Positions 1-60,243 of a stretch of DNA of 60,243 bases are shown piece by piece. The notes below the pieces were generated by a model. That model did not search any database. It had not been told where the DNA came from and worked only from the letters and a program-made list of their open reading frames with translations. Origin of the DNA: Deltaproteobacteria bacterium (GTDB taxonomy: Bacteria; Desulfobacterota; Desulfobacteria; Desulfobacterales; SpSt-501); NCBI GenBank assembly GCA_016219005.1, contig JACRCN010000065.1, positions 1-60,243 of the forward strand. The letters are read 5' to 3'. A program made the translations under genes and the position numbers. How positions within the stretch are numbered: position 1 is the stretch's first letter; each line of letters begins with the position of its first letter.

Positions 1-148
1 CCACGCTAATCAACGGGCACAAAGCACCAATGGCGATACGGTCTCCACATTCCGGCTGCCGATTCAACAGTAGCCGATTCCGAAGGATCTACCCAGTTAC
101 TTTCTGATAAATCCCCGCCGCGGGCGGGGTACGTCGCTAATCAGCCAA

Positions 149-219
149 TATGCTGCGCTTTCCAATACGCTACGCGCTCTGCCGGACGGCCGGATGCTCG
201 TTTTTCAGCACCCTGTTAA
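149..219 (+). repeat. Dispersed repeat B, copy 1
   Basis: About 70 bp shared with 57930-57999 on the other strand. Common blocks are TATGCTGCGCTTTCCAA at one end, a GACGGCC-GATGCT-GTTTTTCA block in the middle, and an ACCCTGTTA block at the other end, with a variable spacer. No coding sense is apparent. It lies just downstream of the two tRNA-Ser genes. The rest of 1-148 holds no gene I can support, only a GC-rich hairpin at 113-129. Confidence 0.55.
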
Positions 220-250
220 GGCATGCGAAATGCAGCCGGGGAAAGTGTGG

Positions 251-340
251 CGGAGAGACCGGGATTCGAACCCGGGATACCCCTTTCGGAGTATACTCGC
301 TTAGCAGGCGAGCGCCTTCGACCTACTCGGCCATCTCTCC
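251..340 (-). tRNA. tRNA-Ser (anticodon GCU)
   Basis: A 90-nt class II tRNA read on the minus strand. The acceptor stem GGAGAGA pairs with TCTCTCC. The anticodon loop carries GCT between CGCCT and AGCGA. There is a long variable arm as expected for serine, and a T-loop GGTTCGAATCC. CCA is not encoded. It follows the tRNA-Ser(UGA) gene by 25 nt and is probably cotranscribed with it. Confidence 0.95.
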
Positions 341-365
341 GTGTTCTGGAAGTCTGGTTGATTGG

Positions 366-450
366 CGGAGGGAGTAGGATTCGAACCCACGTCCCGTTGC
401 CGGGAAACGGTTTTCAAGACCGCCGCTTTCGACCACTCAGCCATCCCTCC
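366..450 (-). tRNA. tRNA-Ser (anticodon UGA)
   Basis: A class II tRNA on the minus strand. The acceptor stem GGAGGGA pairs with TCCCTCC, the anticodon loop reads CTTGAAA (TGA), there is a long variable arm, and the T-loop is GGTTCGAATCC. CCA is not encoded. It is the first gene of a two-gene serine tRNA unit. Confidence 0.95.
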
Positions 451-464
451 ACATTAATCTATAT

Positions 465-493
465 ACGTATCATTCAACCGCGTAACAGGTCAA
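465..493 (-). promoter_or_regulatory. Putative promoter of the tRNA-Ser unit
   Basis: On the minus strand, TTGACC (493-488) is followed after 17 nt by ATACGT (470-465), placing a start about 7-8 nt before the tRNA-Ser(UGA) gene. The -35 box sits only 12 bp from the end of dispersed repeat A. Inferred from sequence only. Confidence 0.4.
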
Positions 494-505
494 GAATTTT
501 TGCTC

Positions 506-649
506 GAAGCCATCTCAAAAATAGCAGATTACAGCCGAGGGCAAGGCGCACGCCGATGAAAAAGTGCTGCAACCGTGGCAGGTTGTGAGCATTTTTCAGA
601 GGGGTGCAACGCCGCCATCGACTGTTAGATGCATTTTTAAGATAGCTTC
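506..649 (-). repeat. Dispersed inverted-terminal repeat A, copy 1
   Basis: This 144-bp element is bounded by GAAGCCATCTCAAAAAT and the inverted form ATTTTTAAGATAGCTTC. It is the reverse orientation of the copies at 17621, 21661 and 26295. The shared core includes a block around GCGCACGCCGATGAAAAA. It encodes no protein I can support and has the size and ends of a MITE-like element. The remainder of 451-880 contains no other gene; a weak TTGACA at 789-794 is the only promoter-like string there. Confidence 0.75.
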
Positions 650-880
650 TCTTTGCCATTCTCTGGCTTCACCATGCTGTCGAACCTGACGCATGACATC
701 TGACCTGGAGCTAATCATCCTTAATTTTAAGGCGCGCAAGGGCGATTCCTCAGAATCTGCGCGGCCTTGTCTTAGAACACTTTGCCTGTTGACAGGTCAA
801 ACCGAACAGTATAGGGAAACAAAAATTGTCAGATTTAGGCGTTCAATCGACTGCGATCAACTGGAAGGAAATTGCCGACC

Positions 881-1357
881 ATGAGACAGAAATACGAAAT
901 CGTCCGTGACGATGACAACAAGCGCTTGATCATCCGCGAATTTGCCGAGCTGGACAAGGAGGTGATGTCGCTGCTCTGCGAAGAAACCTACGACAAGAAA
1001 TCCATCAAATCCGCTATGACCCTCGGCCGGGACGCCCTCATCGCCGCCTTGCGGACGAAGAACCTTTATCCGCCCGGCATGTACGCCGGAAAGATCGCCG
1101 AGACGGTCGTCGAGCTGTATGGCGCCAAGGGCAAGACCGCCGAGGAGCTCGTCTTCGACGATATGGAATTCCTGACGCGCGAGCATGAGGCGGCCCAAGC
1201 CGCCATCAAGTACGAGACCGAAACCCCGGACATCGACGAGCTGCTGGACGTGGGATTGGACGAGGAGAAGTTCGAGGAGGGCGACGAGATCAAGAAGCTC
1301 GACACGACCCTGAAGGTTGAAGACGACGAGTTTGCAGACATCGACGACGAGGGCTAA
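881..1357 (+). CDS. Acidic conserved-looking protein of unknown function
   Basis: A 158-residue soluble protein that I do not recognise. The N-terminal two thirds look folded, with mixed charge and a Tyr-Gly-Ala-Lys-Gly-Lys segment near residue 90. The last 50 residues are strongly acidic (runs of Asp and Glu, e.g. LDEEKFEEGDEI), like an extended tail. No signal peptide, membrane segment or cysteine motif is visible apart from one Cys. ATG 881 was chosen because GGAAGGA lies 11 nt upstream; a TTG three codons earlier is the alternative. It stands alone ahead of the hydrogenase operon, separated by a promoter-like and terminator-like region, so no functional link can be claimed. Confidence 0.7.
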   Translation: MRQKYEIVRDDDNKRLIIREFAELDKEVMSLLCEETYDKKSIKSAMTLGRDALIAALRTKNLYPPGMYAGKIAETVVELYGAKGKTAEELVFDDMEFLTREHEAAQAAIKYETETPDIDELLDVGLDEEKFEEGDEIKKLDTTLKVEDDEFADIDDEG

Positions 1358-1384
1358 CGCGGCCCGCATCGGCTGATTTTTCAA

Positions 1385-1413
1385 TTGACTTGCCCGCTAA
1401 TCGGGAATAATAG
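1385..1413 (+). promoter_or_regulatory. Putative promoter for the hydrogenase operon
   Basis: TTGACT (1385-1390) and TAATAG (1408-1413) are separated by 17 nt. The predicted start near 1420 would give a leader of about 185 nt before the small subunit gene. The leader carries the hairpins at 1432-1477. Inferred from consensus only. Confidence 0.45.
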
Positions 1414-1431
1414 AAATTAGTGAACGGGTGA

Positions 1432-1477
1432 GCCTGACTTCTTCAGGCAGGGTCTCCTCCTGCCTGATCTTTCTTTT
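1432..1477 (+). terminator. Overlapping hairpins with U-rich tail (terminator or attenuator)
   Basis: Stem 1 is GCCTGA/TCAGGC (1432-1437 with 1443-1448). Stem 2 is CAGGCAGG/CCTGCCTG (1444-1451 with 1459-1466), followed by ATCTTTCTTTT. The two stems share bases 1444-1448, so they cannot form together. It may simply end the upstream gene, or it may be an attenuator in the hydrogenase leader, because the best promoter lies upstream of it. Confidence 0.55.
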
Positions 1478-1604
1478 CCTGCATCTACAGTCTTGATGTT
1501 TCGACGTCCTGCCGGAGCTTCTCGGTTCCGGGCATGGTCGTGGAGTTGCGTGCACATTGGCAGCGGTGTGTAGTCTCATCAACAATCGCATCAAGGAGGT
1601 GTAA

Positions 1605-2549
1605 ATGGACAAAGAAGAAAGAGCTTTTTATGAAAAACTGGAGGGCAAGGGGGTCTCCAGACGGGACTTCATGAAGTTCTGCACGTTTCTGACAGCGACC
1701 ATGGGTCTGTCCTCCTCGTTCATTCCGAAAGTGGCCGAGGTGTTCGCCGCGCCAGCCCAGCGTACGCCGGTCATCTGGCTGCATTTCGGCGAATGCACGG
1801 GATGCACCGAGGCCGCGATCCGGGCCATGTATCCCTGGATCGACCAACTGGTGCTCGAGGTCCTGGACGTCGAGTATCAGGAAACCATCATGGCGGCCGC
1901 CGGGCACCAGGCTGAGGAACAGCTGCACAACGCGGTCGAGAAATACAAGGGCAAGTTCATCTGCGTCGTCGAAGGCGCCATCGCCACCAAGTTCAACGGC
2001 GGCTATGGCAAAGTGGCCGGCAAGACCTTCCTGCAGACCGCCAAAGAGGTCTGCTCCAAGGCGGCCGGCGTCATCTGCATCGGGCAATGCTCGTCCTACG
2101 GCAATATCCAGGCGGCCAAACCCAACCCCGGCGGTTACAAGGGCGTGGGTGCGGCGCTCGGCATCAAAACCGTCAATATCGCTGGTTGCCCGCCCAACCC
2201 GATCAACTTTGTCGGCACGATCGTCAACTACCTCCTCCTCGGCAAGCTGCCCGCCCTGGATGACATCGGACGCCCCCTGTTTGCCTACGGCCAGACCATC
2301 CACGACAACTGCCCCCGTCGGGGTCATTTCGAAAGCGGGGAGTTCGTCGAAGTGTTCGGCTCCAAGGAGGCCGCTGAAGGCTACTGCCTCTTCAAGGTCG
2401 GCTGCCGCGGACCCGAGACCTACAACAACTGCTCGATCGTCAAGTTCAACGGCGGCACCAGCTGGCCGGTCCAGGCGGGCCATCCCTGCATTGGCTGCAG
2501 CCAACCGGATTTCTGGGACAAGTTCACCCCGTTCTATCAGGAACTGTAG
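1605..2549 (+). CDS. hynB: [NiFe] hydrogenase small subunit, Tat-exported
   Basis: A 314-residue electron-transfer subunit of a periplasmic H2 uptake hydrogenase. The N-terminus has a twin-arginine signal (SRRDFMKF at residues 18-25) and a hydrophobic stretch ending near VFAAPA. The mature part shows the proximal cluster motif GECTGCTEA, then GQCSSYG and AGCPPNP. It ends with the distal/medial cluster region (HDNCPRRGHF, GYCLFKVGCRGP, NNCS, WPVQAGHPCIGC). The proline in WPVQAGHPC is the residue that in standard enzymes goes with a [3Fe-4S] medial cluster; classical NiFeSe enzymes have Cys near here. A strong AAGGAGGT lies 7 nt before ATG. The gene is followed after 53 nt by the large subunit. 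It could also be named hysB if the enzyme is classed as NiFeSe. Confidence 0.93.
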   Translation: MDKEERAFYEKLEGKGVSRRDFMKFCTFLTATMGLSSSFIPKVAEVFAAPAQRTPVIWLHFGECTGCTEAAIRAMYPWIDQLVLEVLDVEYQETIMAAAGHQAEEQLHNAVEKYKGKFICVVEGAIATKFNGGYGKVAGKTFLQTAKEVCSKAAGVICIGQCSSYGNIQAAKPNPGGYKGVGAALGIKTVNIAGCPPNPINFVGTIVNYLLLGKLPALDDIGRPLFAYGQTIHDNCPRRGHFESGEFVEVFGSKEAAEGYCLFKVGCRGPETYNNCSIVKFNGGTSWPVQAGHPCIGCSQPDFWDKFTPFYQEL

Positions 2550-2602
2550 TTCAGGGGTCAGTAACCGAGACGAACATCCATAACGAAGATGGAGGAGATC
2601 AT

Positions 2603-4249
2603 ATGGCTGAGAGAATCACGATCGATCCGATAACCCGAATCGAGGGCCATCTCAAGATAGAAGTTGAGGTGTCCGGGGGCAAAGTGGTCAACGCCTGGAG
2701 TTCCGGAACGATGTTCCGGGGCATCGAGCTCATTCTCCAGGGGCGGGATCCGCGGGATGCCCAGCATTTCGTGCAGCGCACCTGCGGGGTTTGAACGTAC
2801 ATCCATGCTCTGTCCTCGGTGAGGGCAGTCGAAAACGCCGTTGGCGTGAAGATCCCGAAGAATGCGCGGATCATCCGCAACCTCATGCACGGTGCGCAGT
2901 ACCAGCATGACCACATCGTCCATTTCTATCACCTCCACGCCTTGGACTGGGTGGACGTGGTCAGCGCCCTGAAGGCCGACCCGGCCAAGACCGCGGCCCT
3001 GTCCGACAACGTCTCCAACGCCCCGTGGGGCGGTGTTGCCTACTTCAAGAGCGTGCAGCAGCGGTTGCAGACCTTCGTTGACAGCGGCCAGCTCGGGCCG
3101 TTTTCCAACGCCTACTGGGGGCACCCGGCCTACAAGCTGCCGCCGGAGGCGAACCTCATGGCCACCGCCCACTACATAGAGGCGCTGAGGCTGCAGGCCA
3201 AGGCGGCCCGCATGCACGCGATCTTCGGCGGTAAGAACCCGCACCCGCAGCATCTGGTGGTCGGCGGAGTCACCTGCGCCAACGACCTGACCGCGGACCG
3301 TATCGCGGAGTTCCTGTACATCACCAAGGAAACCCAGGACTTTATCAAGAACGTCTACATTCCCGATCTGCTGGCGGTGGCCTCCTTCTACAAGGATTGG
3401 GGCGCCATCGGCGGAACCAGCAACTTCCTCGCCTGGGGCGATCTTCCGCTGAGCGAGAAGGAGCCGGAAAGCCTCTTCATGCCGCGCGGCGTCATCATGA
3501 AACGCAACATCGCCGGCGTCATGTCGGCCGATCCGACGCGGGTCACCGAGCACGTCGCCCGCTCTTGGTACGAGGGCAAAGAGCCCCGGCATCCTTACAC
3601 CGGCGAGACCAAGCCGCTGCAGGAAGACCCGAAGTATGCCACGGAAGGCAAGTACTCCTGGCTGAAGGCCCCGCGCTACGACGGCGAGTCCTGCGAGGTC
3701 GGCCCGCTGGCCCGGACCCTGGTAGCTTACGGTCTCGGCAGGCCGGAAATCAAAGCCACCGTGGACAAGGTCCTGAGCACCCTCGGCGTGCCCGCCGCGG
3801 CCCTGTTCTCGACCCTCGGCCGCACCGCCGCCCGAGGCATCGAGACCCTGGTCGTCGGCGAGGCCGTACAGGGCTGGGTCATGGAACTCGTGGAGAACCT
3901 CAAGGCCGGCGATTCCAAGATCTACGAGACCTGGGAAATGCCGGACAAGGCCCAGGGCGTCGGCCTGAACGACGTGCCCCGCGGGTCCCTCGGGCACTGG
4001 ATCGTGATAGACGGCAAGAAGATCAAGAACTACCAGTACGTGGTGCCTTCTACGTGGAACCTCGGCCCGCGCTGCGCCAAGGGCAAGATGGGCCCGGTGG
4101 AGGAGGCGCTGATCGGGACCCCGGTTGCGGATCCCAAGAAGCCGCTCGAGGTCCTGCGCACGGTGCACTCCTTCGATCCGTGCATCGCCTGCGCGGTCCA
4201 CGTCATCGACCCGGATTCCAACGAAGTTTACAAGATCAAGGCGTTATAA
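2603..4249 (+). CDS. hynA: [NiFe] hydrogenase large subunit with in-frame TGA (probable selenocysteine 64)
   Basis: The catalytic subunit for H2 oxidation/production, 548 residues if TGA 2792-2794 is read as selenocysteine. Residues 1-63 (DPITRIEGHL near residue 8, then RTCGV) and the sequence after the TGA (TYIHALSSV onward) are one continuous family member with no frameshift. The L1 motif therefore reads R-T-C-G-V-U-T-Y-I-H, with Sec replacing the second (bridging) cysteine. The C-terminal L2 motif is a normal DPCIACAVH, followed by a 15-residue tail expected to be removed by the maturation protease encoded next. In described NiFeSe hydrogenases Sec lies in L2, so this position is unusual. 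GGAGGAGAT precedes the ATG. A nonsense mutation or read error (TGC/TGT to TGA) is the alternative, but the downstream hairpin supports recoding. Confidence 0.9.
2792..2828 (+). promoter_or_regulatory. UGA codon and candidate bacterial SECIS hairpin
   Basis: TGA occupies 2792-2794. An 8-bp stem follows: 2810-2817 pairs with 2821-2828 (one T-G wobble), with loop GGT at 2818-2820. The loop starts 23 nt after the UGA. Bacterial SECIS elements are known to have a small apical loop with G in the first two positions, about 16-37 nt after the UGA, so spacing and loop both fit. The fold was done by eye. Confidence 0.65.
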
Positions 4250-4265
4250 TAGCGCGCTGATGCGC

Positions 4266-4306
4266 CCGGTCTCCCCCTGAATACCGGGGGAGACCGGATT
4301 TTTTTT
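4266..4306 (+). terminator. Intrinsic terminator after the hydrogenase structural genes
   Basis: A 12-bp perfect stem (CCGGTCTCCCCC with its complement), an 8-nt loop and a run of eight T. It separates hynBA from the maturation genes, suggesting that part of the transcription stops here. Confidence 0.9.
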
Positions 4307-4432
4307 ACCCGGATTGACGGCCTGCCGTCGGTTGGGATACAGTTCTCCCGCAGCTTTGGCAACCTACCGCAGCGTATGGGGCGTTTCGCGTGGCGGATCC
4401 CATCGGTTTTCCCCATGAAAGGACATTGCAGA

Positions 4433-4993
4433 TTGGCGCAGCCGGACCGAAATCCATTCGACGACATCTACTCCCCGGAGGTCATGATCCTCGGGATCGG
4501 TTCGATCCTCTACTCGGATGACGGGTTCGGCATCCGCGTGATCGAACAGATCCAGCGCGATTACGAATTCCCGGACACCGTGCAGGTGGTGGACGGCGGC
4601 GTGCTGGGCATCAACCTGCTGGGCGTGATTTCCAAACCCAAGCAGCTCATCGTTGTGGACACCCTGCGCAACAAGGGGAAGCCCGGCGATCTCTACCGCC
4701 TGGAGGGGGACGCCATACCCGAGCGCATCCGTGCCAAAAACTCCCTGCACCAGGTAGTCTTCCTGGAGGCGCTGACCCTCTGCCAGGCCCTCGACAACGT
4801 CCCTCAAACCGTTATTATCGGGGTTGAGCCGGAGGACATCCAGACGCTCAGTCTGGTGCTGACGCCGACCGTTCAGGCGCAGGTGGAAGCGGTCATACGG
4901 ATGGTTCTGGACGAACTCGGCCGTCTCGGCGTAAATTACCGCAAAAAGGAAGGCCCGGATCATGTGTCTCGCGATTCCTTCGAAAATCACTAA
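4433..4993 (+). CDS. hynD: Hydrogenase maturation protease (HyaD/HynD family)
   Basis: A nickel-dependent endopeptidase that removes the C-terminal tail of the large subunit after metal insertion. The family motif MILGIGSILYSDDGFGIRV (residues 18-36) carries the conserved Asp that binds nickel. VDGGVLGINLL and VVDTLR follow, and the family region GVEPEDIQ contains another conserved acidic residue. TTG 4433 was preferred because AAAGGA lies 9 nt upstream; ATG 4484 would give a 169-residue protein with poor SD spacing, and ATG 4415 has no SD. It overlaps hypC by 32 nt, indicating translational coupling. Confidence 0.88.
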   Translation: MAQPDRNPFDDIYSPEVMILGIGSILYSDDGFGIRVIEQIQRDYEFPDTVQVVDGGVLGINLLGVISKPKQLIVVDTLRNKGKPGDLYRLEGDAIPERIRAKNSLHQVVFLEALTLCQALDNVPQTVIIGVEPEDIQTLSLVLTPTVQAQVEAVIRMVLDELGRLGVNYRKKEGPDHVSRDSFENH

Positions 4994-5216
4994 GATTGAG
5001 AACAACATGGCCGTCATCGACGTGGACGGCGTCAAACGGGAAGCCAGCCTGCTGCTGATCGAAGATGCGCAGGTGGGCGACTACGTCATCGTGCATGCCG
5101 GCTTCGCGATCTCGAAGATCGACGAGCAGGGGGCCCTCGAAACCCTGGCGCTTCTCAGAGAGGCCGCCGCCCTGATGGACGGCCGCGAGGGCGATGGAGG
5201 CCCGTCGGGCGTGTAG
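4962..5216 (+). CDS. hypC: Hydrogenase assembly chaperone HypC
   Basis: An 84-residue HypC/HupF chaperone. The N-terminal MCLAIP, with the essential Cys2, is diagnostic. VDVDGVKREASL and GDYVIVHAGFAI are the OB-like core, followed by a helical end. It carries the Fe(CN)2CO precursor with HypD and delivers it to the hydrogenase large subunit. AAAAGGAAGG precedes the ATG. It overlaps the protease gene and sits 3 nt before hypF. Confidence 0.95.
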   Translation: MCLAIPSKITKIENNMAVIDVDGVKREASLLLIEDAQVGDYVIVHAGFAISKIDEQGALETLALLREAAALMDGREGDGGPSGV

Positions 5217-5219
5217 TCC

Positions 5220-7496
5220 ATGGCGCAGACCTATGGGGCAAAGCGGCTGCTCGTCAACGGAATCGTCCAGGGCGTTGGGTTCCGGCCGTTTGTCTACCAG
5301 TTGGCCGTCCGCCACGGCTTGAAAGGGGAGGTGGCCAACACGTCCGCCGGGGTGATCATCCACATCGAGGGACCCCCTGAGCAGATGCGTGCGTTTGAAT
5401 CCGACCTCACCGAAAAAAGCCCGCCGCTGGCGCACATTGTCGAGATCGAGAGCCAACCGGACATCATCCGCAGCTACTCTGGTTTCGAAATCGCCCGGAG
5501 CCGCGGCGCTGCGGCCATGACCACGCTGATCTCCCCGGACGTCGCCGTCTGCGGCGACTGCCTGGCCGAGATGTTCGACCCGGCCGACCGCCGCTTCGGC
5601 TACCCGTTCATCAACTGCACGAACTGCGGCCCGCGCTACACTATCATCGACGACATCCCCTACGACCGGCCCAAGACCAGCATGCGGCACTTCGCCATGT
5701 GCGCGCGGTGCCAAGCCGAGTACAACGACCCCGCCAACCGGCGCTTTCACGCCCAGCCCAATGCCTGCCCGGCGTGCGGCCCGCACATCGGCCTGTGGGA
5801 CGGCCGCCGGAACCGGGTGGATGCGCCGGACCCCGTCGCCCGCGCGGCGGAGCTCATCCGCGAGGGGCTCATCCTGGCGGTGAAAGGCCTGGGCGGGTAC
5901 CACCTGGCGGCCGATGCCACGCAGCCCGAGGCCGTGGACCGACTGCGGCAACGCAAGCGGCGGGAGGAAAAGCCCTTTGCCGTGATGTCCTTCGACCTGG
6001 CGACGATCCGCTCTTACGCCGTGACGGGGCCCGAGGAGGAAAAACTGCTCGCTTCGATCGAGCGGCCCATCGTGCTGCTGGCCAAGCGGCAGCCCTTTGT
6101 GCTGGCGGAGGCGGTGGCCCCCCGCAACCGCTACGTGGGCGCGATGCTGCCCTACACGCCGCTGCACTACCTGATTCTGCGCCACGGGTTTCCGGCGCTC
6201 GTCATGACCAGCGGCAATCTGAGCGAAGAGCCGATCGCCATCGACAACGACGACGCTTTCGAGCGGCTGGCCGGCGTCGCCGATTTTTTTCTGGTTCACA
6301 ACCGGGACATCTATCTGCGCAGCGACGACTCCGTCGTGCGCCGCGCGGCGGGCGCCACACGCTTCATGCGCCGCTCGCGGGGCTATGTGCCCGTGCCGGT
6401 GTTTCTCAAGCACAAGCTGCCGCCGGTCCTGGCCTGCGGCGCCGAGCTTAAAAACACCGTCTGCATCACCCGGGGCAACCAGGCCTTCCTGAGCCAGCAC
6501 ATCGGCGACCTCGAAAACCTGGCGACCTACGAGTTCTTCCAGAAGACCGTGGCCCACATGCGGCGCATCCTCGCCGTGCGGCCGGAGATCATCGCCTGCG
6601 ACATGCACCCGGACTATTTAAGCACACGCTGGGCCGAGGAGCAGGCAGGCATGCCCCGGGTGCGGGTGCAGCACCACCATGCCCATATCGTGAGCGGCCT
6701 GGCAGAGTTTGGGATCGAGGGGCCGGTGATCGGGCTTGCCTGCGACGGCACCGGCTATGGCCCGGATGGCACGGTATGGGGGGGCGAGGTGTTGGTGGCG
6801 GATGTGCGGGGCTTCGAGCGGGTGGCCCATCTCGCCTGCGTTTCGATGCCCGGCAGTGCCGCAGCCATAAAGGAACCCTGGCGCATGGGCCTGAGCTATC
6901 TGCACGATGCCTTCGACAACCGTATGTGGGACCTGGATCTCCCGGTCCTGAGAGAGAACGGCGACGCCAAGGCCAGGCTCATTGTGGAGATGATCGAAAA
7001 GCAGGTCAACTCGCCGCGCACCTCCAGCATGGGGCGCCTGTTCGACGGGGTGGCCGCCATCGCCGGCCTGCGGGGTCGGGTCAACTACGAGGGCCAAGCC
7101 GCCATGGAACTCGAGATGGCGGCGGCAGACGACACCGATTCCGCCTACGATTTCGCCTGGCAGGACGGGGAGCCGCTGCGCATCTTGCCAGCGCCGATCA
7201 TCCGCGGCGTCGTCTCCGACCTGCGCGACGGGGTCCCGGTCCCGGTCATCAGCGCGAGGTTCCACAACAGCCTGGTGCGGATGCTGAGCGATCTTTGCGT
7301 TCTGCTGCGCGGCCGGCGGGGCTTGAACCGCGTGGTCCTGAGCGGAGGGGTGTTCCAGAACGCGCGCCTCCTCGGCGGCCTCATCCCCGCGCTCGAGGGC
7401 AGCGGGTTTGAGGTTTACAGCCATCGGCGGGTGCCGACCAACGACGGCGGCATCGCGTTGGGGCAGGCGCTGATCGCCGCCGCGATCAGCTTATAG
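5220..7496 (+). CDS. hypF: Carbamoyltransferase HypF
   Basis: A 758-residue enzyme that turns carbamoyl phosphate into a thiocarbamate on HypE, the source of the cyanide ligands of the [NiFe] site. Domains in order: acylphosphatase-like (GIVQGVGFRPFVY, residues 14-26); two zinc-finger pairs (CGDC...CTNCGP and CARC...CPACGP, about 111-187); a YrdC-like domain; and a Kae1-like transferase domain with HHHAH and CDGTGYGPDGTVWGGE (about 487-523). Length and domain order are normal. hypA and hypB are absent from this cluster and must lie elsewhere if present. Confidence 0.96.
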   Translation: MAQTYGAKRLLVNGIVQGVGFRPFVYQLAVRHGLKGEVANTSAGVIIHIEGPPEQMRAFESDLTEKSPPLAHIVEIESQPDIIRSYSGFEIARSRGAAAMTTLISPDVAVCGDCLAEMFDPADRRFGYPFINCTNCGPRYTIIDDIPYDRPKTSMRHFAMCARCQAEYNDPANRRFHAQPNACPACGPHIGLWDGRRNRVDAPDPVARAAELIREGLILAVKGLGGYHLAADATQPEAVDRLRQRKRREEKPFAVMSFDLATIRSYAVTGPEEEKLLASIERPIVLLAKRQPFVLAEAVAPRNRYVGAMLPYTPLHYLILRHGFPALVMTSGNLSEEPIAIDNDDAFERLAGVADFFLVHNRDIYLRSDDSVVRRAAGATRFMRRSRGYVPVPVFLKHKLPPVLACGAELKNTVCITRGNQAFLSQHIGDLENLATYEFFQKTVAHMRRILAVRPEIIACDMHPDYLSTRWAEEQAGMPRVRVQHHHAHIVSGLAEFGIEGPVIGLACDGTGYGPDGTVWGGEVLVADVRGFERVAHLACVSMPGSAAAIKEPWRMGLSYLHDAFDNRMWDLDLPVLRENGDAKARLIVEMIEKQVNSPRTSSMGRLFDGVAAIAGLRGRVNYEGQAAMELEMAAADDTDSAYDFAWQDGEPLRILPAPIIRGVVSDLRDGVPVPVISARFHNSLVRMLSDLCVLLRGRRGLNRVVLSGGVFQNARLLGGLIPALEGSGFEVYSHRRVPTNDGGIALGQALIAAAISL

Positions 7497-7604
7497 CGTG
7501 CAGCGCGTCGCGGGGTGCCGCAGCAAGGACCAGGCCCAGTTTTGCGCTTTTTTCCGGCGCTGGCGATGAGCCGGCCGTGATGCGTTTCGAAAGGATTTCA
7601 ACCG

Positions 7605-8714
7605 ATGAGCATCAAGCACATAGAGGAGTATCGCGATTCCACGCTGGCCCGACAGCTCTCCGAAAAGATCAGGCGCCTCAGCCGGCGCAAGATCCGCCTC
7701 ATGGAGGTCTGCGGCACGCACACGGTGTCCATCTTCCGGAGCGGTATCCGCTCCCTGCTGCCGGAGACGATTTCACTCCTGTCCGGCCCGGGCTGCCCCG
7801 TGTGCGTAACCGACCAGGCGGAGATCGACGCCTTCATCGAGCTCGCCCGGCAGAAGGATGTCATCGTGACCACCTTCGGCGATCTGATGCGCGTGCCGGG
7901 CAGTGCCTCGTCCCTGCAGCGCGAACGGGCCGAAGGCCGGGACATCCGCATGGTGTACTCGACCATGGATGCCGTCGGGCTGGCCCAACAGAATCCCGGT
8001 CGGCACGTGGTGTTCCTCGGGGTGGGCTTCGAGACCACCGCGCCGACGATCGCCGCCGCCATCCTGACGGCCGCCGGATTGAAACTCGAAAATTTTTCGG
8101 TGATTTCCGCCCACAAGGTGGTGCCGCCGGCGCTGGAGGCGCTCATGACGGTGGACGGGGCGCGGATCGACGGGTTCATCCTGCCCGGCCACGTGTCGGT
8201 GATCATCGGGCTCAAGGCCTACCGGCCGTTTTTCGAGCGCCACCGGATGCCTTGCGTGGTCGCCGGGTTCGAGCCCGGCGACATCCTGCAGGCCGTCGCG
8301 ATGCTGGTCGAACAGTTCGAAACCGGCCGGCCCCGCCTCGAAAACGCTTACCCGCGGGCGGTCGCGCAAGAGGGCAACCTGAAGGCGCAGCAGGTTCTCA
8401 CGCAGGTGTTCCAGATCGGGGATGCCTGCTGGCGCGGCATCGGACGAATCCCCGACAGCGGCCTGCAGATCCGTGCGTCCTACGCCGCTTATGACGCCGG
8501 CCGTCGCTTCGCCCTGCACCTGCCGGAGCCGAAGACGCCCAGGGGCTGCGCCTGCGGCGAGATCCTGACGGGCCAGAAAACCCCGCCGGAGTGTGCGCTC
8601 TACAAGAAGGTGTGCACGCCGATCGACCCGGTGGGCCCCTGCATGGTGTCGAGCGAGGGGACGTGCGCCGCGTATTATCGGTACCATTACGATGAGCTCG
8701 AAGCTCAAAGCTGA
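7605..8714 (+). CDS. hypD: Hydrogenase formation protein HypD
   Basis: A 369-residue iron-sulfur scaffold where Fe(CN)2CO is built together with HypC. Visible HypD signatures are MEVCGTHT (residue 28 on), GPGCPVCVT (about 64), GVGFETTAPT, and the C-terminal cysteine-rich cluster region with CACGEIL, PPECALYKKVC and CMVSSEGTCAAYY. AAAGGA lies upstream of the ATG. There is a 108-nt gap after hypF and the gene ends 25 nt before hypE. Confidence 0.96.
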   Translation: MSIKHIEEYRDSTLARQLSEKIRRLSRRKIRLMEVCGTHTVSIFRSGIRSLLPETISLLSGPGCPVCVTDQAEIDAFIELARQKDVIVTTFGDLMRVPGSASSLQRERAEGRDIRMVYSTMDAVGLAQQNPGRHVVFLGVGFETTAPTIAAAILTAAGLKLENFSVISAHKVVPPALEALMTVDGARIDGFILPGHVSVIIGLKAYRPFFERHRMPCVVAGFEPGDILQAVAMLVEQFETGRPRLENAYPRAVAQEGNLKAQQVLTQVFQIGDACWRGIGRIPDSGLQIRASYAAYDAGRRFALHLPEPKTPRGCACGEILTGQKTPPECALYKKVCTPIDPVGPCMVSSEGTCAAYYRYHYDELEAQS

Positions 8715-8739
8715 AATGTCAAAGGGGACCGCCGCAAAA

Positions 8740-9750
8740 ATGAAAACAGACAAGATACTGCTCGACCACGGCAGCGGGGGCAAGATTTCCCACCGGATGA
8801 CCCGGGACATGCTGCTGCCGGTGTTCAACAACCCCATCCTGGCCCAGTTGAACGACGGCGCCATCTTCGAGTTGAACGGCCAGCGGGTGGCGTTCTCCAC
8901 GGACTCGTACACCGTGGACCCGATTTTCTTCCCGGGCGGCAACATCGGCGAGCTGGCCGTCTACGGCACCGTGAACGATCTGGCCATGTGCGGGGCGACC
9001 CCGATGTTCCTGAGCGTGGCGCTCATCATCGAGGAGGGCTTTCCGATCGAGCAGCTGGAAGCGATCATCGCCGCGATGGGCCAAGCGGCCGAACACGCGG
9101 GTGTGTCCGTGGTCACCGGCGACACCAAGGTCGTGCCCAAAGGCATGGCTGACAAGATCTTCATCAACACCTCCGGGATCGGGGTGATTCCCGACCACGT
9201 GGATGTCGCCAGCCACAAGGCGCTGCCCGGCGATGCGGTCATTCTGAGCGGCTCCATTGCGGATCATGGCGTGAGCATACTGGCCCGGCGCGCGGGGCTT
9301 TCGTTCGAGACCTCGGTGCAAAGCGACACCGCGCCCCTCAACCACATGGTGGCCGCGATGTGCGCCGTCGGCCGCGGGATCCACGTGCTGCGGGACCCCA
9401 CGCGGGGTGGGCTGGGCACGGCCCTCAACGAAATTGCTGAAAAATCCGCGGCCGGGATCCGCATCCGCGAGGACCGCATCCCGGTCAAGCCCGAGGTGGC
9501 CGGGCTCTGCGAGCTGCTGGGCTTCGATCCGCTCTATCTGGCCAACGAGGGCAAGCTCATCGCCTTTGTAGCTGCCGACGATGCCGCGGCGGTGCTCGAG
9601 GCGGTGCGGGCGGACCGTTGCGGCCGCGATGCGGCCATCGTCGGCGAAGTGGTCGCGGACCACCCGGGCAAGGTCTTCATGCAGACCCGCATCGGCGGCA
9701 CCCGCATCGTGGACATGCTGGCGGGGGAGCAACTGCCGCGGATATGCTGA
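8740..9750 (+). CDS. hypE: Carbamoyl dehydratase HypE
   Basis: A 336-residue ATP-dependent dehydratase of the PurM/AIR synthase fold. It converts the C-terminal cysteine thiocarbamate into thiocyanate. LLDHGSGGK (residues 6-14) and the ATP-binding glycine-rich segments are present. The protein ends in PRIC, the conserved C-terminal cysteine that carries the group. ATG 8740 gives the usual family N-terminus; ATG 8716 in the same frame is the alternative. It is the last gene of the hyp run. Confidence 0.95.
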   Translation: MKTDKILLDHGSGGKISHRMTRDMLLPVFNNPILAQLNDGAIFELNGQRVAFSTDSYTVDPIFFPGGNIGELAVYGTVNDLAMCGATPMFLSVALIIEEGFPIEQLEAIIAAMGQAAEHAGVSVVTGDTKVVPKGMADKIFINTSGIGVIPDHVDVASHKALPGDAVILSGSIADHGVSILARRAGLSFETSVQSDTAPLNHMVAAMCAVGRGIHVLRDPTRGGLGTALNEIAEKSAAGIRIREDRIPVKPEVAGLCELLGFDPLYLANEGKLIAFVAADDAAAVLEAVRADRCGRDAAIVGEVVADHPGKVFMQTRIGGTRIVDMLAGEQLPRIC

Positions 9751-9756
9751 GCGCTG

Positions 9757-9908
9757 AGCAACGAGAATTGCGTAACGAGTCAAAAGACAAAAAAGGCAAT
9801 GAGGCGCGAGCGGCATACGGGCGCGATGATCATGGCGGCCATCCTCGCCCGGAGGCATCCCCAGGATCTCCCCCCTCTTTTTTTTCTGCTCGTTGCTCGT
9901 TGCTCATG
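9757..9908 (+). repeat. Short direct and inverted CTCGTTG repeats
   Basis: GAGCAACGAG at 9757 on is matched in inverse by CTCGTTGCTC near 9891. CTCGTTG then recurs directly three times up to the apbE start. The low-complexity strings fill most of the 155-nt gap between hypE and apbE. No gene is seen in it. Confidence 0.4.
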
Positions 9909-10922
9909 GCTCGTTGCTTTTTTCTGGCAGTTCTGATCAGCGTTTTGGCCGGCTGCGATTCGAAACGCGAGCACACCCTCACCGGCCGCACGATGGGGAC
10001 GACCTACACCGTTAAGGTGGTCACCGGCTATTTCGGGTCCGTTTCCGGGCTCCAGGAAAAAATCGACCGGCGGCTCGATGACATCAACCGCAGCATATCG
10101 CCTTATCTCAAGGATAGCGAGATCAGCCGCTTCAACCGGTTTCAGCAGGTCGGCACGGAATTCCCGATTTCCGCGGATTTCCTGCGAGTGATGAAAACGG
10201 CTGCCCGGCTGTACGAGCTTTCGGACGGGGCCTGGGACGGGACGGTCGGGCCGTTGGTGGACCTGTGGGGCTTCGGCCGGAGGGCAAGCCCGGGCCGCGT
10301 GCCTCCGGCCGAAACGATTGCCGCCCTTCTCAGGGATGTCGGCTTCAACAAGATCGAAATCCGGGACTCCGGCGCATTGGTCAAACGCCACGCCGCGGTG
10401 TCCCTCGACCTGTCCTCCGTGGGCCAAGGCTACGGGGTGGACCAACTGGTCGAGATGGTGCGCGCCGCCGGGTTCACGGACTACCTGATCGAGATCGGGG
10501 GTGAGATCTACGCAGCGGGAGCCCGCCCGGACGGCCGTCCCTGGCAGGTGGGCATCAGTCGGCCCGCTGCCGGCGCGCGGCCAGACGACATCTTCAAGGT
10601 CGTTTCCTTGAAAGACCAGGCCTTTTCCACCAGTGGTGACTACCGGCAGTTCTTCGTGCAGGACGGCATCCGATACTCCCACCACATCGACCCCGCAACC
10701 GGTTACCCGGTCCGCAACGGTGTGGTGAGCGTGTCCATTCTCGCCGGCAACTGCACCTTCGCAGACGGGCTTGGCACGGCCGTGCTGGTGTCGGGTGTCG
10801 AAAAAGGCCTGGCCCTGATCGATCGACTGGAAGGGGTCGAGGGGTTCCTGGTCGTGGAAGCCGCCGACGGATCATTGCAGGAGTATCTCTCGAAGCACAT
10901 CCGGCTGGAGGCGCCTCGCTGA
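9906..10922 (+). CDS. apbE: FAD:protein FMN transferase, lipoprotein (ApbE family)
   Basis: A 338-residue periplasmic flavin transferase that attaches FMN to threonine of target proteins such as Rnf/Nqr subunits. It starts with a lipoprotein signal ending in LAGC (Cys 16). The body shows TLTGRTMGTTY, DLSSVGQGYGVD, LIEIGGEIYAAG and HHIDPATGYPVR, which are the FAD- and Mg-binding segments of ApbE. ATG 9906 was chosen because it gives the signal peptide. It stands after the hyp genes, but a direct link to hydrogenase is not evident. Confidence 0.92.
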   Translation: MARCFFLAVLISVLAGCDSKREHTLTGRTMGTTYTVKVVTGYFGSVSGLQEKIDRRLDDINRSISPYLKDSEISRFNRFQQVGTEFPISADFLRVMKTAARLYELSDGAWDGTVGPLVDLWGFGRRASPGRVPPAETIAALLRDVGFNKIEIRDSGALVKRHAAVSLDLSSVGQGYGVDQLVEMVRAAGFTDYLIEIGGEIYAAGARPDGRPWQVGISRPAAGARPDDIFKVVSLKDQAFSTSGDYRQFFVQDGIRYSHHIDPATGYPVRNGVVSVSILAGNCTFADGLGTAVLVSGVEKGLALIDRLEGVEGFLVVEAADGSLQEYLSKHIRLEAPR

Positions 10923-10961
10923 TTGCATCGGGTTTATCCGCTCCCACAGTGGTTTTCCGCG

Positions 10962-10990
10962 TTGACAGCCCGCCCCCTCCTCCTTATGTT
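10962..10990 (+). promoter_or_regulatory. Putative sigma-70 promoter for rimO
   Basis: TTGACA (10962-10967), a 17-nt spacer, then TATGTT (10985-10990), about 95 nt before the rimO start. A strong -35 and acceptable -10. Confidence 0.55.
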
Positions 10991-11084
10991 CCAACGGTAA
11001 TCCAGGAGAGATGCTCACAATTTCATTTTGCCCCGGCGCGCCGAAGCGTTTGTGTAAAGCGACGGCTCCGGTGGGTCGTTTCTT

Positions 11085-12476
11085 ATGCGGTCGGTGAAAG
11101 GTATTCCCACGCTCACATTCAACCATCAGAAACTTCACCTGGTTAGTCTAGGCTGCGCCAAAAACCAGGTGGACAGCGAAGTCATGCTCGGCCGGCTCGC
11201 ACAGGCCGGCTGGACCATCACGGAAGACCCCGGAGAGGCCCACACGATCGTCGTCAACACCTGCAGTTTTATCGAGGATGCCGCCCAGGAATCCATCGAC
11301 ATGATCCTGGAACTGGCTGAATACAAGAAAAACGGCATTTGTCGGCGCCTGGTGGTGGCCGGCTGCCTGCCCGAGCGCTACCGGGAGGAGATCCTCCAGA
11401 CGATGCCCGAAGTGGATGTGTTTCTGGGGACCGGCGCTTTCGACCAGATTGTGACCGCGGTGGGAGACCTCCGCATCGTTCACGAGGCCATCCTGCCGGA
11501 CCCCGACCGGATCTTGTATCACGGCCAGGATTCCCCGCGGGCGCTCTCCACCCCGCACATGGCCTACCTCAAGGTCGCCGAAGGCTGCAGCCGGAGCTGC
11601 ACCTACTGCATCATCCCGAAGCTGCGCGGCAGCCACAAGAGCCGGCCCCTGGAGGAGGTGGTCGCGGAGGCGCGGGAGCTTGTCGCCTCCGGGGTCAAGG
11701 AGCTGATCCTGGTGGCCCAGGACACCACCGCTTACGGCGGCGATCTGGTCCCGGCGGTATCCCTCGGACGGATGGTCGACCGCTTGGCCGGTCTTTCCGC
11801 CGGCAAGGGCCGAAAGGCCGAAAAGCCCTGGATCCGCGTGCTCTACGGCCACCCGGAAAGCATCGATGAAGAGTTCATCCACGCCGTGGCCACCCACCCG
11901 AACGTCTGCCCCTATTTCGACGTGCCCATCCAGCATGTCAGCAACCATGTTCTCAAGTCCATGGGGCGGCGCTACACGCGCGACAGCCTGCGCGACCTCT
12001 TCCGGCGCATCCGCGCGCAGGTTCAGGGTGCTTCCCTGCGGACTACGGTCATCGTGGGCTTCCCGGGCGAGACCGACAAGGACTTTGCGGAAATGCTGGA
12101 GTTCGCCGAGGAGATTCGGTTTGACCACTTGGGTGTCTTCGTCTATTCTGATGCCGACGACATCCCGTCCCACCGGTTGCGCGGGTCCGTCCCGAAACCG
12201 GTGGCCCAGGACCGCTATGATCAGCTCATGTCCGCCCAGATGGACATCGCCGCCGGGAACAACCAGGCGCACATCGACAAGACCTACCCGGTGCTGATCG
12301 AGGAAAACCTGGGCAACCACCTGTATGCCGGGCGTACTTATTTCCAGGCGCCGGAAGTGGACGGGGTCACTTACGTGAACACCGCATTGTCCGGGCACGA
12401 GCTCATGATCGGCCGGTTTGTGCGGGCGCGCATCAACGACGCCATGGAATACGACCTGATGGGGGAAATAGTGTGA
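11085..12476 (+). CDS. rimO: Ribosomal protein uS12 methylthiotransferase RimO
   Basis: A 463-residue radical-SAM enzyme that methylthiolates an aspartate of ribosomal protein S12. The N-terminal UPF0004 domain has SLGCAKNQVDSE with Cys, then NTCSFIEDA and AGCLPERY, supplying the auxiliary [4Fe-4S] cluster. The radical-SAM motif is CSRSCTYCIIP (about residues 166-176), and a TRAM domain ends the protein. The NQVDSE signature favours RimO over MiaB. Its stop overlaps the GTG of the next gene by 4 nt. Confidence 0.94.
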   Translation: MRSVKGIPTLTFNHQKLHLVSLGCAKNQVDSEVMLGRLAQAGWTITEDPGEAHTIVVNTCSFIEDAAQESIDMILELAEYKKNGICRRLVVAGCLPERYREEILQTMPEVDVFLGTGAFDQIVTAVGDLRIVHEAILPDPDRILYHGQDSPRALSTPHMAYLKVAEGCSRSCTYCIIPKLRGSHKSRPLEEVVAEARELVASGVKELILVAQDTTAYGGDLVPAVSLGRMVDRLAGLSAGKGRKAEKPWIRVLYGHPESIDEEFIHAVATHPNVCPYFDVPIQHVSNHVLKSMGRRYTRDSLRDLFRRIRAQVQGASLRTTVIVGFPGETDKDFAEMLEFAEEIRFDHLGVFVYSDADDIPSHRLRGSVPKPVAQDRYDQLMSAQMDIAAGNNQAHIDKTYPVLIEENLGNHLYAGRTYFQAPEVDGVTYVNTALSGHELMIGRFVRARINDAMEYDLMGEIV

Positions 12477-13453
12477 GCGATCTCAAAAGCAGGATTCTGG
12501 ACGCGGTGGCAGGCGATCTGGCGGCCATCGAAAAGGCCCTGGCGGACAACCTGAACCCGCACCTGGACCTTGTCCGGGAGGTCGCCGGCCACATTCTCTT
12601 CAGCGGCGGCAAGCGCCTGAGGCCGTTATTGATGGTGCTGTCTGCACGGATCTGCGGGTACACCGGGGATTACGACAAGACCTTTTCGGCGGCGCTGGAG
12701 TACCTTCACGCCGCCACCCTGCTCCATGACGACCTCGTGGACGGCGGCGCCCTGCGGCGGGGCAAACCCGCCGCCCACCTGAAATTCGGAAACCCCATTG
12801 CGGTCCTGGTGGGGGATTTTCTGCTGGCGCGCGCGCTGTCCATCTCCGCTGCCACCGGCCGCGTGAAGGTCGTGGGGATTCTGGCCGAGCTCACCGAAAA
12901 CATGTCCCAGGGCGAAGTTCACCAACTCATGCGCAAGGGCGACATCGGCTTGTCCGAGGACGAATACCTGGAGGTCATCCGCCGCAAGACCGCCGTGCTG
13001 TTCGAGTCGGCCTGCCGGGTGAGCGGCGTTCTGGCCGATGCCCCGGAAGTCAAGGCGTCGGCTCTGGCCGATTACGGTTTCAACCTGGGCATGGCCTTCC
13101 AGATGGTCGACGACCTGTTCGACTACCTCCTCGATACTCCGCAACTCGGTAAGGAAATCGGCGCCGACCTGCGCGAGGGCAAAGTGACGCTGCCGGTGAT
13201 CCACGCCTTGCGCAACGCGCGCTCGGGCGACCGCAAATGGATGGCCGACGTCATTCAGAACAAGGAATTTTCTATCGAAGATTTCCAGAAACTGGTCGGT
13301 CTGCTGACGGGCTACGGTGCATTCCGCTACACCGAAAAAGCCGCGGCAATGTTCATTGAAAAGGCCAAGGCCGCTCTGGAGGCGTTCGGCCCGTCGGAAA
13401 CCCGGCAGACGATGCTCGACATCGCGGACTACACCCTGCAGCGGCGCGTGTGA
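12473..13453 (+). CDS. Trans-polyprenyl diphosphate synthase (IspB-like)
   Basis: A 326-residue class I prenyltransferase, probably making the C35-C45 side chain of a respiratory quinone. Both aspartate-rich motifs are present: LLHDDLVDGGALRRG (about residue 84) and GMAFQMVDDLFDYLLD (about 206), with GGKRLRP at the N-terminus. The start is GTG overlapping the rimO stop (GTGTGA context), so translation is coupled. Chain length specificity cannot be read from the sequence with certainty. Confidence 0.9.
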   Translation: MSDLKSRILDAVAGDLAAIEKALADNLNPHLDLVREVAGHILFSGGKRLRPLLMVLSARICGYTGDYDKTFSAALEYLHAATLLHDDLVDGGALRRGKPAAHLKFGNPIAVLVGDFLLARALSISAATGRVKVVGILAELTENMSQGEVHQLMRKGDIGLSEDEYLEVIRRKTAVLFESACRVSGVLADAPEVKASALADYGFNLGMAFQMVDDLFDYLLDTPQLGKEIGADLREGKVTLPVIHALRNARSGDRKWMADVIQNKEFSIEDFQKLVGLLTGYGAFRYTEKAAAMFIEKAKAALEAFGPSETRQTMLDIADYTLQRRV

Positions 13454-13482
13454 CCGGCGCGGGAGCCGGAAGCTCCAGAGTT

Positions 13483-13609
13483 GACGACTTCGCAAAAGAG
13501 TCCAATTTCGGCGTTGCGCTTCATCCCGTTGTCACGGCGGCGTACGATAAGTACGTCTCGTGACATGAGAATCGCGTGCCTTGAATTTGGAGCCTTTTAC
13601 AAAGCCGCC
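13483..13609. repeat. Long imperfect palindromic element C
   Basis: The outer arms GACGACTTCGCAAAAGAGTCC and its imperfect inverse (13587-13609) enclose a second palindrome, TCACGGCGGCGTAC-GATAA-GTACGTCTCGTGA. A third partial arm (TTTTTGCGAGCCC) lies just beyond. The element fills the 350-nt gap between the polyprenyl synthase and the next gene; nothing else is seen there. Confidence 0.5.
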
Positions 13610-13805
13610 TGTAAATCGGCTTTTTGCGAGCCCATCGAAGCAGAGGTGCCGTCTGCGGTCGGGTTGTTGCGCCAAGCGCAGATCAAACCACTTCCCAATA
13701 CCCTCACAGCCCATCCACGTCAATCCCTCTTGATCCGCTGTGAAATTTAATCTATGAGATCAGACCGGCACCTTGATCATTTTTTGGGCCGGCGAGGCGG
13801 GGTCG

Positions 13806-14504
13806 ATGGGAAAACGGTTGCTTCAGACAAGACATTCGCATGGCGCGGCCATCCTGGTGGCGGCGGCGATCATCCTTTGCGGCACGACTGCCGCCCAGCG
13901 CACCGAGGACACCCGGACGCTGGTGGTCGTCGGGGCCGCAGTGGTTCAAGGCAGCAACATCGCGGCGGCCCGGGAGGCCGCCATCGCCAACGGCCTGATG
14001 CAGGCGGTGTCTCTGGCAACCGTTGAAATTGCATCCCCCGAGGTTTTCGCGGAGCACTTCAAGAAACTGAGCGAGCGGCTCCTCGATCGACCCGACGAAT
14101 ACATCCAGGATTTCAAGGTCCTCTCGGAGGCCACCTTCGCCAAGAATCACCGGGTGATCGTGCAGGCCACGGTGGCCGGCACCAAGATCCGCGAAACCCT
14201 GGCCGGGGCCGGCCTGCTGCTCGAGAAGGCAGCGGCGGGAGCCGCCCGGGTGGCCCTCACGGTCGAGGGCACCGGCAGTCTCGGCAATTTCGTGAAGTTC
14301 CGCAAGTCTATCGGCGGCTTGGCGGGCATTGAGGGGATCCAGGTCCAGGAGATGAGACCCAATGAAACCACCCTGATGGTGGGTTACAAGGGCAGCGCCC
14401 AGGACCTGGCCGCCGCCTTGATGCTGCAGCCGTACGACTCGTTCACCGTCACCATCGTCGAGACGGGCGACAACAGCCTGCGGGTGGCGCTGGTTGCGCG
14501 TTAG
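13806..14504 (+). CDS. Exported FlgT/LPP20-like protein of unknown function
   Basis: A 232-residue secreted protein. A signal peptide covers about residues 1-30 (positively charged start, then AAILVAAAIILCGTTAAQ). The mature N-terminus, with VVVGAAVVQG, AAREAAIANGLMQAV and a helical segment up to YIQDFKVL, resembles the FlgT_N/LPP20 type domain found in envelope proteins. The C-terminal half looks like a second alpha/beta repeat (VALTVEG...FVKFRKSI). This is a fold-level resemblance only and no flagellar genes are nearby. ATG 13806 was chosen because it gives a good signal peptide and GAGGCGGGG lies upstream. Confidence 0.6.
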   Translation: MGKRLLQTRHSHGAAILVAAAIILCGTTAAQRTEDTRTLVVVGAAVVQGSNIAAAREAAIANGLMQAVSLATVEIASPEVFAEHFKKLSERLLDRPDEYIQDFKVLSEATFAKNHRVIVQATVAGTKIRETLAGAGLLLEKAAAGAARVALTVEGTGSLGNFVKFRKSIGGLAGIEGIQVQEMRPNETTLMVGYKGSAQDLAAALMLQPYDSFTVTIVETGDNSLRVALVAR

Positions 14505-14574
14505 CGATGACCGGTCCGGTCGAGCTCCGGCATCCTAATTTTTTCACCGAACGTTTTGGTGGATGTGAGCGCAC

Positions 14575-15180
14575 ATGGCAGCAGGTCTCCCGGAAGAGAT
14601 GAAACGAAAGCCCACGCTCACGATCAACATTCCGAACATCCTGACCGTTCTGCGGATCTTGATCACGCCCCTGTTTGTCATCTTTCTCATCCGGAAGATG
14701 CACGGGCACGCGCTGCTGGTCTTCATCCTTGCCGGCGTGAGCGATGGACTGGACGGGCTGATCGCGCGGCTGCTCAACCAGCGCAGCGAACTCGGTGCAC
14801 TCCTCGACCCGATCGCCGACAAGTTGCTGTTAACCGCAGCGTACATCAGCCTGGGGATACTCAAGACGATCCCCGGCTGGCTTGCCGTGGTGGTGATCAG
14901 CCGGGATGTCCTGATCGTCACCGGGATCGCCGTCCTGAAGTTCGCGAACATACCCTTCGCCATCCGCCCCACCCGGATCAGCAAGTGGACCACCGTCTTT
15001 CAGCTCCTTACGATCGGCGTCGCCCTGCTGGACATGCCGTTTGCGGGGGCGGCGGTGGTGAAGCAGGCGCTGTACTGGACCACCATCACGATGACCATTC
15101 TGTCCGGCCTGCACTACACCTACCGCGGGCTTACCATTCTGCAGTCAGGGTTCGGGAACTACTCGAAAAGAAACGGGTGA
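14575..15180 (+). CDS. pgsA: CDP-alcohol phosphatidyltransferase, probably PgsA
   Basis: A 201-residue membrane enzyme that makes phosphatidylglycerol phosphate from CDP-diacylglycerol and glycerol-3-phosphate. The signature D-x2-DG-x2-AR-x8-G-x3-D-x3-D is complete: SDGLDGLIARLL through GALLDPIADK at about residues 56-83. The N-terminal NIPNILTVLRILITPLFVIF is the typical start, and four or more further membrane segments follow. Phosphatidylserine or cardiolipin activity is less likely on sequence. It lies upstream of tRNA-Val. Confidence 0.87.
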   Translation: MAAGLPEEMKRKPTLTINIPNILTVLRILITPLFVIFLIRKMHGHALLVFILAGVSDGLDGLIARLLNQRSELGALLDPIADKLLLTAAYISLGILKTIPGWLAVVVISRDVLIVTGIAVLKFANIPFAIRPTRISKWTTVFQLLTIGVALLDMPFAGAAVVKQALYWTTITMTILSGLHYTYRGLTILQSGFGNYSKRNG

Positions 15181-15209
15181 ACGGCGTGCCGCGCCGCGCC
15201 CAATTTCAC

Positions 15210-15238
15210 TTGACAGCCGATAGCCCCGATGATAGTGG
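15210..15238 (+). promoter_or_regulatory. Weak putative promoter of tRNA-Val
   Basis: TTGACA at 15210-15215 with TAGTGG 17 nt later. The -10 is poor; the position just before the tRNA is the main support. Confidence 0.35.
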
Positions 15239-15251
15239 AAAAAGTTCGAAC

Positions 15252-15326
15252 AGGCACGTAGCTCAGGGGGAGAGCGCTACCCTGACACGGTAGAAGTCGG
15301 CGGTTCAAATCCGCCCGTGCCTACCA
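15252..15326 (+). tRNA. tRNA-Val (anticodon GAC)
   Basis: Acceptor stem AGGCACG pairs with CGTGCCT. The anticodon loop CTGACAC gives GAC, the T-loop is GGTTCAAATCC, and CCA is encoded at the 3' end. Length 75 nt with CCA. Confidence 0.95.
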
Positions 15327-15336
15327 GAATAAAATA

Positions 15337-15358
15337 GGGGCCTTATGGCCCCTTTTTT
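15337..15358 (+). terminator. Intrinsic terminator of tRNA-Val
   Basis: GGGGCC, loop TTAT, GGCCCC and six T, 11 nt after the CCA end. Confidence 0.9.
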
Positions 15359-15427
15359 ATTTCTGAAATACAGGAAAATCGACCATAATTTGTATGGTCG
15401 ATTAATGAGGAATAGCGCAATCACGGT

Positions 15428-15982
15428 TCATGCAAGATAGCATATCATCATGATAGCCGAGACCATTTGCTTCCCAGCACTGTAATATTTATGGGGCCGG
15501 TTGGCGATGAACCGAACGCATTGGTCCTTATCTATCTTGTAGCTGGTTTCATCTACCGTGATCTCAAGCTTCCCCTGCATCACAAACACGTACTCTTCCA
15601 CATTGCCCTGATGAGGTTCCCCGCCGAAAGTGGTTCCAGGCTCTATTTCCACATAGTAGACCTCAAATGAATGCTCCGGGTCGAAGGGGATCAGTGGAAA
15701 GAGGCGATAGCGCTTTGATTCTGCCGTCAGCGGCTTCACACCCTTAAAATCCATGATGGCCACAGGCGGGTTCTGTCTGCTGACCAGCGCTGTGAATGAC
15801 ATGCGCAACCCGTTGGCGATCTTCCAAATCGTGGCTATCGTGGGGCTCGACCGCCCTGTTTCAACTTGCCGCAACATGCTCTTGCTGACACCGGTCAGTT
15901 CCGACAGCTGATCGAGACTGAGATTGCGGCTCTCACGTATGCGTTTCAAGTTCGGGGCAATGGCATTTTCTTTTTGATCCAT
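15428..15982 (-). CDS. XRE-type regulator with C-terminal cupin domain
   Basis: 184 residues. A helix-turn-helix occupies about residues 8-62 (LKRIRESRNLSLDQLSEL, then VSKSMLRQVETGRSSPT). A cupin-2 effector domain follows at about 105-175 (GTTFGGEPHQGNVEEYVFV, HKYYSAG). This architecture is common in regulators of amino acid metabolism and export. It is transcribed away from a LysE-type exporter with a 105-nt shared control region, so it probably regulates that gene and itself. ATG 15982 was preferred to GTG 15991. Confidence 0.85.
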   Translation of the reverse strand: MDQKENAIAPNLKRIRESRNLSLDQLSELTGVSKSMLRQVETGRSSPTIATIWKIANGLRMSFTALVSRQNPPVAIMDFKGVKPLTAESKRYRLFPLIPFDPEHSFEVYYVEIEPGTTFGGEPHQGNVEEYVFVMQGKLEITVDETSYKIDKDQCVRFIANRPHKYYSAGKQMVSAIMMICYLA

Positions 15983-15994
15983 ATAACGCACACC

Positions 15995-16023
15995 TTGACA
16001 ATATATTAACTTGAATGTATGTT
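15995..16023 (+). promoter_or_regulatory. Promoter of the LysE-type exporter
   Basis: TTGACA (15995-16000), a 17-nt AT-rich spacer, TATGTT (16018-16023). It lies in the divergent region next to the regulator gene, the likely operator site. Confidence 0.6.
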
Positions 16024-16087
16024 ATTGCACACGATCAGGTGTTAAATGCTACGCAATTCATGGCGCACAGTCAAGGAGAAAGCTGCG

Positions 16088-16687
16088 ATGGGTATTGAGA
16101 TGATTCCACTAATTTCATTCGTTTTGGCGACAACCTTCTCCCCCGGACCGAACAATATTTCCAGCGCCTCCATGGGAGTGCTTTACGGATTCAGGCAGAC
16201 CCGTAAATATTTGGTGGGGATTGCTGCCGGATTCTTTTTGGTTATGCTGCTGTGCGCGTTGGTGTCAAGTACGCTGCTGAGGTTCATCCCGGCCATTGAA
16301 CCAACTCTGCGCGTCGCAGGGGCTGTTTACATCTTGTGGCTTGCGGTCGGGACAGCTCGGGCAAGCTATGATTTCAAGGAGACCGGCCAACCACCGATGG
16401 CATTTAAAATGGGATTCCTGCTTCAGGCTCTCAATCCAAAGGTGGTCGTTTACGGGCTGACTCTATATTCGACTTTTCTTGCTGCGGCTGCCAACAACCC
16501 GGTTATCCTGGTGGTGTCGGCAACCCTTTTTACAATCACGGCGTTTGGTGCAACTTCGACATGGGCGCTCAGCGGGGCTTTAATCAGAAAGCACCTGCAC
16601 CAGCCAAAGGTCCGAGCTTCAGTCAACTTCGGTCTCGTGCTGCTATTGATTTACACCGCGGCAGAGTTGTCAGGAATATTCGATTAA
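16088..16687 (+). CDS. LysE/RhtB-family exporter
   Basis: A 199-residue inner-membrane exporter, probably for an amino acid or similar metabolite. The family signature FSPGPNNI near residue 18 and six hydrophobic segments are present (e.g. VGIAAGFFLVMLLCALV, VAGAVYILWLAVG). Conserved LQALNPKVVVY lies in mid-protein. ATG 16088 was chosen because AAGGAGAA is 9 nt upstream. Divergent from the XRE-cupin regulator. The substrate is unknown. Confidence 0.85.
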   Translation: MGIEMIPLISFVLATTFSPGPNNISSASMGVLYGFRQTRKYLVGIAAGFFLVMLLCALVSSTLLRFIPAIEPTLRVAGAVYILWLAVGTARASYDFKETGQPPMAFKMGFLLQALNPKVVVYGLTLYSTFLAAAANNPVILVVSATLFTITAFGATSTWALSGALIRKHLHQPKVRASVNFGLVLLLIYTAAELSGIFD

Positions 16688-16757
16688 TCCGGCACAAGAG
16701 CCCCTTTCGCTCAATCGAGAAGGTGTTGCTCAAATAACTTGAGATAGGGTTAGATAT

Positions 16758-16840
16758 CCGTAGCTTTGGGAAACCAACAAAAGGCGAGGCTACGGCTGTC
16801 GATAGCGCCAGTTTTCAGGATGGCTGTTTCACTGCGATGG
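16758..16840 (+). ncRNA. Degenerate GEMM-I-like (c-di-GMP-I) element, candidate
   Basis: CCGTAGC (16758-16764) can pair with GCGATGG (16834-16840). Inside are GGGAAACC (compare GGCAAACC of GEMM-I), GGCGAGGCTACGGCTG and CAGGATGGCTGTTTCAC (compare the GAUAGCCGGGUUACC end). Several conserved bases are changed, so it may be non-functional or something else. No convincing plus-strand gene follows; a PilZ gene lies convergent to it. The rest of 16690-16924 shows nothing. Confidence 0.35.
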
Positions 16841-16924
16841 AAAACATATGAGACTCGTAAATTTCGAGGTTCCCCGCAAAACACGGGTCGATGCCAGGAT
16901 GAAAGCTTTTGAATCAAGAGCAAC

Positions 16925-17536
16925 CTAACGATCTTCCTGTCGCGCTCGTTTCAAAATGAACTTGAGGCCGAAACCAGCAGCGTTCGACCAGACCACTCTT
17001 CCTTGGACGAATACGTCCTTTCCGGTCTTGTTGGGTATCCCCAAGGTGATGATCTGCCCAATGCGAACCCTCTTGCCGGCCCTGACGAAAACCCCCGAGA
17101 GGCTGATGTCAACGGCGAGGCCCTTCGAGATCGTGTGGTCGGCCGCAAACCGGACCTGCCGATTGAAAGGCTTGCGGGGATGTCTGCGGTGCTCGCAGGG
17201 GGACTTCGCTTTTTCAGGGTTTTTCGGCGAGAGGATTTGGGTGCCGTAGCCGTAAAAGAAATGCGAGTCCTCTTGCAGCTCTTTGCGCCACATTATGGTC
17301 GTGCGATAGCAGGTGTAGTCACTGGGCAGGTCTTCGAATGGGGAGTGACGAAGGCCGATGTACACCTCGGTGCCCGACTCCAGGAGTGCGTCGCTTTCGA
17401 AATAGATTCCCGTGTCGCTGTAGTTGAAAATACGCGCCGAACAGCTCTCGCCCGACATCAGGTCTTTGACGCTGATCGGCAAAATGTAGGGCAAACGCGC
17501 CTTATCTCGTCTCTCCAGGTTCTGCGCCGGTTTCAT
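16925..17536 (-). CDS. Tandem PilZ-domain protein
   Basis: 203 residues with two PilZ domains, the c-di-GMP receptor fold. Domain 1 has ERRDKARLPY and later NYSDTGIYFES. Domain 2 (from about residue 116) has HRRHPRKPFNRQVRF and DISLSGVFV. Each shows the RxxxR and (D/N)xSxxG nucleotide-binding pieces, so both may bind c-di-GMP. No signal or membrane segment is visible. It stands alone on its strand; function beyond c-di-GMP sensing is not evident. Confidence 0.85.
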   Translation of the reverse strand: MKPAQNLERRDKARLPYILPISVKDLMSGESCSARIFNYSDTGIYFESDALLESGTEVYIGLRHSPFEDLPSDYTCYRTTIMWRKELQEDSHFFYGYGTQILSPKNPEKAKSPCEHRRHPRKPFNRQVRFAADHTISKGLAVDISLSGVFVRAGKRVRIGQIITLGIPNKTGKDVFVQGRVVWSNAAGFGLKFILKRARQEDR

Positions 17537-17620
17537 CTGACCTATCTACCTTTCATGGAAGCGTATTTCACAGGGTGTGATTATTGTACCTATCGGCCAG
17601 TCGAAGCTAAGACTTTATTG

Positions 17621-17761
17621 GAAGCTATCTTAAAAATGCGCCTGACAGTCGATGGCGGCGCTGCACGCGACTGAAAAATGCTCATAACCTGCCGCGGCTA
17701 CGCTTTTTCATCGGCGTGCGCCTTGCCCTCGGCTGTGATCTGCTGTTTTCGAGATGGCTTC
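17621..17761 (+). repeat. Dispersed inverted-terminal repeat A, copy 2
   Basis: 141 bp, starting GAAGCTATCTTAAAAATG and ending in GAGATGGCTTC. The core CATCGGCGTGCGCCTTGCCC is shared with copies 3 and 4 in the same orientation. It lies between the PilZ gene and the DUF6502 operon. No clear target duplication is visible. Confidence 0.75.
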
Positions 17762-17878
17762 TATTAGCAATTTCGGTACCACCGCAGCCCCTCTTTGTAT
17801 CAAGTATGCCGCAGCCTACCGGAAACAGCAGCGAAGGATGGCCGCCTTGCGCTTAAAACAACTGGAAAGATTTTTGTC

Positions 17879-17917
17879 TTGACAGGGTGAATATATTTTG
17901 GGAATATTTTCCCAAAA
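17879..17917 (+). promoter_or_regulatory. Promoter with palindromic operator for the DUF6502 operon
   Basis: TTGACA at 17879-17884. A perfect palindrome TTTTGGGAA-TATT-TTCCCAAAA (17896-17917) covers the expected -10 position. A repressor bound there would block the promoter. The downstream gene has a helix-turn-helix-like N-terminus and is the obvious candidate for autoregulation (inference). Confidence 0.5.
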
Positions 17918-17941
17918 ATATTTTTGGGCGTTTACCGGTCT

Positions 17942-18775
17942 ATGGAAAAACACAAAAGTCAAATCCTCGTTGCAGCAGTTGCTCGAATCCTGAAGCCGCT
18001 CGTCCGCATCCTGCTGCGAAACGGGATGTCCTACAAAACTTTTGCCGATATTGCCCGGAGTCAGTTTGTCGAGGTCGCGCGCAAGGAATCTGGAATCGGG
18101 GGTCGCAAACAGTCCGTCTCCCGGATTGCGGTAATCACCGGTCTTACCCGTAAGGAGGTCAGCCGGCTCTCTAAATTTTCCGTGCCAAACGATAAGGAAA
18201 AATCCGACCGCTACCACCGGGCCTCGCGAGTGGTCTCCGGCTGGCGGCGCGATAATGCCTTTTTGGACGCCAGCCGCAGGCCGGCCGTGCTCGCAATCGC
18301 GGGTCCCGGAAAAAGCTTCCAGCAGCTGGTCAAGCGTTACAGCGGCGATGTCCCGCATCGGGCCGTGCTGGACGAATTGCTGAACGCAGGCGTGGTTGCG
18401 TGTCCGGATGAAAACCGGGTGAAGCTGATCGAGCGGGCCTATATGCCACGGGGCGATGAGACGATGAAACTGCACATTTTGGGCATCGACACCTCTCACC
18501 TGATCGACACCATCAGCCATAACCTTAAGCAGGACGGAACCGATCCGAGGTTCCAGCGCAAGGTGCACTACGATAATTTGCCCGATGAGGTGCTGCCGGC
18601 CCTGCGCCAGTTATCCGTGAAGTCCGCCCAGGACCTGCTTGAAAAGCTCGACGGCTGGCTCTCCAGCCAGGACCGCGATGTTAACCCCGAGGCCGGGGGC
18701 AGCGGACGCAACACCGCCGGCGTTGGAATTTATTATTTTGAAGAGCCCCATAGCCACGAGGATGAGGTCCGATGA
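17942..18775 (+). CDS. DUF6502 family protein, possible regulator
   Basis: 277 residues matching, from memory, the DUF6502 family. The N-terminal 80 residues have a helical layout like a winged helix-turn-helix (SYKTFADIARSQFVEVAR, then SVSRIAVITGLTRKEVSRL). The middle has RRDNAFLD and a second helical domain, and the tail is Gly/Glu-rich with GVGIYYFEE. There is no signal peptide. It overlaps the next gene by 4 nt (ATGA), so it is the first gene of a three-gene unit with two lipoproteins. The biochemical role is not known to me; DNA binding is inferred. Confidence 0.7.
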   Translation: MEKHKSQILVAAVARILKPLVRILLRNGMSYKTFADIARSQFVEVARKESGIGGRKQSVSRIAVITGLTRKEVSRLSKFSVPNDKEKSDRYHRASRVVSGWRRDNAFLDASRRPAVLAIAGPGKSFQQLVKRYSGDVPHRAVLDELLNAGVVACPDENRVKLIERAYMPRGDETMKLHILGIDTSHLIDTISHNLKQDGTDPRFQRKVHYDNLPDEVLPALRQLSVKSAQDLLEKLDGWLSSQDRDVNPEAGGSGRNTAGVGIYYFEEPHSHEDEVR

Positions 18776-20223
18776 GAATCTCCTGTCGAAAATTCGCACG
18801 CTCGGCGGTGTTAATGCTGCTCATTGCCGCGATGCACATTGGGTGCGGCGGGGGTGGCGAGAATTACGCCGGTGGTGGCATCGGCGGAACGGGAGTTGTA
18901 GCCTCCTCGGTCGGTACCGTTACAGCCTTTGGAAGCGTGATCGTAAACGGTGTGACCTATGAAACGACCGGCGCCGAGGTCTTTACCGACAACACCTCCA
19001 GAGGATCAGGGGACACACCCCTGGCTCAAAATCTTGCCGTCGGCATGGTGGTGCGTGTCGAGGGCCGGCTAAACGCCGACGGGAGCTCAAGCGCAGATCG
19101 CGTTTTTTATGAAAATTACCTTAGGGGGCCGGTTGAAAGCATAACGGACCTGGACTCCCGCTCGAAGCTGGTCGTCATCCTGGGTCAAACGATCCTGATG
19201 GACGACCGCACGGTCTTCCGGGGCACCACGGCCGTCTCGATCGCGACCGGCCTCCTTGTCGAGGTCAGCGGCTACTTGGACGAATTAGGCCGTATCGCAG
19301 CGACCTACATCGCAAAGATAGCCGATTCGATCCCCGCCGACCGCATGGTTCAAATCAAAGGGGCGGTTCAGGATCTAAACGCGGCAGCGAAAACCTTCAA
19401 CATCAATTCGCTCGAAGTTGACTACGCGACTGCCGACCTAAGCAGGCTTCCGGGGAACACTCTTGAAGAAGGACAACACTTAAGGATAACCGGAAGGTTG
19501 CAGGCGGTCAATGTATTGACAGCCGAAGACTTCGAGTCTGCGGAGGAGTTTGGCTCTGGTCTTTTCGACAGCGTTGATCTTGAAGGCATCATTACCCAGA
19601 CTCGCTCCCCGGCAGAGTTCGAGATCGGCCGATACACCATCCTTACCGATGCCACAACCGCCTACACAAATTTGGCCCCGCAAGATCTGAACCGCGGGAC
19701 TCGCGTCATCGTCAGAGGGGCTCTGACAGGTAGATCCATTCTTGCCGATGAGATCAGTCTTCCGGAAAAAATTAAGCTCGAATCGAATGTAGCCTCGGTC
19801 AGTCCGGTTGAAAAGAGCCTGGTCCTTTCGGGGCTGGAGTCGATTACTGTTCTGACAACTGCAACCACGCGTTTCAACGGCAAGGCCGATAGCCTGGATC
19901 AAATCCTGCCAGGCGACCACATCCGGATCGTGGGCAGACGCGCCCCGAACGGTGAACTCTTGGGGTCAAGCCTTTTGATAACCGTATCGAATGAAACCGT
20001 CAAAATCACCGGCCCGGTTGAATCCGCCACATCGCCGACACTGGTCATATTAGGGGCTGAAATCAACACGGGATCGATTCCTGCAGACGGGTTTTTCGGC
20101 CGTGACGGTAAGCCGGTGTCCCCGGGCGAATTTTTTGGTTCCGTCATGCCAGACGACTATGTTGCCGTCGAAGGAGGTTTACAGGAAGGCAGTGTGATCT
20201 GGAATGCCGTTGGATTTGAATGA
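18772..20223 (+). CDS. DUF5666 repeat lipoprotein
   Basis: 483 residues. A lipoprotein signal ends at MHIGC (Cys 25), followed by a Gly-rich linker. The rest is a series of about six beta-rich modules of the DUF5666 type, recognisable by GSVIVNGVTYETT, VGMVVRVEGRL, LLVEVSGYL and GDHIRIVGRR. These are OB-like folds repeated along the chain. It is probably anchored in the outer membrane. Coupled to the DUF6502 gene by a 4-nt overlap. Function unknown. Confidence 0.75.
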   Translation: MRISCRKFARSAVLMLLIAAMHIGCGGGGENYAGGGIGGTGVVASSVGTVTAFGSVIVNGVTYETTGAEVFTDNTSRGSGDTPLAQNLAVGMVVRVEGRLNADGSSSADRVFYENYLRGPVESITDLDSRSKLVVILGQTILMDDRTVFRGTTAVSIATGLLVEVSGYLDELGRIAATYIAKIADSIPADRMVQIKGAVQDLNAAAKTFNINSLEVDYATADLSRLPGNTLEEGQHLRITGRLQAVNVLTAEDFESAEEFGSGLFDSVDLEGIITQTRSPAEFEIGRYTILTDATTAYTNLAPQDLNRGTRVIVRGALTGRSILADEISLPEKIKLESNVASVSPVEKSLVLSGLESITVLTTATTRFNGKADSLDQILPGDHIRIVGRRAPNGELLGSSLLITVSNETVKITGPVESATSPTLVILGAEINTGSIPADGFFGRDGKPVSPGEFFGSVMPDDYVAVEGGLQEGSVIWNAVGFE

Positions 20224-20311
20224 AGGGCTGCGCCCGGGAATCCATGCGGCAGGGCAGCTAAAATATTCAGGGAGCTTTTACAAAGCAATGATGGTCAGAA
20301 GGAGGAATACA

Positions 20312-21538
20312 ATGAAATCAAAAAAAATCTCGTTGGTCGTGATGTTATCGGTTCTGTCTCTTTTCGCCGGCTGCGGTGGTGGTGGAGGTGGGGACAGCAG
20401 CGGGGGCAGCATAGGAACTCTCTCTTTGAGTCTTACGGATGCGCCGGCTGATGGCTACAAGGCGGTTTATGTGACGATCGAGAAAGTTCAGGTGCACATG
20501 GGCGGCGACGAGAATATGGACAGCAGCTGGAAAACCGTCACCGACGTAGGCAATAATAAGACCTACAACCTGTTGGACCTGGTCAGCGGAGTGCGTGAGG
20601 AACTCGGCATCACCGAGCTTGAGAGCGGGTCCTATACCCAGATGCGGTTGATCCTCGGTCGAGTGCCGGACGATGGCATAAACGTCCTGAGCCTTCGGCA
20701 TAGTTTCCCGAACTATGTCGTCACAGACTCTGACGAAATTCATGAACTCAAGGTTCCCAGCGGATTTCAGACCGGCATCAAAATCGTGCAGGGCTTCGAC
20801 ATCAGTTCCAGTCAGACCACGGAGCTTATCCTGGATTTTGATGCTGCAAAATCCATTGTGAAGGCGGGCAACAGCGGCAATTGGCTGCTTCAGCCTACCA
20901 TCAAGGTTTCAGTGTTGGAAGAGCATGCTATAATTAGGGGGAAGGTTGCGGATGATGAAGGCCCCATTCAAGGCGCTTTGGTCAGCGCACAGCAGGAAGA
21001 TTCCAGCGGAAACCCCGTGGTCTATTCGGCAACTCTTACAAATGACAAAGGAGAGTATGCGCTGTTTATCGATCCAGACCAAAATGACGATCAACAGAAC
21101 GATCTATACAACATCGTCGCATATAAAAATGGGTACAAAGCTAAGTGCGTTGAACTCATCACGGAACCTGGTATGAATCTATCGTTCGAATTCAATGGCA
21201 CACTCATCACCCTCGCAAGGCCGGTTTTGACCGGAACCGGGACGCAAACCGGAACCCTAACCGGCTCCGTGTCAATTAGCGGCGCCACCGCAGACCAATT
21301 CGTCACATTAAGCTTCAGACAAAACTTGGACTGTGATGCGGATGACACCACGCCAACCAACCCTGTTGAAGTGAAATCTGAAAATTATGCCAACCTGATC
21401 GCTCCGCTCTTCACCACTCCGCTTACCGTGGGAGACTACGATGTGAACGCATCGACATACGGCTTTTCAGATAAACAATATGACAACGTGACAATAACGG
21501 AAAACACGCTTACTGTGCAGGATATTTCTTTCCCTTAA
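20312..21538 (+). CDS. DUF4382 lipoprotein with carboxypeptidase-regulatory-like domain
   Basis: 408 residues. The signal peptide ends at LFAGC (Cys 21), followed by a Gly/Ser linker. Residues about 38-200 are DUF4382 (LSLSLTDAPADGYKAVYVTI, WKTV, YNLLDLVSG, YTQMRLIL). Next is a beta-sandwich resembling carboxypeptidase regulatory domains (GPIQGALVSAQQ, NDKGEYALFIDPDQNDD), then a further sandwich to the end. GGAGG 6-7 nt before ATG 20312 fixes the start. Third gene of the unit, 88 nt after the DUF5666 gene. Likely cell-surface; no enzyme motif is seen. Confidence 0.75.
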   Translation: MKSKKISLVVMLSVLSLFAGCGGGGGGDSSGGSIGTLSLSLTDAPADGYKAVYVTIEKVQVHMGGDENMDSSWKTVTDVGNNKTYNLLDLVSGVREELGITELESGSYTQMRLILGRVPDDGINVLSLRHSFPNYVVTDSDEIHELKVPSGFQTGIKIVQGFDISSSQTTELILDFDAAKSIVKAGNSGNWLLQPTIKVSVLEEHAIIRGKVADDEGPIQGALVSAQQEDSSGNPVVYSATLTNDKGEYALFIDPDQNDDQQNDLYNIVAYKNGYKAKCVELITEPGMNLSFEFNGTLITLARPVLTGTGTQTGTLTGSVSISGATADQFVTLSFRQNLDCDADDTTPTNPVEVKSENYANLIAPLFTTPLTVGDYDVNASTYGFSDKQYDNVTITENTLTVQDISFP

Positions 21539-21595
21539 CCGGGGATCCCTTAAAAACATTTACTGCTTTTTAATCACTCAACATCTATTTGAAGC

Positions 21596-21632
21596 AAAAA
21601 AGGGAAGATGCCACCGAGGCTCTTCCCTTTTT
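21596..21632 (+). terminator. Intrinsic terminator of the DUF6502-DUF4382 operon
   Basis: AAAAAGGGAAGA and TCTTCCCTTTTT enclose a 12-nt loop, with T-rich sequence after the stem. Confidence 0.8.
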
Positions 21633-21660
21633 ATCCCTGCACAACCCGCTAGTTTAAATA

Positions 21661-21804
21661 GAATCTATCTCAAAAATGCGTCTGACCGTCGATGGTGGCG
21701 TTGCACGCGTCTGAAAAATGCTCACCACCTGCCGCGGCTACTGCGTTTTTTCATCGGCGTGCGCCTTGCCCTCGGCTGTGATCTGCTATTTTTGAGGTGG
21801 CTTC
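21661..21804 (+). repeat. Dispersed inverted-terminal repeat A, copy 3
   Basis: 144 bp, GAATCTATCTCAAAAATG to GAGGTGGCTTC, sharing the core with copies 2 and 4. Its right end forms the last base of the stop codon of an IS3-type OrfA reading the other way, so it abuts or interrupts an insertion sequence. Confidence 0.75.
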
Positions 21805-22100
21805 TAATGTCTTGAGGACAACGCCTTCAGACAACTCATAAGAGTGTCACGCTCCTGTCTTACCTGGTCCAACTCCTTTTTCAGTCTGGAAATCTCCTCT
21901 TTTGTTTTTTTCAGCTCATCTTCTGATAAACGCTCTTGACCGCCCATCAGGCAAAACCTTCTCACCCAGCGGTTTACAATACCTGCTCCCAGGTTCAACC
22001 GGCGTTCGACCTCCGCAGCACTCAGGCCCTCCTCGACAACCAGCCTTACCGCTTCTTTTTTAAACTTCTTATCGTATCGACGGCGGGTACTATTAGCCAT
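21804..22100 (-). pseudogene. IS3-family transposase OrfA, remnant
   Basis: 98 residues. It has the HTH_Tnp_1 type start (RRRYDKKFKKEAVRLVVEEG, then LSAAEVERRLNLGAGIVNRW) followed by a leucine-zipper helix (LKKTKEEISRLKKELDQV). OrfA normally runs directly into an OrfB with the DDE domain. Here the frame stops at the edge of repeat A copy 3 and no OrfB follows, so the element is dead. No inverted repeats of the IS are clear. Confidence 0.8.
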
Positions 22101-22303
22101 GATCCTCCTTCGAAGGAATAGGCGGTTCAGTCTGGCCGGGCGCTTTCAATCCTGACCGATACGCGAAAGTTTAGCAAATATTCAAAAGTTTAGCAAAGTG
22201 CTGTTAATATGTCAAATTTGATATAGCCCGACAGAAATCTTGGGCAGGCGCGGTTTGTCAAATATGGCCATGCCTCTAATCCTGTATTTTCCGCCGGTTC
22301 CTG

Positions 22304-22530
22304 AATAACTGCCACGATAAGCTTCTCATGATAAAGTGTTTGCCTAACACAGCTAATGCAAACAAATTTTATGCCGATTAATCAGTTTGGAGGGCTTTAT
22401 ATTTCCAATATAACCGTCAATAACTGCTACGATAAGCCTCTAATGACAGATAATTTGCCTATAATAGCTTATGTAAACAAATTTTATGCCGATAATACAG
22501 ATCACATGGCTTGTTATGGCCAATTTAACC
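22304..22530 (+). repeat. Two tandem ~115-bp AT-rich repeats upstream of cheW
   Basis: Units at 22304-22415 and 22419-22530 share AATAACTGC(C/T)ACGATAAGC, CAAACAAATTTTATGCCGAT and a CCAAT-TAACC end, with a period of 115 nt. They are much more AT-rich than the surroundings. Each unit contains a TTGCCTA-A-AGCT-ATG-AAAC block. They end about 30 nt before the cheW start, so they may form a leader or control region. The 22101-22303 stretch before them shows no gene. Confidence 0.6.
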
Positions 22531-22561
22531 TTAGCATTCTGAACTCAGGAAAGGAAACGCC

Positions 22562-23077
22562 ATGGGACATGCAGAAAAAGTCATGAGTGATGCGCTCGCA
22601 CATGCGGCCGACCGGGAGGGCAAGTACCTGACCTTTTCGCTCGCCGGCGAGGAGTACGGCATCGGGATTTTAAAGATCCGGGAGATCATCGGCATGATGG
22701 CGATCACCACGGTTCCGGAAACCCCGGCCTTTGTCAAAGGAGTGATCAACCTGCGGGGCAAGGTGATTCCGGTGGTGGACCTGCGGCGGCGCTTCGGGAT
22801 GCCTACGATGGACTACACCGAGCGCACCTGCATCATCGTGGTGGAGATGGCAGGGTCCGCCGGCACGGTTTCGATGGGGGTCGTGGTGGACTCCGTCTCC
22901 GAGGTGCTGAATATCAAAGGGACGGACATCGAAGACACCCCATCGTTCGGGACAAAGCTCAACACGGAATACATCCTCGGGATGGCCAAGGCGGGCAAAG
23001 GCCTGAAGATTCTTCTCGACATAGAGAAGGCTTTGACGGGCACCGAAATGGAATCCTTGTCGCGCGCGGCGGCTTGA
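22562..23077 (+). CDS. cheW: Chemotaxis adaptor CheW
   Basis: 171 residues with one CheW (SH3-like) domain linking chemoreceptors to the CheA kinase. Typical segments are YLTFSLAGEEYGIGILKIRE, VPETPAFVKGVINLRGKVIPV and LRRRFGMP, with GVVVDSVSEVL later. AGGAAAGGA precedes the ATG. It is followed after 68 nt by a chemoreceptor, a usual pairing; no cheA or cheY is in the window. Confidence 0.95.
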   Translation: MGHAEKVMSDALAHAADREGKYLTFSLAGEEYGIGILKIREIIGMMAITTVPETPAFVKGVINLRGKVIPVVDLRRRFGMPTMDYTERTCIIVVEMAGSAGTVSMGVVVDSVSEVLNIKGTDIEDTPSFGTKLNTEYILGMAKAGKGLKILLDIEKALTGTEMESLSRAAA

Positions 23078-23145
23078 CGCCGACGCCGGACTGAATGCTA
23101 CCGCTTTGCGGATTAAAACTTAACGAAGAGAAAGGACAAGAAAAC

Positions 23146-25149
23146 ATGAAAGCACAGTGGACCATCGGAAAGAAGTTGCTGGCAGCGTTCATTGCGGTTG
23201 CGGCGATCACCCTGGTTCTGGGCATCGTGGGCTACTACGGGGCCGTTAAGGGCGAGCGCTCCATCTCCTTGATCGGCGGCGAGCTGCTGCCCAGCGTGGA
23301 CAGCCTGCACGTTATCAAGGAGAATGCCGAGAACATCCGGGGCAGCATAAGAACCCTCATCATCCCGGGGCTGCCCATTGCAGACCGCCAGAGGCAATAC
23401 ACGAACCTGGCCCAGGCCCGCGAGGCCTACCAGGCCGCCTGGAAGACCTACGAAGCGCTGCCCCAAACCAAGGAGGAAGCCGATGCCTGGAAGCAGTTCG
23501 GCACGGCCTGGAACGCCTGGCGCGATGAAAACAACAAGCTGGTCGAAATAAGTAAACAGTTCGACAGCCACGGGCTTGCCGATCCGACGGAGTTGACCCG
23601 GATGATCGAGCAGTTCACCAAGGATCACTACATGCTCGTCCAGCGCGTTCTGCACCTGCTCTACATGAAAGACGCCGCATTCGCCGGCGGAGATGACCAC
23701 TCCGGCTGCAATGCCGGCAAGTGGATCCCGACCTTTAAGACCGATAACCAAAAACTGACGGCGGAGGTCCAGGCCTTGGTGGAGCCGCATCGGAAGTTTC
23801 ACGAGGCGGTCGGCAAGATCAAGCGTCTTGCGGCTGACGGGAAAATCGAAGAGGGTCAGGCCATGTACCAGCGCGAAATGATGCCGGCCATGCAGGAGGT
23901 CTTCAAGCATTTCGACGCCATGCTTGCGGTGGGCAAAGATCCCAAGGTGCTTGAAGCGCAGGCGAGGGAAATGGTCCTGGGGGCGGTGACGGTGAAGGCG
24001 CGTGAGGCCAACGAGATGCTGGATAAAATCGTGCAGCATTACAACCGTGCCGCGGCTCAAGAGGTGGAGGACGGCAATGGCCAGGCGGTTTTCCTGAAAC
24101 TGGTGAGCCTGATCTCCATGATCATCGGTGTAGCGGCGGCGCTTACCCTCGGAGTTCTCATCACCCGGAGCATCAACAGCAGCCTGAGCCGGGTTATCGC
24201 AGGCTTGAACGACGGTGCCCAAGAGGTGGCTTCGGCGGCAGGCCAGGTGTCATCGGCCGCCCAGTCGCTCGCCGAAGGCTCGAGCGAGCAGGCCGCCTCG
24301 ATCGAGGAGACTTCCTCCTCTCTTGAGGAGATGTCCTCCATGACCAAGCAGAACGCGGACAACGCCGGGCAGGCCAACACCCTGATGGGCGAGGCCAAGC
24401 AGGTCGTGGGCACGGCCAACGAGTCCATGGGACAGCTGACCGAGTCCATGGCCGAGATCACCAAGGCGAGCGAGGAGACCTCCAAGATCATCAAGACCAT
24501 CGACGAGATCGCCTTCCAGACCAACCTGCTGGCGCTGAACGCGGCGGTGGAAGCCGCCCGGGCCGGTGAGGCCGGGGCCGGTTTTGCGGTGGTGGCCGAC
24601 GAGGTGCGAAATCTCGCCATGCGGGCGGCCGATGCGGCCAAGAACACGGCCAACCTGATCGAGGGTACCGTGAAAAAGGTCAAGGACGGCTCCGAGCTGG
24701 TGGGCAAGACCAACGAGGCCTTTAAGCAAGTAGCCGGCAGCTCGGCCAAGGCGGCCGACCTGGTGGCGGAGATCTCGGCGGCCTCCAACGAGCAGGCCCA
24801 AGGGATCGGCCAGATCAACACGGCCGTGACGGAGCTGGACAAGGTGACCCAGCAGAACGCGGCCAATGCCGAGGAATCGGCCTCGGCGGCCGAGGAGATG
24901 AGCGCCCAGGCCGAGACCATGAAGGGCATGGTGGATGAACTGCAGAGCATGGTCGGCGGTTCGGCCAAAGTAAAAGAAGCGCACTCCCGCAGCGGCCAGC
25001 ATGTGAAGAAAAGTGAAAAACCGCAGCAGGCGATCTCCTCCGCAATCAACAAGCTCAAGGCCAAGGCCGGCTCCGCCAAAAAATCGGCCAAACCGGTTGC
25101 CGAAGCGGTGATCCCGCTGGACGACGACAAGCAGTTCTCGGATTTCTAA
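23146..25149 (+). CDS. Methyl-accepting chemotaxis protein with periplasmic CZB-like zinc module
   Basis: 667 residues. TM1 is at about 9-31 and TM2 at about 325-350 ([19 protein letters not shown]). Between them is a helical sensor part with a chemoreceptor zinc-binding pattern: [10 protein letters not shown] at about 185-194, then EPHRKFH about 25 residues later. CZB domains are better known at the cytoplasmic end of receptors. The cytoplasmic part is a standard signalling domain with hairpin tip [20 protein letters not shown]. There is no CheR/CheB tethering pentapeptide. AAAGGA precedes ATG 23146. Confidence 0.92.
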
Positions 25150-25167
25150 TTTTCTATGAGGGGAAAC

Positions 25168-25204
25168 AATCCTGGGGCGGGAAGAAATTCACGCCCCAGG
25201 ATTG
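25168..25204. terminator. Strong hairpin between the chemoreceptor and cysC genes
   Basis: A 13-bp perfect stem (CAATCCTGGGGCG and its complement) with an 11-nt loop. There is no good T-run on the plus strand; TTTCCCC follows on the minus strand. It probably serves the two convergent genes. Confidence 0.6.
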
Positions 25205-25300
25205 TCTCGTGGTGCCGGAAAAGCAATTTCGGGAATCCTGCCGTTCCGAAGGCTGCAGGTATTTCGACCATGTCTGGTCATACAAGCAAAATAGGTTGGA

Positions 25301-25969
25301 TCATGCACTCGATGACTGCCCGGTGCAGTATGTCGTTTGAATGCGGTTCGGAGAGCATGGGATGTAATTCCGATCGATCAGATAATTCATGACGGCCTGA
25401 ACACACTCCTCTACGGTCGTTTGATCCGTACGAAGGTGAATTTCCGGCTTCTCAGGCGGCTCGTAGGGAGCGCTGATTCCGGTGAAATCCTTTATGATCC
25501 CAGCCCGCGCCTTTTTATACATACCCTTTGGGTCGCGCTGTTCACAAACTTCTATCAAACAGTCCACGAAAACCTCGATGAATGCATCATGCTCCGCTTC
25601 AGCAAGCTTTCTCGCCCCTTCACGATCCACCCGATAAGGCGAGATGAATGCGGTCAGGTTGATAACGCCGGCGTCGCGAAAGAGTTTGGCCACCTCGGCG
25701 ATCCGGCGAATATTCTCGACTCGGTCCTCTGGGGAGAATCCAAGGTTGCTGTTAAGTCCGTGGCGAACATTGTCGCCATCCAGAACATAGGCGTGGCAGC
25801 CGTGTTCGTATAGAGCCTCTTCCACGGCCACGGCCAAAGTGGATTTGCCAGCCGCCGAGAGGCCCGTGAACCAAATTGTAAAGCCACGGTGACCGTTCAA
25901 ACCCTCTCGTTTGCTTCGCGTTACTTTCGCAGGGTGCCAGACAATATTGGTCGCTTTCTTTTGAGCCAT
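25301..25969 (-). CDS. cysC: Adenylyl-sulfate kinase
   Basis: A 222-residue kinase phosphorylating APS to PAPS. The P-loop GLSAAGKST is at about residues 36-44. [28 protein letters not shown] and FISPYR are the conserved APS-site segments, and [12 protein letters not shown] and [11 protein letters not shown] follow. Length is normal, with about 20 extra residues at the C-terminus. It stands alone, without sulfate assimilation neighbours. Confidence 0.94.
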
Positions 25970-26131
25970 TTGGTTTTATCCCTTAAGTTGGTATGGGTTT
26001 CACGAGCTCTGCAATAGGCAACAGGTATCAAATAAATCCCCTGGGCCGCCTCAGGTTTAAATTTCGATTTGTAAACGCAATATCGATCAGGGCTCTGCGG
26101 GTTTTAGAATCCATTGGCACTGGCGCTATCG

Positions 26132-26730
26132 TCAATTTGGAGGTTCCTCGATCCGTTCGTGAGCCATCCTCAATCCTGAGGCATCATATGGCATCGCCTC
26201 CAAGCTTTCTGGCCGGTATTCAAGCCTATAAACGTAACACGAAAATGCAAGCGTGGGAAGTTTTTCGCGGGTTCGCTCTACAAGTCCGAAGTTAGAAGCT
26301 ATCTCAAAAATGCATCTGACGCTTGCTGGCGGCGTTGCACGGTTCTGAAAAATGCTCACCAGCTGCCGCGGCTTGCGCTTTTTCATCGGCGTGCGCCTTG
26401 CCCTCGGCTGTGATCTGTTTTTTTTGAGATGGCTTCCATCGCACCAGGCCCTCAACTCGATATGATTCGCAATGATTCCCCTGCTGACCCGATTGGCCCC
26501 GCTTGATCCGGCCTCCGATAGCGCCCAAGCTGCAAGGATACGACAGAGTTCACGCCGCCGGCATTGTGACAGAACGGCTAATCGTTTCATGTGGCACAAG
26601 TCGGGACGTGGAGTTTCAAGGCCGATACATCCAATGGGCTCGTCGTCCTGTGAGAGGATGAAGTACACGACGCCTCGGGCTTGATCTGCCGCAACCCACT
26701 GGGGAATGCAATCTTAAATCCACCGAAATG
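26132..26730 (-). pseudogene. GNAT acetyltransferase gene broken by repeat A
   Basis: The minus-strand frame reads as a GNAT acetyltransferase: VVYFILSQDDEPIGCIGLE, MKRLAVLSQCRRRELC, AAWALSEAGSSGANRV, IELRAWC. It is then interrupted by about 49 codons of repeat A copy 4, and resumes with NFGLVERTREKLPTLAFS. The RRxxGxGxx acetyl-CoA motif is degraded (RRRELCRIL). The frame happens to stay open through the insert. No clear start is present: the natural N-terminus runs into the ktrB promoter. Gene decay is the best reading. Nothing coding is seen in 25970-26131. Confidence 0.7.
26295..26436 (+). repeat. Dispersed inverted-terminal repeat A, copy 4
   Basis: 142 bp, GAAGCTATCTCAAAAATG to GAGATGGCTTC, inserted inside the acetyltransferase frame between AWC and NFGL. 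It is the clearest evidence that this element is, or was, mobile. Confidence 0.8.
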
Positions 26731-26731
26731 C

Positions 26732-26760
26732 TTGACACTCACCACGTTCGGGTCTAATGT
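26732..26760 (+). promoter_or_regulatory. Promoter of the riboswitch-ktrB unit
   Basis: TTGACA (26732-26737), a 17-nt spacer, TAATGT (26755-26760). The predicted start near 26767 coincides with the first paired base of the riboswitch. Confidence 0.65.
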
Positions 26761-26766
26761 CCGCAC

Positions 26767-26875
26767 CGCCTAATTCCGGTAACAGCCGCGAACGGGGAAA
26801 CTATGTTTCTGGGGCCTATCGCCGTGCGGCGATGGGAAACCTCGTCAGCCCTCTTTAGCTGACCTCGTAGGCATC
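26767..26875 (+). ncRNA. c-di-AMP riboswitch (ydaO/yuaA type)
   Basis: The aptamer begins with GCCTAATTCCGGTAACAGCC and GAACGGGGAAAC, continues with TGGGGCCTATCGCC and GGCGATGGGAAACC, and ends with CTCGTCAGC...TTAGCTGACCTCGTAGGC. The 3' block is the hallmark of the ydaO class. P1 is GCCTA (26768-26772) with TAGGC (26868-26872). The class is known to bind c-di-AMP and often controls potassium and cell-wall genes. Here it lies about 190 nt upstream of ktrB. The expression platform in 26880-27062 is not clear. Confidence 0.8.
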
Positions 26876-27062
26876 GATGAGGAGAACCTTCGAAGCAAAC
26901 CGGCAGGTTTCTCCCTGAACTATCTTCCGAAGGTCGGCAGCCGGCTTCGATATGCCCCTGGAACCAACCAATACCACCATTAATCTGAGTCGCGAAACCC
27001 TTTTGGTAAATGAATAAGCACCGTTCGGACTCATCAAAATTCGCGCCGAGCCCGCATCATTC

Positions 27063-28469
27063 ATGAAACAGAACAGTGCTTCATCAGATCGAGACGCCAA
27101 GGGATCCTTGCACTCCAGAACGATGGTGACCCGCCATTTGTCTCCCGAACGGCTTTTTATCTTGAGCTTTGCCGGAGTCATATCGACGGGAGCCTTCCTG
27201 CTCTGGCTGCCTTTTTCGGCGGGCAAGGCCCCGATCCCGTGGGTGGACGCTCTTTTCCAGTCGGCTTCAGCCGTATGTGTGACCGGGCTGGCCACGATCA
27301 ACGTCGGCGAGGATCTCAGCCTGGCGGGGCAGGTGGTGCTCATGTGCCTGTTTCAGGTCGGGGGGTTGGGGATCCTGACGTTTTCGGCTGTGTTCTTCGT
27401 CATCCTCGGCCGCGGGCTGGCCTCGAAAGAACACGACATCATGCAGGCGGTTTTCCTTTATGCCCCGCGCAGGGACCTGGGGTCCATTCTGAAATTTGTT
27501 CTCCTTTCTACGTTTTTATACGAGGGCGCGGGCACCCTTCTGCTTTGGGCCAGGTTTTCCCGGGACTTTCCCTGGGGCGAGTCCCTGTACCATGCCGCCT
27601 TCCTGGCCGTCTCCGCCTTCAACAACTGCGGGTTCTCGCTCTTCAGCGATAGTCTGGTGTCCTACCAGGCGGATCCGATCGTCAATCTTACCGTTATGGG
27701 ACTCATCGTGGCCGGTGGGATCGGGTTCATCGTTCACTACGAGTTGCACATGCGGATTTTCGGCAAGCAGAGAAGACTCTCGGTCCACACCAAGGTGGTC
27801 CTGCTTGCCACGGGGGTGTTGATCGCAGGCGGTGCCCTCCTGTTTTTCGTGTTCGAGAACGAACGCATCCTGAAAGACCTCCCGTGGCAGAACCGCGTGC
27901 TGGCATCCTTGTTCCAGTCGATCACTCCGCGCACCGCCGGCTTCAACACGGTGGACATCGGGATGCTTGCCAACGAGACCATCCTGCTGATGATCACCCT
28001 GATGTTCATCGGCGCATCCCCGGGATCAACCGGCGGAGGCGTCAAAACCACCAGCGTTAGCCTGCTTTTCCTGATCATGTGGAGCCGCCTGAGAGGCCGC
28101 GAAGACGTGAACGTTTTCAACCGCACCATCCCAAGAGAGCTCCTGCAGCGCACGATTTCCATCATTCTGGCGGCCTCACTGTCGGTCTGCATCATCATAT
28201 CGTTTTTGCTGCTGTCGGCGGACCACGGCGGCCCCCCGGCCGGAAGCCGCCATCTGTTCGTGGAATATATTTTCGAAACCATATCGGCGTTCGGGACCGT
28301 GGGGCTCTCCATGAATTTGACCCCGAGCCTGAACACGCCCCAGAAGCTGGGAATCATCCTGATGATGTTTGCCGGTCGGGTCGGGCCGCTGACCCTGGCC
28401 TTTTCTCTCGCGCGCATTACCGCGAGAAGCAGCTTTACCTACGCGGAAGAAGGCGTCATGGTGGGATAA
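27063..28469 (+). CDS. ktrB: Potassium uptake membrane subunit KtrB/TrkH
   Basis: A 468-residue inner-membrane K+ translocating subunit. Four M1-P-M2 repeats are visible through their filter-like loops: ASAVCVTGLATIN, SAFNNCGFSL, SITPRTAGFNTVD and SAFGTVGLSMNLTP, each with the conserved glycine. GASPGSTGGGVKTT is the gating/intramembrane loop region. ATG 27063 has no good SD; ATG 27123 (LSPERLFILSF follows) is possible. Controlled by the c-di-AMP riboswitch upstream (inference from position) and followed after 12 nt by its regulatory subunit. Confidence 0.93.
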   Translation: MKQNSASSDRDAKGSLHSRTMVTRHLSPERLFILSFAGVISTGAFLLWLPFSAGKAPIPWVDALFQSASAVCVTGLATINVGEDLSLAGQVVLMCLFQVGGLGILTFSAVFFVILGRGLASKEHDIMQAVFLYAPRRDLGSILKFVLLSTFLYEGAGTLLLWARFSRDFPWGESLYHAAFLAVSAFNNCGFSLFSDSLVSYQADPIVNLTVMGLIVAGGIGFIVHYELHMRIFGKQRRLSVHTKVVLLATGVLIAGGALLFFVFENERILKDLPWQNRVLASLFQSITPRTAGFNTVDIGMLANETILLMITLMFIGASPGSTGGGVKTTSVSLLFLIMWSRLRGREDVNVFNRTIPRELLQRTISIILAASLSVCIIISFLLLSADHGGPPAGSRHLFVEYIFETISAFGTVGLSMNLTPSLNTPQKLGIILMMFAGRVGPLTLAFSLARITARSSFTYAEEGVMVG

Positions 28470-28481
28470 GGAGGCGATGCC

Positions 28482-29129
28482 ATGAAACGTGTGGTGGTTA
28501 TTGGATTGGGGATATTCGGCTCGCAGCTGGCCCGGCAACTTTACGAAAGCGGCCTGGACGTCATCGCCATCGACAAAAACAAGGACGTCGTCCAGAGAAT
28601 CAAAGATTACAGCACCAAGGCCGTGCTGGCGGACGCGAGCGACAAGGAGATTCTCAAAAACATCGGCATTACCACAGACGATGTGGTCGTCATCTCCTTC
28701 GGCGAAGACCTTTCGGCCAGCACCCTGCTCACGCTGCACCTGAAGGAACTGAAGGTCAAGACGATCATCGTCAAGGTGCCGAACGAGGACTACAAACGGA
28801 TCTTGCTCAAGGTAGGCGCCAGCGAGGCCATCATCCCCGAGCGCGAGATGGCCAACAAGGTGGCGAGGAGCATCATATCCCCCAACGTTCTGGAGTACCT
28901 TCCGATCTCAGAGGAGTACACCATCGTCGAACTGGCGCCGCCGTCTGCCTTCGTCGGCAAAAGCTTGGCCGATCTGGATCTACGCAAGAAATACAACCTC
29001 CAGGTGATCGCCATCCGGGATGTGCTGGTCAACAAGCTGCAACTGGTGCCGCGGGCCAGCTCCGTCATCAAGGACAGCGACGTCCTGGTGATCATCGGCA
29101 GAGAGGAAGATATCCTTAAGGTCAAGTAG
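28482..29129 (+). CDS. ktrA: Potassium uptake regulatory subunit KtrA (TrkA family)
   Basis: A 215-residue cytoplasmic gating ring subunit. The N-terminal RCK_N Rossmann domain has VVVIGLGIFGSQLARQL and ends its second strand with VIAIDK. The C-terminal RCK_C domain (about 135-215, YTIVELAPPSAFVGKSL) is, in related proteins, a c-di-AMP binding site, matching the riboswitch upstream. GGAGGCG precedes the ATG. The 114 nt after it contain no feature I can support. Confidence 0.94.
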   Translation: MKRVVVIGLGIFGSQLARQLYESGLDVIAIDKNKDVVQRIKDYSTKAVLADASDKEILKNIGITTDDVVVISFGEDLSASTLLTLHLKELKVKTIIVKVPNEDYKRILLKVGASEAIIPEREMANKVARSIISPNVLEYLPISEEYTIVELAPPSAFVGKSLADLDLRKKYNLQVIAIRDVLVNKLQLVPRASSVIKDSDVLVIIGREEDILKVK

Positions 29130-29243
29130 GTGAAGACAATACGGTTGCCGAACCTGCCCAGGTTTAGTTTCCGCTAAATATCCCCGGCATCCGATCATCA
29201 TGGGAATGTCCTGTTTTATTTCCGGAGCAAGCCAACGGGTCTT

Positions 29244-30695
29244 CTATCCCCTTCGTGTCTTTTCCAGTTTCTGCAGATAGCGCTGATCGATATCGCCGGT
29301 CACATATCTGCCGTTGAAGATAGAACAATCGAATTCAGAAAGGCTCGGGTTTTCTTCCGCCACGCATTCGATGAGGTCTTCCAGTGACTGGTAAATCAAC
29401 CAATCGGCGCCGATGAGCGTTTCTACTTCTTTTTCGCTATGCGAAGATGCAATCAACTCCGAAGACGACGGCATGTCGATGCCGTAAACATTCGGATGCC
29501 GCACCGGAGGGGCGGCGGAGGCAAAATAGACTTTTTTCGCACCGGCCCGGCGGGCCATTTGAATGATCTGCCTTGAAGTGGTGCCGCGCACGATGGAATC
29601 ATCCACCAAGAGCACATTCTTGTCCTTGAGCTCCAAGCGGATGGGATTGAGTTTTTGTTTTACGGCTGTTTCGCGCTGCATCTGGCCGCTCATGATGAAC
29701 GTGCGCCCGACAAAGCGATTTTTCATGAACCCTTCATGGTAATCCACCCCCATCCGTGATGCCAGTTGCAAGGCAGAGGTGCGGCTGCTGTCGGGAATCG
29801 GGATCACCACGTCGATATCGTGATCCGGGCGCTCCCGCAAAATCTTGCGTGCCAATTTCTCACCCATCCGCAGGCGCGATCTGTAGACCGATACGCCGTT
29901 GACAATGGAATCCGGCCTTGCAAAATACACGTATTCGAAAATGCAGGGAACGAGACAAGCGTTGTCGGCACAGACGCGAGCGTGCCAACGACCGCCGGTA
30001 TCGATGAATACGGCCTCACCGGGAGCGATGTCGCGAATCAACGTGAACCCCAGAACGTCCAATGCGGCGCTCTCCGATGCGATCATGTACTCCACCCCAC
30101 CGGTCGAAATGCGTTCGCCGAAGACCACCGGCCGGATTCCGTGGGGGTCGCGGAACCCCAACACCCCATATCGATTGATCATGGCGACCACCGCGTAGCC
30201 ACCGCGACAGCGCCGGTGAACGCCCTTGACCGCTGCGAAGATGTCCTCCGGGTCGGGTTTCAGCTTGCCTATCTTCTGCAATTCGTTTGCAAGAATGTTC
30301 AACACCACCTCTGAATCCGACTCGGTGTTGATGTGGCGCAGGTCGGTTTCAAACAACTCGTGTTTAAGCTGTTGGGCGTTGGTCAAGTTGCCATTGTGGG
30401 CGAGCGCAATGCCATAGGGCGAGTTCACATAGAACGGTTGGGACTCAGTCACCGATAAAGACCCGGCCGTGGGGTAACGCACATGGCCGATGCCGATGGT
30501 CCCCAACAGCTGCTCCATGTGGCGCGCGTGGAAGACGTCGCGAACCAGGCCCCTGGATTTTCGCAGGTGGAATTTGCCATTGTGGTACGTGGCCATCCCG
30601 GCGGCATCCTGGCCACGGTGCTGCAGCACCAGCAAGGCGCTGTAAATGTCATGGCTGACATCCGTTTTCGAAACCATGCCGACAATACCGCACAT
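29244..30695 (-). CDS. purF: Amidophosphoribosyltransferase
   Basis: 483 residues, the first committed step of purine synthesis (PRPP plus glutamine to phosphoribosylamine). It begins MCGIVGMV, so Cys2 is the glutaminase nucleophile with no propeptide. [17 protein letters not shown] and LAHNGNLTN belong to the glutaminase. The PRPP loop is [18 protein letters not shown] at about residues 364-381. The Bacillus-type iron-sulfur cysteines are not evident. GGGGGAAAA precedes the ATG. The 270 nt upstream (30696-30965) hold no gene. Confidence 0.96.
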
Positions 30696-30965
30696 AATTT
30701 TCCCCCACTTGTGTTCGAGAGGGCTGGCCGGTTATCGAAAGTCATGAAACCGCAAGGTCAGATAGCCCAAACGAAGCGCCATAGGAGTCTGCGACCGGAT
30801 CCGCTGCACGATTCCCCTTACCGACCCTGAGAATGGGCATTTCGAAAAATGAAAGAACGAATCGATAATCAATACAAAATATGGTCGTACCTAAACTTAA
30901 TATTATATTGATTTTTAAGTTACTTATCTTTAATAACCACCCTCAGTCCCAGACCCAGAAAAGGA

Positions 30966-31010
30966 AAGGGCACTCCCCCAGGGTTTGAGGAAATGCCCTT
31001 TTGCTTTTTT
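30966..31010 (-). terminator. Hairpin after the cold-shock gene
   Basis: AAAGGGCA (30966-30973) pairs with TGCCCTTT (30995-31002). T-rich runs lie on both sides, the better one on the plus strand (nine T), so it may act in both directions. It is placed just after the stop of the cold-shock gene. Confidence 0.7.
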
Positions 31011-31025
31011 TTTAGGGAGCAGACC

Positions 31026-31226
31026 CTATGCGACGGTTACGTTAACCGCTGAGGGTCCTTTGGGGCCCTGCTGAATGTCAAAGGTAACCTTGTCACCTTC
31101 GTTCAGCGTCTTGAAACCGGCTGCGTTGATGCCCGAGTGATGGACAAACACATCCGGGCCGTTTTCCTGGGCGATGAAGCCGTAGCCCTTGCCACTGTTG
31201 AACCACTTTACCGTTCCATTAGCCAT
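31026..31226 (-). CDS. Cold-shock protein (CspA family)
   Basis: A 66-residue single OB-fold nucleic-acid binding protein. RNP1 is KGYGFIAQ and RNP2 is DVFVHHSGI; it begins [23 protein letters not shown] lies upstream of the ATG. Whether it is cold-induced or constitutive cannot be read from the sequence. The region 31227-31688 upstream has no gene I can support. Confidence 0.96.
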
Positions 31227-31688
31227 GCTGACATCCTTCTCCTTTCACAATTTTCTCATGGTCCCAGACTGGAGGACGTTACATGGAGGAACGTAACTCG
31301 CCTTCAGAACGAAACCGGCCCGCCAATTAAGGACGGACCTTTATTGATTATCAAGATAATAGAGCACTCCAAAACAAAAAGCAAGCAAAAAATTTTATGT
31401 TATCCAATCCAATTCGGCCCGGGCTTTTTCCAGTTGTTCGATCGCCTCTTTGGCGCGGCGGCTAGTGAAAAAAACACTGTGCTTGGCCTTCTTCATATCT
31501 TGCCCCACGCCGGTCTCCTTGTGTTGGATGAGAGAAAATTTGGCTCGGCACGTAAAATTGGCTATAGTGAACCGGAACGGGGCCGGCGATTGGAAAAATT
31601 CGATTTTACAATTAAGGAGCTCATCAGACAGCGGGCGGCGCCATGGCAGCCGTTGCCCGGCCTGCGAAAGAGGCAAGGGGGGAAATCA

Positions 31689-32291
31689 ATGAAAGCATCG
31701 TTCTGGCTTACATGTTATCTCACGGTCGCGGCCATCGCCATGTGGGCCTGGGTGGACGCTACGCCGACCGGCGCCCAGACCGGCCCGGGCGGAGTCCAAG
31801 TTCAGCCGCCCGCGCAAGCCGCCTGGAATGAATTGCTGCGGCGCAGCCCCTTCCCTTATGCAATGCCCCTCCCGGAGCCGAGGCCGACCGCAGTCGACGG
31901 CACGTACATCAAGTCCGTCGTTGTCCAGGCCGAACTCGTCCACTGCCTGCGATGCCCCGACTATGCCCCGGCAGGCGGACTCTGGAGGATCCGTTTCGAC
32001 AAGGGCACGTTCCGGATCATCCACGCGGAGACGGCCTGGAAGAGCATCGGGACCTTCATCGTCGCCGGCGACCGCCTGCTCCTCGCCAACGACCCCAACT
32101 GCATCGACACCGTCGGGCTCTACACCTGGCGGCTGGAGGGGGGCCAGCTTTTCCTAGAGGCGATCGACGATCCGTGTGCGATCAAACTGCGTGGACAGAA
32201 CCTGACCCAGCAGCCCTGGCAAGCCTGCCGGCCGCCTACCATTGAGGCCGCCGTCACCGAGCACTGGCCGAAGCCGGCAGGGTGCGATTAA
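31689..32291 (+). CDS. Exported protein of unknown function
   Basis: 200 residues. A signal peptide spans residues 1-30 (MKASFWLTCYLTVAAIAMW to PTGAQ), followed by a Pro/Gln-rich linker. The mature part has four or more cysteines (VHCLRCPDY, DPNCIDTVG, DDPCAIKL, WQACRPP), which could form disulfides in the periplasm, and beta-rich segments (GLWRIRFDKGTFRII, LYTWRLEGGQLFLE). I do not recognise the family. The start is ATG 31689 with AAGGGGGG just upstream. It is separate from the alpha/beta hydrolase gene 40 nt later, though both run in the same direction. Confidence 0.7.
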   Translation: MKASFWLTCYLTVAAIAMWAWVDATPTGAQTGPGGVQVQPPAQAAWNELLRRSPFPYAMPLPEPRPTAVDGTYIKSVVVQAELVHCLRCPDYAPAGGLWRIRFDKGTFRIIHAETAWKSIGTFIVAGDRLLLANDPNCIDTVGLYTWRLEGGQLFLEAIDDPCAIKLRGQNLTQQPWQACRPPTIEAAVTEHWPKPAGCD

Positions 32292-32331
32292 GAATGGCTT
32301 CTAATCATTCGAACCAAAGACCCGGGCACGG

Positions 32332-33309
32332 ATGACTTCAGCGGACCCAATCGAACCCACCGAAGGGTATCTCGCCGTACCCGGCGGCAGGCTGCACTTC
32401 CTCGACTGGGGCGGTCCCGGCCACCCCGCACATTTCCTCCACGGTAACGGCTTCTGCGCCGGCGCCTACGCGCCGTTCGTCCGGCATCTGGCCGGGAAGT
32501 TGCACATCATGGCCAGCGACATCCGCGGCCACAGCGGCTCGGAATTCGAGACCATGGAACGCATCCGGAAGTGGCGGGTTTTTGCGGAAGACCTCAACCT
32601 TCTCATCCGCAGCACCCAGAAGCCGCCGGTCGTCGGCATGGGCCACTCCCTGGGCGCGGTGGCGACCGCCATTGCGGCCGCGTCGTATCCGGACCTTTTC
32701 ACGGCGCTCATCCTCATCGACCCTGTGTTTCTGCCGCCGCGCATCCTCTGGAAAGCCGCCGGCATGAGGCTTCTGGGGTTCGCGGGGGCGGGGCCGCGCG
32801 GTGAGCGCGCTCGCAAGCGCCGGCGGGCCTTCAACGGCAAAGCCGATGCTTTCCGGTACTTCGTCTCTCGCGGCATCTTCAAAAGCTGGTCGCCGGAGTT
32901 CGTCCAGGCGTATTTGGAGTGCGGGATTCTTGAAAAGGATGAACAGACGGCTGTGCTCCGGTGCGACCCCGAGCTCGAGGCTCAAATATTCGAGTCCGTT
33001 CCACTGGATGTCTGGAGCCAATGCCGAAGGATTAGCTGCCCGGTGCTGGCCGTGCGGGGGGAGCAGTCGGACGTGTTCTTAAAAGAAGCCGCCGTGCGCC
33101 TGGCGCGCACGGCGGTCGATTGCGAGGTCGTCACCATCCCGGATTGCGGCCATTTTCTGACCATGGAAAGGCCGGAGCAGTGCGCGGAGGTGATCAGGGA
33201 CTACGTGTCGCGGCGGCTGCGTCCTGAGGTCATGGCCGGCGTCAGCCCTCCACCTGTTGGATTCCCTCCAGCCTCCAGAAGGACCCGGTGGCCTTCTCGT
33301 CGCGGCTGA
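32332..33309 (+). CDS. Alpha/beta-fold hydrolase
   Basis: 325 residues. The nucleophile elbow GMGHSLGA (Ser about residue 104) and oxyanion segment HFLHGNGF are present. The acid is probably the Asp in RGEQSDVF and the histidine is in PDCGHFLTMERP. The fold is complete by residue about 300; the last 25 residues are Arg/Pro-rich and overlap the convergent Tim44 gene by 68 nt. Substrate unknown; it resembles esterases and epoxide hydrolase-type enzymes only at family level. Confidence 0.85.
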   Translation: MTSADPIEPTEGYLAVPGGRLHFLDWGGPGHPAHFLHGNGFCAGAYAPFVRHLAGKLHIMASDIRGHSGSEFETMERIRKWRVFAEDLNLLIRSTQKPPVVGMGHSLGAVATAIAAASYPDLFTALILIDPVFLPPRILWKAAGMRLLGFAGAGPRGERARKRRRAFNGKADAFRYFVSRGIFKSWSPEFVQAYLECGILEKDEQTAVLRCDPELEAQIFESVPLDVWSQCRRISCPVLAVRGEQSDVFLKEAAVRLARTAVDCEVVTIPDCGHFLTMERPEQCAEVIRDYVSRRLRPEVMAGVSPPPVGFPPASRRTRWPSRRG

Positions 33310-34135
33310 AATGCCATACTTCGCGAACCTGCTTGGCCAGTTTGTCCGCATCCCCTTCGCGCATCATGACATCGTAGAGCACCGAGGCAATCTCCTGGTT
33401 GTCGACGGACCGGACTTCGAGCAGCCTGGCATTCACGAGCAGGATCTCTGTCCGGCCGGGCTGGGGATCCTCCTGCGCCTGTCTGCTGATTTCCGCATAC
33501 ACTTCAGGGGAGGTGAACTTGCGGATATCCTCCAGATCGCGCTTGTCCCAGGAGGACTGCATGCGGGTGTAGATCGTCTGGGCGCCTTTCATGAACTCGC
33601 CCTGATCGAATCCCGGCGGGATGGGTGGGGTTGCGGGCGAGGGCTGCAGCGTTGCTTCGCCGTCGCCGGAAGATCCCCAGCCCTGCTGGGTCGAGCGTTC
33701 ATGGAAGGGGTCGGTGAAGCCGGTCGCCGACGCGGATTGGGCTACTGTCTTGCGGGAGCGCAGATAGCGCATCAAGAGCAAAAGGCCCCCGCCGAGGAGG
33801 ATGATGTCCAGCAGGCCGGGGCCCCCGAACCCGTGGCCGCCACCGAAGAGGAGCGAGCCGATCAGACCACCCATGACCAGGCCGCCGAGCATGCCTCCCC
33901 AGCGGCCCCCAATGGGTGCGGAAGCGCCCAACGGATTCTGCTGGCCCAAACCGGGCTGTGATTGGGGCGAAGTCGGGCTGAGGCTCGGGGCGGGCGCGCT
34001 GCGCTGATAACTCGGTCGGCTTCCGAATGAGCCTCCCCCTCCCAGGCGGGCCGCCTCGGCCGCTTCCTGGAAGAGATGGAAAAAGCATAGCGTGAAAATT
34101 ACAAGCACCACGAAGAAACCGCATTTTTGGGTCAT
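33242..34135 (-). CDS. Tim44-like domain membrane protein
   Basis: About 297 residues. A signal or TM segment is at the N-terminus (FFVVLVIFTLCFFHLF), followed by the typical ARLGGGGSFGSRPS region and a Pro/Gln-rich spacer. Two glycine-rich membrane segments follow (GGLVMGGLIGSLLFGG, LLDIILLGGGLLLLMRYL). The Tim44-like domain occupies about 180-297 (IYTRMQSSWDKRDLEDIR, FTSPEVYAEI, WHFSRDE). The bacterial role of these proteins is unsettled. ATG 34135 was chosen because GGAG lies 6 nt before it; an in-frame ATG 12 nt earlier exists. Its 3' end overlaps the hydrolase gene. Confidence 0.85.
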   Translation of the reverse strand: MTQKCGFFVVLVIFTLCFFHLFQEAAEAARLGGGGSFGSRPSYQRSAPAPSLSPTSPQSQPGLGQQNPLGASAPIGGRWGGMLGGLVMGGLIGSLLFGGGHGFGGPGLLDIILLGGGLLLLMRYLRSRKTVAQSASATGFTDPFHERSTQQGWGSSGDGEATLQPSPATPPIPPGFDQGEFMKGAQTIYTRMQSSWDKRDLEDIRKFTSPEVYAEISRQAQEDPQPGRTEILLVNARLLEVRSVDNQEIASVLYDVMMREGDADKLAKQVREVWHFSRDEKATGSFWRLEGIQQVEG

Positions 34136-34337
34136 CTCAAGCTCCATCCGTTAGATGATTACACCGTGAATACTCATACAATAGCAACCAACAGCCTCTT
34201 CGTCAACGCCCGGCAACATGCGGTCGGGGTCGAGCCTTGCGAGTTTGATACGGCTCTGATACAAAAAGCCCTGAACGATACGCGCTGTCGGTCAGCGGTT
34301 GCAGCCGCAAACCATGTCGAAAGATTGCGAGGTGGCA

Positions 34338-35447
34338 ATGAAACGCAGAGATTTCCTCCGTATTAATCTGGCTGCGGTCATGAGCTTAACAACAACACGG
34401 GCCGTTGCCGCCCAGCCCAACCCATCTGTCGCCGGCGGCGACATCGTGGACGCCTTCAGCCACTTTTCCTTCATCAAGATCATCGATTACCTGGAGGAAA
34501 AAGGCGGCCAGAGGCCGCATGTCTTCAGGTCTCTTTTCGCCAACACGCCGACGCTGATCGACCCCGACCGGCGTCTCGAACTGATGGACCGGTTGGGGAT
34601 CGCCCGAAGTGTGCTGGTGCCGCTCCCGTGGCTGGAAACCAGCCCGCCCGTCCATGCCGATCCGCGGCTCTGTCTGGAGGCGGCCGGCATGTTCAACGAT
34701 GCGCTCGCGGCCACGGTCGCCCGCCGGCCCGACCGGTTTGCCGGTGTCGCGCTGCTGCCGACCACGAATGCCGAGATCCTGGTGGCCGAATTCGAGCGCG
34801 CGGTGCGGGAGCTGAAATTCGCAGGCGGGATGATCGTGGTGGGGCCGACCGCCAAGCCGCCCGACCACCCGGACTACGAGCCGCTCTACCGCAAGGCGGC
34901 CGAGCTGAACGCCGGCCTGTGGATACACCCATCGCGGCCGGCGCTCTACCCGGACTATGTCGGCGAAAAGATGTCGCAATTCCAGGTCTGGCAGGGGCTT
35001 TCCTGGCTGCTGGATTCCTCCACCGCCATGGTGCGCCTGGTGTTCAACGGACTGTTCGACCGGTATCCCGGCATCAAGATCGTCATCCACCACCACGGGG
35101 CGCTGATCCCGCTGTTCGCGCAGCGGCTTCAGTACGGGTGGGATTACTTCGAGCAGAACACCGGCGTGCGGCAGCCCACCGCCATCAGTCGGCCCTACAT
35201 CGAGCATTTCAAGAAGTTCTATATCGACACCGCCACCCAGGGCAACGAGCCGCTCCTGCTCCAGATGGCGGTGAATTTCTTCGGGGTGGACCGCGTGCTC
35301 TTCGGCTCCGACTGTCCCATGGACGCCACCGCCGGTGTAGCGTTCACGACCGATGCGGTTCGAAGTGTCAACGGCCTTCAGGTCACGGAGGCGGAGCGGG
35401 CGTTGATTTTCAGGGGGAATGCCGGGCGGGTGCTGAAAACGGGGTGA
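34338..35447 (+). CDS. Amidohydrolase-2 family protein with Tat signal
   Basis: 369 residues. It starts MKRRDFLRINLAAVMS, a twin-arginine signal, so it is probably exported folded. The mature part is a metal-dependent TIM-barrel amidohydrolase of the ACMS decarboxylase-like group: DAFSHFSF stands in for the usual HxH strand, then GLWIHPSRP, IVIHHHGALIP (metal/catalytic histidines) and LFGSDCPMD (conserved Asp). The first motif has a single His (DAFSHF) instead of HxH, so metal binding may differ. GAGGTGG lies close to the ATG. It overlaps cbiR convergently by 38 nt. Confidence 0.8.
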   Translation: MKRRDFLRINLAAVMSLTTTRAVAAQPNPSVAGGDIVDAFSHFSFIKIIDYLEEKGGQRPHVFRSLFANTPTLIDPDRRLELMDRLGIARSVLVPLPWLETSPPVHADPRLCLEAAGMFNDALAATVARRPDRFAGVALLPTTNAEILVAEFERAVRELKFAGGMIVVGPTAKPPDHPDYEPLYRKAAELNAGLWIHPSRPALYPDYVGEKMSQFQVWQGLSWLLDSSTAMVRLVFNGLFDRYPGIKIVIHHHGALIPLFAQRLQYGWDYFEQNTGVRQPTAISRPYIEHFKKFYIDTATQGNEPLLLQMAVNFFGVDRVLFGSDCPMDATAGVAFTTDAVRSVNGLQVTEAERALIFRGNAGRVLKTG

Positions 35448-36234
35448 ACCGGCCTTCCATCCAGGTGAGGGACGCCGATAGATGATTGAATGAAAACACC
35501 TCCAGCGAGACGACCCCTTTATAGGTCGGCAATATCCGGGCCAGCGGTGCTCCCAGGTCGTGCGGCAGGCGATCGAGCGCCAGGTGGTCCTTGCCGTCCC
35601 GGACCCCGTGGAGATGAATGATGGCTGTGTCAGCCTCGAATTCGGCGAAGATTTTTTCCACATCCCGGCCGTGCAGCATGAGATGGCCCACGTCCAGGCA
35701 TACTGTCAGCCCGAATGCACCGATGAGGTCCTTTAAGGTCCCGAGCGGATAATCCAGCGTTTCCACCGAAATGAGTCCCGGATCCACACCGGCCTCCACA
35801 ATTTTTTCCAGACTCGCCTGCACTCGGTCCCGCCAGCGCTCTATGGCATCTGCCGGCAGAGGATGGCCGTCGCAGGGGATGTGAAGCGTGCAGGTGGTGG
35901 GCGCCAAAGGAGCCACCCGTTCGCATGTTCGCAGCACCGCATTCACGGCTTGCTCCCGGTGGGATTTATCGCGGTGGCCGATGGACAGGTCGGTGGGCAG
36001 GTGCACATTGTAGGATACGCCGCACTCCCCGGAGAGGCGGGAAAGCTCGTCGATCGTGCCGCGGGCCGGCAGATGCGCACTTTCATAGCAGAGGAGTTCG
36101 ATTTCGTCCACGTAGGGGCCGAGCCGCCGGACGTTGGGGAGATAGTCGTCCGGGTAGATGAACGAGGTGGTGGCGAGCGTGAAGGGAAATCGGCCTTTAT
36201 AGGATTTGGATAGAAGAGGGGCAAGCATGCACAT
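35410..36234 (-). CDS. cbiR: Cobamide remodeling phosphodiesterase CbiR
   Basis: 274 residues, an AP-endonuclease/xylose-isomerase type TIM barrel. Recognisable segments are FTLATTSFIYPDDYLPNVRR at the N-terminus, then DEIELLCYE, YNVHLPTDLS, TLHIPCDG, ISVETLDYPL, CLDVGHLMLHG and IIHLHGVRDGKDH. The spread of His, Glu and Asp fits a metallo-phosphodiesterase. CbiR of Akkermansia cleaves the nucleotide loop of cobamides so the lower ligand can be exchanged. The ATG follows the cbiB stop directly. It is last in the long cobamide operon. Confidence 0.82.
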   Translation of the reverse strand: MCMLAPLLSKSYKGRFPFTLATTSFIYPDDYLPNVRRLGPYVDEIELLCYESAHLPARGTIDELSRLSGECGVSYNVHLPTDLSIGHRDKSHREQAVNAVLRTCERVAPLAPTTCTLHIPCDGHPLPADAIERWRDRVQASLEKIVEAGVDPGLISVETLDYPLGTLKDLIGAFGLTVCLDVGHLMLHGRDVEKIFAEFEADTAIIHLHGVRDGKDHLALDRLPHDLGAPLARILPTYKGVVSLEVFSFNHLSASLTWMEGRFTPFSAPARHSP

Positions 36235-37185
36235 TCACCGCCAGAGCGCGATCGCAATCGCGAAAGCCGTGCTGAGCACGGAAGACAGGGTCATCAGGTC
36301 GCAGGCCCGCTGGATGTCCTCGACGCGCACCTGCCCGAAGCGCACGCCGATGTAAGGCTTTTTGACCAGGATCCCGGCGTAATAGTTCGGCCCGTTGAGC
36401 TTGACGGCCAGGGCGCCCGCAAAGGCGGCTTCGGGCCGGCCGGCGTTGGGGCTGGTGTGGTTGGCGCTCTCGACGAGCGCCGTGCGCAACGAACGCAAGC
36501 CCGAGCGCGAGAGGATCTGGGCGGCCAGAGCGATCAGCGGCACGGAGATGCGCGCGGGCAGGTAATTGAAGAGGTCGTCCAAACGGGCGGCGACTTTGCC
36601 GAAGTGAAAATACTTCTCGTTCTTGTAGCCCACCATGGAGTCGAGGGTGCTCACCATCTTGAACGCCATGGCCAGGGGTGCCCCGCCGATGGCGGCCCAT
36701 AAGAGCGGCGACAGGACCCCGTCGACAAAGTTCTCGGCGACGGTCTCGACCGCGGCGCGGGCGATGTCCGGGCCCTGGTACTTCTCGACGTCGCGTCCGA
36801 CGATCAGGGCGATCTTCGCCCGTGCGGCATCGACCTGGTCGGCTTTCAGGAGGCTGAAGACCTCCAGCGCGGCGTCGTTCAGTGCGCGGACGGAGAGGCA
36901 ATAAAAGACCAGCACCACCTCGAGGGCGGTTTCCAGGGCCGGGTGCAGCACACGCGTCAGGTTCAGGATAAACGCGGCCAGCGCCCAGGTCCCGATGACC
37001 AGGAAGGCGGTGAACAGGGCGCCCGAAGCGACCGCGCTCACGGGGATTTTCCGGAACCCGGCTTCGGCCGCCGCGATGGTTTTGCCCATCCAGCGCACCG
37101 GGTGGGGCAGGCGCCGGGGATCGCCCAGGAACATGTCCAGGGCAAAGGCGGCCGGAATTATCATCCAGGAAGACAAACCGTCCAT
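36235..37185 (-). CDS. cbiB: Adenosylcobinamide-phosphate synthase CbiB
   Basis: A 316-residue inner-membrane enzyme attaching aminopropanol phosphate (or its precursor) to adenosylcobyrate. LDMFLGDPRRLPHPVRWMG near the N-terminus is the family signature. IVGRDVEKYQGPDIARAAVE and ENFVDGVLSPLLWAAIGG lie in the middle, and ESANHTSPNAGRPEAAFAG towards the end. About five hydrophobic segments. It works with CobD, encoded upstream, which supplies aminopropanol phosphate. Confidence 0.95.
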   Translation of the reverse strand: MDGLSSWMIIPAAFALDMFLGDPRRLPHPVRWMGKTIAAAEAGFRKIPVSAVASGALFTAFLVIGTWALAAFILNLTRVLHPALETALEVVLVFYCLSVRALNDAALEVFSLLKADQVDAARAKIALIVGRDVEKYQGPDIARAAVETVAENFVDGVLSPLLWAAIGGAPLAMAFKMVSTLDSMVGYKNEKYFHFGKVAARLDDLFNYLPARISVPLIALAAQILSRSGLRSLRTALVESANHTSPNAGRPEAAFAGALAVKLNGPNYYAGILVKKPYIGVRFGQVRVEDIQRACDLMTLSSVLSTAFAIAIALWR

Positions 37186-37230
37186 ACGCAGCCTTTTCCG
37201 ACCGGATCTCCCGGTGTTGGGGTGTTGGTT

Positions 37231-38319
37231 TCAGGCAGAGGCAGCCTGGACCAGCTCGGCCAGCCGTTCAGCCACCTTGCGGTTCGCCTCGGGGCTCTTC
37301 GGGGAGATGCGGATGAAGCGCTCGGAAAGCCCATGGAAATTGCCGCAGTTGCGGATGAGGACCCGCTCTTCAGCCAGACGGGACCACACCGTTGCGGCGG
37401 AAAGCCCGGCCGGCAGCCGGATGAGAATGAAGGAGGTGGTACTGGGGTAGATGTCCAACCCGGGGACGCAGGCCAGCCGATCATGAAGTACCCGCCGCTC
37501 CCTGTCAAGATAATTGCGGGTCTCGGTGACAAAGGAATCGATGGCGGGCTTGTGGTCGCACACGAAGCGGACAGCCGCCTGCGCGAGGGCGTTGACGCTC
37601 CAAGGCCACATGGTGCCGGCCATGGCGGCGGCGATCCGGGCCGGGGCGACGATAAACCCGACCCGCAGGCCGGGGATGCGGAAAATCTTCGAGATCGACA
37701 GGAGCACGATCAGGTTTTCCAGCCCGCTGTGGACGAGGCTCTGTTTTTCGCCATCCGCGACAAACGGCAGGTAAGACTCGTCCACGATGAAACGCACCTG
37801 CGGGTGCCGGCGGCAAAGCCGTTCGATGTCCCCGGCGGCAATGAGCGCGCCGGTCGGATTGTTGGGGTTGCAGATGAACACCGTGTCCGCCGTGCCGATG
37901 TCTTTTTCGAGGCGGTCGATATCGGGTCTGAACGACTGCCGTTCCAAACCCAGGCAATAGCGTGGGGGCACACCGTGCAGCCGGCAGGCATCGGCATAAT
38001 CCGAATAAGTCGGGCCTAAAATCAGGGCTGCTTTCACCGAAAGCCCCCTGGGGATCGAGTAAATGAACTGGGTGGTGCCGTTGCCCGTCAGGATACGGTC
38101 GGCCGGGACATCGAGGAATTCCGCGTAACTCTGGATGGTGCCGCGGTTGTCGACCTCCGGCAGCGCTGTGATGGCGTCCAGCTGCTGGGCCAGAAACTCC
38201 CGCAGGCCGGGCGGCGGCCCCAGGGGGTTGACGTTGCTGCTGAGGTCGGTGATATCCGCCGGGCTGCAGCCCAGCCTGCGGCCGAGTTCGTGGATGTTGC
38301 CGCCGTGCCCGCCGATCAT
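37231..38319 (-). CDS. cobD: Threonine-phosphate decarboxylase CobD
   Basis: A 362-residue PLP enzyme of the histidinol-phosphate aminotransferase fold, giving (R)-1-amino-2-propanol phosphate. It starts MIGGHGGNIHELGRRLG and continues with DLSSNVNPLGPP, the usual CobD opening. FICNPNNPTGALI, VDESYLPF and the PLP lysine in SISKIFRIPGLRVGF are present. GGGAGGT lies upstream of ATG 38319. It overlaps cobS by 4 nt. No free-standing threonine kinase (pduX/bluE) is seen nearby. Confidence 0.93.
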   Translation of the reverse strand: MIGGHGGNIHELGRRLGCSPADITDLSSNVNPLGPPPGLREFLAQQLDAITALPEVDNRGTIQSYAEFLDVPADRILTGNGTTQFIYSIPRGLSVKAALILGPTYSDYADACRLHGVPPRYCLGLERQSFRPDIDRLEKDIGTADTVFICNPNNPTGALIAAGDIERLCRRHPQVRFIVDESYLPFVADGEKQSLVHSGLENLIVLLSISKIFRIPGLRVGFIVAPARIAAAMAGTMWPWSVNALAQAAVRFVCDHKPAIDSFVTETRNYLDRERRVLHDRLACVPGLDIYPSTTSFILIRLPAGLSAATVWSRLAEERVLIRNCGNFHGLSERFIRISPKSPEANRKVAERLAELVQAASA

Positions 38320-39044
38320 CGGAGACCTCCCGCCGCGGCGAGCAGAAACAGCCCCGCCTCCGTCACTTCCGCCATGGCCCCCAGCATGTCGCCGGTGATG
38401 CACCCGAGACGCCTGCGGTAATAGGCGACGAGAGCCGCCGTGATCGCTGCAAAGCCTATCGCGAGCGTCAGGCCGGGCAGGCCCAGGGCGAGGGAAAGGA
38501 TTCCCACCGGGATGAGCGCCCAGAAATCCCGGAGCCGCAGCGGGCGGCTGAAAAACGGAAGGGCCGTGCCGCCTTGAGGACGGCCGTAGTCGAGGGCCCG
38601 CATGCCGAAGAGCATGCCGCAGCGGGCGTAAGCCGGCACCAGGATGAGGAACGCGGTGCGGTTCGCCCCTAACCCGCTGATTCCAGCCCACTTGACCGCC
38701 AGCACCGACACCACGGCTACCACCCCCATGACGCCGATGCGGCTGTCCTTCATGATTTCCAGAATTCTCTCCCGCAGCCGGTGGCTGAGAAGCCCGTCGG
38801 CGGTGTCGCCCAGGCCGTCCAGGTGGAAGGCGCCGGTCAGGATGGCCAGCAGGACCACATCCAGGATGGACACGGCCGAAACGGGCCAGAGGTGCGACGC
38901 CGCCAGGTCGAACACCGCCAGGAGCGCTCCCAGCAGCAGGCCCACCACCGGAAACCAAGGAACCATTCCCAGGGCGTCGAAATGCTCGGATCTCCCGGCC
39001 GGGAGGATGGTGATGAATCGGATGGCCGCGAATAAATTCTTCAT
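38316..39044 (-). CDS. cobS: Adenosylcobinamide-GDP ribazoletransferase
   Basis: A 242-residue membrane enzyme joining alpha-ribazole (phosphate) to adenosylcobinamide-GDP. AIRFITILPAGR starts the protein, and AFHLDGLGDTADGLL carries the catalytic aspartates (about residues 77-90). ILEIMKDSRIGVMGV follows, with several TM segments. ATG 39044 has AGGA 6 nt upstream; a TTG five codons earlier is possible. Confidence 0.95.
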   Translation of the reverse strand: MKNLFAAIRFITILPAGRSEHFDALGMVPWFPVVGLLLGALLAVFDLAASHLWPVSAVSILDVVLLAILTGAFHLDGLGDTADGLLSHRLRERILEIMKDSRIGVMGVVAVVSVLAVKWAGISGLGANRTAFLILVPAYARCGMLFGMRALDYGRPQGGTALPFFSRPLRLRDFWALIPVGILSLALGLPGLTLAIGFAAITAALVAYYRRRLGCITGDMLGAMAEVTEAGLFLLAAAGGLR

Positions 39045-39069
39045 ATCGATCCTGCCCAAAATAGCCTTT

Positions 39070-39600
39070 CTACGAAGCTGGCTTGATGGTTACCGGAATT
39101 CCCGCCACCACCCACACCACCCGGTCTGCGGCGGCGGCAACGGCCTGGTTCGCCGTGCCCGCCAGATCGCGGAACTGGCGGGCCAGTTTGTTTTCGGGTA
39201 CGATCCCGGCGCCGACCTCGTTGGAGACCAGCACCACCGGGCAGGGTGCCTGCGCGAGCGTTCTAATCAGGTGCGGGATCCGGGCTTCGACCGCGGCCGG
39301 AGAACCCGTCTCCAAAAGCATGTTGGAGATCCAGAGCGTGAGGCAATCCACCAGGATCACGCACCCGTTTCGGGCGTTTTCGGCGATGGCCTCCGCAAGC
39401 GCCAGCGGCGCTTCCACCGTGGTCCACCCGGCGCCGCGCTCCGCACGATGCCGCGCCACGCGGTCTTTCATCTCATCGTCGCAGGGCATCGACGTGGCAA
39501 TGAAGACGCGCCGGTCAGTCGAGATTGCGTTGGCGGTCGTCAGCGCAAGACCGCTCTTCCCGCTGCGGCAGCCTCCCAAAATAAACGTCAAATTTATCAC
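39070..39600 (-). CDS. cobU: Adenosylcobinamide kinase / guanylyltransferase
   Basis: A 176-residue bifunctional enzyme activating adenosylcobinamide (phosphate) with GTP. The P-loop GGCRSGKSG is near the start and ATSMPCDDEMKDRVARHRAE includes the guanylylation histidine. VDCLTLWISNML and VLVSNEVGAGIVPENKLARQ complete the signature. GTG 39600 gives the normal length; no strong SD is seen. It sits between cbiP and cobS. Confidence 0.93.
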   Translation of the reverse strand: MINLTFILGGCRSGKSGLALTTANAISTDRRVFIATSMPCDDEMKDRVARHRAERGAGWTTVEAPLALAEAIAENARNGCVILVDCLTLWISNMLLETGSPAAVEARIPHLIRTLAQAPCPVVLVSNEVGAGIVPENKLARQFRDLAGTANQAVAAAADRVVWVVAGIPVTIKPAS

Positions 39601-39623
39601 GGATGGAAAGCCCTCTTTCGAAA

Positions 39624-41153
39624 CTATCCCTGCGCCCTGGGTCTCGCGCCCTGTACCAGTCTGCAGATTGCCTCGACATCCACGTGCTTTTCGAAGTGGT
39701 CCGCGAGCGCGTCGTATTCGCGGTCCCGGGCGGCAAGGCCCGCCAGAGCCGGGGGGTCGACGCCTTGCACGCCGATGGCCGCCAGCCACCGGGCGGTCAC
39801 CGCGGGACTGTCGAACAGTCCGTGGATGTAGGTCCCCATGACGCGCAACTCCGGCTCGTTGCAGCCGTCTTCCACCGCAACCGGCATGCCGTTGCGTTCG
39901 ATCACTTCGAAAAGAGGCCGGCCGCCGGTCCGGGCCGTGTGCCCCATGTGGATTTCGTATCCTTCGCCCACTGCGCCTTGCCACACGAAGCGCGTCAAAG
40001 TGGTGGTTTTCGGCGCCCGCAGGACCGTTGCCACCGGCAGAAGGGCAAGCCCCGGTGTCGAGCCCGGCGCGCCCTCGTGACCTTCCGGATCGTGCACGGT
40101 CCGGCCCAGCATCTGGTAGCCGCCGCAGATGCCGAGCACGTGGCCGCCGTTTCGGGAAAAAGCGCGTATCGCCCGGGTCCAGCCGGAGGAGTGGAGCCAA
40201 TCTAAGTCAAAACGGGTGTTCTTGGAGCCCGGCAGAATGACCGCCCGGAAGAGATCGAGGGCCTGCGGGCTTTCCAAAAAATGAACATGGACGCCGGCTA
40301 CGGCGTCCAGCGGCACGAAATCGGTGAAGTTGGAAATGTGCGGCAGGCGGATTACGGCCAGGGCCGCCCCGCCGCGGTCGACCGCGGCATCGACCCGCCG
40401 GGGATTTTCGATCGCGACCGAGTCCTCGGGCTCGATGCGGATGTGGTTGAACCAGGGCAGGACGCCGAAGACTTTCTTGCCCGTCCGCTGCTCGATCCAT
40501 CCCACGCCGTCCGCAAAGAGCGTCACGTCGCCCCGGAAGCGATTGACGATGACGCCTGCGATCATGTCTTGCTGGCGCGGAGCGAGGCACGCGAGGGTCC
40601 CCACGATTTGGCCGAAGACGCCGCCGCGGTGGATGTCCGCCACGAGGACCACCGCGGCGTCTGCCTCCTCCGCCATGCGCAGGTTCACGATGTCGTTCGC
40701 CATGAGGTTGACTTCGGCGCAGGACCCGGCGCCTTCCATGACGACGAGGTCGAATTCCCGGCGCAGGCGTTGCAGGGCGAGGGCGGCCGTATGAAACAAC
40801 TCATCCTTGCGGGCGTGGTAGTCGCGGGCGCTGCTGTTGCCGGCTACCCGGCCGAGCAGGATGACCTGGGAGCCGATTTCGCTGGTCGGCTTCAGCAGAA
40901 TGGGGTTCATGTCCACGCGCGGCGCAAGCCGCGCCGCCTCCGCCTGGACGATCTGGGCGCGCCCCATCTCGAGTCCCTCCGGCGTCACCCCGGAGTTGTT
41001 GGACATGTTCTGGGCCTTGAAAGGCGCTACGCGCAGCCCCCGCCGAACGAAGAGACGGCACAGGGCCGCGGCGATCACGCTCTTGCCCACGTCCGAGCCC
41101 GTGCCCAGGACTGCGATGCAGGGGGCGAGAGTTGAGTGTGTCGGGTTATTCAT
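39624..41153 (-). CDS. cbiP: Cobyric acid synthase (CbiP/CobQ)
   Basis: A 509-residue glutamine-dependent amidase amidating side chains b, d, e and g of adenosylcobyrinate a,c-diamide. The N-terminal dethiobiotin-synthetase-like domain has VLGTGSDVGKSVIAAALCR and FKAQNMSNNS. The glutaminase domain has LPGSKNTRFDL, GICGGYQMLGR (nucleophile Cys) and YIHGLFDS (catalytic His). ATG 41153 follows the cobO stop by 4 nt. Confidence 0.95.
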   Translation of the reverse strand: MNNPTHSTLAPCIAVLGTGSDVGKSVIAAALCRLFVRRGLRVAPFKAQNMSNNSGVTPEGLEMGRAQIVQAEAARLAPRVDMNPILLKPTSEIGSQVILLGRVAGNSSARDYHARKDELFHTAALALQRLRREFDLVVMEGAGSCAEVNLMANDIVNLRMAEEADAAVVLVADIHRGGVFGQIVGTLACLAPRQQDMIAGVIVNRFRGDVTLFADGVGWIEQRTGKKVFGVLPWFNHIRIEPEDSVAIENPRRVDAAVDRGGAALAVIRLPHISNFTDFVPLDAVAGVHVHFLESPQALDLFRAVILPGSKNTRFDLDWLHSSGWTRAIRAFSRNGGHVLGICGGYQMLGRTVHDPEGHEGAPGSTPGLALLPVATVLRAPKTTTLTRFVWQGAVGEGYEIHMGHTARTGGRPLFEVIERNGMPVAVEDGCNEPELRVMGTYIHGLFDSPAVTARWLAAIGVQGVDPPALAGLAARDREYDALADHFEKHVDVEAICRLVQGARPRAQG

Positions 41154-41157
41154 GAGG

Positions 41158-41673
41158 TCACTTTTCAATGCCCACCCGGGCCGCGACTCCTTCCTGGTAA
41201 TAGTGTTTGAGCGCCTTCATCTCGGTGACGAGATCGGCCCGGGCCAGGATTTCGGCCGCCGCGTTGCGGCCGGTTAAAACCACCTCCACCGCTTCCGGCC
41301 TCGCGGCGATGAGATCCATCAGGTCGACGGGGGAAAAAAGCCCGCAGGCGGCGGCCGCGTTGGCTTCATCTAGGATCACGACCGCGTGACGGCCGGCCGC
41401 GAAGACCTCCTTCACGCGCGCGAGCCCCCTCCGGGCGGCGGCGATGTCTTCCGGTTCGGGCGCGCCGCGGATGAAACGCCCGAGCCCGAACTGTTCGACC
41501 GTGATCAGGTCTGCCATGCGTTTGAGAGCCGTAATTTCACTGTAGTCGCCGAGTTTCATGAACTGGGCGACGAAGACCTTGAGCCCGGCCCCGGCCGCCC
41601 GCAGGGCCAGCCCCAGGGCCGCAGTGGTCTTGCCCTTGCCGTCTCCGGTGTACACCTGGATGTAGCCTTTCAT
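41158..41673 (-). CDS. cobO: Corrinoid adenosyltransferase CobO
   Basis: A 171-residue ATP:cob(I)alamin adenosyltransferase of the CobA/BtuR type. YTGDGKGKTTAALGLALRA is the P-loop region (residues 7-25), and FVAQFMKLGDYSE and VILDEANAAAACGL follow. AAAGGAGTAC lies just before ATG 41673. Confidence 0.95.
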   Translation of the reverse strand: MKGYIQVYTGDGKGKTTAALGLALRAAGAGLKVFVAQFMKLGDYSEITALKRMADLITVEQFGLGRFIRGAPEPEDIAAARRGLARVKEVFAAGRHAVVILDEANAAAACGLFSPVDLMDLIAARPEAVEVVLTGRNAAAEILARADLVTEMKALKHYYQEGVAARVGIEK

Positions 41674-41731
41674 CAGTACTCCTTTGCCGGTTTCCGGCTT
41701 TGCGCTTTCCGCGTCGAGCGCGGATTCCCCC

Positions 41732-42613
41732 CTAACCGATCGCATATTTGCCTGAATACCCCCGTGGCGTGAACATGAAATCCAGGTAGCGGATCGAGGA
41801 GCGGCTGCCCACGAACAGCGTCGTCTGCATGCCCACGGGCGCTTCTCCCAGCGCCTGCAGCGGTACGACCCGGACCTCCTGGTTCTGCCGCATGGCGCCC
41901 GTCACGATGCCGACCGGTGTCTCCGGGTCGCGGTGGGCCAGGATGATTTTGCGGGCCTTGCCCAACTGCCAGTCTCTCTTCTTGCTTTTCGGGTTGTAGA
42001 TCACGATCACGAAATCCGCCCGGGCGGCCGCCTCCAGCCGCTCCGCGATCACGTCCCAGGGGGTGAGCAGGTCGCTCAGGCTCACCACGGCGAAGTCGTG
42101 GGTGAGCGGGGCTCCCAGCAGGGCCGCGCCTGCGCACAAGGCCGGGATCCCCGGGATGACTTCCACCACGAGTGCCAGCCCGTCCATTCCGCCGGCGGCA
42201 GGGGACCCCGGGGGAACCACCGGGATGTTCTTGATTTTGCAGGTTTCAAACACGAGGCCCGCCATCGCGTAGATGCCGGGGTCGCCGCTGGAGACCAGCG
42301 CGCAGGACGTGCCGCCGCAGGCGGTCGTGATGGCCGCCTCCACGCGTTCGACCTCCTTCATCATGCCCGAGCGCAGCGTGGGCTTGTCCGCGACGAGGGG
42401 TGCAATCAGGTCGACATAAAGGCTGTAGCCCGCGACGCAGTCCACGGATTTCAGCACCTCCGTCGCCCGCAGCGTGAGGTGCTCGAGACTGCCGGGCCCG
42501 ATGCCTACGATGTAAAGTTGACGCGTGCGATGGCGACCGTCGCGTTGCGGGTCGTGCGCTTGGGCACGACCAGTTCCCCGCCGCGCGTCGCTAGGATGGC
42601 TGTGGCTTCGCAT
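41732..42613 (-). CDS. cbiH: Cobalt-precorrin-3 C17-methyltransferase (CbiH/CobJ)
   Basis: An SAM-dependent methyltransferase that contracts the corrin ring. QLYIVGIGPGSLEHLT is the family start, and SSGDPGIYAMAG, VEVIPGIPALCAGAA and FVIVIYNPKSKKR are the SAM-site segments. The core fits the usual 240-250 residues, but no ATG/GTG/TTG lies near the family start. The first in-frame ATG is at 42613, adding 35 polar residues and giving a 109-nt overlap with cbiG. The true start is therefore uncertain. Confidence 0.9.
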   Translation of the reverse strand: MRSHSHPSDARRGTGRAQAHDPQRDGRHRTRQLYIVGIGPGSLEHLTLRATEVLKSVDCVAGYSLYVDLIAPLVADKPTLRSGMMKEVERVEAAITTACGGTSCALVSSGDPGIYAMAGLVFETCKIKNIPVVPPGSPAAGGMDGLALVVEVIPGIPALCAGAALLGAPLTHDFAVVSLSDLLTPWDVIAERLEAAARADFVIVIYNPKSKKRDWQLGKARKIILAHRDPETPVGIVTGAMRQNQEVRVVPLQALGEAPVGMQTTLFVGSRSSIRYLDFMFTPRGYSGKYAIG

Positions 42614-43560
42614 ACGCTTTTCACCCCGATGTGTTTCTCGACCATGGCCGAAGGGGTTTGCACAGCACCCCCCACTCCGTTAATTTCTTGCCGACCGAAT
42701 AGCGCGATCGGAAGGCCGAGTTCCCGCGCCAGGGCGATCAGCCCCGGTTCATCCGCCTTCAGATCGATCGACGCCAGGCCCCTCAGGCTCGCCCGGCAGA
42801 GGCAAGCTTCCTGCAGTGTCGCGAGAAGCAGCCCCCGAATTTCATCCGCCGCGGTGCCGCGGTTGCATCCGATGCCTGCGAAGAGCGAGGGCGGCCTCAG
42901 AATCAGGGCGCCCGGCGGTGCGTCCAGGAGGCGGTCGTCCACGAAGACGCGCGGAATGAGGGGCCCGCCGGGGCCGACCGCGCGGGCATTCGGGATGCGG
43001 TTCGACAGCAGCCCGAACGGGTCATGGACCTCGACGGCTGCTCCCGTGAGCAGAGCCATGTTCACGGTCTTGATGGCCTGCGGGTTTTCGATAATGATCC
43101 CCGCCTCTCGGGCCAGGACATCGATGGCCGGAACCCCGTTGACGTCGGTCGCGGTGGTGATGACGGGCTTGGCACCGATAGCCGCCGCCACCTGTTCGGC
43201 AAGCCTGTTCGCGCCGCCCAAGTGCCCCGAGAGCAGACTGATGGCAAATTGGCCCCGGTCGTCGGCCACGACGACCGCCGGGTCCCGGGTCTTGTGGATC
43301 ATGAGCGGGGCCACCGTCCGGACCACGATCCCGGTGGCCATGATGAACACGTGCCCGGTGTAGCGGTGGAAGCAGCCAGCCACCGCCTGTGCCAGGGACT
43401 CAAAGCAGCACGCTTCCGCCGGGCCCCCTATCTTCTGCGCCACATAGACGTCGGCCTTCGGAACGCCGGCGGCGATTTTGGACGCCAGGGCGGCTCCGTT
43501 GGGGGTGATGGCCCAGACGGCGATTTCAGCTTCTGAAGCCGTGCTCGAAGTTCTTGTCAT
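42505..43560 (-). CDS. cbiG: Cobalt-precorrin-5A hydrolase CbiG
   Basis: 351 residues. It opens the delta-lactone of cobalt-precorrin-5A, releasing acetaldehyde, a step specific to the anaerobic pathway. FIMATGIVVRTVAPLM, AVVVADDRGQFAISLLSGHL and GGANRLAEQVA belong to the N-terminal and middle domains. The C-terminal CobE-like domain has LFAGIGCNRGT, and LASIDLKADEPGLIALA. It overlaps cbiF upstream by 35 nt. Confidence 0.95.
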   Translation of the reverse strand: MTRTSSTASEAEIAVWAITPNGAALASKIAAGVPKADVYVAQKIGGPAEACCFESLAQAVAGCFHRYTGHVFIMATGIVVRTVAPLMIHKTRDPAVVVADDRGQFAISLLSGHLGGANRLAEQVAAAIGAKPVITTATDVNGVPAIDVLAREAGIIIENPQAIKTVNMALLTGAAVEVHDPFGLLSNRIPNARAVGPGGPLIPRVFVDDRLLDAPPGALILRPPSLFAGIGCNRGTAADEIRGLLLATLQEACLCRASLRGLASIDLKADEPGLIALARELGLPIALFGRQEINGVGGAVQTPSAMVEKHIGVKSVCEATAILATRGGELVVPKRTTRNATVAIARVNFTS

Positions 43561-44314
43561 AGAGTTTTGATTTGATCTTCAGGTCTTCCAGACCGACATC
43601 CAGCACGCGGCCCACGATGATCAGGGCCTGCCGCGTGATGCCCTCCGCGCGCACCCGGGCCGCCAGCCCGCTGATCCGGGTCCGGATCACTTTTTCATCC
43701 GGCTGGCTCGCACGGCAGACGACGGCGCAGGGAGCATCGGCGCCGTATGCCTGCCCCAGGATATCCACCACCGCATCGATCTGTCCCATGCTCAGGTAGA
43801 TCGCCATAGACGCCCGGTGGGTGGCGAGGCTGGCGAGGCTTTCGCTTTCCGGCACCGACGTGCGTCCGGCCACGCGTGTCAGGATCAGGGTCTGTGAAAT
43901 CTCCGGCAGGGTGTATTCGATCCCCATGGCGGCCGCCGCGGCAAAAGCGGCGGTGACCCCGGGAATGACCCTGAACGGGATGCCCCGCTTGTATAGCTCG
44001 GCGATCTGCTCGAACACGGCCCCGTAAAGGCTGGGGTCCCCGGTGTGCAGGCGGACTACCCGAAGGCCTGCGCTGTGCGCCTCCGCCATGGCGGCCACGA
44101 TTTCCTCGAGCGTCAGGGAGGCGCTGTCGATGGCCGGTGTGCCGGGCCGCACCCACGCGAGCAGCGCCTCCGGCACGAGGGAGCCGGCGTAGATCACGAG
44201 ATTCGCCCGCTTGAGAGCGTTGCAGCCCTTTACGGTGATGAGTTCGGGGTCCCCCGGTCCGGCGCCCACGAAAAGGACCGGGTTCTCGATTTTGGGATTT
44301 CGTTTCGTCTTCAC
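43526..44314 (-). CDS. cbiF: Cobalt-precorrin-4 C11-methyltransferase (CbiF/CobM)
   Basis: A 262-residue SAM-dependent methyltransferase. VLFVGAGPGDPELITVKG (residues 13-30), YAGSLVPEALL, LHTGDPSLYGAV and VIPGVTAAFAAAAAMG are the family signature. GTG 44314 overlaps the cbiET stop (GTGA), which fixes the start. Confidence 0.95.
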   Translation of the reverse strand: MKTKRNPKIENPVLFVGAGPGDPELITVKGCNALKRANLVIYAGSLVPEALLAWVRPGTPAIDSASLTLEEIVAAMAEAHSAGLRVVRLHTGDPSLYGAVFEQIAELYKRGIPFRVIPGVTAAFAAAAAMGIEYTLPEISQTLILTRVAGRTSVPESESLASLATHRASMAIYLSMGQIDAVVDILGQAYGADAPCAVVCRASQPDEKVIRTRISGLAARVRAEGITRQALIIVGRVLDVGLEDLKIKSKLYDKNFEHGFRS

Positions 44315-45555
44315 CTGGACCCGCGACCCCTGGACCCCTTGAATTCTTGTATGCCGGTGATAATCCACACCGGGTTCAGCGCCTCCAGTCGCGCGCTGAA
44401 GGGCATGTCCTGCCCGCGCAGCACCTGGATCTGCACGATCTCTGTGCGGAACCCCAGATGTCGGAGCGTTTCCGAGGCGGCATTCAGGTTCTTCAAAAGC
44501 ACCGTGTTCACCACCAGAATGCCGTCCGGCCGCAGGCACCGTGCCGCCGCGGTGATGATCCCTGGCAGGTCCCTGCCGCCGCCGCCGATGAATACGCGGT
44601 GGGGCCGGGGCAGACCCGCCAGGCCCTCGGGCAACGCCGCCTGCACCGCCCTGAGGTTTTCCACGCCGAAGCGTTTGGCATTGGCTTTGATCTGTTCGAC
44701 CCGCCGCGGGTCTTTTTCGACGGCGAGGATTTTGCCCGCGGTGATGAACAGTGCTGCCTCGACCGCTACCGAGCCGCTTCCCGCGCCCAGGTCCCACAGC
44801 GTTTGCCGGGGGCAAAGCCTGAGCTTGGAGAGTGTCACCGCCCGGACCTCCGCCTTGGTGATGAGGCCTTTTTCGTGTTCGAACCACGCATCCGGCGCGC
44901 CCAGCAAAAGCGGTCTTTTGCGGTCCGGGCTGTCATGGCGGCGTTTGAGCACCACGATGTTGGGCTCCTGAAATTTCATGGACGCGGCGCGCCGCAGTTC
45001 ATGCCAACCCACCCGTTCGGCGGCCGTCCCCAGGGCCTCGAGCACGCACATCCGAAACGGGCCGAGGTCATGTTCCAGCAGCAGGCGGGCGACACCGGCA
45101 GGGTCGTGACCGGGGTCGGTCAGAACTGCCAGCGTGTCCTCGCTGCGCAGCAGTTCGAGCAGAACGCTTTGGTTCCGCTTTCCGTGCAGGCTGACGACCC
45201 GGGCCTCCTGCCAGGGTTGGCCGATCCGCGCGAAGGCCGCGGCAACTGACGATACATTCGGGTGAAACACCACCCGCTCCGGGCCGAAGGCCTCTGCCAG
45301 TTTCGCGCCGATGCCGAAAAACAGGGGATCGCCTGAAGCCAGGACCACGATCGACCGCCGTGCCATCCGACGTCGGATGTAAGCGATCACGGCACCCACA
45401 TCCTTGCCGATAACTTCCTTTTCGGCGGGTGAGTCCGAAAACAACGCGAGCAGGCGTTTGCCCCCGATCAGAACATCGGCGCGTGCGATGATGTCACGGT
45501 GATGCGCGGTCAGGTCCTGGGCGCCGAGACCCATGCCGACAACCTGTATCTTCAT
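44311..45555 (-). CDS. cbiET: Precorrin-6Y C5,15-methyltransferase, CbiE-CbiT fusion
   Basis: A 414-residue fusion. The N-terminal CbiE part (MKIQVVGMGLGAQDLT, VVLASGDPLFFGIGAKL) methylates C5. The C-terminal CbiT part (KAEVRAVTLSKLRLCP, LWDLGAGSGSVAVEAAL) methylates C15 and decarboxylates. The same fusion is called CobL in aerobes. ATG 45555 is the family start; an in-frame ATG 12 codons earlier is less likely. Confidence 0.94.
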   Translation of the reverse strand: MKIQVVGMGLGAQDLTAHHRDIIARADVLIGGKRLLALFSDSPAEKEVIGKDVGAVIAYIRRRMARRSIVVLASGDPLFFGIGAKLAEAFGPERVVFHPNVSSVAAAFARIGQPWQEARVVSLHGKRNQSVLLELLRSEDTLAVLTDPGHDPAGVARLLLEHDLGPFRMCVLEALGTAAERVGWHELRRAASMKFQEPNIVVLKRRHDSPDRKRPLLLGAPDAWFEHEKGLITKAEVRAVTLSKLRLCPRQTLWDLGAGSGSVAVEAALFITAGKILAVEKDPRRVEQIKANAKRFGVENLRAVQAALPEGLAGLPRPHRVFIGGGGRDLPGIITAAARCLRPDGILVVNTVLLKNLNAASETLRHLGFRTEIVQIQVLRGQDMPFSARLEALNPVWIITGIQEFKGSRGRGSR

Positions 45556-45596
45556 TCCTGCACCGAGTCTATTGTTGGTGGCCGCGTGCATGCATT

Positions 45597-46742
45597 TTAA
45601 GACGCGTGGTGCCTTTCCAAGTGATCCAAAGGCCTTCCTGTCTTATTCTCAGAATCAAATACCACCTTTCCCTCATAATCAAAAATAACGTTTTGAATCT
45701 TCAACCCCGGTGCTGAGAACGAGAACGCCGCCGCCAGGATGCGCTTGCCGACAGCGGCGATGACCTCCGGGTGTTCGGGCCAAAGAAGCCCAAACGCTTC
45801 CCTGGCCGTGTTGGCAGCACGGATCTTTTGCGCCAGTGCCCCATCGCCGGTGATCTCGCGCGTCCACCCGGAAAGGCTGTCCAGAACGAGCTCCGAGCGG
45901 GACGCATGCGTGTTCGGCATTGCCTGAGCCATCTTGAGGGCCTTGCCGAAGAAGACCGCCAAGGTTACGGTTTCAAGGCCCCTGACGATGGAAAGCTCGA
46001 GTGCCTGCCGAAAAAAATCGCCGATTTGCACGAAGGCTTCCTCCGGCAGATCGGGCCAGGCTTTCTGGGCGAAGCGCTCGCTGCGCCGGCCGGTGGTGAG
46101 AATCGCGCGGCGGCAGCCGGCGGCCCGGGCCACGGAGAGCGCGGAATCGATCGTCGCCGTGAAGGCGGCGTGGGACAGTGGTCGCACGATGCCGGTGGTG
46201 CCCAGAATGGAAATGCCGCCGATGATGCCGAGCCGCGCATTCAGGGTCTTGCGCGCGATTTCCACCCCCTGGGGTACGAAGATTTCGACCGTCACCGCAT
46301 GCTGACCCGGATGCGCGGACAAGGCTTCACGGACCGCCTGGGTGATCATTCGCCGCGGCCCGGGATTGATGGCCGGCTCCCCCGGCGGCAGCTCGAGCCC
46401 CGGCTTGGTGATCCGGCCGACGCCCTCGCCGCCGGTGATTGCCACTGCTGCCGGCAGCCCCCCCGACTCCGCAGTGGGGCGCAGGCCGATGAGCGCGCCG
46501 ACCTCGGCACCGTGGGTGACATCCGGGTCGTCGCCCGCGTCCTTGATGACCGTGCAGGCGGCAGTCTCTGCGTTGATCCGGCGGCAGGCGTGCACCGCAA
46601 TCGATATGCGGTCGCCGGTGAGCAACTCGACCGAAACTTCCTGAGGCGGTTTGCCCTTCAGGATGGCGAGGACAGCCGCCTTGGCCGCGGCGGCCGCGGC
46701 GGTGCCGGTGGTGAAGCCCGTTCGAAGTCTTCTTTTAGACAT
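45597..46742 (-). CDS. cbiD: Cobalt-precorrin-5B C1-methyltransferase CbiD
   Basis: A 381-residue methyltransferase of the anaerobic pathway. LRTGFTTGTAAAAAAKAA is the characteristic N-terminus. IKDAGDDPDVTHGAEV, INPGPRRMI and GISILGTTGIVRPLSH follow. ATG 46742 has AAAGAG 5 nt upstream. Presence of cbiD with cbiG marks the oxygen-independent route. Confidence 0.95.
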   Translation of the reverse strand: MSKRRLRTGFTTGTAAAAAAKAAVLAILKGKPPQEVSVELLTGDRISIAVHACRRINAETAACTVIKDAGDDPDVTHGAEVGALIGLRPTAESGGLPAAVAITGGEGVGRITKPGLELPPGEPAINPGPRRMITQAVREALSAHPGQHAVTVEIFVPQGVEIARKTLNARLGIIGGISILGTTGIVRPLSHAAFTATIDSALSVARAAGCRRAILTTGRRSERFAQKAWPDLPEEAFVQIGDFFRQALELSIVRGLETVTLAVFFGKALKMAQAMPNTHASRSELVLDSLSGWTREITGDGALAQKIRAANTAREAFGLLWPEHPEVIAAVGKRILAAAFSFSAPGLKIQNVIFDYEGKVVFDSENKTGRPLDHLERHHAS

Positions 46743-46751
46743 AAACACTCT

Positions 46752-47807
46752 TTACGTGACGACGTAATAAAACACTCCTACGACGATGATGCTGAGCACA
46801 CGCAACAACTGCCCCAGAAGCAACAGTTCGACCCCCATCCGCGGCGAGTAGATCCCCATGTAGTGCGGCAGTTGATGGCGCAAGGCGCGGACCGGAAACG
46901 CCAGAACGTTGCCGGCCAGAAGCGCGAGCACGGTCTGTTTGACGTTCAAAATCCCCGCGGTCATGAAGGCGCCGGCGGCTGCGAAGCCCGAGGTGAACTC
47001 GGCCACGAAGCTCAACACCACCACCGACAGGGCCTCCACCGGGATGAATGCGTTCACCACGACATCCGCGAGCAAGTCCTGGGCCAGCCGGAACAGCCCG
47101 AGATGGTTGAGGACAAACACCGCCGTGTAAATCGGCACGACATAAATGCCGATCCGCAGCAGCCTTCCGGGCAGGCGCTCCCGGACCGCGTTCCAGACCT
47201 CTTTGAGCCGCGCCGCCGCGGGGGCGGCATGTCGTTCAGAGGACGGCGGCTGCCCCGCAGGCTCCGGCGGCAGCCGCAGGCGGGCATACACAAGGAGCAG
47301 GGTCGTTCTCAGGACGGCCCCTGCAAACGTCAACACGAAGTAAAGCAGGCCCGCCGTTCCGGTCATGGCGATGACCGTGAAAAACGTGGTCGGCAGGTGC
47401 AGAAAAAAGGCCGGGAACTGGTTGACGAAATTCGCGAGATAGAGCTGCGCACGGGTGATCTTGGCACCCTGGTAGAAGTCCCACAGCATGGCGTTCGATG
47501 CCACCCCGGAAGCAAACGCTGCCGTGAACGCAGCACCGCAGCGGTCCCCGAGGCGACTGAACCGGAAGAGCGGCCGCGCCAGGACAGCCAGGCGGCGGGT
47601 CCAGCCGGTGGCCTCGATCACTTGTCCGACGAGCAGCCCGACCCCGATGGTCAGCATCAGCTGAGCCAGGGGCCAGAGCAGGCGCTCGACGAGCAGCCGG
47701 CTGCTCGCGTCCTCGATGGAGTGCCACCCGACGAGCAGCCCGGCCGCCGAGGCGGCCAGGGAAATCAGCAGCGGCCGGACAGCGGGCTTATTCCGATGCC
47801 GGCTCAT
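46752..47807 (-). CDS. Gate/nucleoside-recognition domain membrane protein in the B12 operon
   Basis: 351 residues with eight or so hydrophobic segments and two Gate-type halves: QLMLTIGVGLLVGQVIEATG, SGVASNAMLWDFYQGAKIT and later FVAEFTSGFAAAGAFMTAG. Similar proteins are annotated as nucleoside recognition or spore maturation proteins without known function. Its start overlaps cbiL by 20 nt and cbiD follows after 9 nt, so it is a true operon member. A role in cobalt or corrinoid movement is inferred only from context. Confidence 0.8.
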   Translation of the reverse strand: MSRHRNKPAVRPLLISLAASAAGLLVGWHSIEDASSRLLVERLLWPLAQLMLTIGVGLLVGQVIEATGWTRRLAVLARPLFRFSRLGDRCGAAFTAAFASGVASNAMLWDFYQGAKITRAQLYLANFVNQFPAFFLHLPTTFFTVIAMTGTAGLLYFVLTFAGAVLRTTLLLVYARLRLPPEPAGQPPSSERHAAPAAARLKEVWNAVRERLPGRLLRIGIYVVPIYTAVFVLNHLGLFRLAQDLLADVVVNAFIPVEALSVVVLSFVAEFTSGFAAAGAFMTAGILNVKQTVLALLAGNVLAFPVRALRHQLPHYMGIYSPRMGVELLLLGQLLRVLSIIVVGVFYYVVT

Positions 47808-48525
47808 GATTCGCGTCCTGCCGAGCGATGATGAGGGTCCAGTAATCCGGTTCCTGGCGGCACAGCGCTTCGATGTCCACGACAACCTCTTCATTCGGCT
47901 GGCCGCAATTTTTCACCGCGGCGCAATGCGGGTACAGGCCGGACTCCTCTATGGCGGCGCAGATGTCTTTCAGGTTGCGATAGGCCTTGAGGAAGACCAC
48001 GGTTTCGGGTTTCTGGGAAAGGGACCTGAGGCGGCCTCCGCCGGTAGCTCCCGAGACGACCATGAGCGAGCCTTCGCCCTCGACGAGCGGCGTGTTCAGG
48101 CGAGAGGCCGCCGCTTGGTAGGACGTGATGCCCGGCACCGTCTGCACGTCGATGTGCGGTGCCTCGGCCTGCACGCGTTTCATCAGGTAGCCGAAGGTAG
48201 AGTAGGTCAGGGAATCCCCCAGGGTCAGAAAGGCGGCGTCGCGCCCGGATTCGAGCACGGCCACGATGCGGCGGGCGTTGGCCTCCCAGGCCCGGCGGGT
48301 CGCGGACCGGTCCCGGGTCATGGGAAAGTGCAGCAGCTCCACGGGGGTGGCCTCTGGGATGTGGGGCCGGGCGATGCTCAGGGCCAGGCTGTGCGGGTTC
48401 CGGGTGGATGCGGCCGCAAACACCACGTCAACCCGGTTCAGGATTTTGACGGCCTTGAGGGTGATCAGGTCCGGGTCCCCGGGCCCGACGCCGATGCCGT
48501 ATAAGGTTCCGGTAGGCTGTTTCAT
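47788..48525 (-). CDS. cbiL: Cobalt-precorrin-2 C20-methyltransferase (CbiL/CobI)
   Basis: A 245-residue SAM-dependent methyltransferase. TLYGIGVGPGDPDLITLKAV (residues 6-25), ELLHFPMTRD, FLTLGDSLTYSTFGYLM and VQTVPGITSYQAAASR are all family segments. AGGTGGA precedes ATG 48525. A 133-nt gap to cbiC holds short TTTCAGG repeats and no gene. Confidence 0.95.
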   Translation of the reverse strand: MKQPTGTLYGIGVGPGDPDLITLKAVKILNRVDVVFAAASTRNPHSLALSIARPHIPEATPVELLHFPMTRDRSATRRAWEANARRIVAVLESGRDAAFLTLGDSLTYSTFGYLMKRVQAEAPHIDVQTVPGITSYQAAASRLNTPLVEGEGSLMVVSGATGGGRLRSLSQKPETVVFLKAYRNLKDICAAIEESGLYPHCAAVKNCGQPNEEVVVDIEALCRQEPDYWTLIIARQDANHEPASE

Positions 48526-48658
48526 TGATTCCACCTGCAGTTATTTTTTTCGGGTATAGGCTGCTTCTTCAATTGAGCTTGAAGCTCGAAGGGTAAAAAA
48601 CCACGTGATCCCACCCATTGCTCGAATCACCATGAACGCGTTTTTGAAGTTCTTCCTT

Positions 48659-49294
48659 TCAGGTTTCAGGTTTCAGCTTCGAGCTCGGCTGCGCCAGCAG
48701 CAGCAGGGCGTTCACCACCGCTGCGGCCACGGTCGATCCGCCTTTGCGGCCTGTGTTGGTGATGTGGGGGTGGTCCAGTTCCGCCAGGGCGGCCTTGGAT
48801 TCGGCGGCGTTCACAAAGCCGACCGGCAGGCCGACGATCAGCGCCGGCCGGATCTGATTCAGCCGCACCCGCTCGATCAGACGCAGCAACGCCGTCGGCG
48901 CGTTGCCGACGACATAGATGCCGTCCTGCATTTCGGCTGCGGCGGCATCCACGGCAGCCTCGGCCCGGGTGCCGCCCGTTGCGAGTGCGGCGGCGTGGGT
49001 TTCCCCGTCGTCCATGAAGCATTTCACCGCGACCCCGAAGCGCTTCAGTTCCGGCTTGCGGATCCCGGCGCGGGCCATGTGGGTGTCGGTGATGATGGTC
49101 CGGCCGCTGCGGATGGCCGCCATCCCCGCCGCGATGGCGTTTGGGTGAAATCGGACCGTCCGCAGGTAGTCGAAGTCGGCCGAGGTGTGGATCATGCGGC
49201 GGACCACCCGCCACTCCTCGGGGCCGAAGCCATGCGGGCCGGCTTCCCGGTCGATGATCCGAAAGCTCTCGGCCTCGATGTCCTCAGGTTTCAT
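48659..49294 (-). CDS. cbiC: Cobalt-precorrin-8 methylmutase (CbiC/CobH)
   Basis: A 211-residue enzyme moving the methyl from C11 to C12 to give cobyrinate. ESFRIIDREAG, RMIHTSADFDY with the catalytic His (about residue 36), ITDTHMARAGI and GNAPTALLRL are present. The last residues (SSKLKPET) come from a short repeat (AAACCTGAAACCTGA) and are likely not conserved. Confidence 0.95.
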   Translation of the reverse strand: MKPEDIEAESFRIIDREAGPHGFGPEEWRVVRRMIHTSADFDYLRTVRFHPNAIAAGMAAIRSGRTIITDTHMARAGIRKPELKRFGVAVKCFMDDGETHAAALATGGTRAEAAVDAAAAEMQDGIYVVGNAPTALLRLIERVRLNQIRPALIVGLPVGFVNAAESKAALAELDHPHITNTGRKGGSTVAAAVVNALLLLAQPSSKLKPET

Positions 49295-49300
49295 GATGTT

Positions 49301-50680
49301 TTAGTTCCTTTCAGCGCGAAAGGCGCGGCAGCTGTCGACAAAAGACTGCGCGGCCCGGGGCGCGCTTCCGAAATGCAGATGGATGTAGCTTCCCAGGGTG
49401 CGCCGGATCACGTAACCTTCCGCGGGCCTTCGCATCCCCGCGCGGTCGGCGATGTGGTAGGCCGTCGCCGGCGGGTCTGCGGAATCTACGAGCTCCGAAT
49501 AGTGAAACTCGTGCCCCCGGATGCTCAGGCCCTGTTCCCCGATGATCGTGTCACGGCTCAGCCGGATCTCGCGGTACCCGAGCGCCTTCAGCCGGGGCAG
49601 CATGCGGGTTGCAAGCGGAAAACAGCCCGCCATCGGATAGCTGCGCCCGTGCAGGTCCTGCAGATCGGCACAGAGAACCATGAACCCACCGCACTCGGCA
49701 TAGATCGGCATTCCTGCTGCACTCTGCTCCCGAATCCGGCCGAGCATCCGGTGATTGTTGGAAAGCCTCTCCGCGAAAAGCTCCGGGTATCCGCCCCCGA
49801 AATACAAACCGTCCAGGCCCGGCGGCAGATCGTCGTCGTGCAGGGGCGAAAAAAAAATCACCTGGACCCCGTGCTTTTCCAGGAGCTCGAGGTTGTCCGG
49901 GTAGTAGAAACAAAAAGCGCTATCGCGGGCGACACCGATTTTCTCCCGGCCCGTTGTGACCGCGGGCGACCGCCCGCCCGGCCCCGGCTCCGAATCGACT
50001 TCAGGCAGCCCGGCGATCAGCGCCTCGATGTCCAGGTCCCCCTCGACCAGATCCGCCAGCCGTTGAACCTGGCGATCGTCCAGGGGATAATCCTCGCGGG
50101 TCACCAGGCCGAGGTGCCGTTCCGGGATGCAGACGGCCTCCTCGCGCAGCAGCCCGCCCAGGCAGGGCATGCGGACGGATCCCGGCAAGGCCTCCTGCAG
50201 CATGGCGAGGTGCCGCCGGCTGCCGAGGTTGTTGAAAACCACCCCGGCGAAGCGCAGCTGCGGGTCGAAGTTCTCGAAGCCCATGACGAGAGCCGCTGCG
50301 CTGCGCGCCATGCTGCGGGCGTCGACCACCAGCACCACCGGCAGCCCTATCCATTTGGCCATCTGGGCGGTCGAACCGGCCTCGGTTTTACCGTCGTAGC
50401 CGTCGAAAAGCCCCATCACGCCCTCGACCACGGCGATGTCGGCCGTTGATGCGGCGTTCTGAAAAGTGCGCAGGTTATATTCGCGCGGCAGCATCCAGCC
50501 GTCCAGGGTGCGGCTCGCCGTGCGCGCGACCTGGAAATGGTGGCCGGGGTCGATGAAGTCGGGGCCCACCTTGAACGGCGCCACCCGCACACCGCGCCGA
50601 ACCAGGGCCGCCATCAGTCCCAGGCTGATCGTCGTCTTGCCGCACCCGCTGTGGGTCCCTGCGATGATGATACCTTTCAT
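49301..50680 (-). CDS. cbiA: Cobyrinate a,c-diamide synthase CbiA
   Basis: A 459-residue glutamine amidotransferase. GTHSGCGKTTISLGLMAAL is the P-loop, and FKVGPDFIDPGHH and VVEGVMGLFDGYDG follow. The glutaminase half has GLYFGGGYPELFAERL and IYAECGGFMVLC (nucleophile Cys), and ends with EGYVIRRTLGSYIHLHF. It overlaps btuF by 4 nt and lies 6 nt from cbiC. Confidence 0.95.
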   Translation of the reverse strand: MKGIIIAGTHSGCGKTTISLGLMAALVRRGVRVAPFKVGPDFIDPGHHFQVARTASRTLDGWMLPREYNLRTFQNAASTADIAVVEGVMGLFDGYDGKTEAGSTAQMAKWIGLPVVLVVDARSMARSAAALVMGFENFDPQLRFAGVVFNNLGSRRHLAMLQEALPGSVRMPCLGGLLREEAVCIPERHLGLVTREDYPLDDRQVQRLADLVEGDLDIEALIAGLPEVDSEPGPGGRSPAVTTGREKIGVARDSAFCFYYPDNLELLEKHGVQVIFFSPLHDDDLPPGLDGLYFGGGYPELFAERLSNNHRMLGRIREQSAAGMPIYAECGGFMVLCADLQDLHGRSYPMAGCFPLATRMLPRLKALGYREIRLSRDTIIGEQGLSIRGHEFHYSELVDSADPPATAYHIADRAGMRRPAEGYVIRRTLGSYIHLHFGSAPRAAQSFVDSCRAFRAERN

Positions 50681-51657
50681 TGTTTGGCCCTAGTGATGAT
50701 GTCACGGGCCTTTTCCGTGAAATCATCCGGGTAGAGAATTCTTCCGATCTCGAATATCCCGTCCAGAAGCCGCATGGTCGGCCGCGAGACGAGCCGTTCG
50801 TCGATGATGTAAACCTGGTTGGTCTTCACCGCCCGGATGGCGTGAAATCCGCTCTCGGCCTTGATGAGCTCCAGGGTCGGCTGATTCATGGTGCCGGACT
50901 GGGCGAGGAAGACGTCGATTTCAGAGGCGTGGGCCAGGATGCGCTCCTTGCCGTAGGCCGCGATGTTGGTGTCCCTCACGGGTGCGGCGTCCCGGGCAAC
51001 GTTCACACCCCCGGCGGCCTCGAGTGCAAACACGGCCATCGCGTCCGGCGCGAAGGTCTTCATCTTGGCGTGGATGGCTTCGAAGTAAACCCGCTTCTTC
51101 GGGCTGACGGAGGCCGTGAGCGCCCCGAGTTCGGACACCGCCGCCTTGAAGCGGGCCGCCATCGCCGCGGCCGGCTCCCGGCGGCCGGTCAGGATACCCA
51201 GGATCTGCCAGTAGACGAGCATTTCCTCGACGGTGCCCGGCTGCAGTGACACCACGGTGATGCCGCTTTTTTCCAGGCGCTGAACGAACTGGGGGTAGCC
51301 GCGGTCGATCATCGGGCGCGTCAGGACGAGGTCGGGCTTGGCCGCCAGGAACTTCTCCGGGTCGTCGTGGTAGGAGAAGACCGGTTTGCGGCCGGCCTCC
51401 GGCGGATAGTCCTCGTTCGGCGCAACCCCGATGAGGCCGTCGCCGGCGCCCAGGGAAAACAGGTTTTCGGTGTGCGCACCGTACAAAGATATGATCCGGC
51501 TGAAAGGTTTTTTCACGACGATCCGCCGGCCGGCCTGATCGACCACGACCTGCCCGTTCTCGATCCCGAAATCGGCGGCACCGGCCGCGGATAGGCTGAA
51601 GGCCCACTGAACCAGGATAAAGAGGATGGCAACGACCGCTTTGCTGTTCACTGTCAT
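50677..51657 (-). CDS. btuF: Corrinoid-type ABC transporter substrate-binding protein
   Basis: A 326-residue periplasmic protein with signal peptide (VAILFILVQWAFSLSAAGAA). RIISLYGAHTENLFSLGAGDGLIGV and LAAKPDLVLTRP are typical of the FecB/BtuF type III fold. NVARDAAPVRDTNIAAYGKE lies in the C-terminal lobe. Context between cobalamin genes and under a B12 riboswitch points to corrinoids; siderophore binding cannot be excluded from sequence alone. Confidence 0.86.
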   Translation of the reverse strand: MTVNSKAVVAILFILVQWAFSLSAAGAADFGIENGQVVVDQAGRRIVVKKPFSRIISLYGAHTENLFSLGAGDGLIGVAPNEDYPPEAGRKPVFSYHDDPEKFLAAKPDLVLTRPMIDRGYPQFVQRLEKSGITVVSLQPGTVEEMLVYWQILGILTGRREPAAAMAARFKAAVSELGALTASVSPKKRVYFEAIHAKMKTFAPDAMAVFALEAAGGVNVARDAAPVRDTNIAAYGKERILAHASEIDVFLAQSGTMNQPTLELIKAESGFHAIRAVKTNQVYIIDERLVSRPTMRLLDGIFEIGRILYPDDFTEKARDIITRAKQ

Positions 51658-51669
51658 TTTGCGCGAACC

Positions 51670-52443
51670 CTAATTCTTGTACACCACCTGCAGCGCGCCG
51701 CAGTAGTCGTCGAAATAGACCTTGGCCTCCACGTTGAACACGGACCGGAGTGTTGCCGGGGTCAGCACCTCCCGGGTGGCGCCGTGGGCGGCGATACGGC
51801 CCCGGCACATGAAGATCAGGTAATCGCAGTAGACCGCGGCCTGGTTGATGTCCTGGAACACGCCCAGGACGGTTTGGGACTCCGTCTGGACCCTGCGCGC
51901 GGCGAGACCGAGCAGGCGGATCGCATGGCTGATGTCCAAATTGGATGTGGCCTCGTCCAGAATCAACACGGGCGTGTCCTGGGCCAGGGCGCGCGCAAAC
52001 ACCACCCGCTGCCGTTCCCCGCCGCTCAGCTCGGTGATGAAGCGCCCGGCCAGGCGGTCGACATCGGCACGCTCCATGACGGTAGCGACAGTTTCCACGT
52101 CCCGGGATGAGGGTCCGCTGAACCGCGGGATGTAGGGGTACCGGCCCATCATCACCACGTCCCTCACGGTGAAAGGAAAATTGATGTAAAAGTTCTGGGG
52201 CACCAGGGCGATCTCCCGCGCCAGCTGGCGTTTCGAATAAGCGGACAGGTAATTGCCGCCGTATCGGATCCGGCCGCTCTGCGGCTGCCGGAAACGGCAC
52301 AGCAGGTCCAGCAAGGTCGTTTTCCCGCAGCCGTTGGGGCCGACGATCCCGTAAAACCGGCCGGGCGAAAGCGCGATCGACACACCCTCGAGCACCCGTT
52401 TTCCGGCAAATGCGAAGTCGACGCTTTCCAGCTCGAATGCCAT
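51670..52443 (-). CDS. btuD: Corrinoid-type ABC transporter ATPase
   Basis: 257 residues. Walker A is GPNGCGKTT (about 35-43), signature LSGGERQR, Walker B PVLILDEAT. YGGNYLSAYSKRQLAREIAL and VPQNFYINFPFTVRDVV are typical of the FecE/BtuD group. The last 30 residues (ATLRSVFNVEAKVYFDDYCG) form the usual C-terminal extension. ATG 52443 lies 2 nt after the btuC stop. Confidence 0.9.
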   Translation of the reverse strand: MAFELESVDFAFAGKRVLEGVSIALSPGRFYGIVGPNGCGKTTLLDLLCRFRQPQSGRIRYGGNYLSAYSKRQLAREIALVPQNFYINFPFTVRDVVMMGRYPYIPRFSGPSSRDVETVATVMERADVDRLAGRFITELSGGERQRVVFARALAQDTPVLILDEATSNLDISHAIRLLGLAARRVQTESQTVLGVFQDINQAAVYCDYLIFMCRGRIAAHGATREVLTPATLRSVFNVEAKVYFDDYCGALQVVYKN

Positions 52444-52445
52444 GG

Positions 52446-53519
52446 TCACCAGGCTTTCCGGGCCGCCTGCTGCCGGCGGAACACATAGCAGAAGAAAGGC
52501 CCGCCGATCAGCGCCGTGAGGACGCCGATGGGTATTTCCGTGGGAAGCACCGCCCGCGTCAGGGTGTCCGCGGCCAGCAGCAGCACGGCGCCGGAGAGCA
52601 GGCTCACCGGGATCAGCCGGCGGTTGTCCGGGCCGGTCAGCGCACGCATGATGTGGGGCACGAGCAGGCCGACGAAGCCGATGATCCCAGACACCGACAC
52701 GCAAACAGCCGCCACCAAGGAGGCCGCCGACAGCAGCACAAGGGTGACCCGGCGCGTGTCCACGCCCAGCGATGCGGCCATCTGGGGGCCGAGGGACATC
52801 AGGTTCAATTCCCGGGCGTAGAACAGGAACACCGCGAGCCCCCCTCCGATCGCGGCCAGCGCCAGGCCCGCGTCGGTCCAGGTTTTCGAGGCGAAGCTTC
52901 CCATGAGCCAGAAGATGATCACGGCCACCTGTTCGTCCGCGACATATTTGAGAAAGCTGATGCCGGCCGAGAGGATGGCCGCCACGATGATCCCGGACAG
53001 GATCAAGTTGTTGGACGAAAGCCCCCCGCTTGCCGACGACAGGTAGATGACCGCGCCCAGCGTCAGGGCGGCCCCGATGAACGCGAACAGCGGCACCGAC
53101 TGCACGCCCAGGGCGGCGATGTTCAGCAGGATGGCCAGGGCGGCGCCGAAGGCCGCACCTGCCGAAACCCCCAGCGTGTAAGGGTCGGCCAGAGGGTTGA
53201 GCAGAATCCCCTGGAACACCACCCCGCACATGGCCAGCCCCCCGCCCACCATGGCCGCCGTCAGAATGCGCGGCAGGCGCACGTCCATGACCACCACCGG
53301 CAGGATCTCGTTCATGCCGGCGATGGGGTCCGGGTTGCCGGTGAGCTTGCTCAAGATGATTTTCACGACGGCCGCCGCCGGTACCGGGATGAAACCCATG
53401 CCCGTCGAAACGACGAGCAGCCCGCACAGAAGCACGGCCAGCAGCGCCAACTGGGCCGCCGTGGCCTCCCGCAGGGCATTTTTCAAGTTGAAGCCGGTTT
53501 CCGGTTGATGTGCATGCAT
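52446..53519 (-). CDS. btuC: Corrinoid-type ABC transporter permease
   Basis: A 357-residue FecCD/BtuC permease with about ten TM helices. VMDVRLPRILTAAMVGGGLA, NPLADPYTLGVSAGAAFGA, and GIIGFVGLLVPHIMRALTGP with the coupling-helix region are clear. It ends FFCYVFRRQQ. It lies 6 nt after cbiK in the operon. Confidence 0.92.
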   Translation of the reverse strand: MHAHQPETGFNLKNALREATAAQLALLAVLLCGLLVVSTGMGFIPVPAAAVVKIILSKLTGNPDPIAGMNEILPVVVMDVRLPRILTAAMVGGGLAMCGVVFQGILLNPLADPYTLGVSAGAAFGAALAILLNIAALGVQSVPLFAFIGAALTLGAVIYLSSASGGLSSNNLILSGIIVAAILSAGISFLKYVADEQVAVIIFWLMGSFASKTWTDAGLALAAIGGGLAVFLFYARELNLMSLGPQMAASLGVDTRRVTLVLLSAASLVAAVCVSVSGIIGFVGLLVPHIMRALTGPDNRRLIPVSLLSGAVLLLAADTLTRAVLPTEIPIGVLTALIGGPFFCYVFRRQQAARKAW

Positions 53520-53525
53520 GGTGGC

Positions 53526-54428
53526 TCAGGGCTTTAGATCGAGTCGCGCAACGGCGGCTTTAAGGTGCTCCACCCAGATCATGCCGATGTCCTCGTATTC
53601 GGCTGCGCCCGCGAGCACCGGGGTGCATTTGATTCCGGCCCGGGCCAGGACATTTTTCCAGGAGCCCTCCCCGTCGCCGGCCAGGTCGTTGCGGGCATGA
53701 TCCCCGGCCACCGCCATGAAGGGCATCAAATACGCCCTTGAAACTTTGCGCAAAACCAGCGCGTCGCGGATTTCCTCGATGGTCGGGCTTTCCTCCACCG
53801 TTCCCATGAATACTCCGGGATCCCGGCGCTGCAGGTGATACATGAGTGCGGCATAGCCGGCGTTGCTCGGGTGGGAGGTGCCGTGGCCCATGAACACGAC
53901 CGCCTCCTTGGGTTTGCGGCCGGGGGGCAGGTGGTTCAAGAGCGCCTGCGCCACTTTTGTAAAATCCTCCGCCGAGGCCAGGAGCGGCCCGCCTACCGTG
54001 ATGCGGTCGAATCCGCCGGCCATGGCGCCGAAAGCGCCTGCATTGCGCTGCATCTCGTGGAATTCCCAGCCGGCGATCACGTGCAGGGATTGGACGGCCA
54101 CATGGGTGAAGCGCTCGTCCATCATCCGCGCCAGGGCTGTTTCCATGGAGTCGAGCGGCTTGCCCTGCCGGGCCAGTTTGGCGCGGATCATGGAGGATGT
54201 GTAAGCCCAGCGCACGGGTGTTTCCGGAAAAGCGGCCCTCACCATCCGCTCGAAGTGGTCGTAGGCTTTCTGGGCTTCGGGAACACTGGTGCCGAAGGCC
54301 ACGAGGAGGATTCCCGTCTTGACGGGGCGCGGTCTTTCAGGGGTGGCCTCTGCGAAACCGATAAAAAGGACATAACTAAAAAAGAAGGCGATGGTCAGTG
54401 CAATAGAGCCCCTTCTCATGGCTGCCAT
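53526..54428 (-). CDS. cbiK: Sirohydrochlorin cobaltochelatase CbiK, exported form
   Basis: A 300-residue class II chelatase inserting cobalt into sirohydrochlorin. The start is a signal peptide (RRGSIALTIAFFFSYVLFIG, cleavage near AEA/TPE), as in the periplasmic CbiK of Desulfovibrio vulgaris. The mature part has ILLVAFGTSVPEAQKAYD, the metal-site histidines in VQSLHVIAGWEFHEM, and VVFMGHGTSHPSNAGYAA. It is the first gene after the minus-strand riboswitch. AAGGAG lies very close to ATG 54428; ATG 54419 is the alternative. Confidence 0.93.
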   Translation of the reverse strand: MAAMRRGSIALTIAFFFSYVLFIGFAEATPERPRPVKTGILLVAFGTSVPEAQKAYDHFERMVRAAFPETPVRWAYTSSMIRAKLARQGKPLDSMETALARMMDERFTHVAVQSLHVIAGWEFHEMQRNAGAFGAMAGGFDRITVGGPLLASAEDFTKVAQALLNHLPPGRKPKEAVVFMGHGTSHPSNAGYAALMYHLQRRDPGVFMGTVEESPTIEEIRDALVLRKVSRAYLMPFMAVAGDHARNDLAGDGEGSWKNVLARAGIKCTPVLAGAAEYEDIGMIWVEHLKAAVARLDLKP

Positions 54429-54440
54429 ATCTCCTTAAAA

Positions 54441-54480
54441 ATAGAAAAACCCCTCAGATGAAGTTTACATCTGAAGGGTT
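54441..54480 (-). terminator. Terminator of the cbiK riboswitch
   Basis: The stem AACCCTTCAGATG/CATCTGAGGGGTT with a 7-nt loop is followed by a U-rich run on the minus strand, immediately before the cbiK SD. It is the expression platform: ligand binding should favour this stem and stop transcription. Confidence 0.85.
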
Positions 54481-54549
54481 GCACCCAGCTTGCTTGGCCC
54501 TTTTAAGTTCGGCCGCCTCGCCTGTGATCCGCAGGGGGCACGATCTTGC

Positions 54550-54725
54550 CGGCAAGGCAGGTCTTCTGGCTCCCCCGCTCGCTTGGCGACCTTCCCATCC
54601 CGCTAACACGAAACAGTGGTCATTCGGGCCAAGTGAGTTCCCCGGCGCATGTCTCCGGGGCGGGGTTACAGCGGCGGGACCGCCCCCGATTCGCACGGGG
54701 TTCCCTATTAAGCGCATGCACCTCG
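54550..54725 (-). ncRNA. Cobalamin riboswitch upstream of cbiK
   Basis: On the minus strand: GGGAACCCCGTGCGAATC, then CGGTCCCGCCGCTGTAA (the conserved B12-box neighbour), a P6 arm around CCGGAGACATGCGCCGG, GACCACTGTTTCG, GGGATGGGAAGGTCG and GGGGGAGCCAGAAGACCTGCC (B12 box). All class I landmarks are present. It should repress cbiK and the transport and biosynthesis genes when adenosylcobalamin is plentiful. Confidence 0.95.
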
Positions 54726-54741
54726 CCGGATTGATGTCGGA

Positions 54742-54770
54742 TTTTTACGTGAGGTACTGAAGGATGTCAA
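54742..54770 (-). promoter_or_regulatory. Promoter of the cbiK operon
   Basis: On the minus strand TTGACA (54770-54765), 17 nt, TAAAAA (54747-54742). It places the start just before the riboswitch. Confidence 0.65.
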
Positions 54771-54792
54771 TACATATCTATGGAAAGGCTTC

Positions 54793-54821
54793 TTGACAAA
54801 CCGGGTCGGATCATCTACATG
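54793..54821 (+). promoter_or_regulatory. Promoter of the cobT unit
   Basis: TTGACA (54793-54798), 17 nt, TACATG (54816-54821), with start near 54828, just before the plus-strand riboswitch. Confidence 0.6.
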
Positions 54822-54849
54822 CTGCCGCACAATTCATCATGCAAGCCTG

Positions 54850-55035
54850 ATGGCGCCCGTTCGGGCTCAATTAGGGAATCCGGTGTGAATCCGGAACGGA
54901 CCCGCCGCTGTGATCCCGCCCCGATGCAACATGTCGGGGAACCCTTTTGGCGTTGATGGACCACTGTTTCGTTTCAACGGAATGGGAAGGTCGCCGAAAG
55001 GGCGGGAGAGTCAGAAGACCGGCCTTCAGGTTCGC
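54850..55035 (+). ncRNA. Cobalamin riboswitch upstream of cobT
   Basis: AGGGAATCCGGTGTGAATCC, then CGGACCCGCCGCTGTGATC, GACCACTGTTTCG in variant form, GGAATGGGAAGGTCGC and GAGTCAGAAGACCGGCC (B12 box). Same class as the minus-strand copy and partly similar in the P6-P7 region, suggesting duplication of the control unit. Confidence 0.95.
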
Positions 55036-55050
55036 GATGGGAGAGATGGC

Positions 55051-55083
55051 AAATCCCCAAGCATAGAACGCTTGGGGATTTTG
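55051..55083 (+). terminator. Terminator of the cobT riboswitch
   Basis: AAATCCCCAAGC and GCTTGGGGATTTT form a 12-bp stem with a 7-nt loop, ending in T-rich sequence 48 nt before cobT. Confidence 0.85.
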
Positions 55084-55130
55084 TATTTGCTGATCGCGTA
55101 AAATTAAACACAATTTCGGAGGAGACACCC

Positions 55131-56201
55131 ATGGACCTTTCGCTTCAACAAATCACCGACGGAATCCACCCGGCCAATCCCCAATCATTGTCCCAGGCGC
55201 GGGAGCGCACCGCGCGGCTGGTGATGCCGCCGCGGGCGCTGGGCCGGCTGCACGAGATCGGCGAACGGCTGTGCGGCATCCAGGGCACACTCACACCCGC
55301 AATCCGGCGGAAGGCCGTGCTGGTGATGGCGGCCGACCACGGGGTCGTGGCGGAAGGGATCAGCGCGTTTCCCCAGGAAGTCACCGGCGCCATGATCCAG
55401 ACGTTCCTGGCGGGAGGAGCGGGCATCAACGCCATCGCCCGGCACGTGGGCGCCGAGGTCTGGGTGGCCGACATGGGGATCATCCCGGACCTCGACGCCG
55501 CCAGCCTGAAGAACGGCAACCGCCTGCTCGTCCGCAAGGTCGGCCACGGCACCCGCAATTTCGCCCGTGGGCCGGCCATGACGCTGGAGGAGGCGCGCCA
55601 GGCGGTGCTGACCGGTTTCGAACTGGCCTCCAGCCTGATCCGCAAGGGCGTGGACCTGCTGGGAACCGGTGACATGGGCATCGGCAACACCACGCCCTCG
55701 GCCGCCATCGGGGCGGCCGTCACGAGCAAGAGTCTGGAGGAGATGGTCGGCCGCGGAACCGGCGTCGACGATGCGGGCCTTTCCCGCAAACGGGAGGCCA
55801 TCCGGCGGGGTCTTGACCTCAACCGCCCCGACCCGCGGGACGGCCTGGACCTGCTCGCCAAGGTCGGCGGGTTTGAGATCGGCGGCATAGCCGGCATCGT
55901 GCTGGCCGGGGCGCATCATCGCAAACCGGTCGTCGTCGACGGCTTCATCTCGACGGCTGGGGCACTGATCGCCCAGGCCATCTGCCCGCGCGCCATCGAT
56001 TACGTGTTTGCCGGGCATTGCTCGGAAGAGCCCGGCCATCGCCATATGCTGGATCATTTGAAGTTGGCGCCGATCCTCAACCTGGGCATGCGCCTGGGGG
56101 AGGGAACGGGCGGCGCGCTGGCCATGAACGTCATCGAAGCGGCCATCAAAGTCATGACCGAGGTGATGACGTTTGACGAGGCAGGGGTGCCGGAAAAATA
56201 A
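55131..56201 (+). CDS. cobT: Nicotinate-nucleotide-dimethylbenzimidazole phosphoribosyltransferase
   Basis: 356 residues. It activates the lower ligand base to alpha-ribazole phosphate. VLVMAADHGVVAEGISAFPQ (about 58-77), FLAGGAGINAIARHVGAEVW, GTGDMGIGNTTPSAAI and the C-terminal LGMRLGEGTGGALAMNVIEA with the catalytic Glu are all present. GGAGGAGAC precedes the ATG. It is the only gene directly under the plus-strand riboswitch. Which base is used is not predictable. Confidence 0.96.
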   Translation: MDLSLQQITDGIHPANPQSLSQARERTARLVMPPRALGRLHEIGERLCGIQGTLTPAIRRKAVLVMAADHGVVAEGISAFPQEVTGAMIQTFLAGGAGINAIARHVGAEVWVADMGIIPDLDAASLKNGNRLLVRKVGHGTRNFARGPAMTLEEARQAVLTGFELASSLIRKGVDLLGTGDMGIGNTTPSAAIGAAVTSKSLEEMVGRGTGVDDAGLSRKREAIRRGLDLNRPDPRDGLDLLAKVGGFEIGGIAGIVLAGAHHRKPVVVDGFISTAGALIAQAICPRAIDYVFAGHCSEEPGHRHMLDHLKLAPILNLGMRLGEGTGGALAMNVIEAAIKVMTEVMTFDEAGVPEK

Positions 56202-56222
56202 GAAGGTCGAAAAGGCGGACCA

Positions 56223-56999
56223 TCACTTTTCGGTGATCAGTGGCGGTTCTGCCCGATGCGCATCTTCCGGCGTGCAATGCTCGTGGGGGCAGGACCCGAT
56301 GGGGTGGGCGTGCACGTGCTGGTGGACGCTGAGTTCCTGGTCCGTGCGGATTTTTCCGTTCTGCATGGTGTAGACGGTGTTCGTGGTGGCCGTAATGAAA
56401 TCGAGCTCGTGGGAAATCAAAATGTAGGATTGATCCAGGCCGCGCAGGATCTCGACCAGCGCGGCCCGCGTCCTGACGTCGAGGCCGTTGCCGGGTTCAT
56501 CCAGCAGCAGCACCTCGGGCTCCATGGCGAGAACCGTCGCCAAGGACACGAGGCGCTTCTCGCCGCCGGAGAGCTTGAACGTGATCCGGTCCTCGAAGCC
56601 GCTCAAGCCCAGAAATGTCAGCGTTCTCCGGGCGATCGCAATGGCCTCATCCTTGGGTTTGCCCAGGTTGAGCGGCCCGAAGGCGACATCCTCCAGCACT
56701 GTCGGGCTGAAGAGTTGATCGTCGGCGTCCTGAAACAGCAGGCCGATGCGGCGGCGCACCTCGGCAAAATCGTTTTCTTCCCGGACGGCCTTGCCGAAGA
56801 TTTCAATGCGGCCGGAGAGCGGCTTGAGCAGCCCCATGATCAGGTGGAACAGGGTGGTCTTGCCGCTGCCGTTGGGGGCGATGATCCCGACCCGATCTCC
56901 GGAGTTCAGATTGAAGTCGAGATTGCGCAGAACCGGCTGCCCCCCGGGGTAGCTGAAGGAAACGCCGATGAGGCTTATGAGGGTCTTGCCGGCGGTCAT
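56223..56999 (-). CDS. cbiO: ECF metal transporter ATPase (CbiO/NikO)
   Basis: 258 residues. Walker A APNGSGKTT (about 40-48), FQDADDQLFSPTVLEDVAFG (typical of CbiO/NikO), signature LSGGEKRL, Walker B VLLLDEP. After the ATPase core (about residue 223) is a His-rich tail, HQHVHAHP and CPHEHC, with seven His and two Cys in about 20 residues, likely binding the transported metal. Convergent with cobT, 21 nt between stops. Confidence 0.92.
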   Translation of the reverse strand: MTAGKTLISLIGVSFSYPGGQPVLRNLDFNLNSGDRVGIIAPNGSGKTTLFHLIMGLLKPLSGRIEIFGKAVREENDFAEVRRRIGLLFQDADDQLFSPTVLEDVAFGPLNLGKPKDEAIAIARRTLTFLGLSGFEDRITFKLSGGEKRLVSLATVLAMEPEVLLLDEPGNGLDVRTRAALVEILRGLDQSYILISHELDFITATTNTVYTMQNGKIRTDQELSVHQHVHAHPIGSCPHEHCTPEDAHRAEPPLITEK

Positions 57000-57069
57000 G
57001 TGCTGCCCTTCTCCATGTCTATTACCGAATAGCGGATTTCAATTGCCGCGGCAAGGCGTTTCAGGCTGG

Positions 57070-57828
57070 CTAAAGTGCTGTGCGCAGCTCAATGGCCACT
57101 ATCCCCAAAAGTGCCGCCGACATCAGCAGGGAGAAGATCACCCCGCCGCGGCCGGCCTTGAACTCCTGCAGGCAGTAAAACTTGCGTTTGAATCCCCGGC
57201 AGAGCATCGCCTGCTGAACACGCTCCGCGCGTTCGGCGGCCCGCACAAACAGCATGCCGACCACATAGGCATACGTGCGGTAGGTGTGCAGGTTCGTCGC
57301 CGGCTGAAACCCCCTGATTTTAACCGCCCGCATCAGCCGCTGATATTCCTGGTCGAGCACGAACACATAGCGGTAGGTCATCAGGAGCAGGTGGACGATC
57401 TTGTCCGGGACCCGCAGCTGGTTGAGGGCGTGGCCCAGTGTCGCCAGCGGCATGGTGGCCACCAGGGCGATGAAGGCGAGCAGAATGGCGTTTGACTTGA
57501 GCGTGATTTGAGCGGCCAAAACGATCGCCTGGCGTGAGGCGTGCAGCGGGCCGATGCGGAAGAGCGCCTCGCCCGGGAACGTAAACGGGATCACCAGCCA
57601 CAGCAGCACCACCAGCCCGTTGACGACCGCCAGGCGCTTGAAAATTTCCCGAACCTGCAAGCGGGCAAGGCTCAACAGGACCATGGACAGGACCAGCGCG
57701 GCTGCCAGGGCCTGGAACTCATGGGAAAGCGCCACCACAAAGGAATACACCGCCGCCGAAACCAAACGGATGCGGGGGTCGCAGCGGTGCAGCGGAGAAT
57801 TTCCCAGGGCAAACGGTTCGCTGATCAT
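57070..57828 (-). CDS. cbiQ: ECF metal transporter permease CbiQ
   Basis: A 252-residue transmembrane coupling subunit. DPRIRLVSAAVYSFVVAL starts the first TM, and the two coupling helices carry MRAVKIRGF and QQAMLCRGF with the typical A-x-x-x-RGF type motifs. MTYRYVFVLDQEYQRLMRA is a further family segment. Separated from cooT by a 247-nt gap that holds repeat B copy 2. Confidence 0.93.
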   Translation of the reverse strand: MISEPFALGNSPLHRCDPRIRLVSAAVYSFVVALSHEFQALAAALVLSMVLLSLARLQVREIFKRLAVVNGLVVLLWLVIPFTFPGEALFRIGPLHASRQAIVLAAQITLKSNAILLAFIALVATMPLATLGHALNQLRVPDKIVHLLLMTYRYVFVLDQEYQRLMRAVKIRGFQPATNLHTYRTYAYVVGMLFVRAAERAERVQQAMLCRGFKRKFYCLQEFKAGRGGVIFSLLMSAALLGIVAIELRTAL

Positions 57829-57929
57829 TAAATCGCCTTAGCCGTAGCACGCATAGCGCTATGTATGACACCCATGCAACATCGCGGCTCAGAGCGCCTC
57901 GACTGGTTTTGAGCGAAGCCATCATAGGC

Positions 57930-57999
57930 TAACAGGGAGTTGAAAAACAAGCATCTGGCCGTCAGCCAAGGCGTGCGGCGATTTGGAAAGCGCAGCATA
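57930..57999 (-). repeat. Dispersed repeat B, copy 2
   Basis: The reverse-strand copy of the element at 149-219: TAACAGGG...TGAAAAACAAGCATCTGGCCGTC...TTGGAAAGCGCAGCATA. Inside the gap between cbiQ and cooT. A GCGGCC-TC-GGCCGC palindrome lies nearby (about 58043). No gene is seen in 57829-58075. Confidence 0.55.
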
Positions 58000-58075
58000 C
58001 CCCGCGACAGGTGCGCATTTACCAAAGCCGCACAACGCCAACTCGCGGCCTCGGCCGCAGTTATTCAACGCTCTG

Positions 58076-58264
58076 CTAAGGCTCAAAAATGATTTTATGA
58101 TCCACCAGGTTCATCAGCTTCAGCTTCGCCTTGAGCGTTTTCTGCTGGCCGAAGATATTCACCAGCAAAAACCGCCCGTCCGGCTGGGGCTCGACCACGT
58201 CCACCGATTCCAGGATCAGATCTTCCTCACCGTTGGCAAACCAGTAGGCATTCGCTTCACACAT
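58076..58264 (-). CDS. cooT: CooT-like nickel-binding protein
   Basis: A 62-residue small beta-barrel. It begins MCEANAYW: the N-terminal Met-Cys pair (Cys2) is the nickel-binding feature of CooT, first known from carbon monoxide dehydrogenase maturation. VDVVEPQPDGRFLLVNIFGQ and LMNLVDHKIIFEP complete it. It overlaps the DUF3842 gene by 8 nt, so it belongs to the transporter operon. Confidence 0.85.
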   Translation of the reverse strand: MCEANAYWFANGEEDLILESVDVVEPQPDGRFLLVNIFGQQKTLKAKLKLMNLVDHKIIFEP

Positions 58265-58679
58265 CGGGCAGCACCTCTCTGAGTTTTTTATTGACGAGCT
58301 GTTGAATCAGATGGGGCAGGGGCTCGGCGCTAACCCCCACCAGGACCACGGGTTCCTGGGACAGCGGCAGGAAAATCTTGGGCGCCGGGCCGGACATGAT
58401 CGCCTCGGCCATTTCCGGCGTAATTTCACCGAGCATGGCATTGGCCCAACCAATGGAAATCGGCCCGATGATCACATCTGCCGTGGCGGTGGTGCGCCGG
58501 ATGGCATTCTCCCCCGAGGCCGCGCGATTCGCCCCAGCTTTGAGCATCTGGGCCGCAGCGATCGCGTTGGTTCCCAGGGCGACCAATTCGATCGATTCGC
58601 CGTGAGCCTCCTTCAACGCCTTGATCACCGCGGCGCCGATGCCGCCGCCATGGCCGTCGATGATGCATACACGTTTCAA
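58257..58679 (-). CDS. DUF3842 family protein
   Basis: A 140-residue Rossmann-like cytoplasmic protein. VCIIDGHGGGIGAAVIKAL at the N-terminus resembles a nucleotide-binding glycine loop. LVALGTNAIAAAQMLKAGA, ATADVIIGPISIGWANAML and the C-terminal EPLPHLIQQLVNK follow. It matches, from memory, DUF3842, often found beside CooT and metal ECF transporters. No activity is known to me. Confidence 0.8.
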   Translation of the reverse strand: MKRVCIIDGHGGGIGAAVIKALKEAHGESIELVALGTNAIAAAQMLKAGANRAASGENAIRRTTATADVIIGPISIGWANAMLGEITPEMAEAIMSGPAPKIFLPLSQEPVVLVGVSAEPLPHLIQQLVNKKLREVLPDV

Positions 58680-58690
58680 ATGGTTTTATC

Positions 58691-59323
58691 CTATGGCTTG
58701 CGCTTAAAGTAAGCGGCGATCCCCACTAAGCCGATGATGTATCCGATCCCGCCGAGGACATCCGTCAGCCGCACCTTCTGCTCGTGCATCTCCGCAAGCA
58801 TCCTCACCACGGGTGCAAGCTTCTTGTCCAGCGCTTTTTCGATCGCCTGATCGATGTCAGCAGGTGGAAGGGATGCTGCGCCGGGTGCGGATTCCTTTGC
58901 AGCCGGCGTCGTCGCCTCGGTTTTCGGGGCAGGCTGGGGCGGAGCCGTCGGTTCAGCCTGCGGCGCCTCACCGGCGGGCGCGAGGTCTTGTTTGGACAAA
59001 GGCCAATCCGCCCGGTGGCCCATGCCGGCCTCCAGGACGACGGTCAAGTCATCCTGCTTGGGGACCTTGAATGAAAACTCGCCCTTGGTGTTGGTCTTCC
59101 CGTTGAGAAGCTCCTTGCCGCCAGAATCCCGCACCCGGATGACGCCCTCGTGCACTTTCGTGCCGTCAGGGTATTTGCACTCGACAAAAACCGTGTCCCC
59201 CTCGACCCAGGCGAAGATGTTCACCCGGTGGGCGCTGGCGTTGTCGTGCAGTACAAATGACACTCCCAGCACGACGGCCCATACGACAATTAGGAACTGC
59301 ACGCGCAGGAAACGCTTTTTCAT
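58691..59323 (-). CDS. NikL/CbiL-like accessory subunit of a metal ECF transporter
   Basis: 210 residues. A signal peptide ends at ASA just before His (HRVNIFAWVEGDTVFVE), placing His at or near the mature N-terminus. A beta-sandwich follows (YPDGTKVHEGVIRV, TNTKGEFSFKVP). After a Pro/Ala/Glu-rich spacer and a helical region is a C-terminal TM (VLGGIGYIIGLVGIAAYF). This layout is that of NikL, an extra component of nickel ECF systems. It follows cbiM with a 4-nt overlap (59320-59323). Confidence 0.8.
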   Translation of the reverse strand: MKKRFLRVQFLIVVWAVVLGVSFVLHDNASAHRVNIFAWVEGDTVFVECKYPDGTKVHEGVIRVRDSGGKELLNGKTNTKGEFSFKVPKQDDLTVVLEAGMGHRADWPLSKQDLAPAGEAPQAEPTAPPQPAPKTEATTPAAKESAPGAASLPPADIDQAIEKALDKKLAPVVRMLAEMHEQKVRLTDVLGGIGYIIGLVGIAAYFKRKP

Positions 59324-59940
59324 AGACCATCCTTTCGGGAATAGGCCGGCAGCATCGACGGCTGGACTTTCTTGAGAAACACGACGCACAGGGCGGTGAC
59401 AATCCCCTCGATGATCATGATGGGGACGTGGGCTGCCACCACCATGGCCGCGACACTCCAGAAATTTTCCTCCGTGAACATCAGCGCCATGCTGGCGATG
59501 ACGCCTGATAGAAAAACAGAGAGAAAACCGCAACCAAAGGCGGCGGCCAGCACCACGAGGGGCCGCCGGTGAAACAGGAGCGGGCTGAACGCGAAATAGC
59601 AGAAAACCGCCGGCAGCGCCATGAGGGTGGTGTTGACCCCAAGCGCGGTGATGCCGCCGAACTGGAAAAACACGGCCTGAAGCGCCAGCGCCACGAGGAT
59701 GGCGGGAAAGGCCGCCCATCCCAGAAGCAGGCCGACGAGGCCGTTCATGATCAGATGCACGCTCATCGGACCCAGGGGCACGTGGATCAGCGAGGCGACG
59801 AAGAAGGCCCCCGACAGCATGCCGGCCTTGGCGATCTGATCGTAATCCAGCTTCTTCAGACCGATGGCGGTGCCGGCGGCGGCGAGCGCCGCCCCCGAAA
59901 GGAGCACCGGTCCGGACAGGACACCTTCGGAGATGTGCAT
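59320..59940 (-). CDS. cbiM: ECF metal transporter S component (CbiM/NikM)
   Basis: A 206-residue substrate-binding membrane subunit. It begins MHISEGVLS: His2 near the N-terminus is a metal ligand in CbiM/NikM. GPMSVHLIMNGLVGLLLG, with its conserved His, and ALQAVFFQFGGITALGVNT follow. Six or seven TM segments. Cobalt and nickel versions look alike; the neighbours (NikL-like, CooT) favour nickel. No cobalamin riboswitch precedes it. 59941-60084 holds short A/G-rich repeats only. Confidence 0.92.
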   Translation of the reverse strand: MHISEGVLSGPVLLSGAALAAAGTAIGLKKLDYDQIAKAGMLSGAFFVASLIHVPLGPMSVHLIMNGLVGLLLGWAAFPAILVALALQAVFFQFGGITALGVNTTLMALPAVFCYFAFSPLLFHRRPLVVLAAAFGCGFLSVFLSGVIASMALMFTEENFWSVAAMVVAAHVPIMIIEGIVTALCVVFLKKVQPSMLPAYSRKDGL

Positions 59941-60084
59941 GGTGATAGCCCAATGTTGAAAGGTGAAAGCTCAAAGGTGAAAACGGGCGCGGTGGGCGAG
60001 GTCGCGCCTCGCCCTTCGGGCTCCGTTCAGAATTAATCCAAGCTCCCGCGTTAAGCAACAAATGTAAGCGCCGGCACCGCAGCC

Positions 60085-60243
60085 TCAGAAGTTGAACTCG
60101 CCGCGGAGCATGCCAGCGAAGATGCCATCGTTGTCGCTGTCGCCGCCGGGATTCCAGACGTACTGGATGTCCGGCGTGAAGGCCAGGTTCTCAGTTATTG
60201 CGATACGATAGTATAGTTCCAGGTGATACTCCGGGTCGTTTTC
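60085..60243 (-). CDS. Porin-like outer-membrane protein, C-terminal part
   Basis: The last 52 residues of a gene running off the window (minus strand): alternating beta strands EYHLELYYRIAI and ENLAFTPDIQYVWNPGG, then DSDNDGIFAGMLRGEFNF with terminal Phe. The TPDIQYVWNPGG segment and terminal aromatic residue are typical of carbohydrate-selective (OprB-type) porins and related beta-barrels. Not shown by any start codon here because the gene is cut. Confidence 0.75.
   Translation of the reverse strand, partial: ENDPEYHLELYYRIAITENLAFTPDIQYVWNPGGDSDNDGIFAGMLRGEFNF

Follow-up and report, generated by a model that had tools for sequence, protein, structure and literature searches.

The in-frame UGA at codon 64 of the [NiFe] hydrogenase large subunit gene described here is very probably read as selenocysteine (Sec), in what would be a periplasmic group 1 uptake hydrogenase whose selenolate bridges nickel and iron. 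Hydrogenases of this kind, in which selenium replaces one of the sulfurs that join Ni and Fe, seem to occur in many sulfate reducers and in relatives of these. We regard the TGA as more than a chance event, because it recurs at the same column in homologous genes and is accompanied by a codon-frozen hairpin that has no counterpart in the Cys homologues.

The large subunit gene and its surroundings

The DNA analysed, hereafter the window, is a stretch of 60,243 nucleotides from a genome assembly of 5.24 Mb (98.5% complete, 4.67% contamination). The features relevant to the hydrogenase are listed below with the evidence for each.

1605 to 2549, plus strand: hydrogenase small subunit with a Tat signal and an ECTGC motif (TIGR00391, 408 bits; TIGR01409)
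2603 to 4249, plus strand: [NiFe] hydrogenase large subunit, 548 aa, with predicted Sec64 (translation, NCBIfam, PDB alignment)
2783 to 2785, plus strand: TGC, Cys61, the first L1 ligand, terminal by alignment (sequence, PDB alignment)
2792 to 2794, plus strand: TGA, codon 64 (predicted Sec64), the second L1 position, which bridges Ni and Fe by alignment (translation, PDB alignment, conservation)
2810 to 2828, plus strand: SECIS-type hairpin within the coding region, with an 8-bp stem CUGUCCUC/GAGGGCAG and the loop GGU at 2818-2820 (fold, codon freeze, pair counts, shuffles)
4181 to 4192, plus strand: L2 Cys527 and Cys530 (sequence, translation, PDB alignment)
4376 to 4993, plus strand: HyaD/HybD-type hydrogenase maturation protease (TIGR00140, TIGR00072)
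4962 to 5216, plus strand: presumed HypC-like small chaperone (ORF list, sequence start)
5220 to 7496, plus strand: hypF (TIGR00143, 802 bits)
7605 to 8714, plus strand: hypD (TIGR00075, 469 bits)

With the TGA counted as a residue, positions 2603-4249 were translated in one frame from ATG to TAA, and the only internal stop was the TGA itself, in the L1 context RTCGV-TGA-TYIH. L2 reads DPCIACAVH, with Cys527 at 4181-4183 and Cys530 at 4190-4192, none missing. The top PDB sequence retrieved by phmmer was 1h2a_L of D. vulgaris Miyazaki F (746 bits), the alignment to which spans residues 5-547 and places residue 64 opposite Cys84; all four ligand positions align with 1h2a, one of them being TGA and the others Cys. 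We take Cys84 of the Miyazaki F enzyme and the second L2 Cys to be the two ligands bridging Ni and Fe, and Cys81 and the first L2 Cys to be the terminal ones. An earlier note on this DNA had described a sole in-frame stop at the second, bridging Cys of L1, an L2 with both Cys, and two intact halves in frame, and the translation and the alignment bore out this description. By its sequence, the ORF is a group 1 [NiFe] hydrogenase large subunit.

The large subunit gene adjoins its partner small subunit and the protease, hypF and hypD genes, as expected of a group 1 [NiFe] hydrogenase. The protease scored 150.5 bits with TIGR00140 (cut-off, 151.8) and 138.8 bits with TIGR00072 (cut-off, 47.45), and the product of 4962-5216 was named HypC-like from its start, MCLAIPSKI, on our assumption that this start marks such a chaperone. 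The small subunit carries ECTGC; O2-tolerant enzymes have ECTCC in this subunit. A long antisense ORF on the minus strand (2558-4201) spans the hydrogenase gene and was set aside as a presumed by-product of codon composition. A crude scan of the window for further read-through genes returned 10 frames that look like ordinary gene ends, and it may have missed others; the hydrogenase itself was absent from its output, probably since the antisense ORF was counted as a competitor. Elsewhere in the window, two divergent cobalamin riboswitches stand back to back at 54539-54740 (minus strand) and 54834-55041 (plus strand).

Recurrence of the TGA and the hairpin that accompanies it

The distribution of the TGA was examined by protein searches within the phylum of the source genome. 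At the family rank, where all 7 genomes searched belong to one genus code, the TGA was present at the same column in two congeners (G005, 86% identical; G003, 84%) besides the source genome, and two others (G001, 83%; G006, 82%) have TGC; the match in G004 and a second match in G003 lack the N-terminus, and G002 gave no match. Within the order, 163 of 389 genomes searched matched at an E value of 1e-150 or better, and at least 56 of these carry the TGA, in at least 57 genes from at least 24 family codes and 33 genus codes, the L1 column having been checked in each gene. A search of 395 genomes of the phylum gave 169 with a match, and among the matches listed at least 11 have the TGA, of which five lie outside the order. 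When GTDB genomes were scanned for the pattern, 68 stretches were obtained, comprising 58 hydrogenases and 10 chance hits; the titles of the hydrogenase records include Desulfobacterales, Desulfobacteraceae, Deltaproteobacteria and Syntrophobacteria, and among them are the Olavius endosymbionts Delta 1 and Delta 4, Desulfosudis oleivorans and Eth-SRB1.

Once near-identical entries were removed, 151 hydrogenase entries were left, 80 with TGA, 48 with TGC and 23 with TGT (71 for the two Cys codons together). One partial TGA entry (L096) proved to be a duplicate of L036, leaving 79 non-redundant TGA entries, and two entries (L093 and L107) contain masked stretches. Both L2 Cys are present in all 73 of the 80 TGA entries that reach them, 72 showing the motif in full and one showing DPCIAC; in the remaining seven the sequence ends or is masked ahead of L2. 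Among the residues that differ between TGA and Cys genes, the foremost is residue 67, Thr in the former versus Val in the latter. Thus, a TGA at this column, which the earlier note had proposed to look for in Desulfobacterota, is found in 79 non-redundant entries, covering other orders besides at least 24 families of this one.

Bacterial SECIS elements are hairpins lying shortly downstream of the UGA, with a G-rich apical loop and a spacing rule. The window gene carries a candidate of this type, a short-range downstream hairpin with 8 bp and a GGU loop. In the main clade the hairpin starts 15 nt after the TGA and has the form CUGUCCUC-GGU-GAGGGCAG, with the loop starting at nt 24 after the UGA; the loop is GGU in 71 and GGC in 5 TGA entries. 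Because the hairpin sits in coding sequence, the choice among synonymous codons provides a fair test of its conservation. In the 70 full-length main-clade TGA genes, codons +7 to +10 are invariant wherever the encoded residue does not change (TCC, 66/66; TCG, 70/70; GTG, 65/65; AGG, 70/70), and codon +11 is GCA in 66 of 68. The Arg codon within the hairpin is AGG in all 70 TGA genes versus 10 of 67 Cys genes. When segments of 12 codons were scored, the one beginning at +2 was the most codon-conserved of 531 in the TGA genes (0.82 versus a median of 0.46), and the same segment scored 0.395 in 69 Cys genes, where the +4 segment ranked 488 of 531, many of these genes encoding a nearly identical peptide. 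Likewise, L171 (TGA) and L173 (TGT) encode proteins that are 95% identical, and their hairpin elements differ.

The stem is fully paired (8 pairs) in 73 of 76 TGA entries (the duplicate being counted) versus none of 70 Cys genes, and the full set of pairs formed in 393 of 152,000 shuffles in which synonymous codons were drawn by each gene's own usage. The hairpin structure was drawn from the same sequences, so the percentage paired is biased towards it; the codon comparison is free of this bias. Two-sided changes that preserve pairing were found in 2 genes at pair 1 (C-G replaced by U-A) and in 2 at pair 4 (U-G replaced by G-U), and each of the three remaining TGA entries has one unpaired stem position (G-G at pair 4 in two, C-A at pair 1 in one). 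Folding energies computed for a 56-nt stretch showed no excess stability over shuffles in three TGA genes (z of 0.12, -0.83 and 0.17), and two Cys genes folded better than these (z of -1.42 and -1.16); the 23-nt core folds to -8 kcal/mol or below in 7 of 70 Cys genes. Since thermodynamic folding of the 56-nt stretch gave no signal, the argument for the hairpin rests on codon conservation. The conserved hairpin whose absence, together with Cys in all homologues, would have spoken against Sec according to the earlier note is therefore present with the TGA, and it is codon frozen.

To follow the Sec and Cys states through the family, a FastTree tree of 143 proteins was built with the L1 region left out. 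The two states are interspersed along the tree; their distribution needs 20 changes, compared with a mean of 48 for shuffled labels, and 13 or more of the 20 fall on well supported branches. Because one hairpin is common to 24 families and the Cys genes are scattered, this pattern suggests one gain followed by many reversions to Cys, with transfer between lineages also possible. In a distant clade (f92 by family code; about 57% identity), three genes (L221, L222 and L223) have the TGA at the same place, and their hairpin, CAGCUC-CGUGA-GAGCUG, differs from that of the main clade; the trait thus seems to have arisen twice. Within this clade, L224 (G534:C179) has Cys at the bridging position and an unchanged distant-clade hairpin, and is likely a fossil of a recent Sec-to-Cys change. 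L221 (G603:C106:1423-3123) has a TGA at the first L1 Cys as well, giving a predicted UGVU (RI-U-GV-U-TTVH), in a single assembly in which a sequence error is possible. Taken together, we consider it probable that these genes represent a natural class of bridging-selenolate hydrogenases, present in at least 24 families of one sulfate-reducer order and also outside it, with many Sec/Cys switches, at least two origins with unrelated SECIS hairpins, and one member, L221, in which both L1 ligands would be selenium.

Selenium machinery and alternative readings of the UGA

In the source genome we found selA (609 bits), a canonical selB (378 bits, contig C89) and selD (contig C100), the last with an in-frame TGA of its own. 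A formate dehydrogenase (1444 bits) in this genome also has one TGA, an argument that uses stop counts alone; in a motif check of the formate dehydrogenase loci, one showed a plausible UHxP (L233) and the match in another (L229) looks like the wrong frame. A search with the tRNA-Sec model did not find a canonical tRNA-Sec in this assembly, and a search for the flank of a congener's tRNA-Sec found nothing there. The one tRNA with a UCA anticodon that was found is of Cys type (contig C100, 55.5 bits with the tRNA-Sec model) and has, by reading of its sequence, U73 and A1:U72. Hence, among the sel genes that the earlier note had proposed to look for, selA, selB and selD are in place and selC was not found in the assembly; its selenocysteine reading is supported by the recurrence of the TGA, the hairpin and these three genes, and is incomplete at the canonical tRNA-Sec of the source genome.

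The Cys-type tRNA lies in a cluster (L227 4721-11987, G000:C100) with a second SelB (282 bits), a CysRS that is short and without the C-terminal part of the profile, a double-cubane reductase, a dehydratase activase and selD. The reductase, activase and selD hint at a role of this set in selenium chemistry. The tRNA stands before the second SelB and the short CysRS and so matches the selC*-selB*-cysS* arrangement; sets of this kind are described in Desulfobacterales in the consulted part of PMC7609411. UGA64 might then be read as Cys by the Cys-type UCA tRNA (selC*), SelB* and CysRS* of C100, which would give an ordinary [NiFe] enzyme, and the presence of the whole set in the source genome, together with the canonical tRNA-Sec not found in its assembly, speaks for this. 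To examine the matter more widely, 80 chosen genomes (52 TGA and 28 Cys) were surveyed. SelB*-like genes, defined by at least 35% identity over 450 residues or more, are indeed commoner in TGA genomes (12/52) than in Cys genomes (1/28), shorter pieces being present in two more TGA genomes (G042 and G469) and one Cys genome (G078); both a SelB*-like gene and a UCA tRNA of Cys type (L270 2120-2211) are present in the genome of L221 as well. However, 40 of the 52 TGA genomes have the same hairpin and no SelB*-like gene, 38 of them without even a piece among the matches listed, and SelB* therefore cannot be the general decoder of the hydrogenase UGA. Canonical tRNA-Sec, scored at 70 bits or more, is present in 43 of the 52 TGA genomes versus 27 of the 28 Cys genomes. 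Of the 56 TGA genomes of the order, 49 have canonical selB and seven gave none; for G166 and G198, two of the seven, this was taken from their absence among the matches listed. The machinery thus permits Sec in most TGA genomes, but it does not tell the TGA and Cys groups apart. The source genome retains selA and canonical selB, and for Cys an ordinary TGC codon would do just as well. The congener G005 has both tRNAs, its canonical tRNA-Sec (L267 3127-4357, G005:C140) standing directly before a tyrosine recombinase-like gene, perhaps at an integration site, and in G003 the canonical tRNA-Sec lies at a contig end; from these positions it is plausible that the gene was lost from the source genome at an assembly gap. 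We consider decoding of UGA64 as Cys in the source genome very unlikely.

A TGA that simply stops translation, leaving a dead gene or a 63-residue fragment after mutation or sequencing error, would require only the one base that separates TGA from TGC or TGT, and the sequences come from assemblies that, judging from the record titles, are for the most part metagenomic. Yet the TGA recurs in 79 non-redundant entries, which represent at least 24 families within the order as well as further orders, the downstream frames and L2 are intact, the codon-frozen hairpin accompanies it, and TGA and Cys states alternate along the tree in 20 changes, at least 13 of them well supported. We rejected a pseudogene or sequencing error on the recurrence, the codon freeze and the intact frames, and give this reading a very small chance. 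A further possibility can hold together with Sec insertion and bears on what it is for: UGA64 could be a selenium-dependent switch, with a Cys paralogue covering when selenium is short. The source genome has a second group 1 large subunit (L002, G000:C72:1537-3135), 58% identical, with CxxC at L1 and no in-frame stop, and selenium-dependent swaps of Vhu and Vhc in Methanococcus voltae are mentioned in the consulted part of PMC2702500. On the other side, among the matches listed a Cys-type second enzyme (55-60% identity) was seen in few TGA genomes (G000, G120, G211, G215 and G291), a lower bound as up to three candidates were scored per genome, and we regard a switch as rather unlikely.

We therefore favor Sec at UGA64. 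SelB bound to the hairpin at 2810-2828 would bring the Sec-tRNA to the UGA, and in the mature enzyme, probably periplasmic and H2 oxidizing, Ni would be held by three Cys and one Sec, with the selenolate as one of the two Ni-Fe bridges. By analogy, selenium at this site would probably help by averting oxidative or sulfide damage or easing its repair, or by shifting the balance of activity. Our preferred guess for why selenium would sit at the bridge, held with about even confidence, is that the enzyme thereby resists oxidation or recovers from it more easily.

Relation to known hydrogenases

The closest solved sequence is HynAB of D. vulgaris Miyazaki F (PDB 1h2a), near full-length and with the same L1 and L2 surroundings, which has Cys84 where the window gene has its predicted Sec64. 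The [NiFeSe] enzyme HysAB (PDB 5jsu; we take PDB 1cc1 to be a [NiFeSe] hydrogenase too) likewise comes from a sulfate reducer and has one Sec among its four Ni ligands. In HysAB, Sec replaces the first Cys of L2, a terminal ligand, whereas the window gene keeps both L2 Cys and has its predicted Sec in L1. Its product scored 425.9 bits with the HysA model NF045518 (cut-off, 780), and the position that defines HysA, the first L2 Cys, holds no Sec on inspection; the enzyme is thus not of the HysA type. NCBIfam NF033181 (NiFeSe_hydrog; cut-off, 600) was considered as a possible earlier description and discarded, as Cys and TGA genes score alike and the enzyme is not singled out: three Cys genes (L002, L173 and L218) scored 570.9-600.8, four main-clade TGA genes (that of the window, L023, L171 and L193) 574.0-595.6, and the distant clade 519.2 (TGA) and 530.4 (Cys). 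FrhA and VhuU are also NiFe hydrogenase alpha subunits with Sec; they are group 3 enzymes with Sec in L2.

In the sections consulted of the respective papers, Sec of HysAB is encoded by a UGA that has a SECIS downstream of it (PMC4730141), Sec of [NiFeSe] enzymes is non-bridging, the terminal position being the only natural Sec site named (PMC11212049), and the Sec motif of FrhA and VhuU is UxxC (PMC13188914, Table 1). A 2026 inventory counts 119 prokaryotic selenoprotein families and subfamilies, the latter split by Sec position, and for NiFe hydrogenase alpha subunits the part consulted has only FrhA and MvhA/VhuA/VhuU, with UxxC (PMC13188914). The literature searched, most subscription papers lying outside it, contained no mention of a natural L1 selenocysteine, and an earlier mention is possible; the earlier note knew of no described enzyme with Sec at the bridging L1 Cys, and the consulted part of the inventory has no such entry (PMC13188914).

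In the accessible literature, natural [NiFeSe] hydrogenases carry selenium at one terminal Ni ligand, and the case for its part in proton transfer and O2 tolerance is built on that position. Here evolution seems to have settled on another ligand; it links the two metals, and the accepted proton path runs over a different Cys. This would offer a natural comparison for the role of selenium in hydrogenases, protection of the metal site versus tuning of catalysis. Close Sec/Cys pairs such as L171 and L173 make matched tests possible. Annotation that takes UGA as a stop may split such large subunits in two, and H2 uptake by sediment sulfate reducers, worm symbionts included, could be undercounted.

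Cys64 of E. coli Hyd-2 presumably occupies the same position as residue 64 of the window gene. When Sec was engineered at Cys 61, 64, 546 or 549 of Hyd-2, all four variants oxidized H2, at a reduced level, according to the part of PMC11212049 consulted; the Cys64 variant is among them, which supports the view that a bridging Sec site can work. The Hyd-1 and Hyd-2 enzymes with Sec at each of the four Cys are laboratory constructs, whereas the window gene is a natural one.
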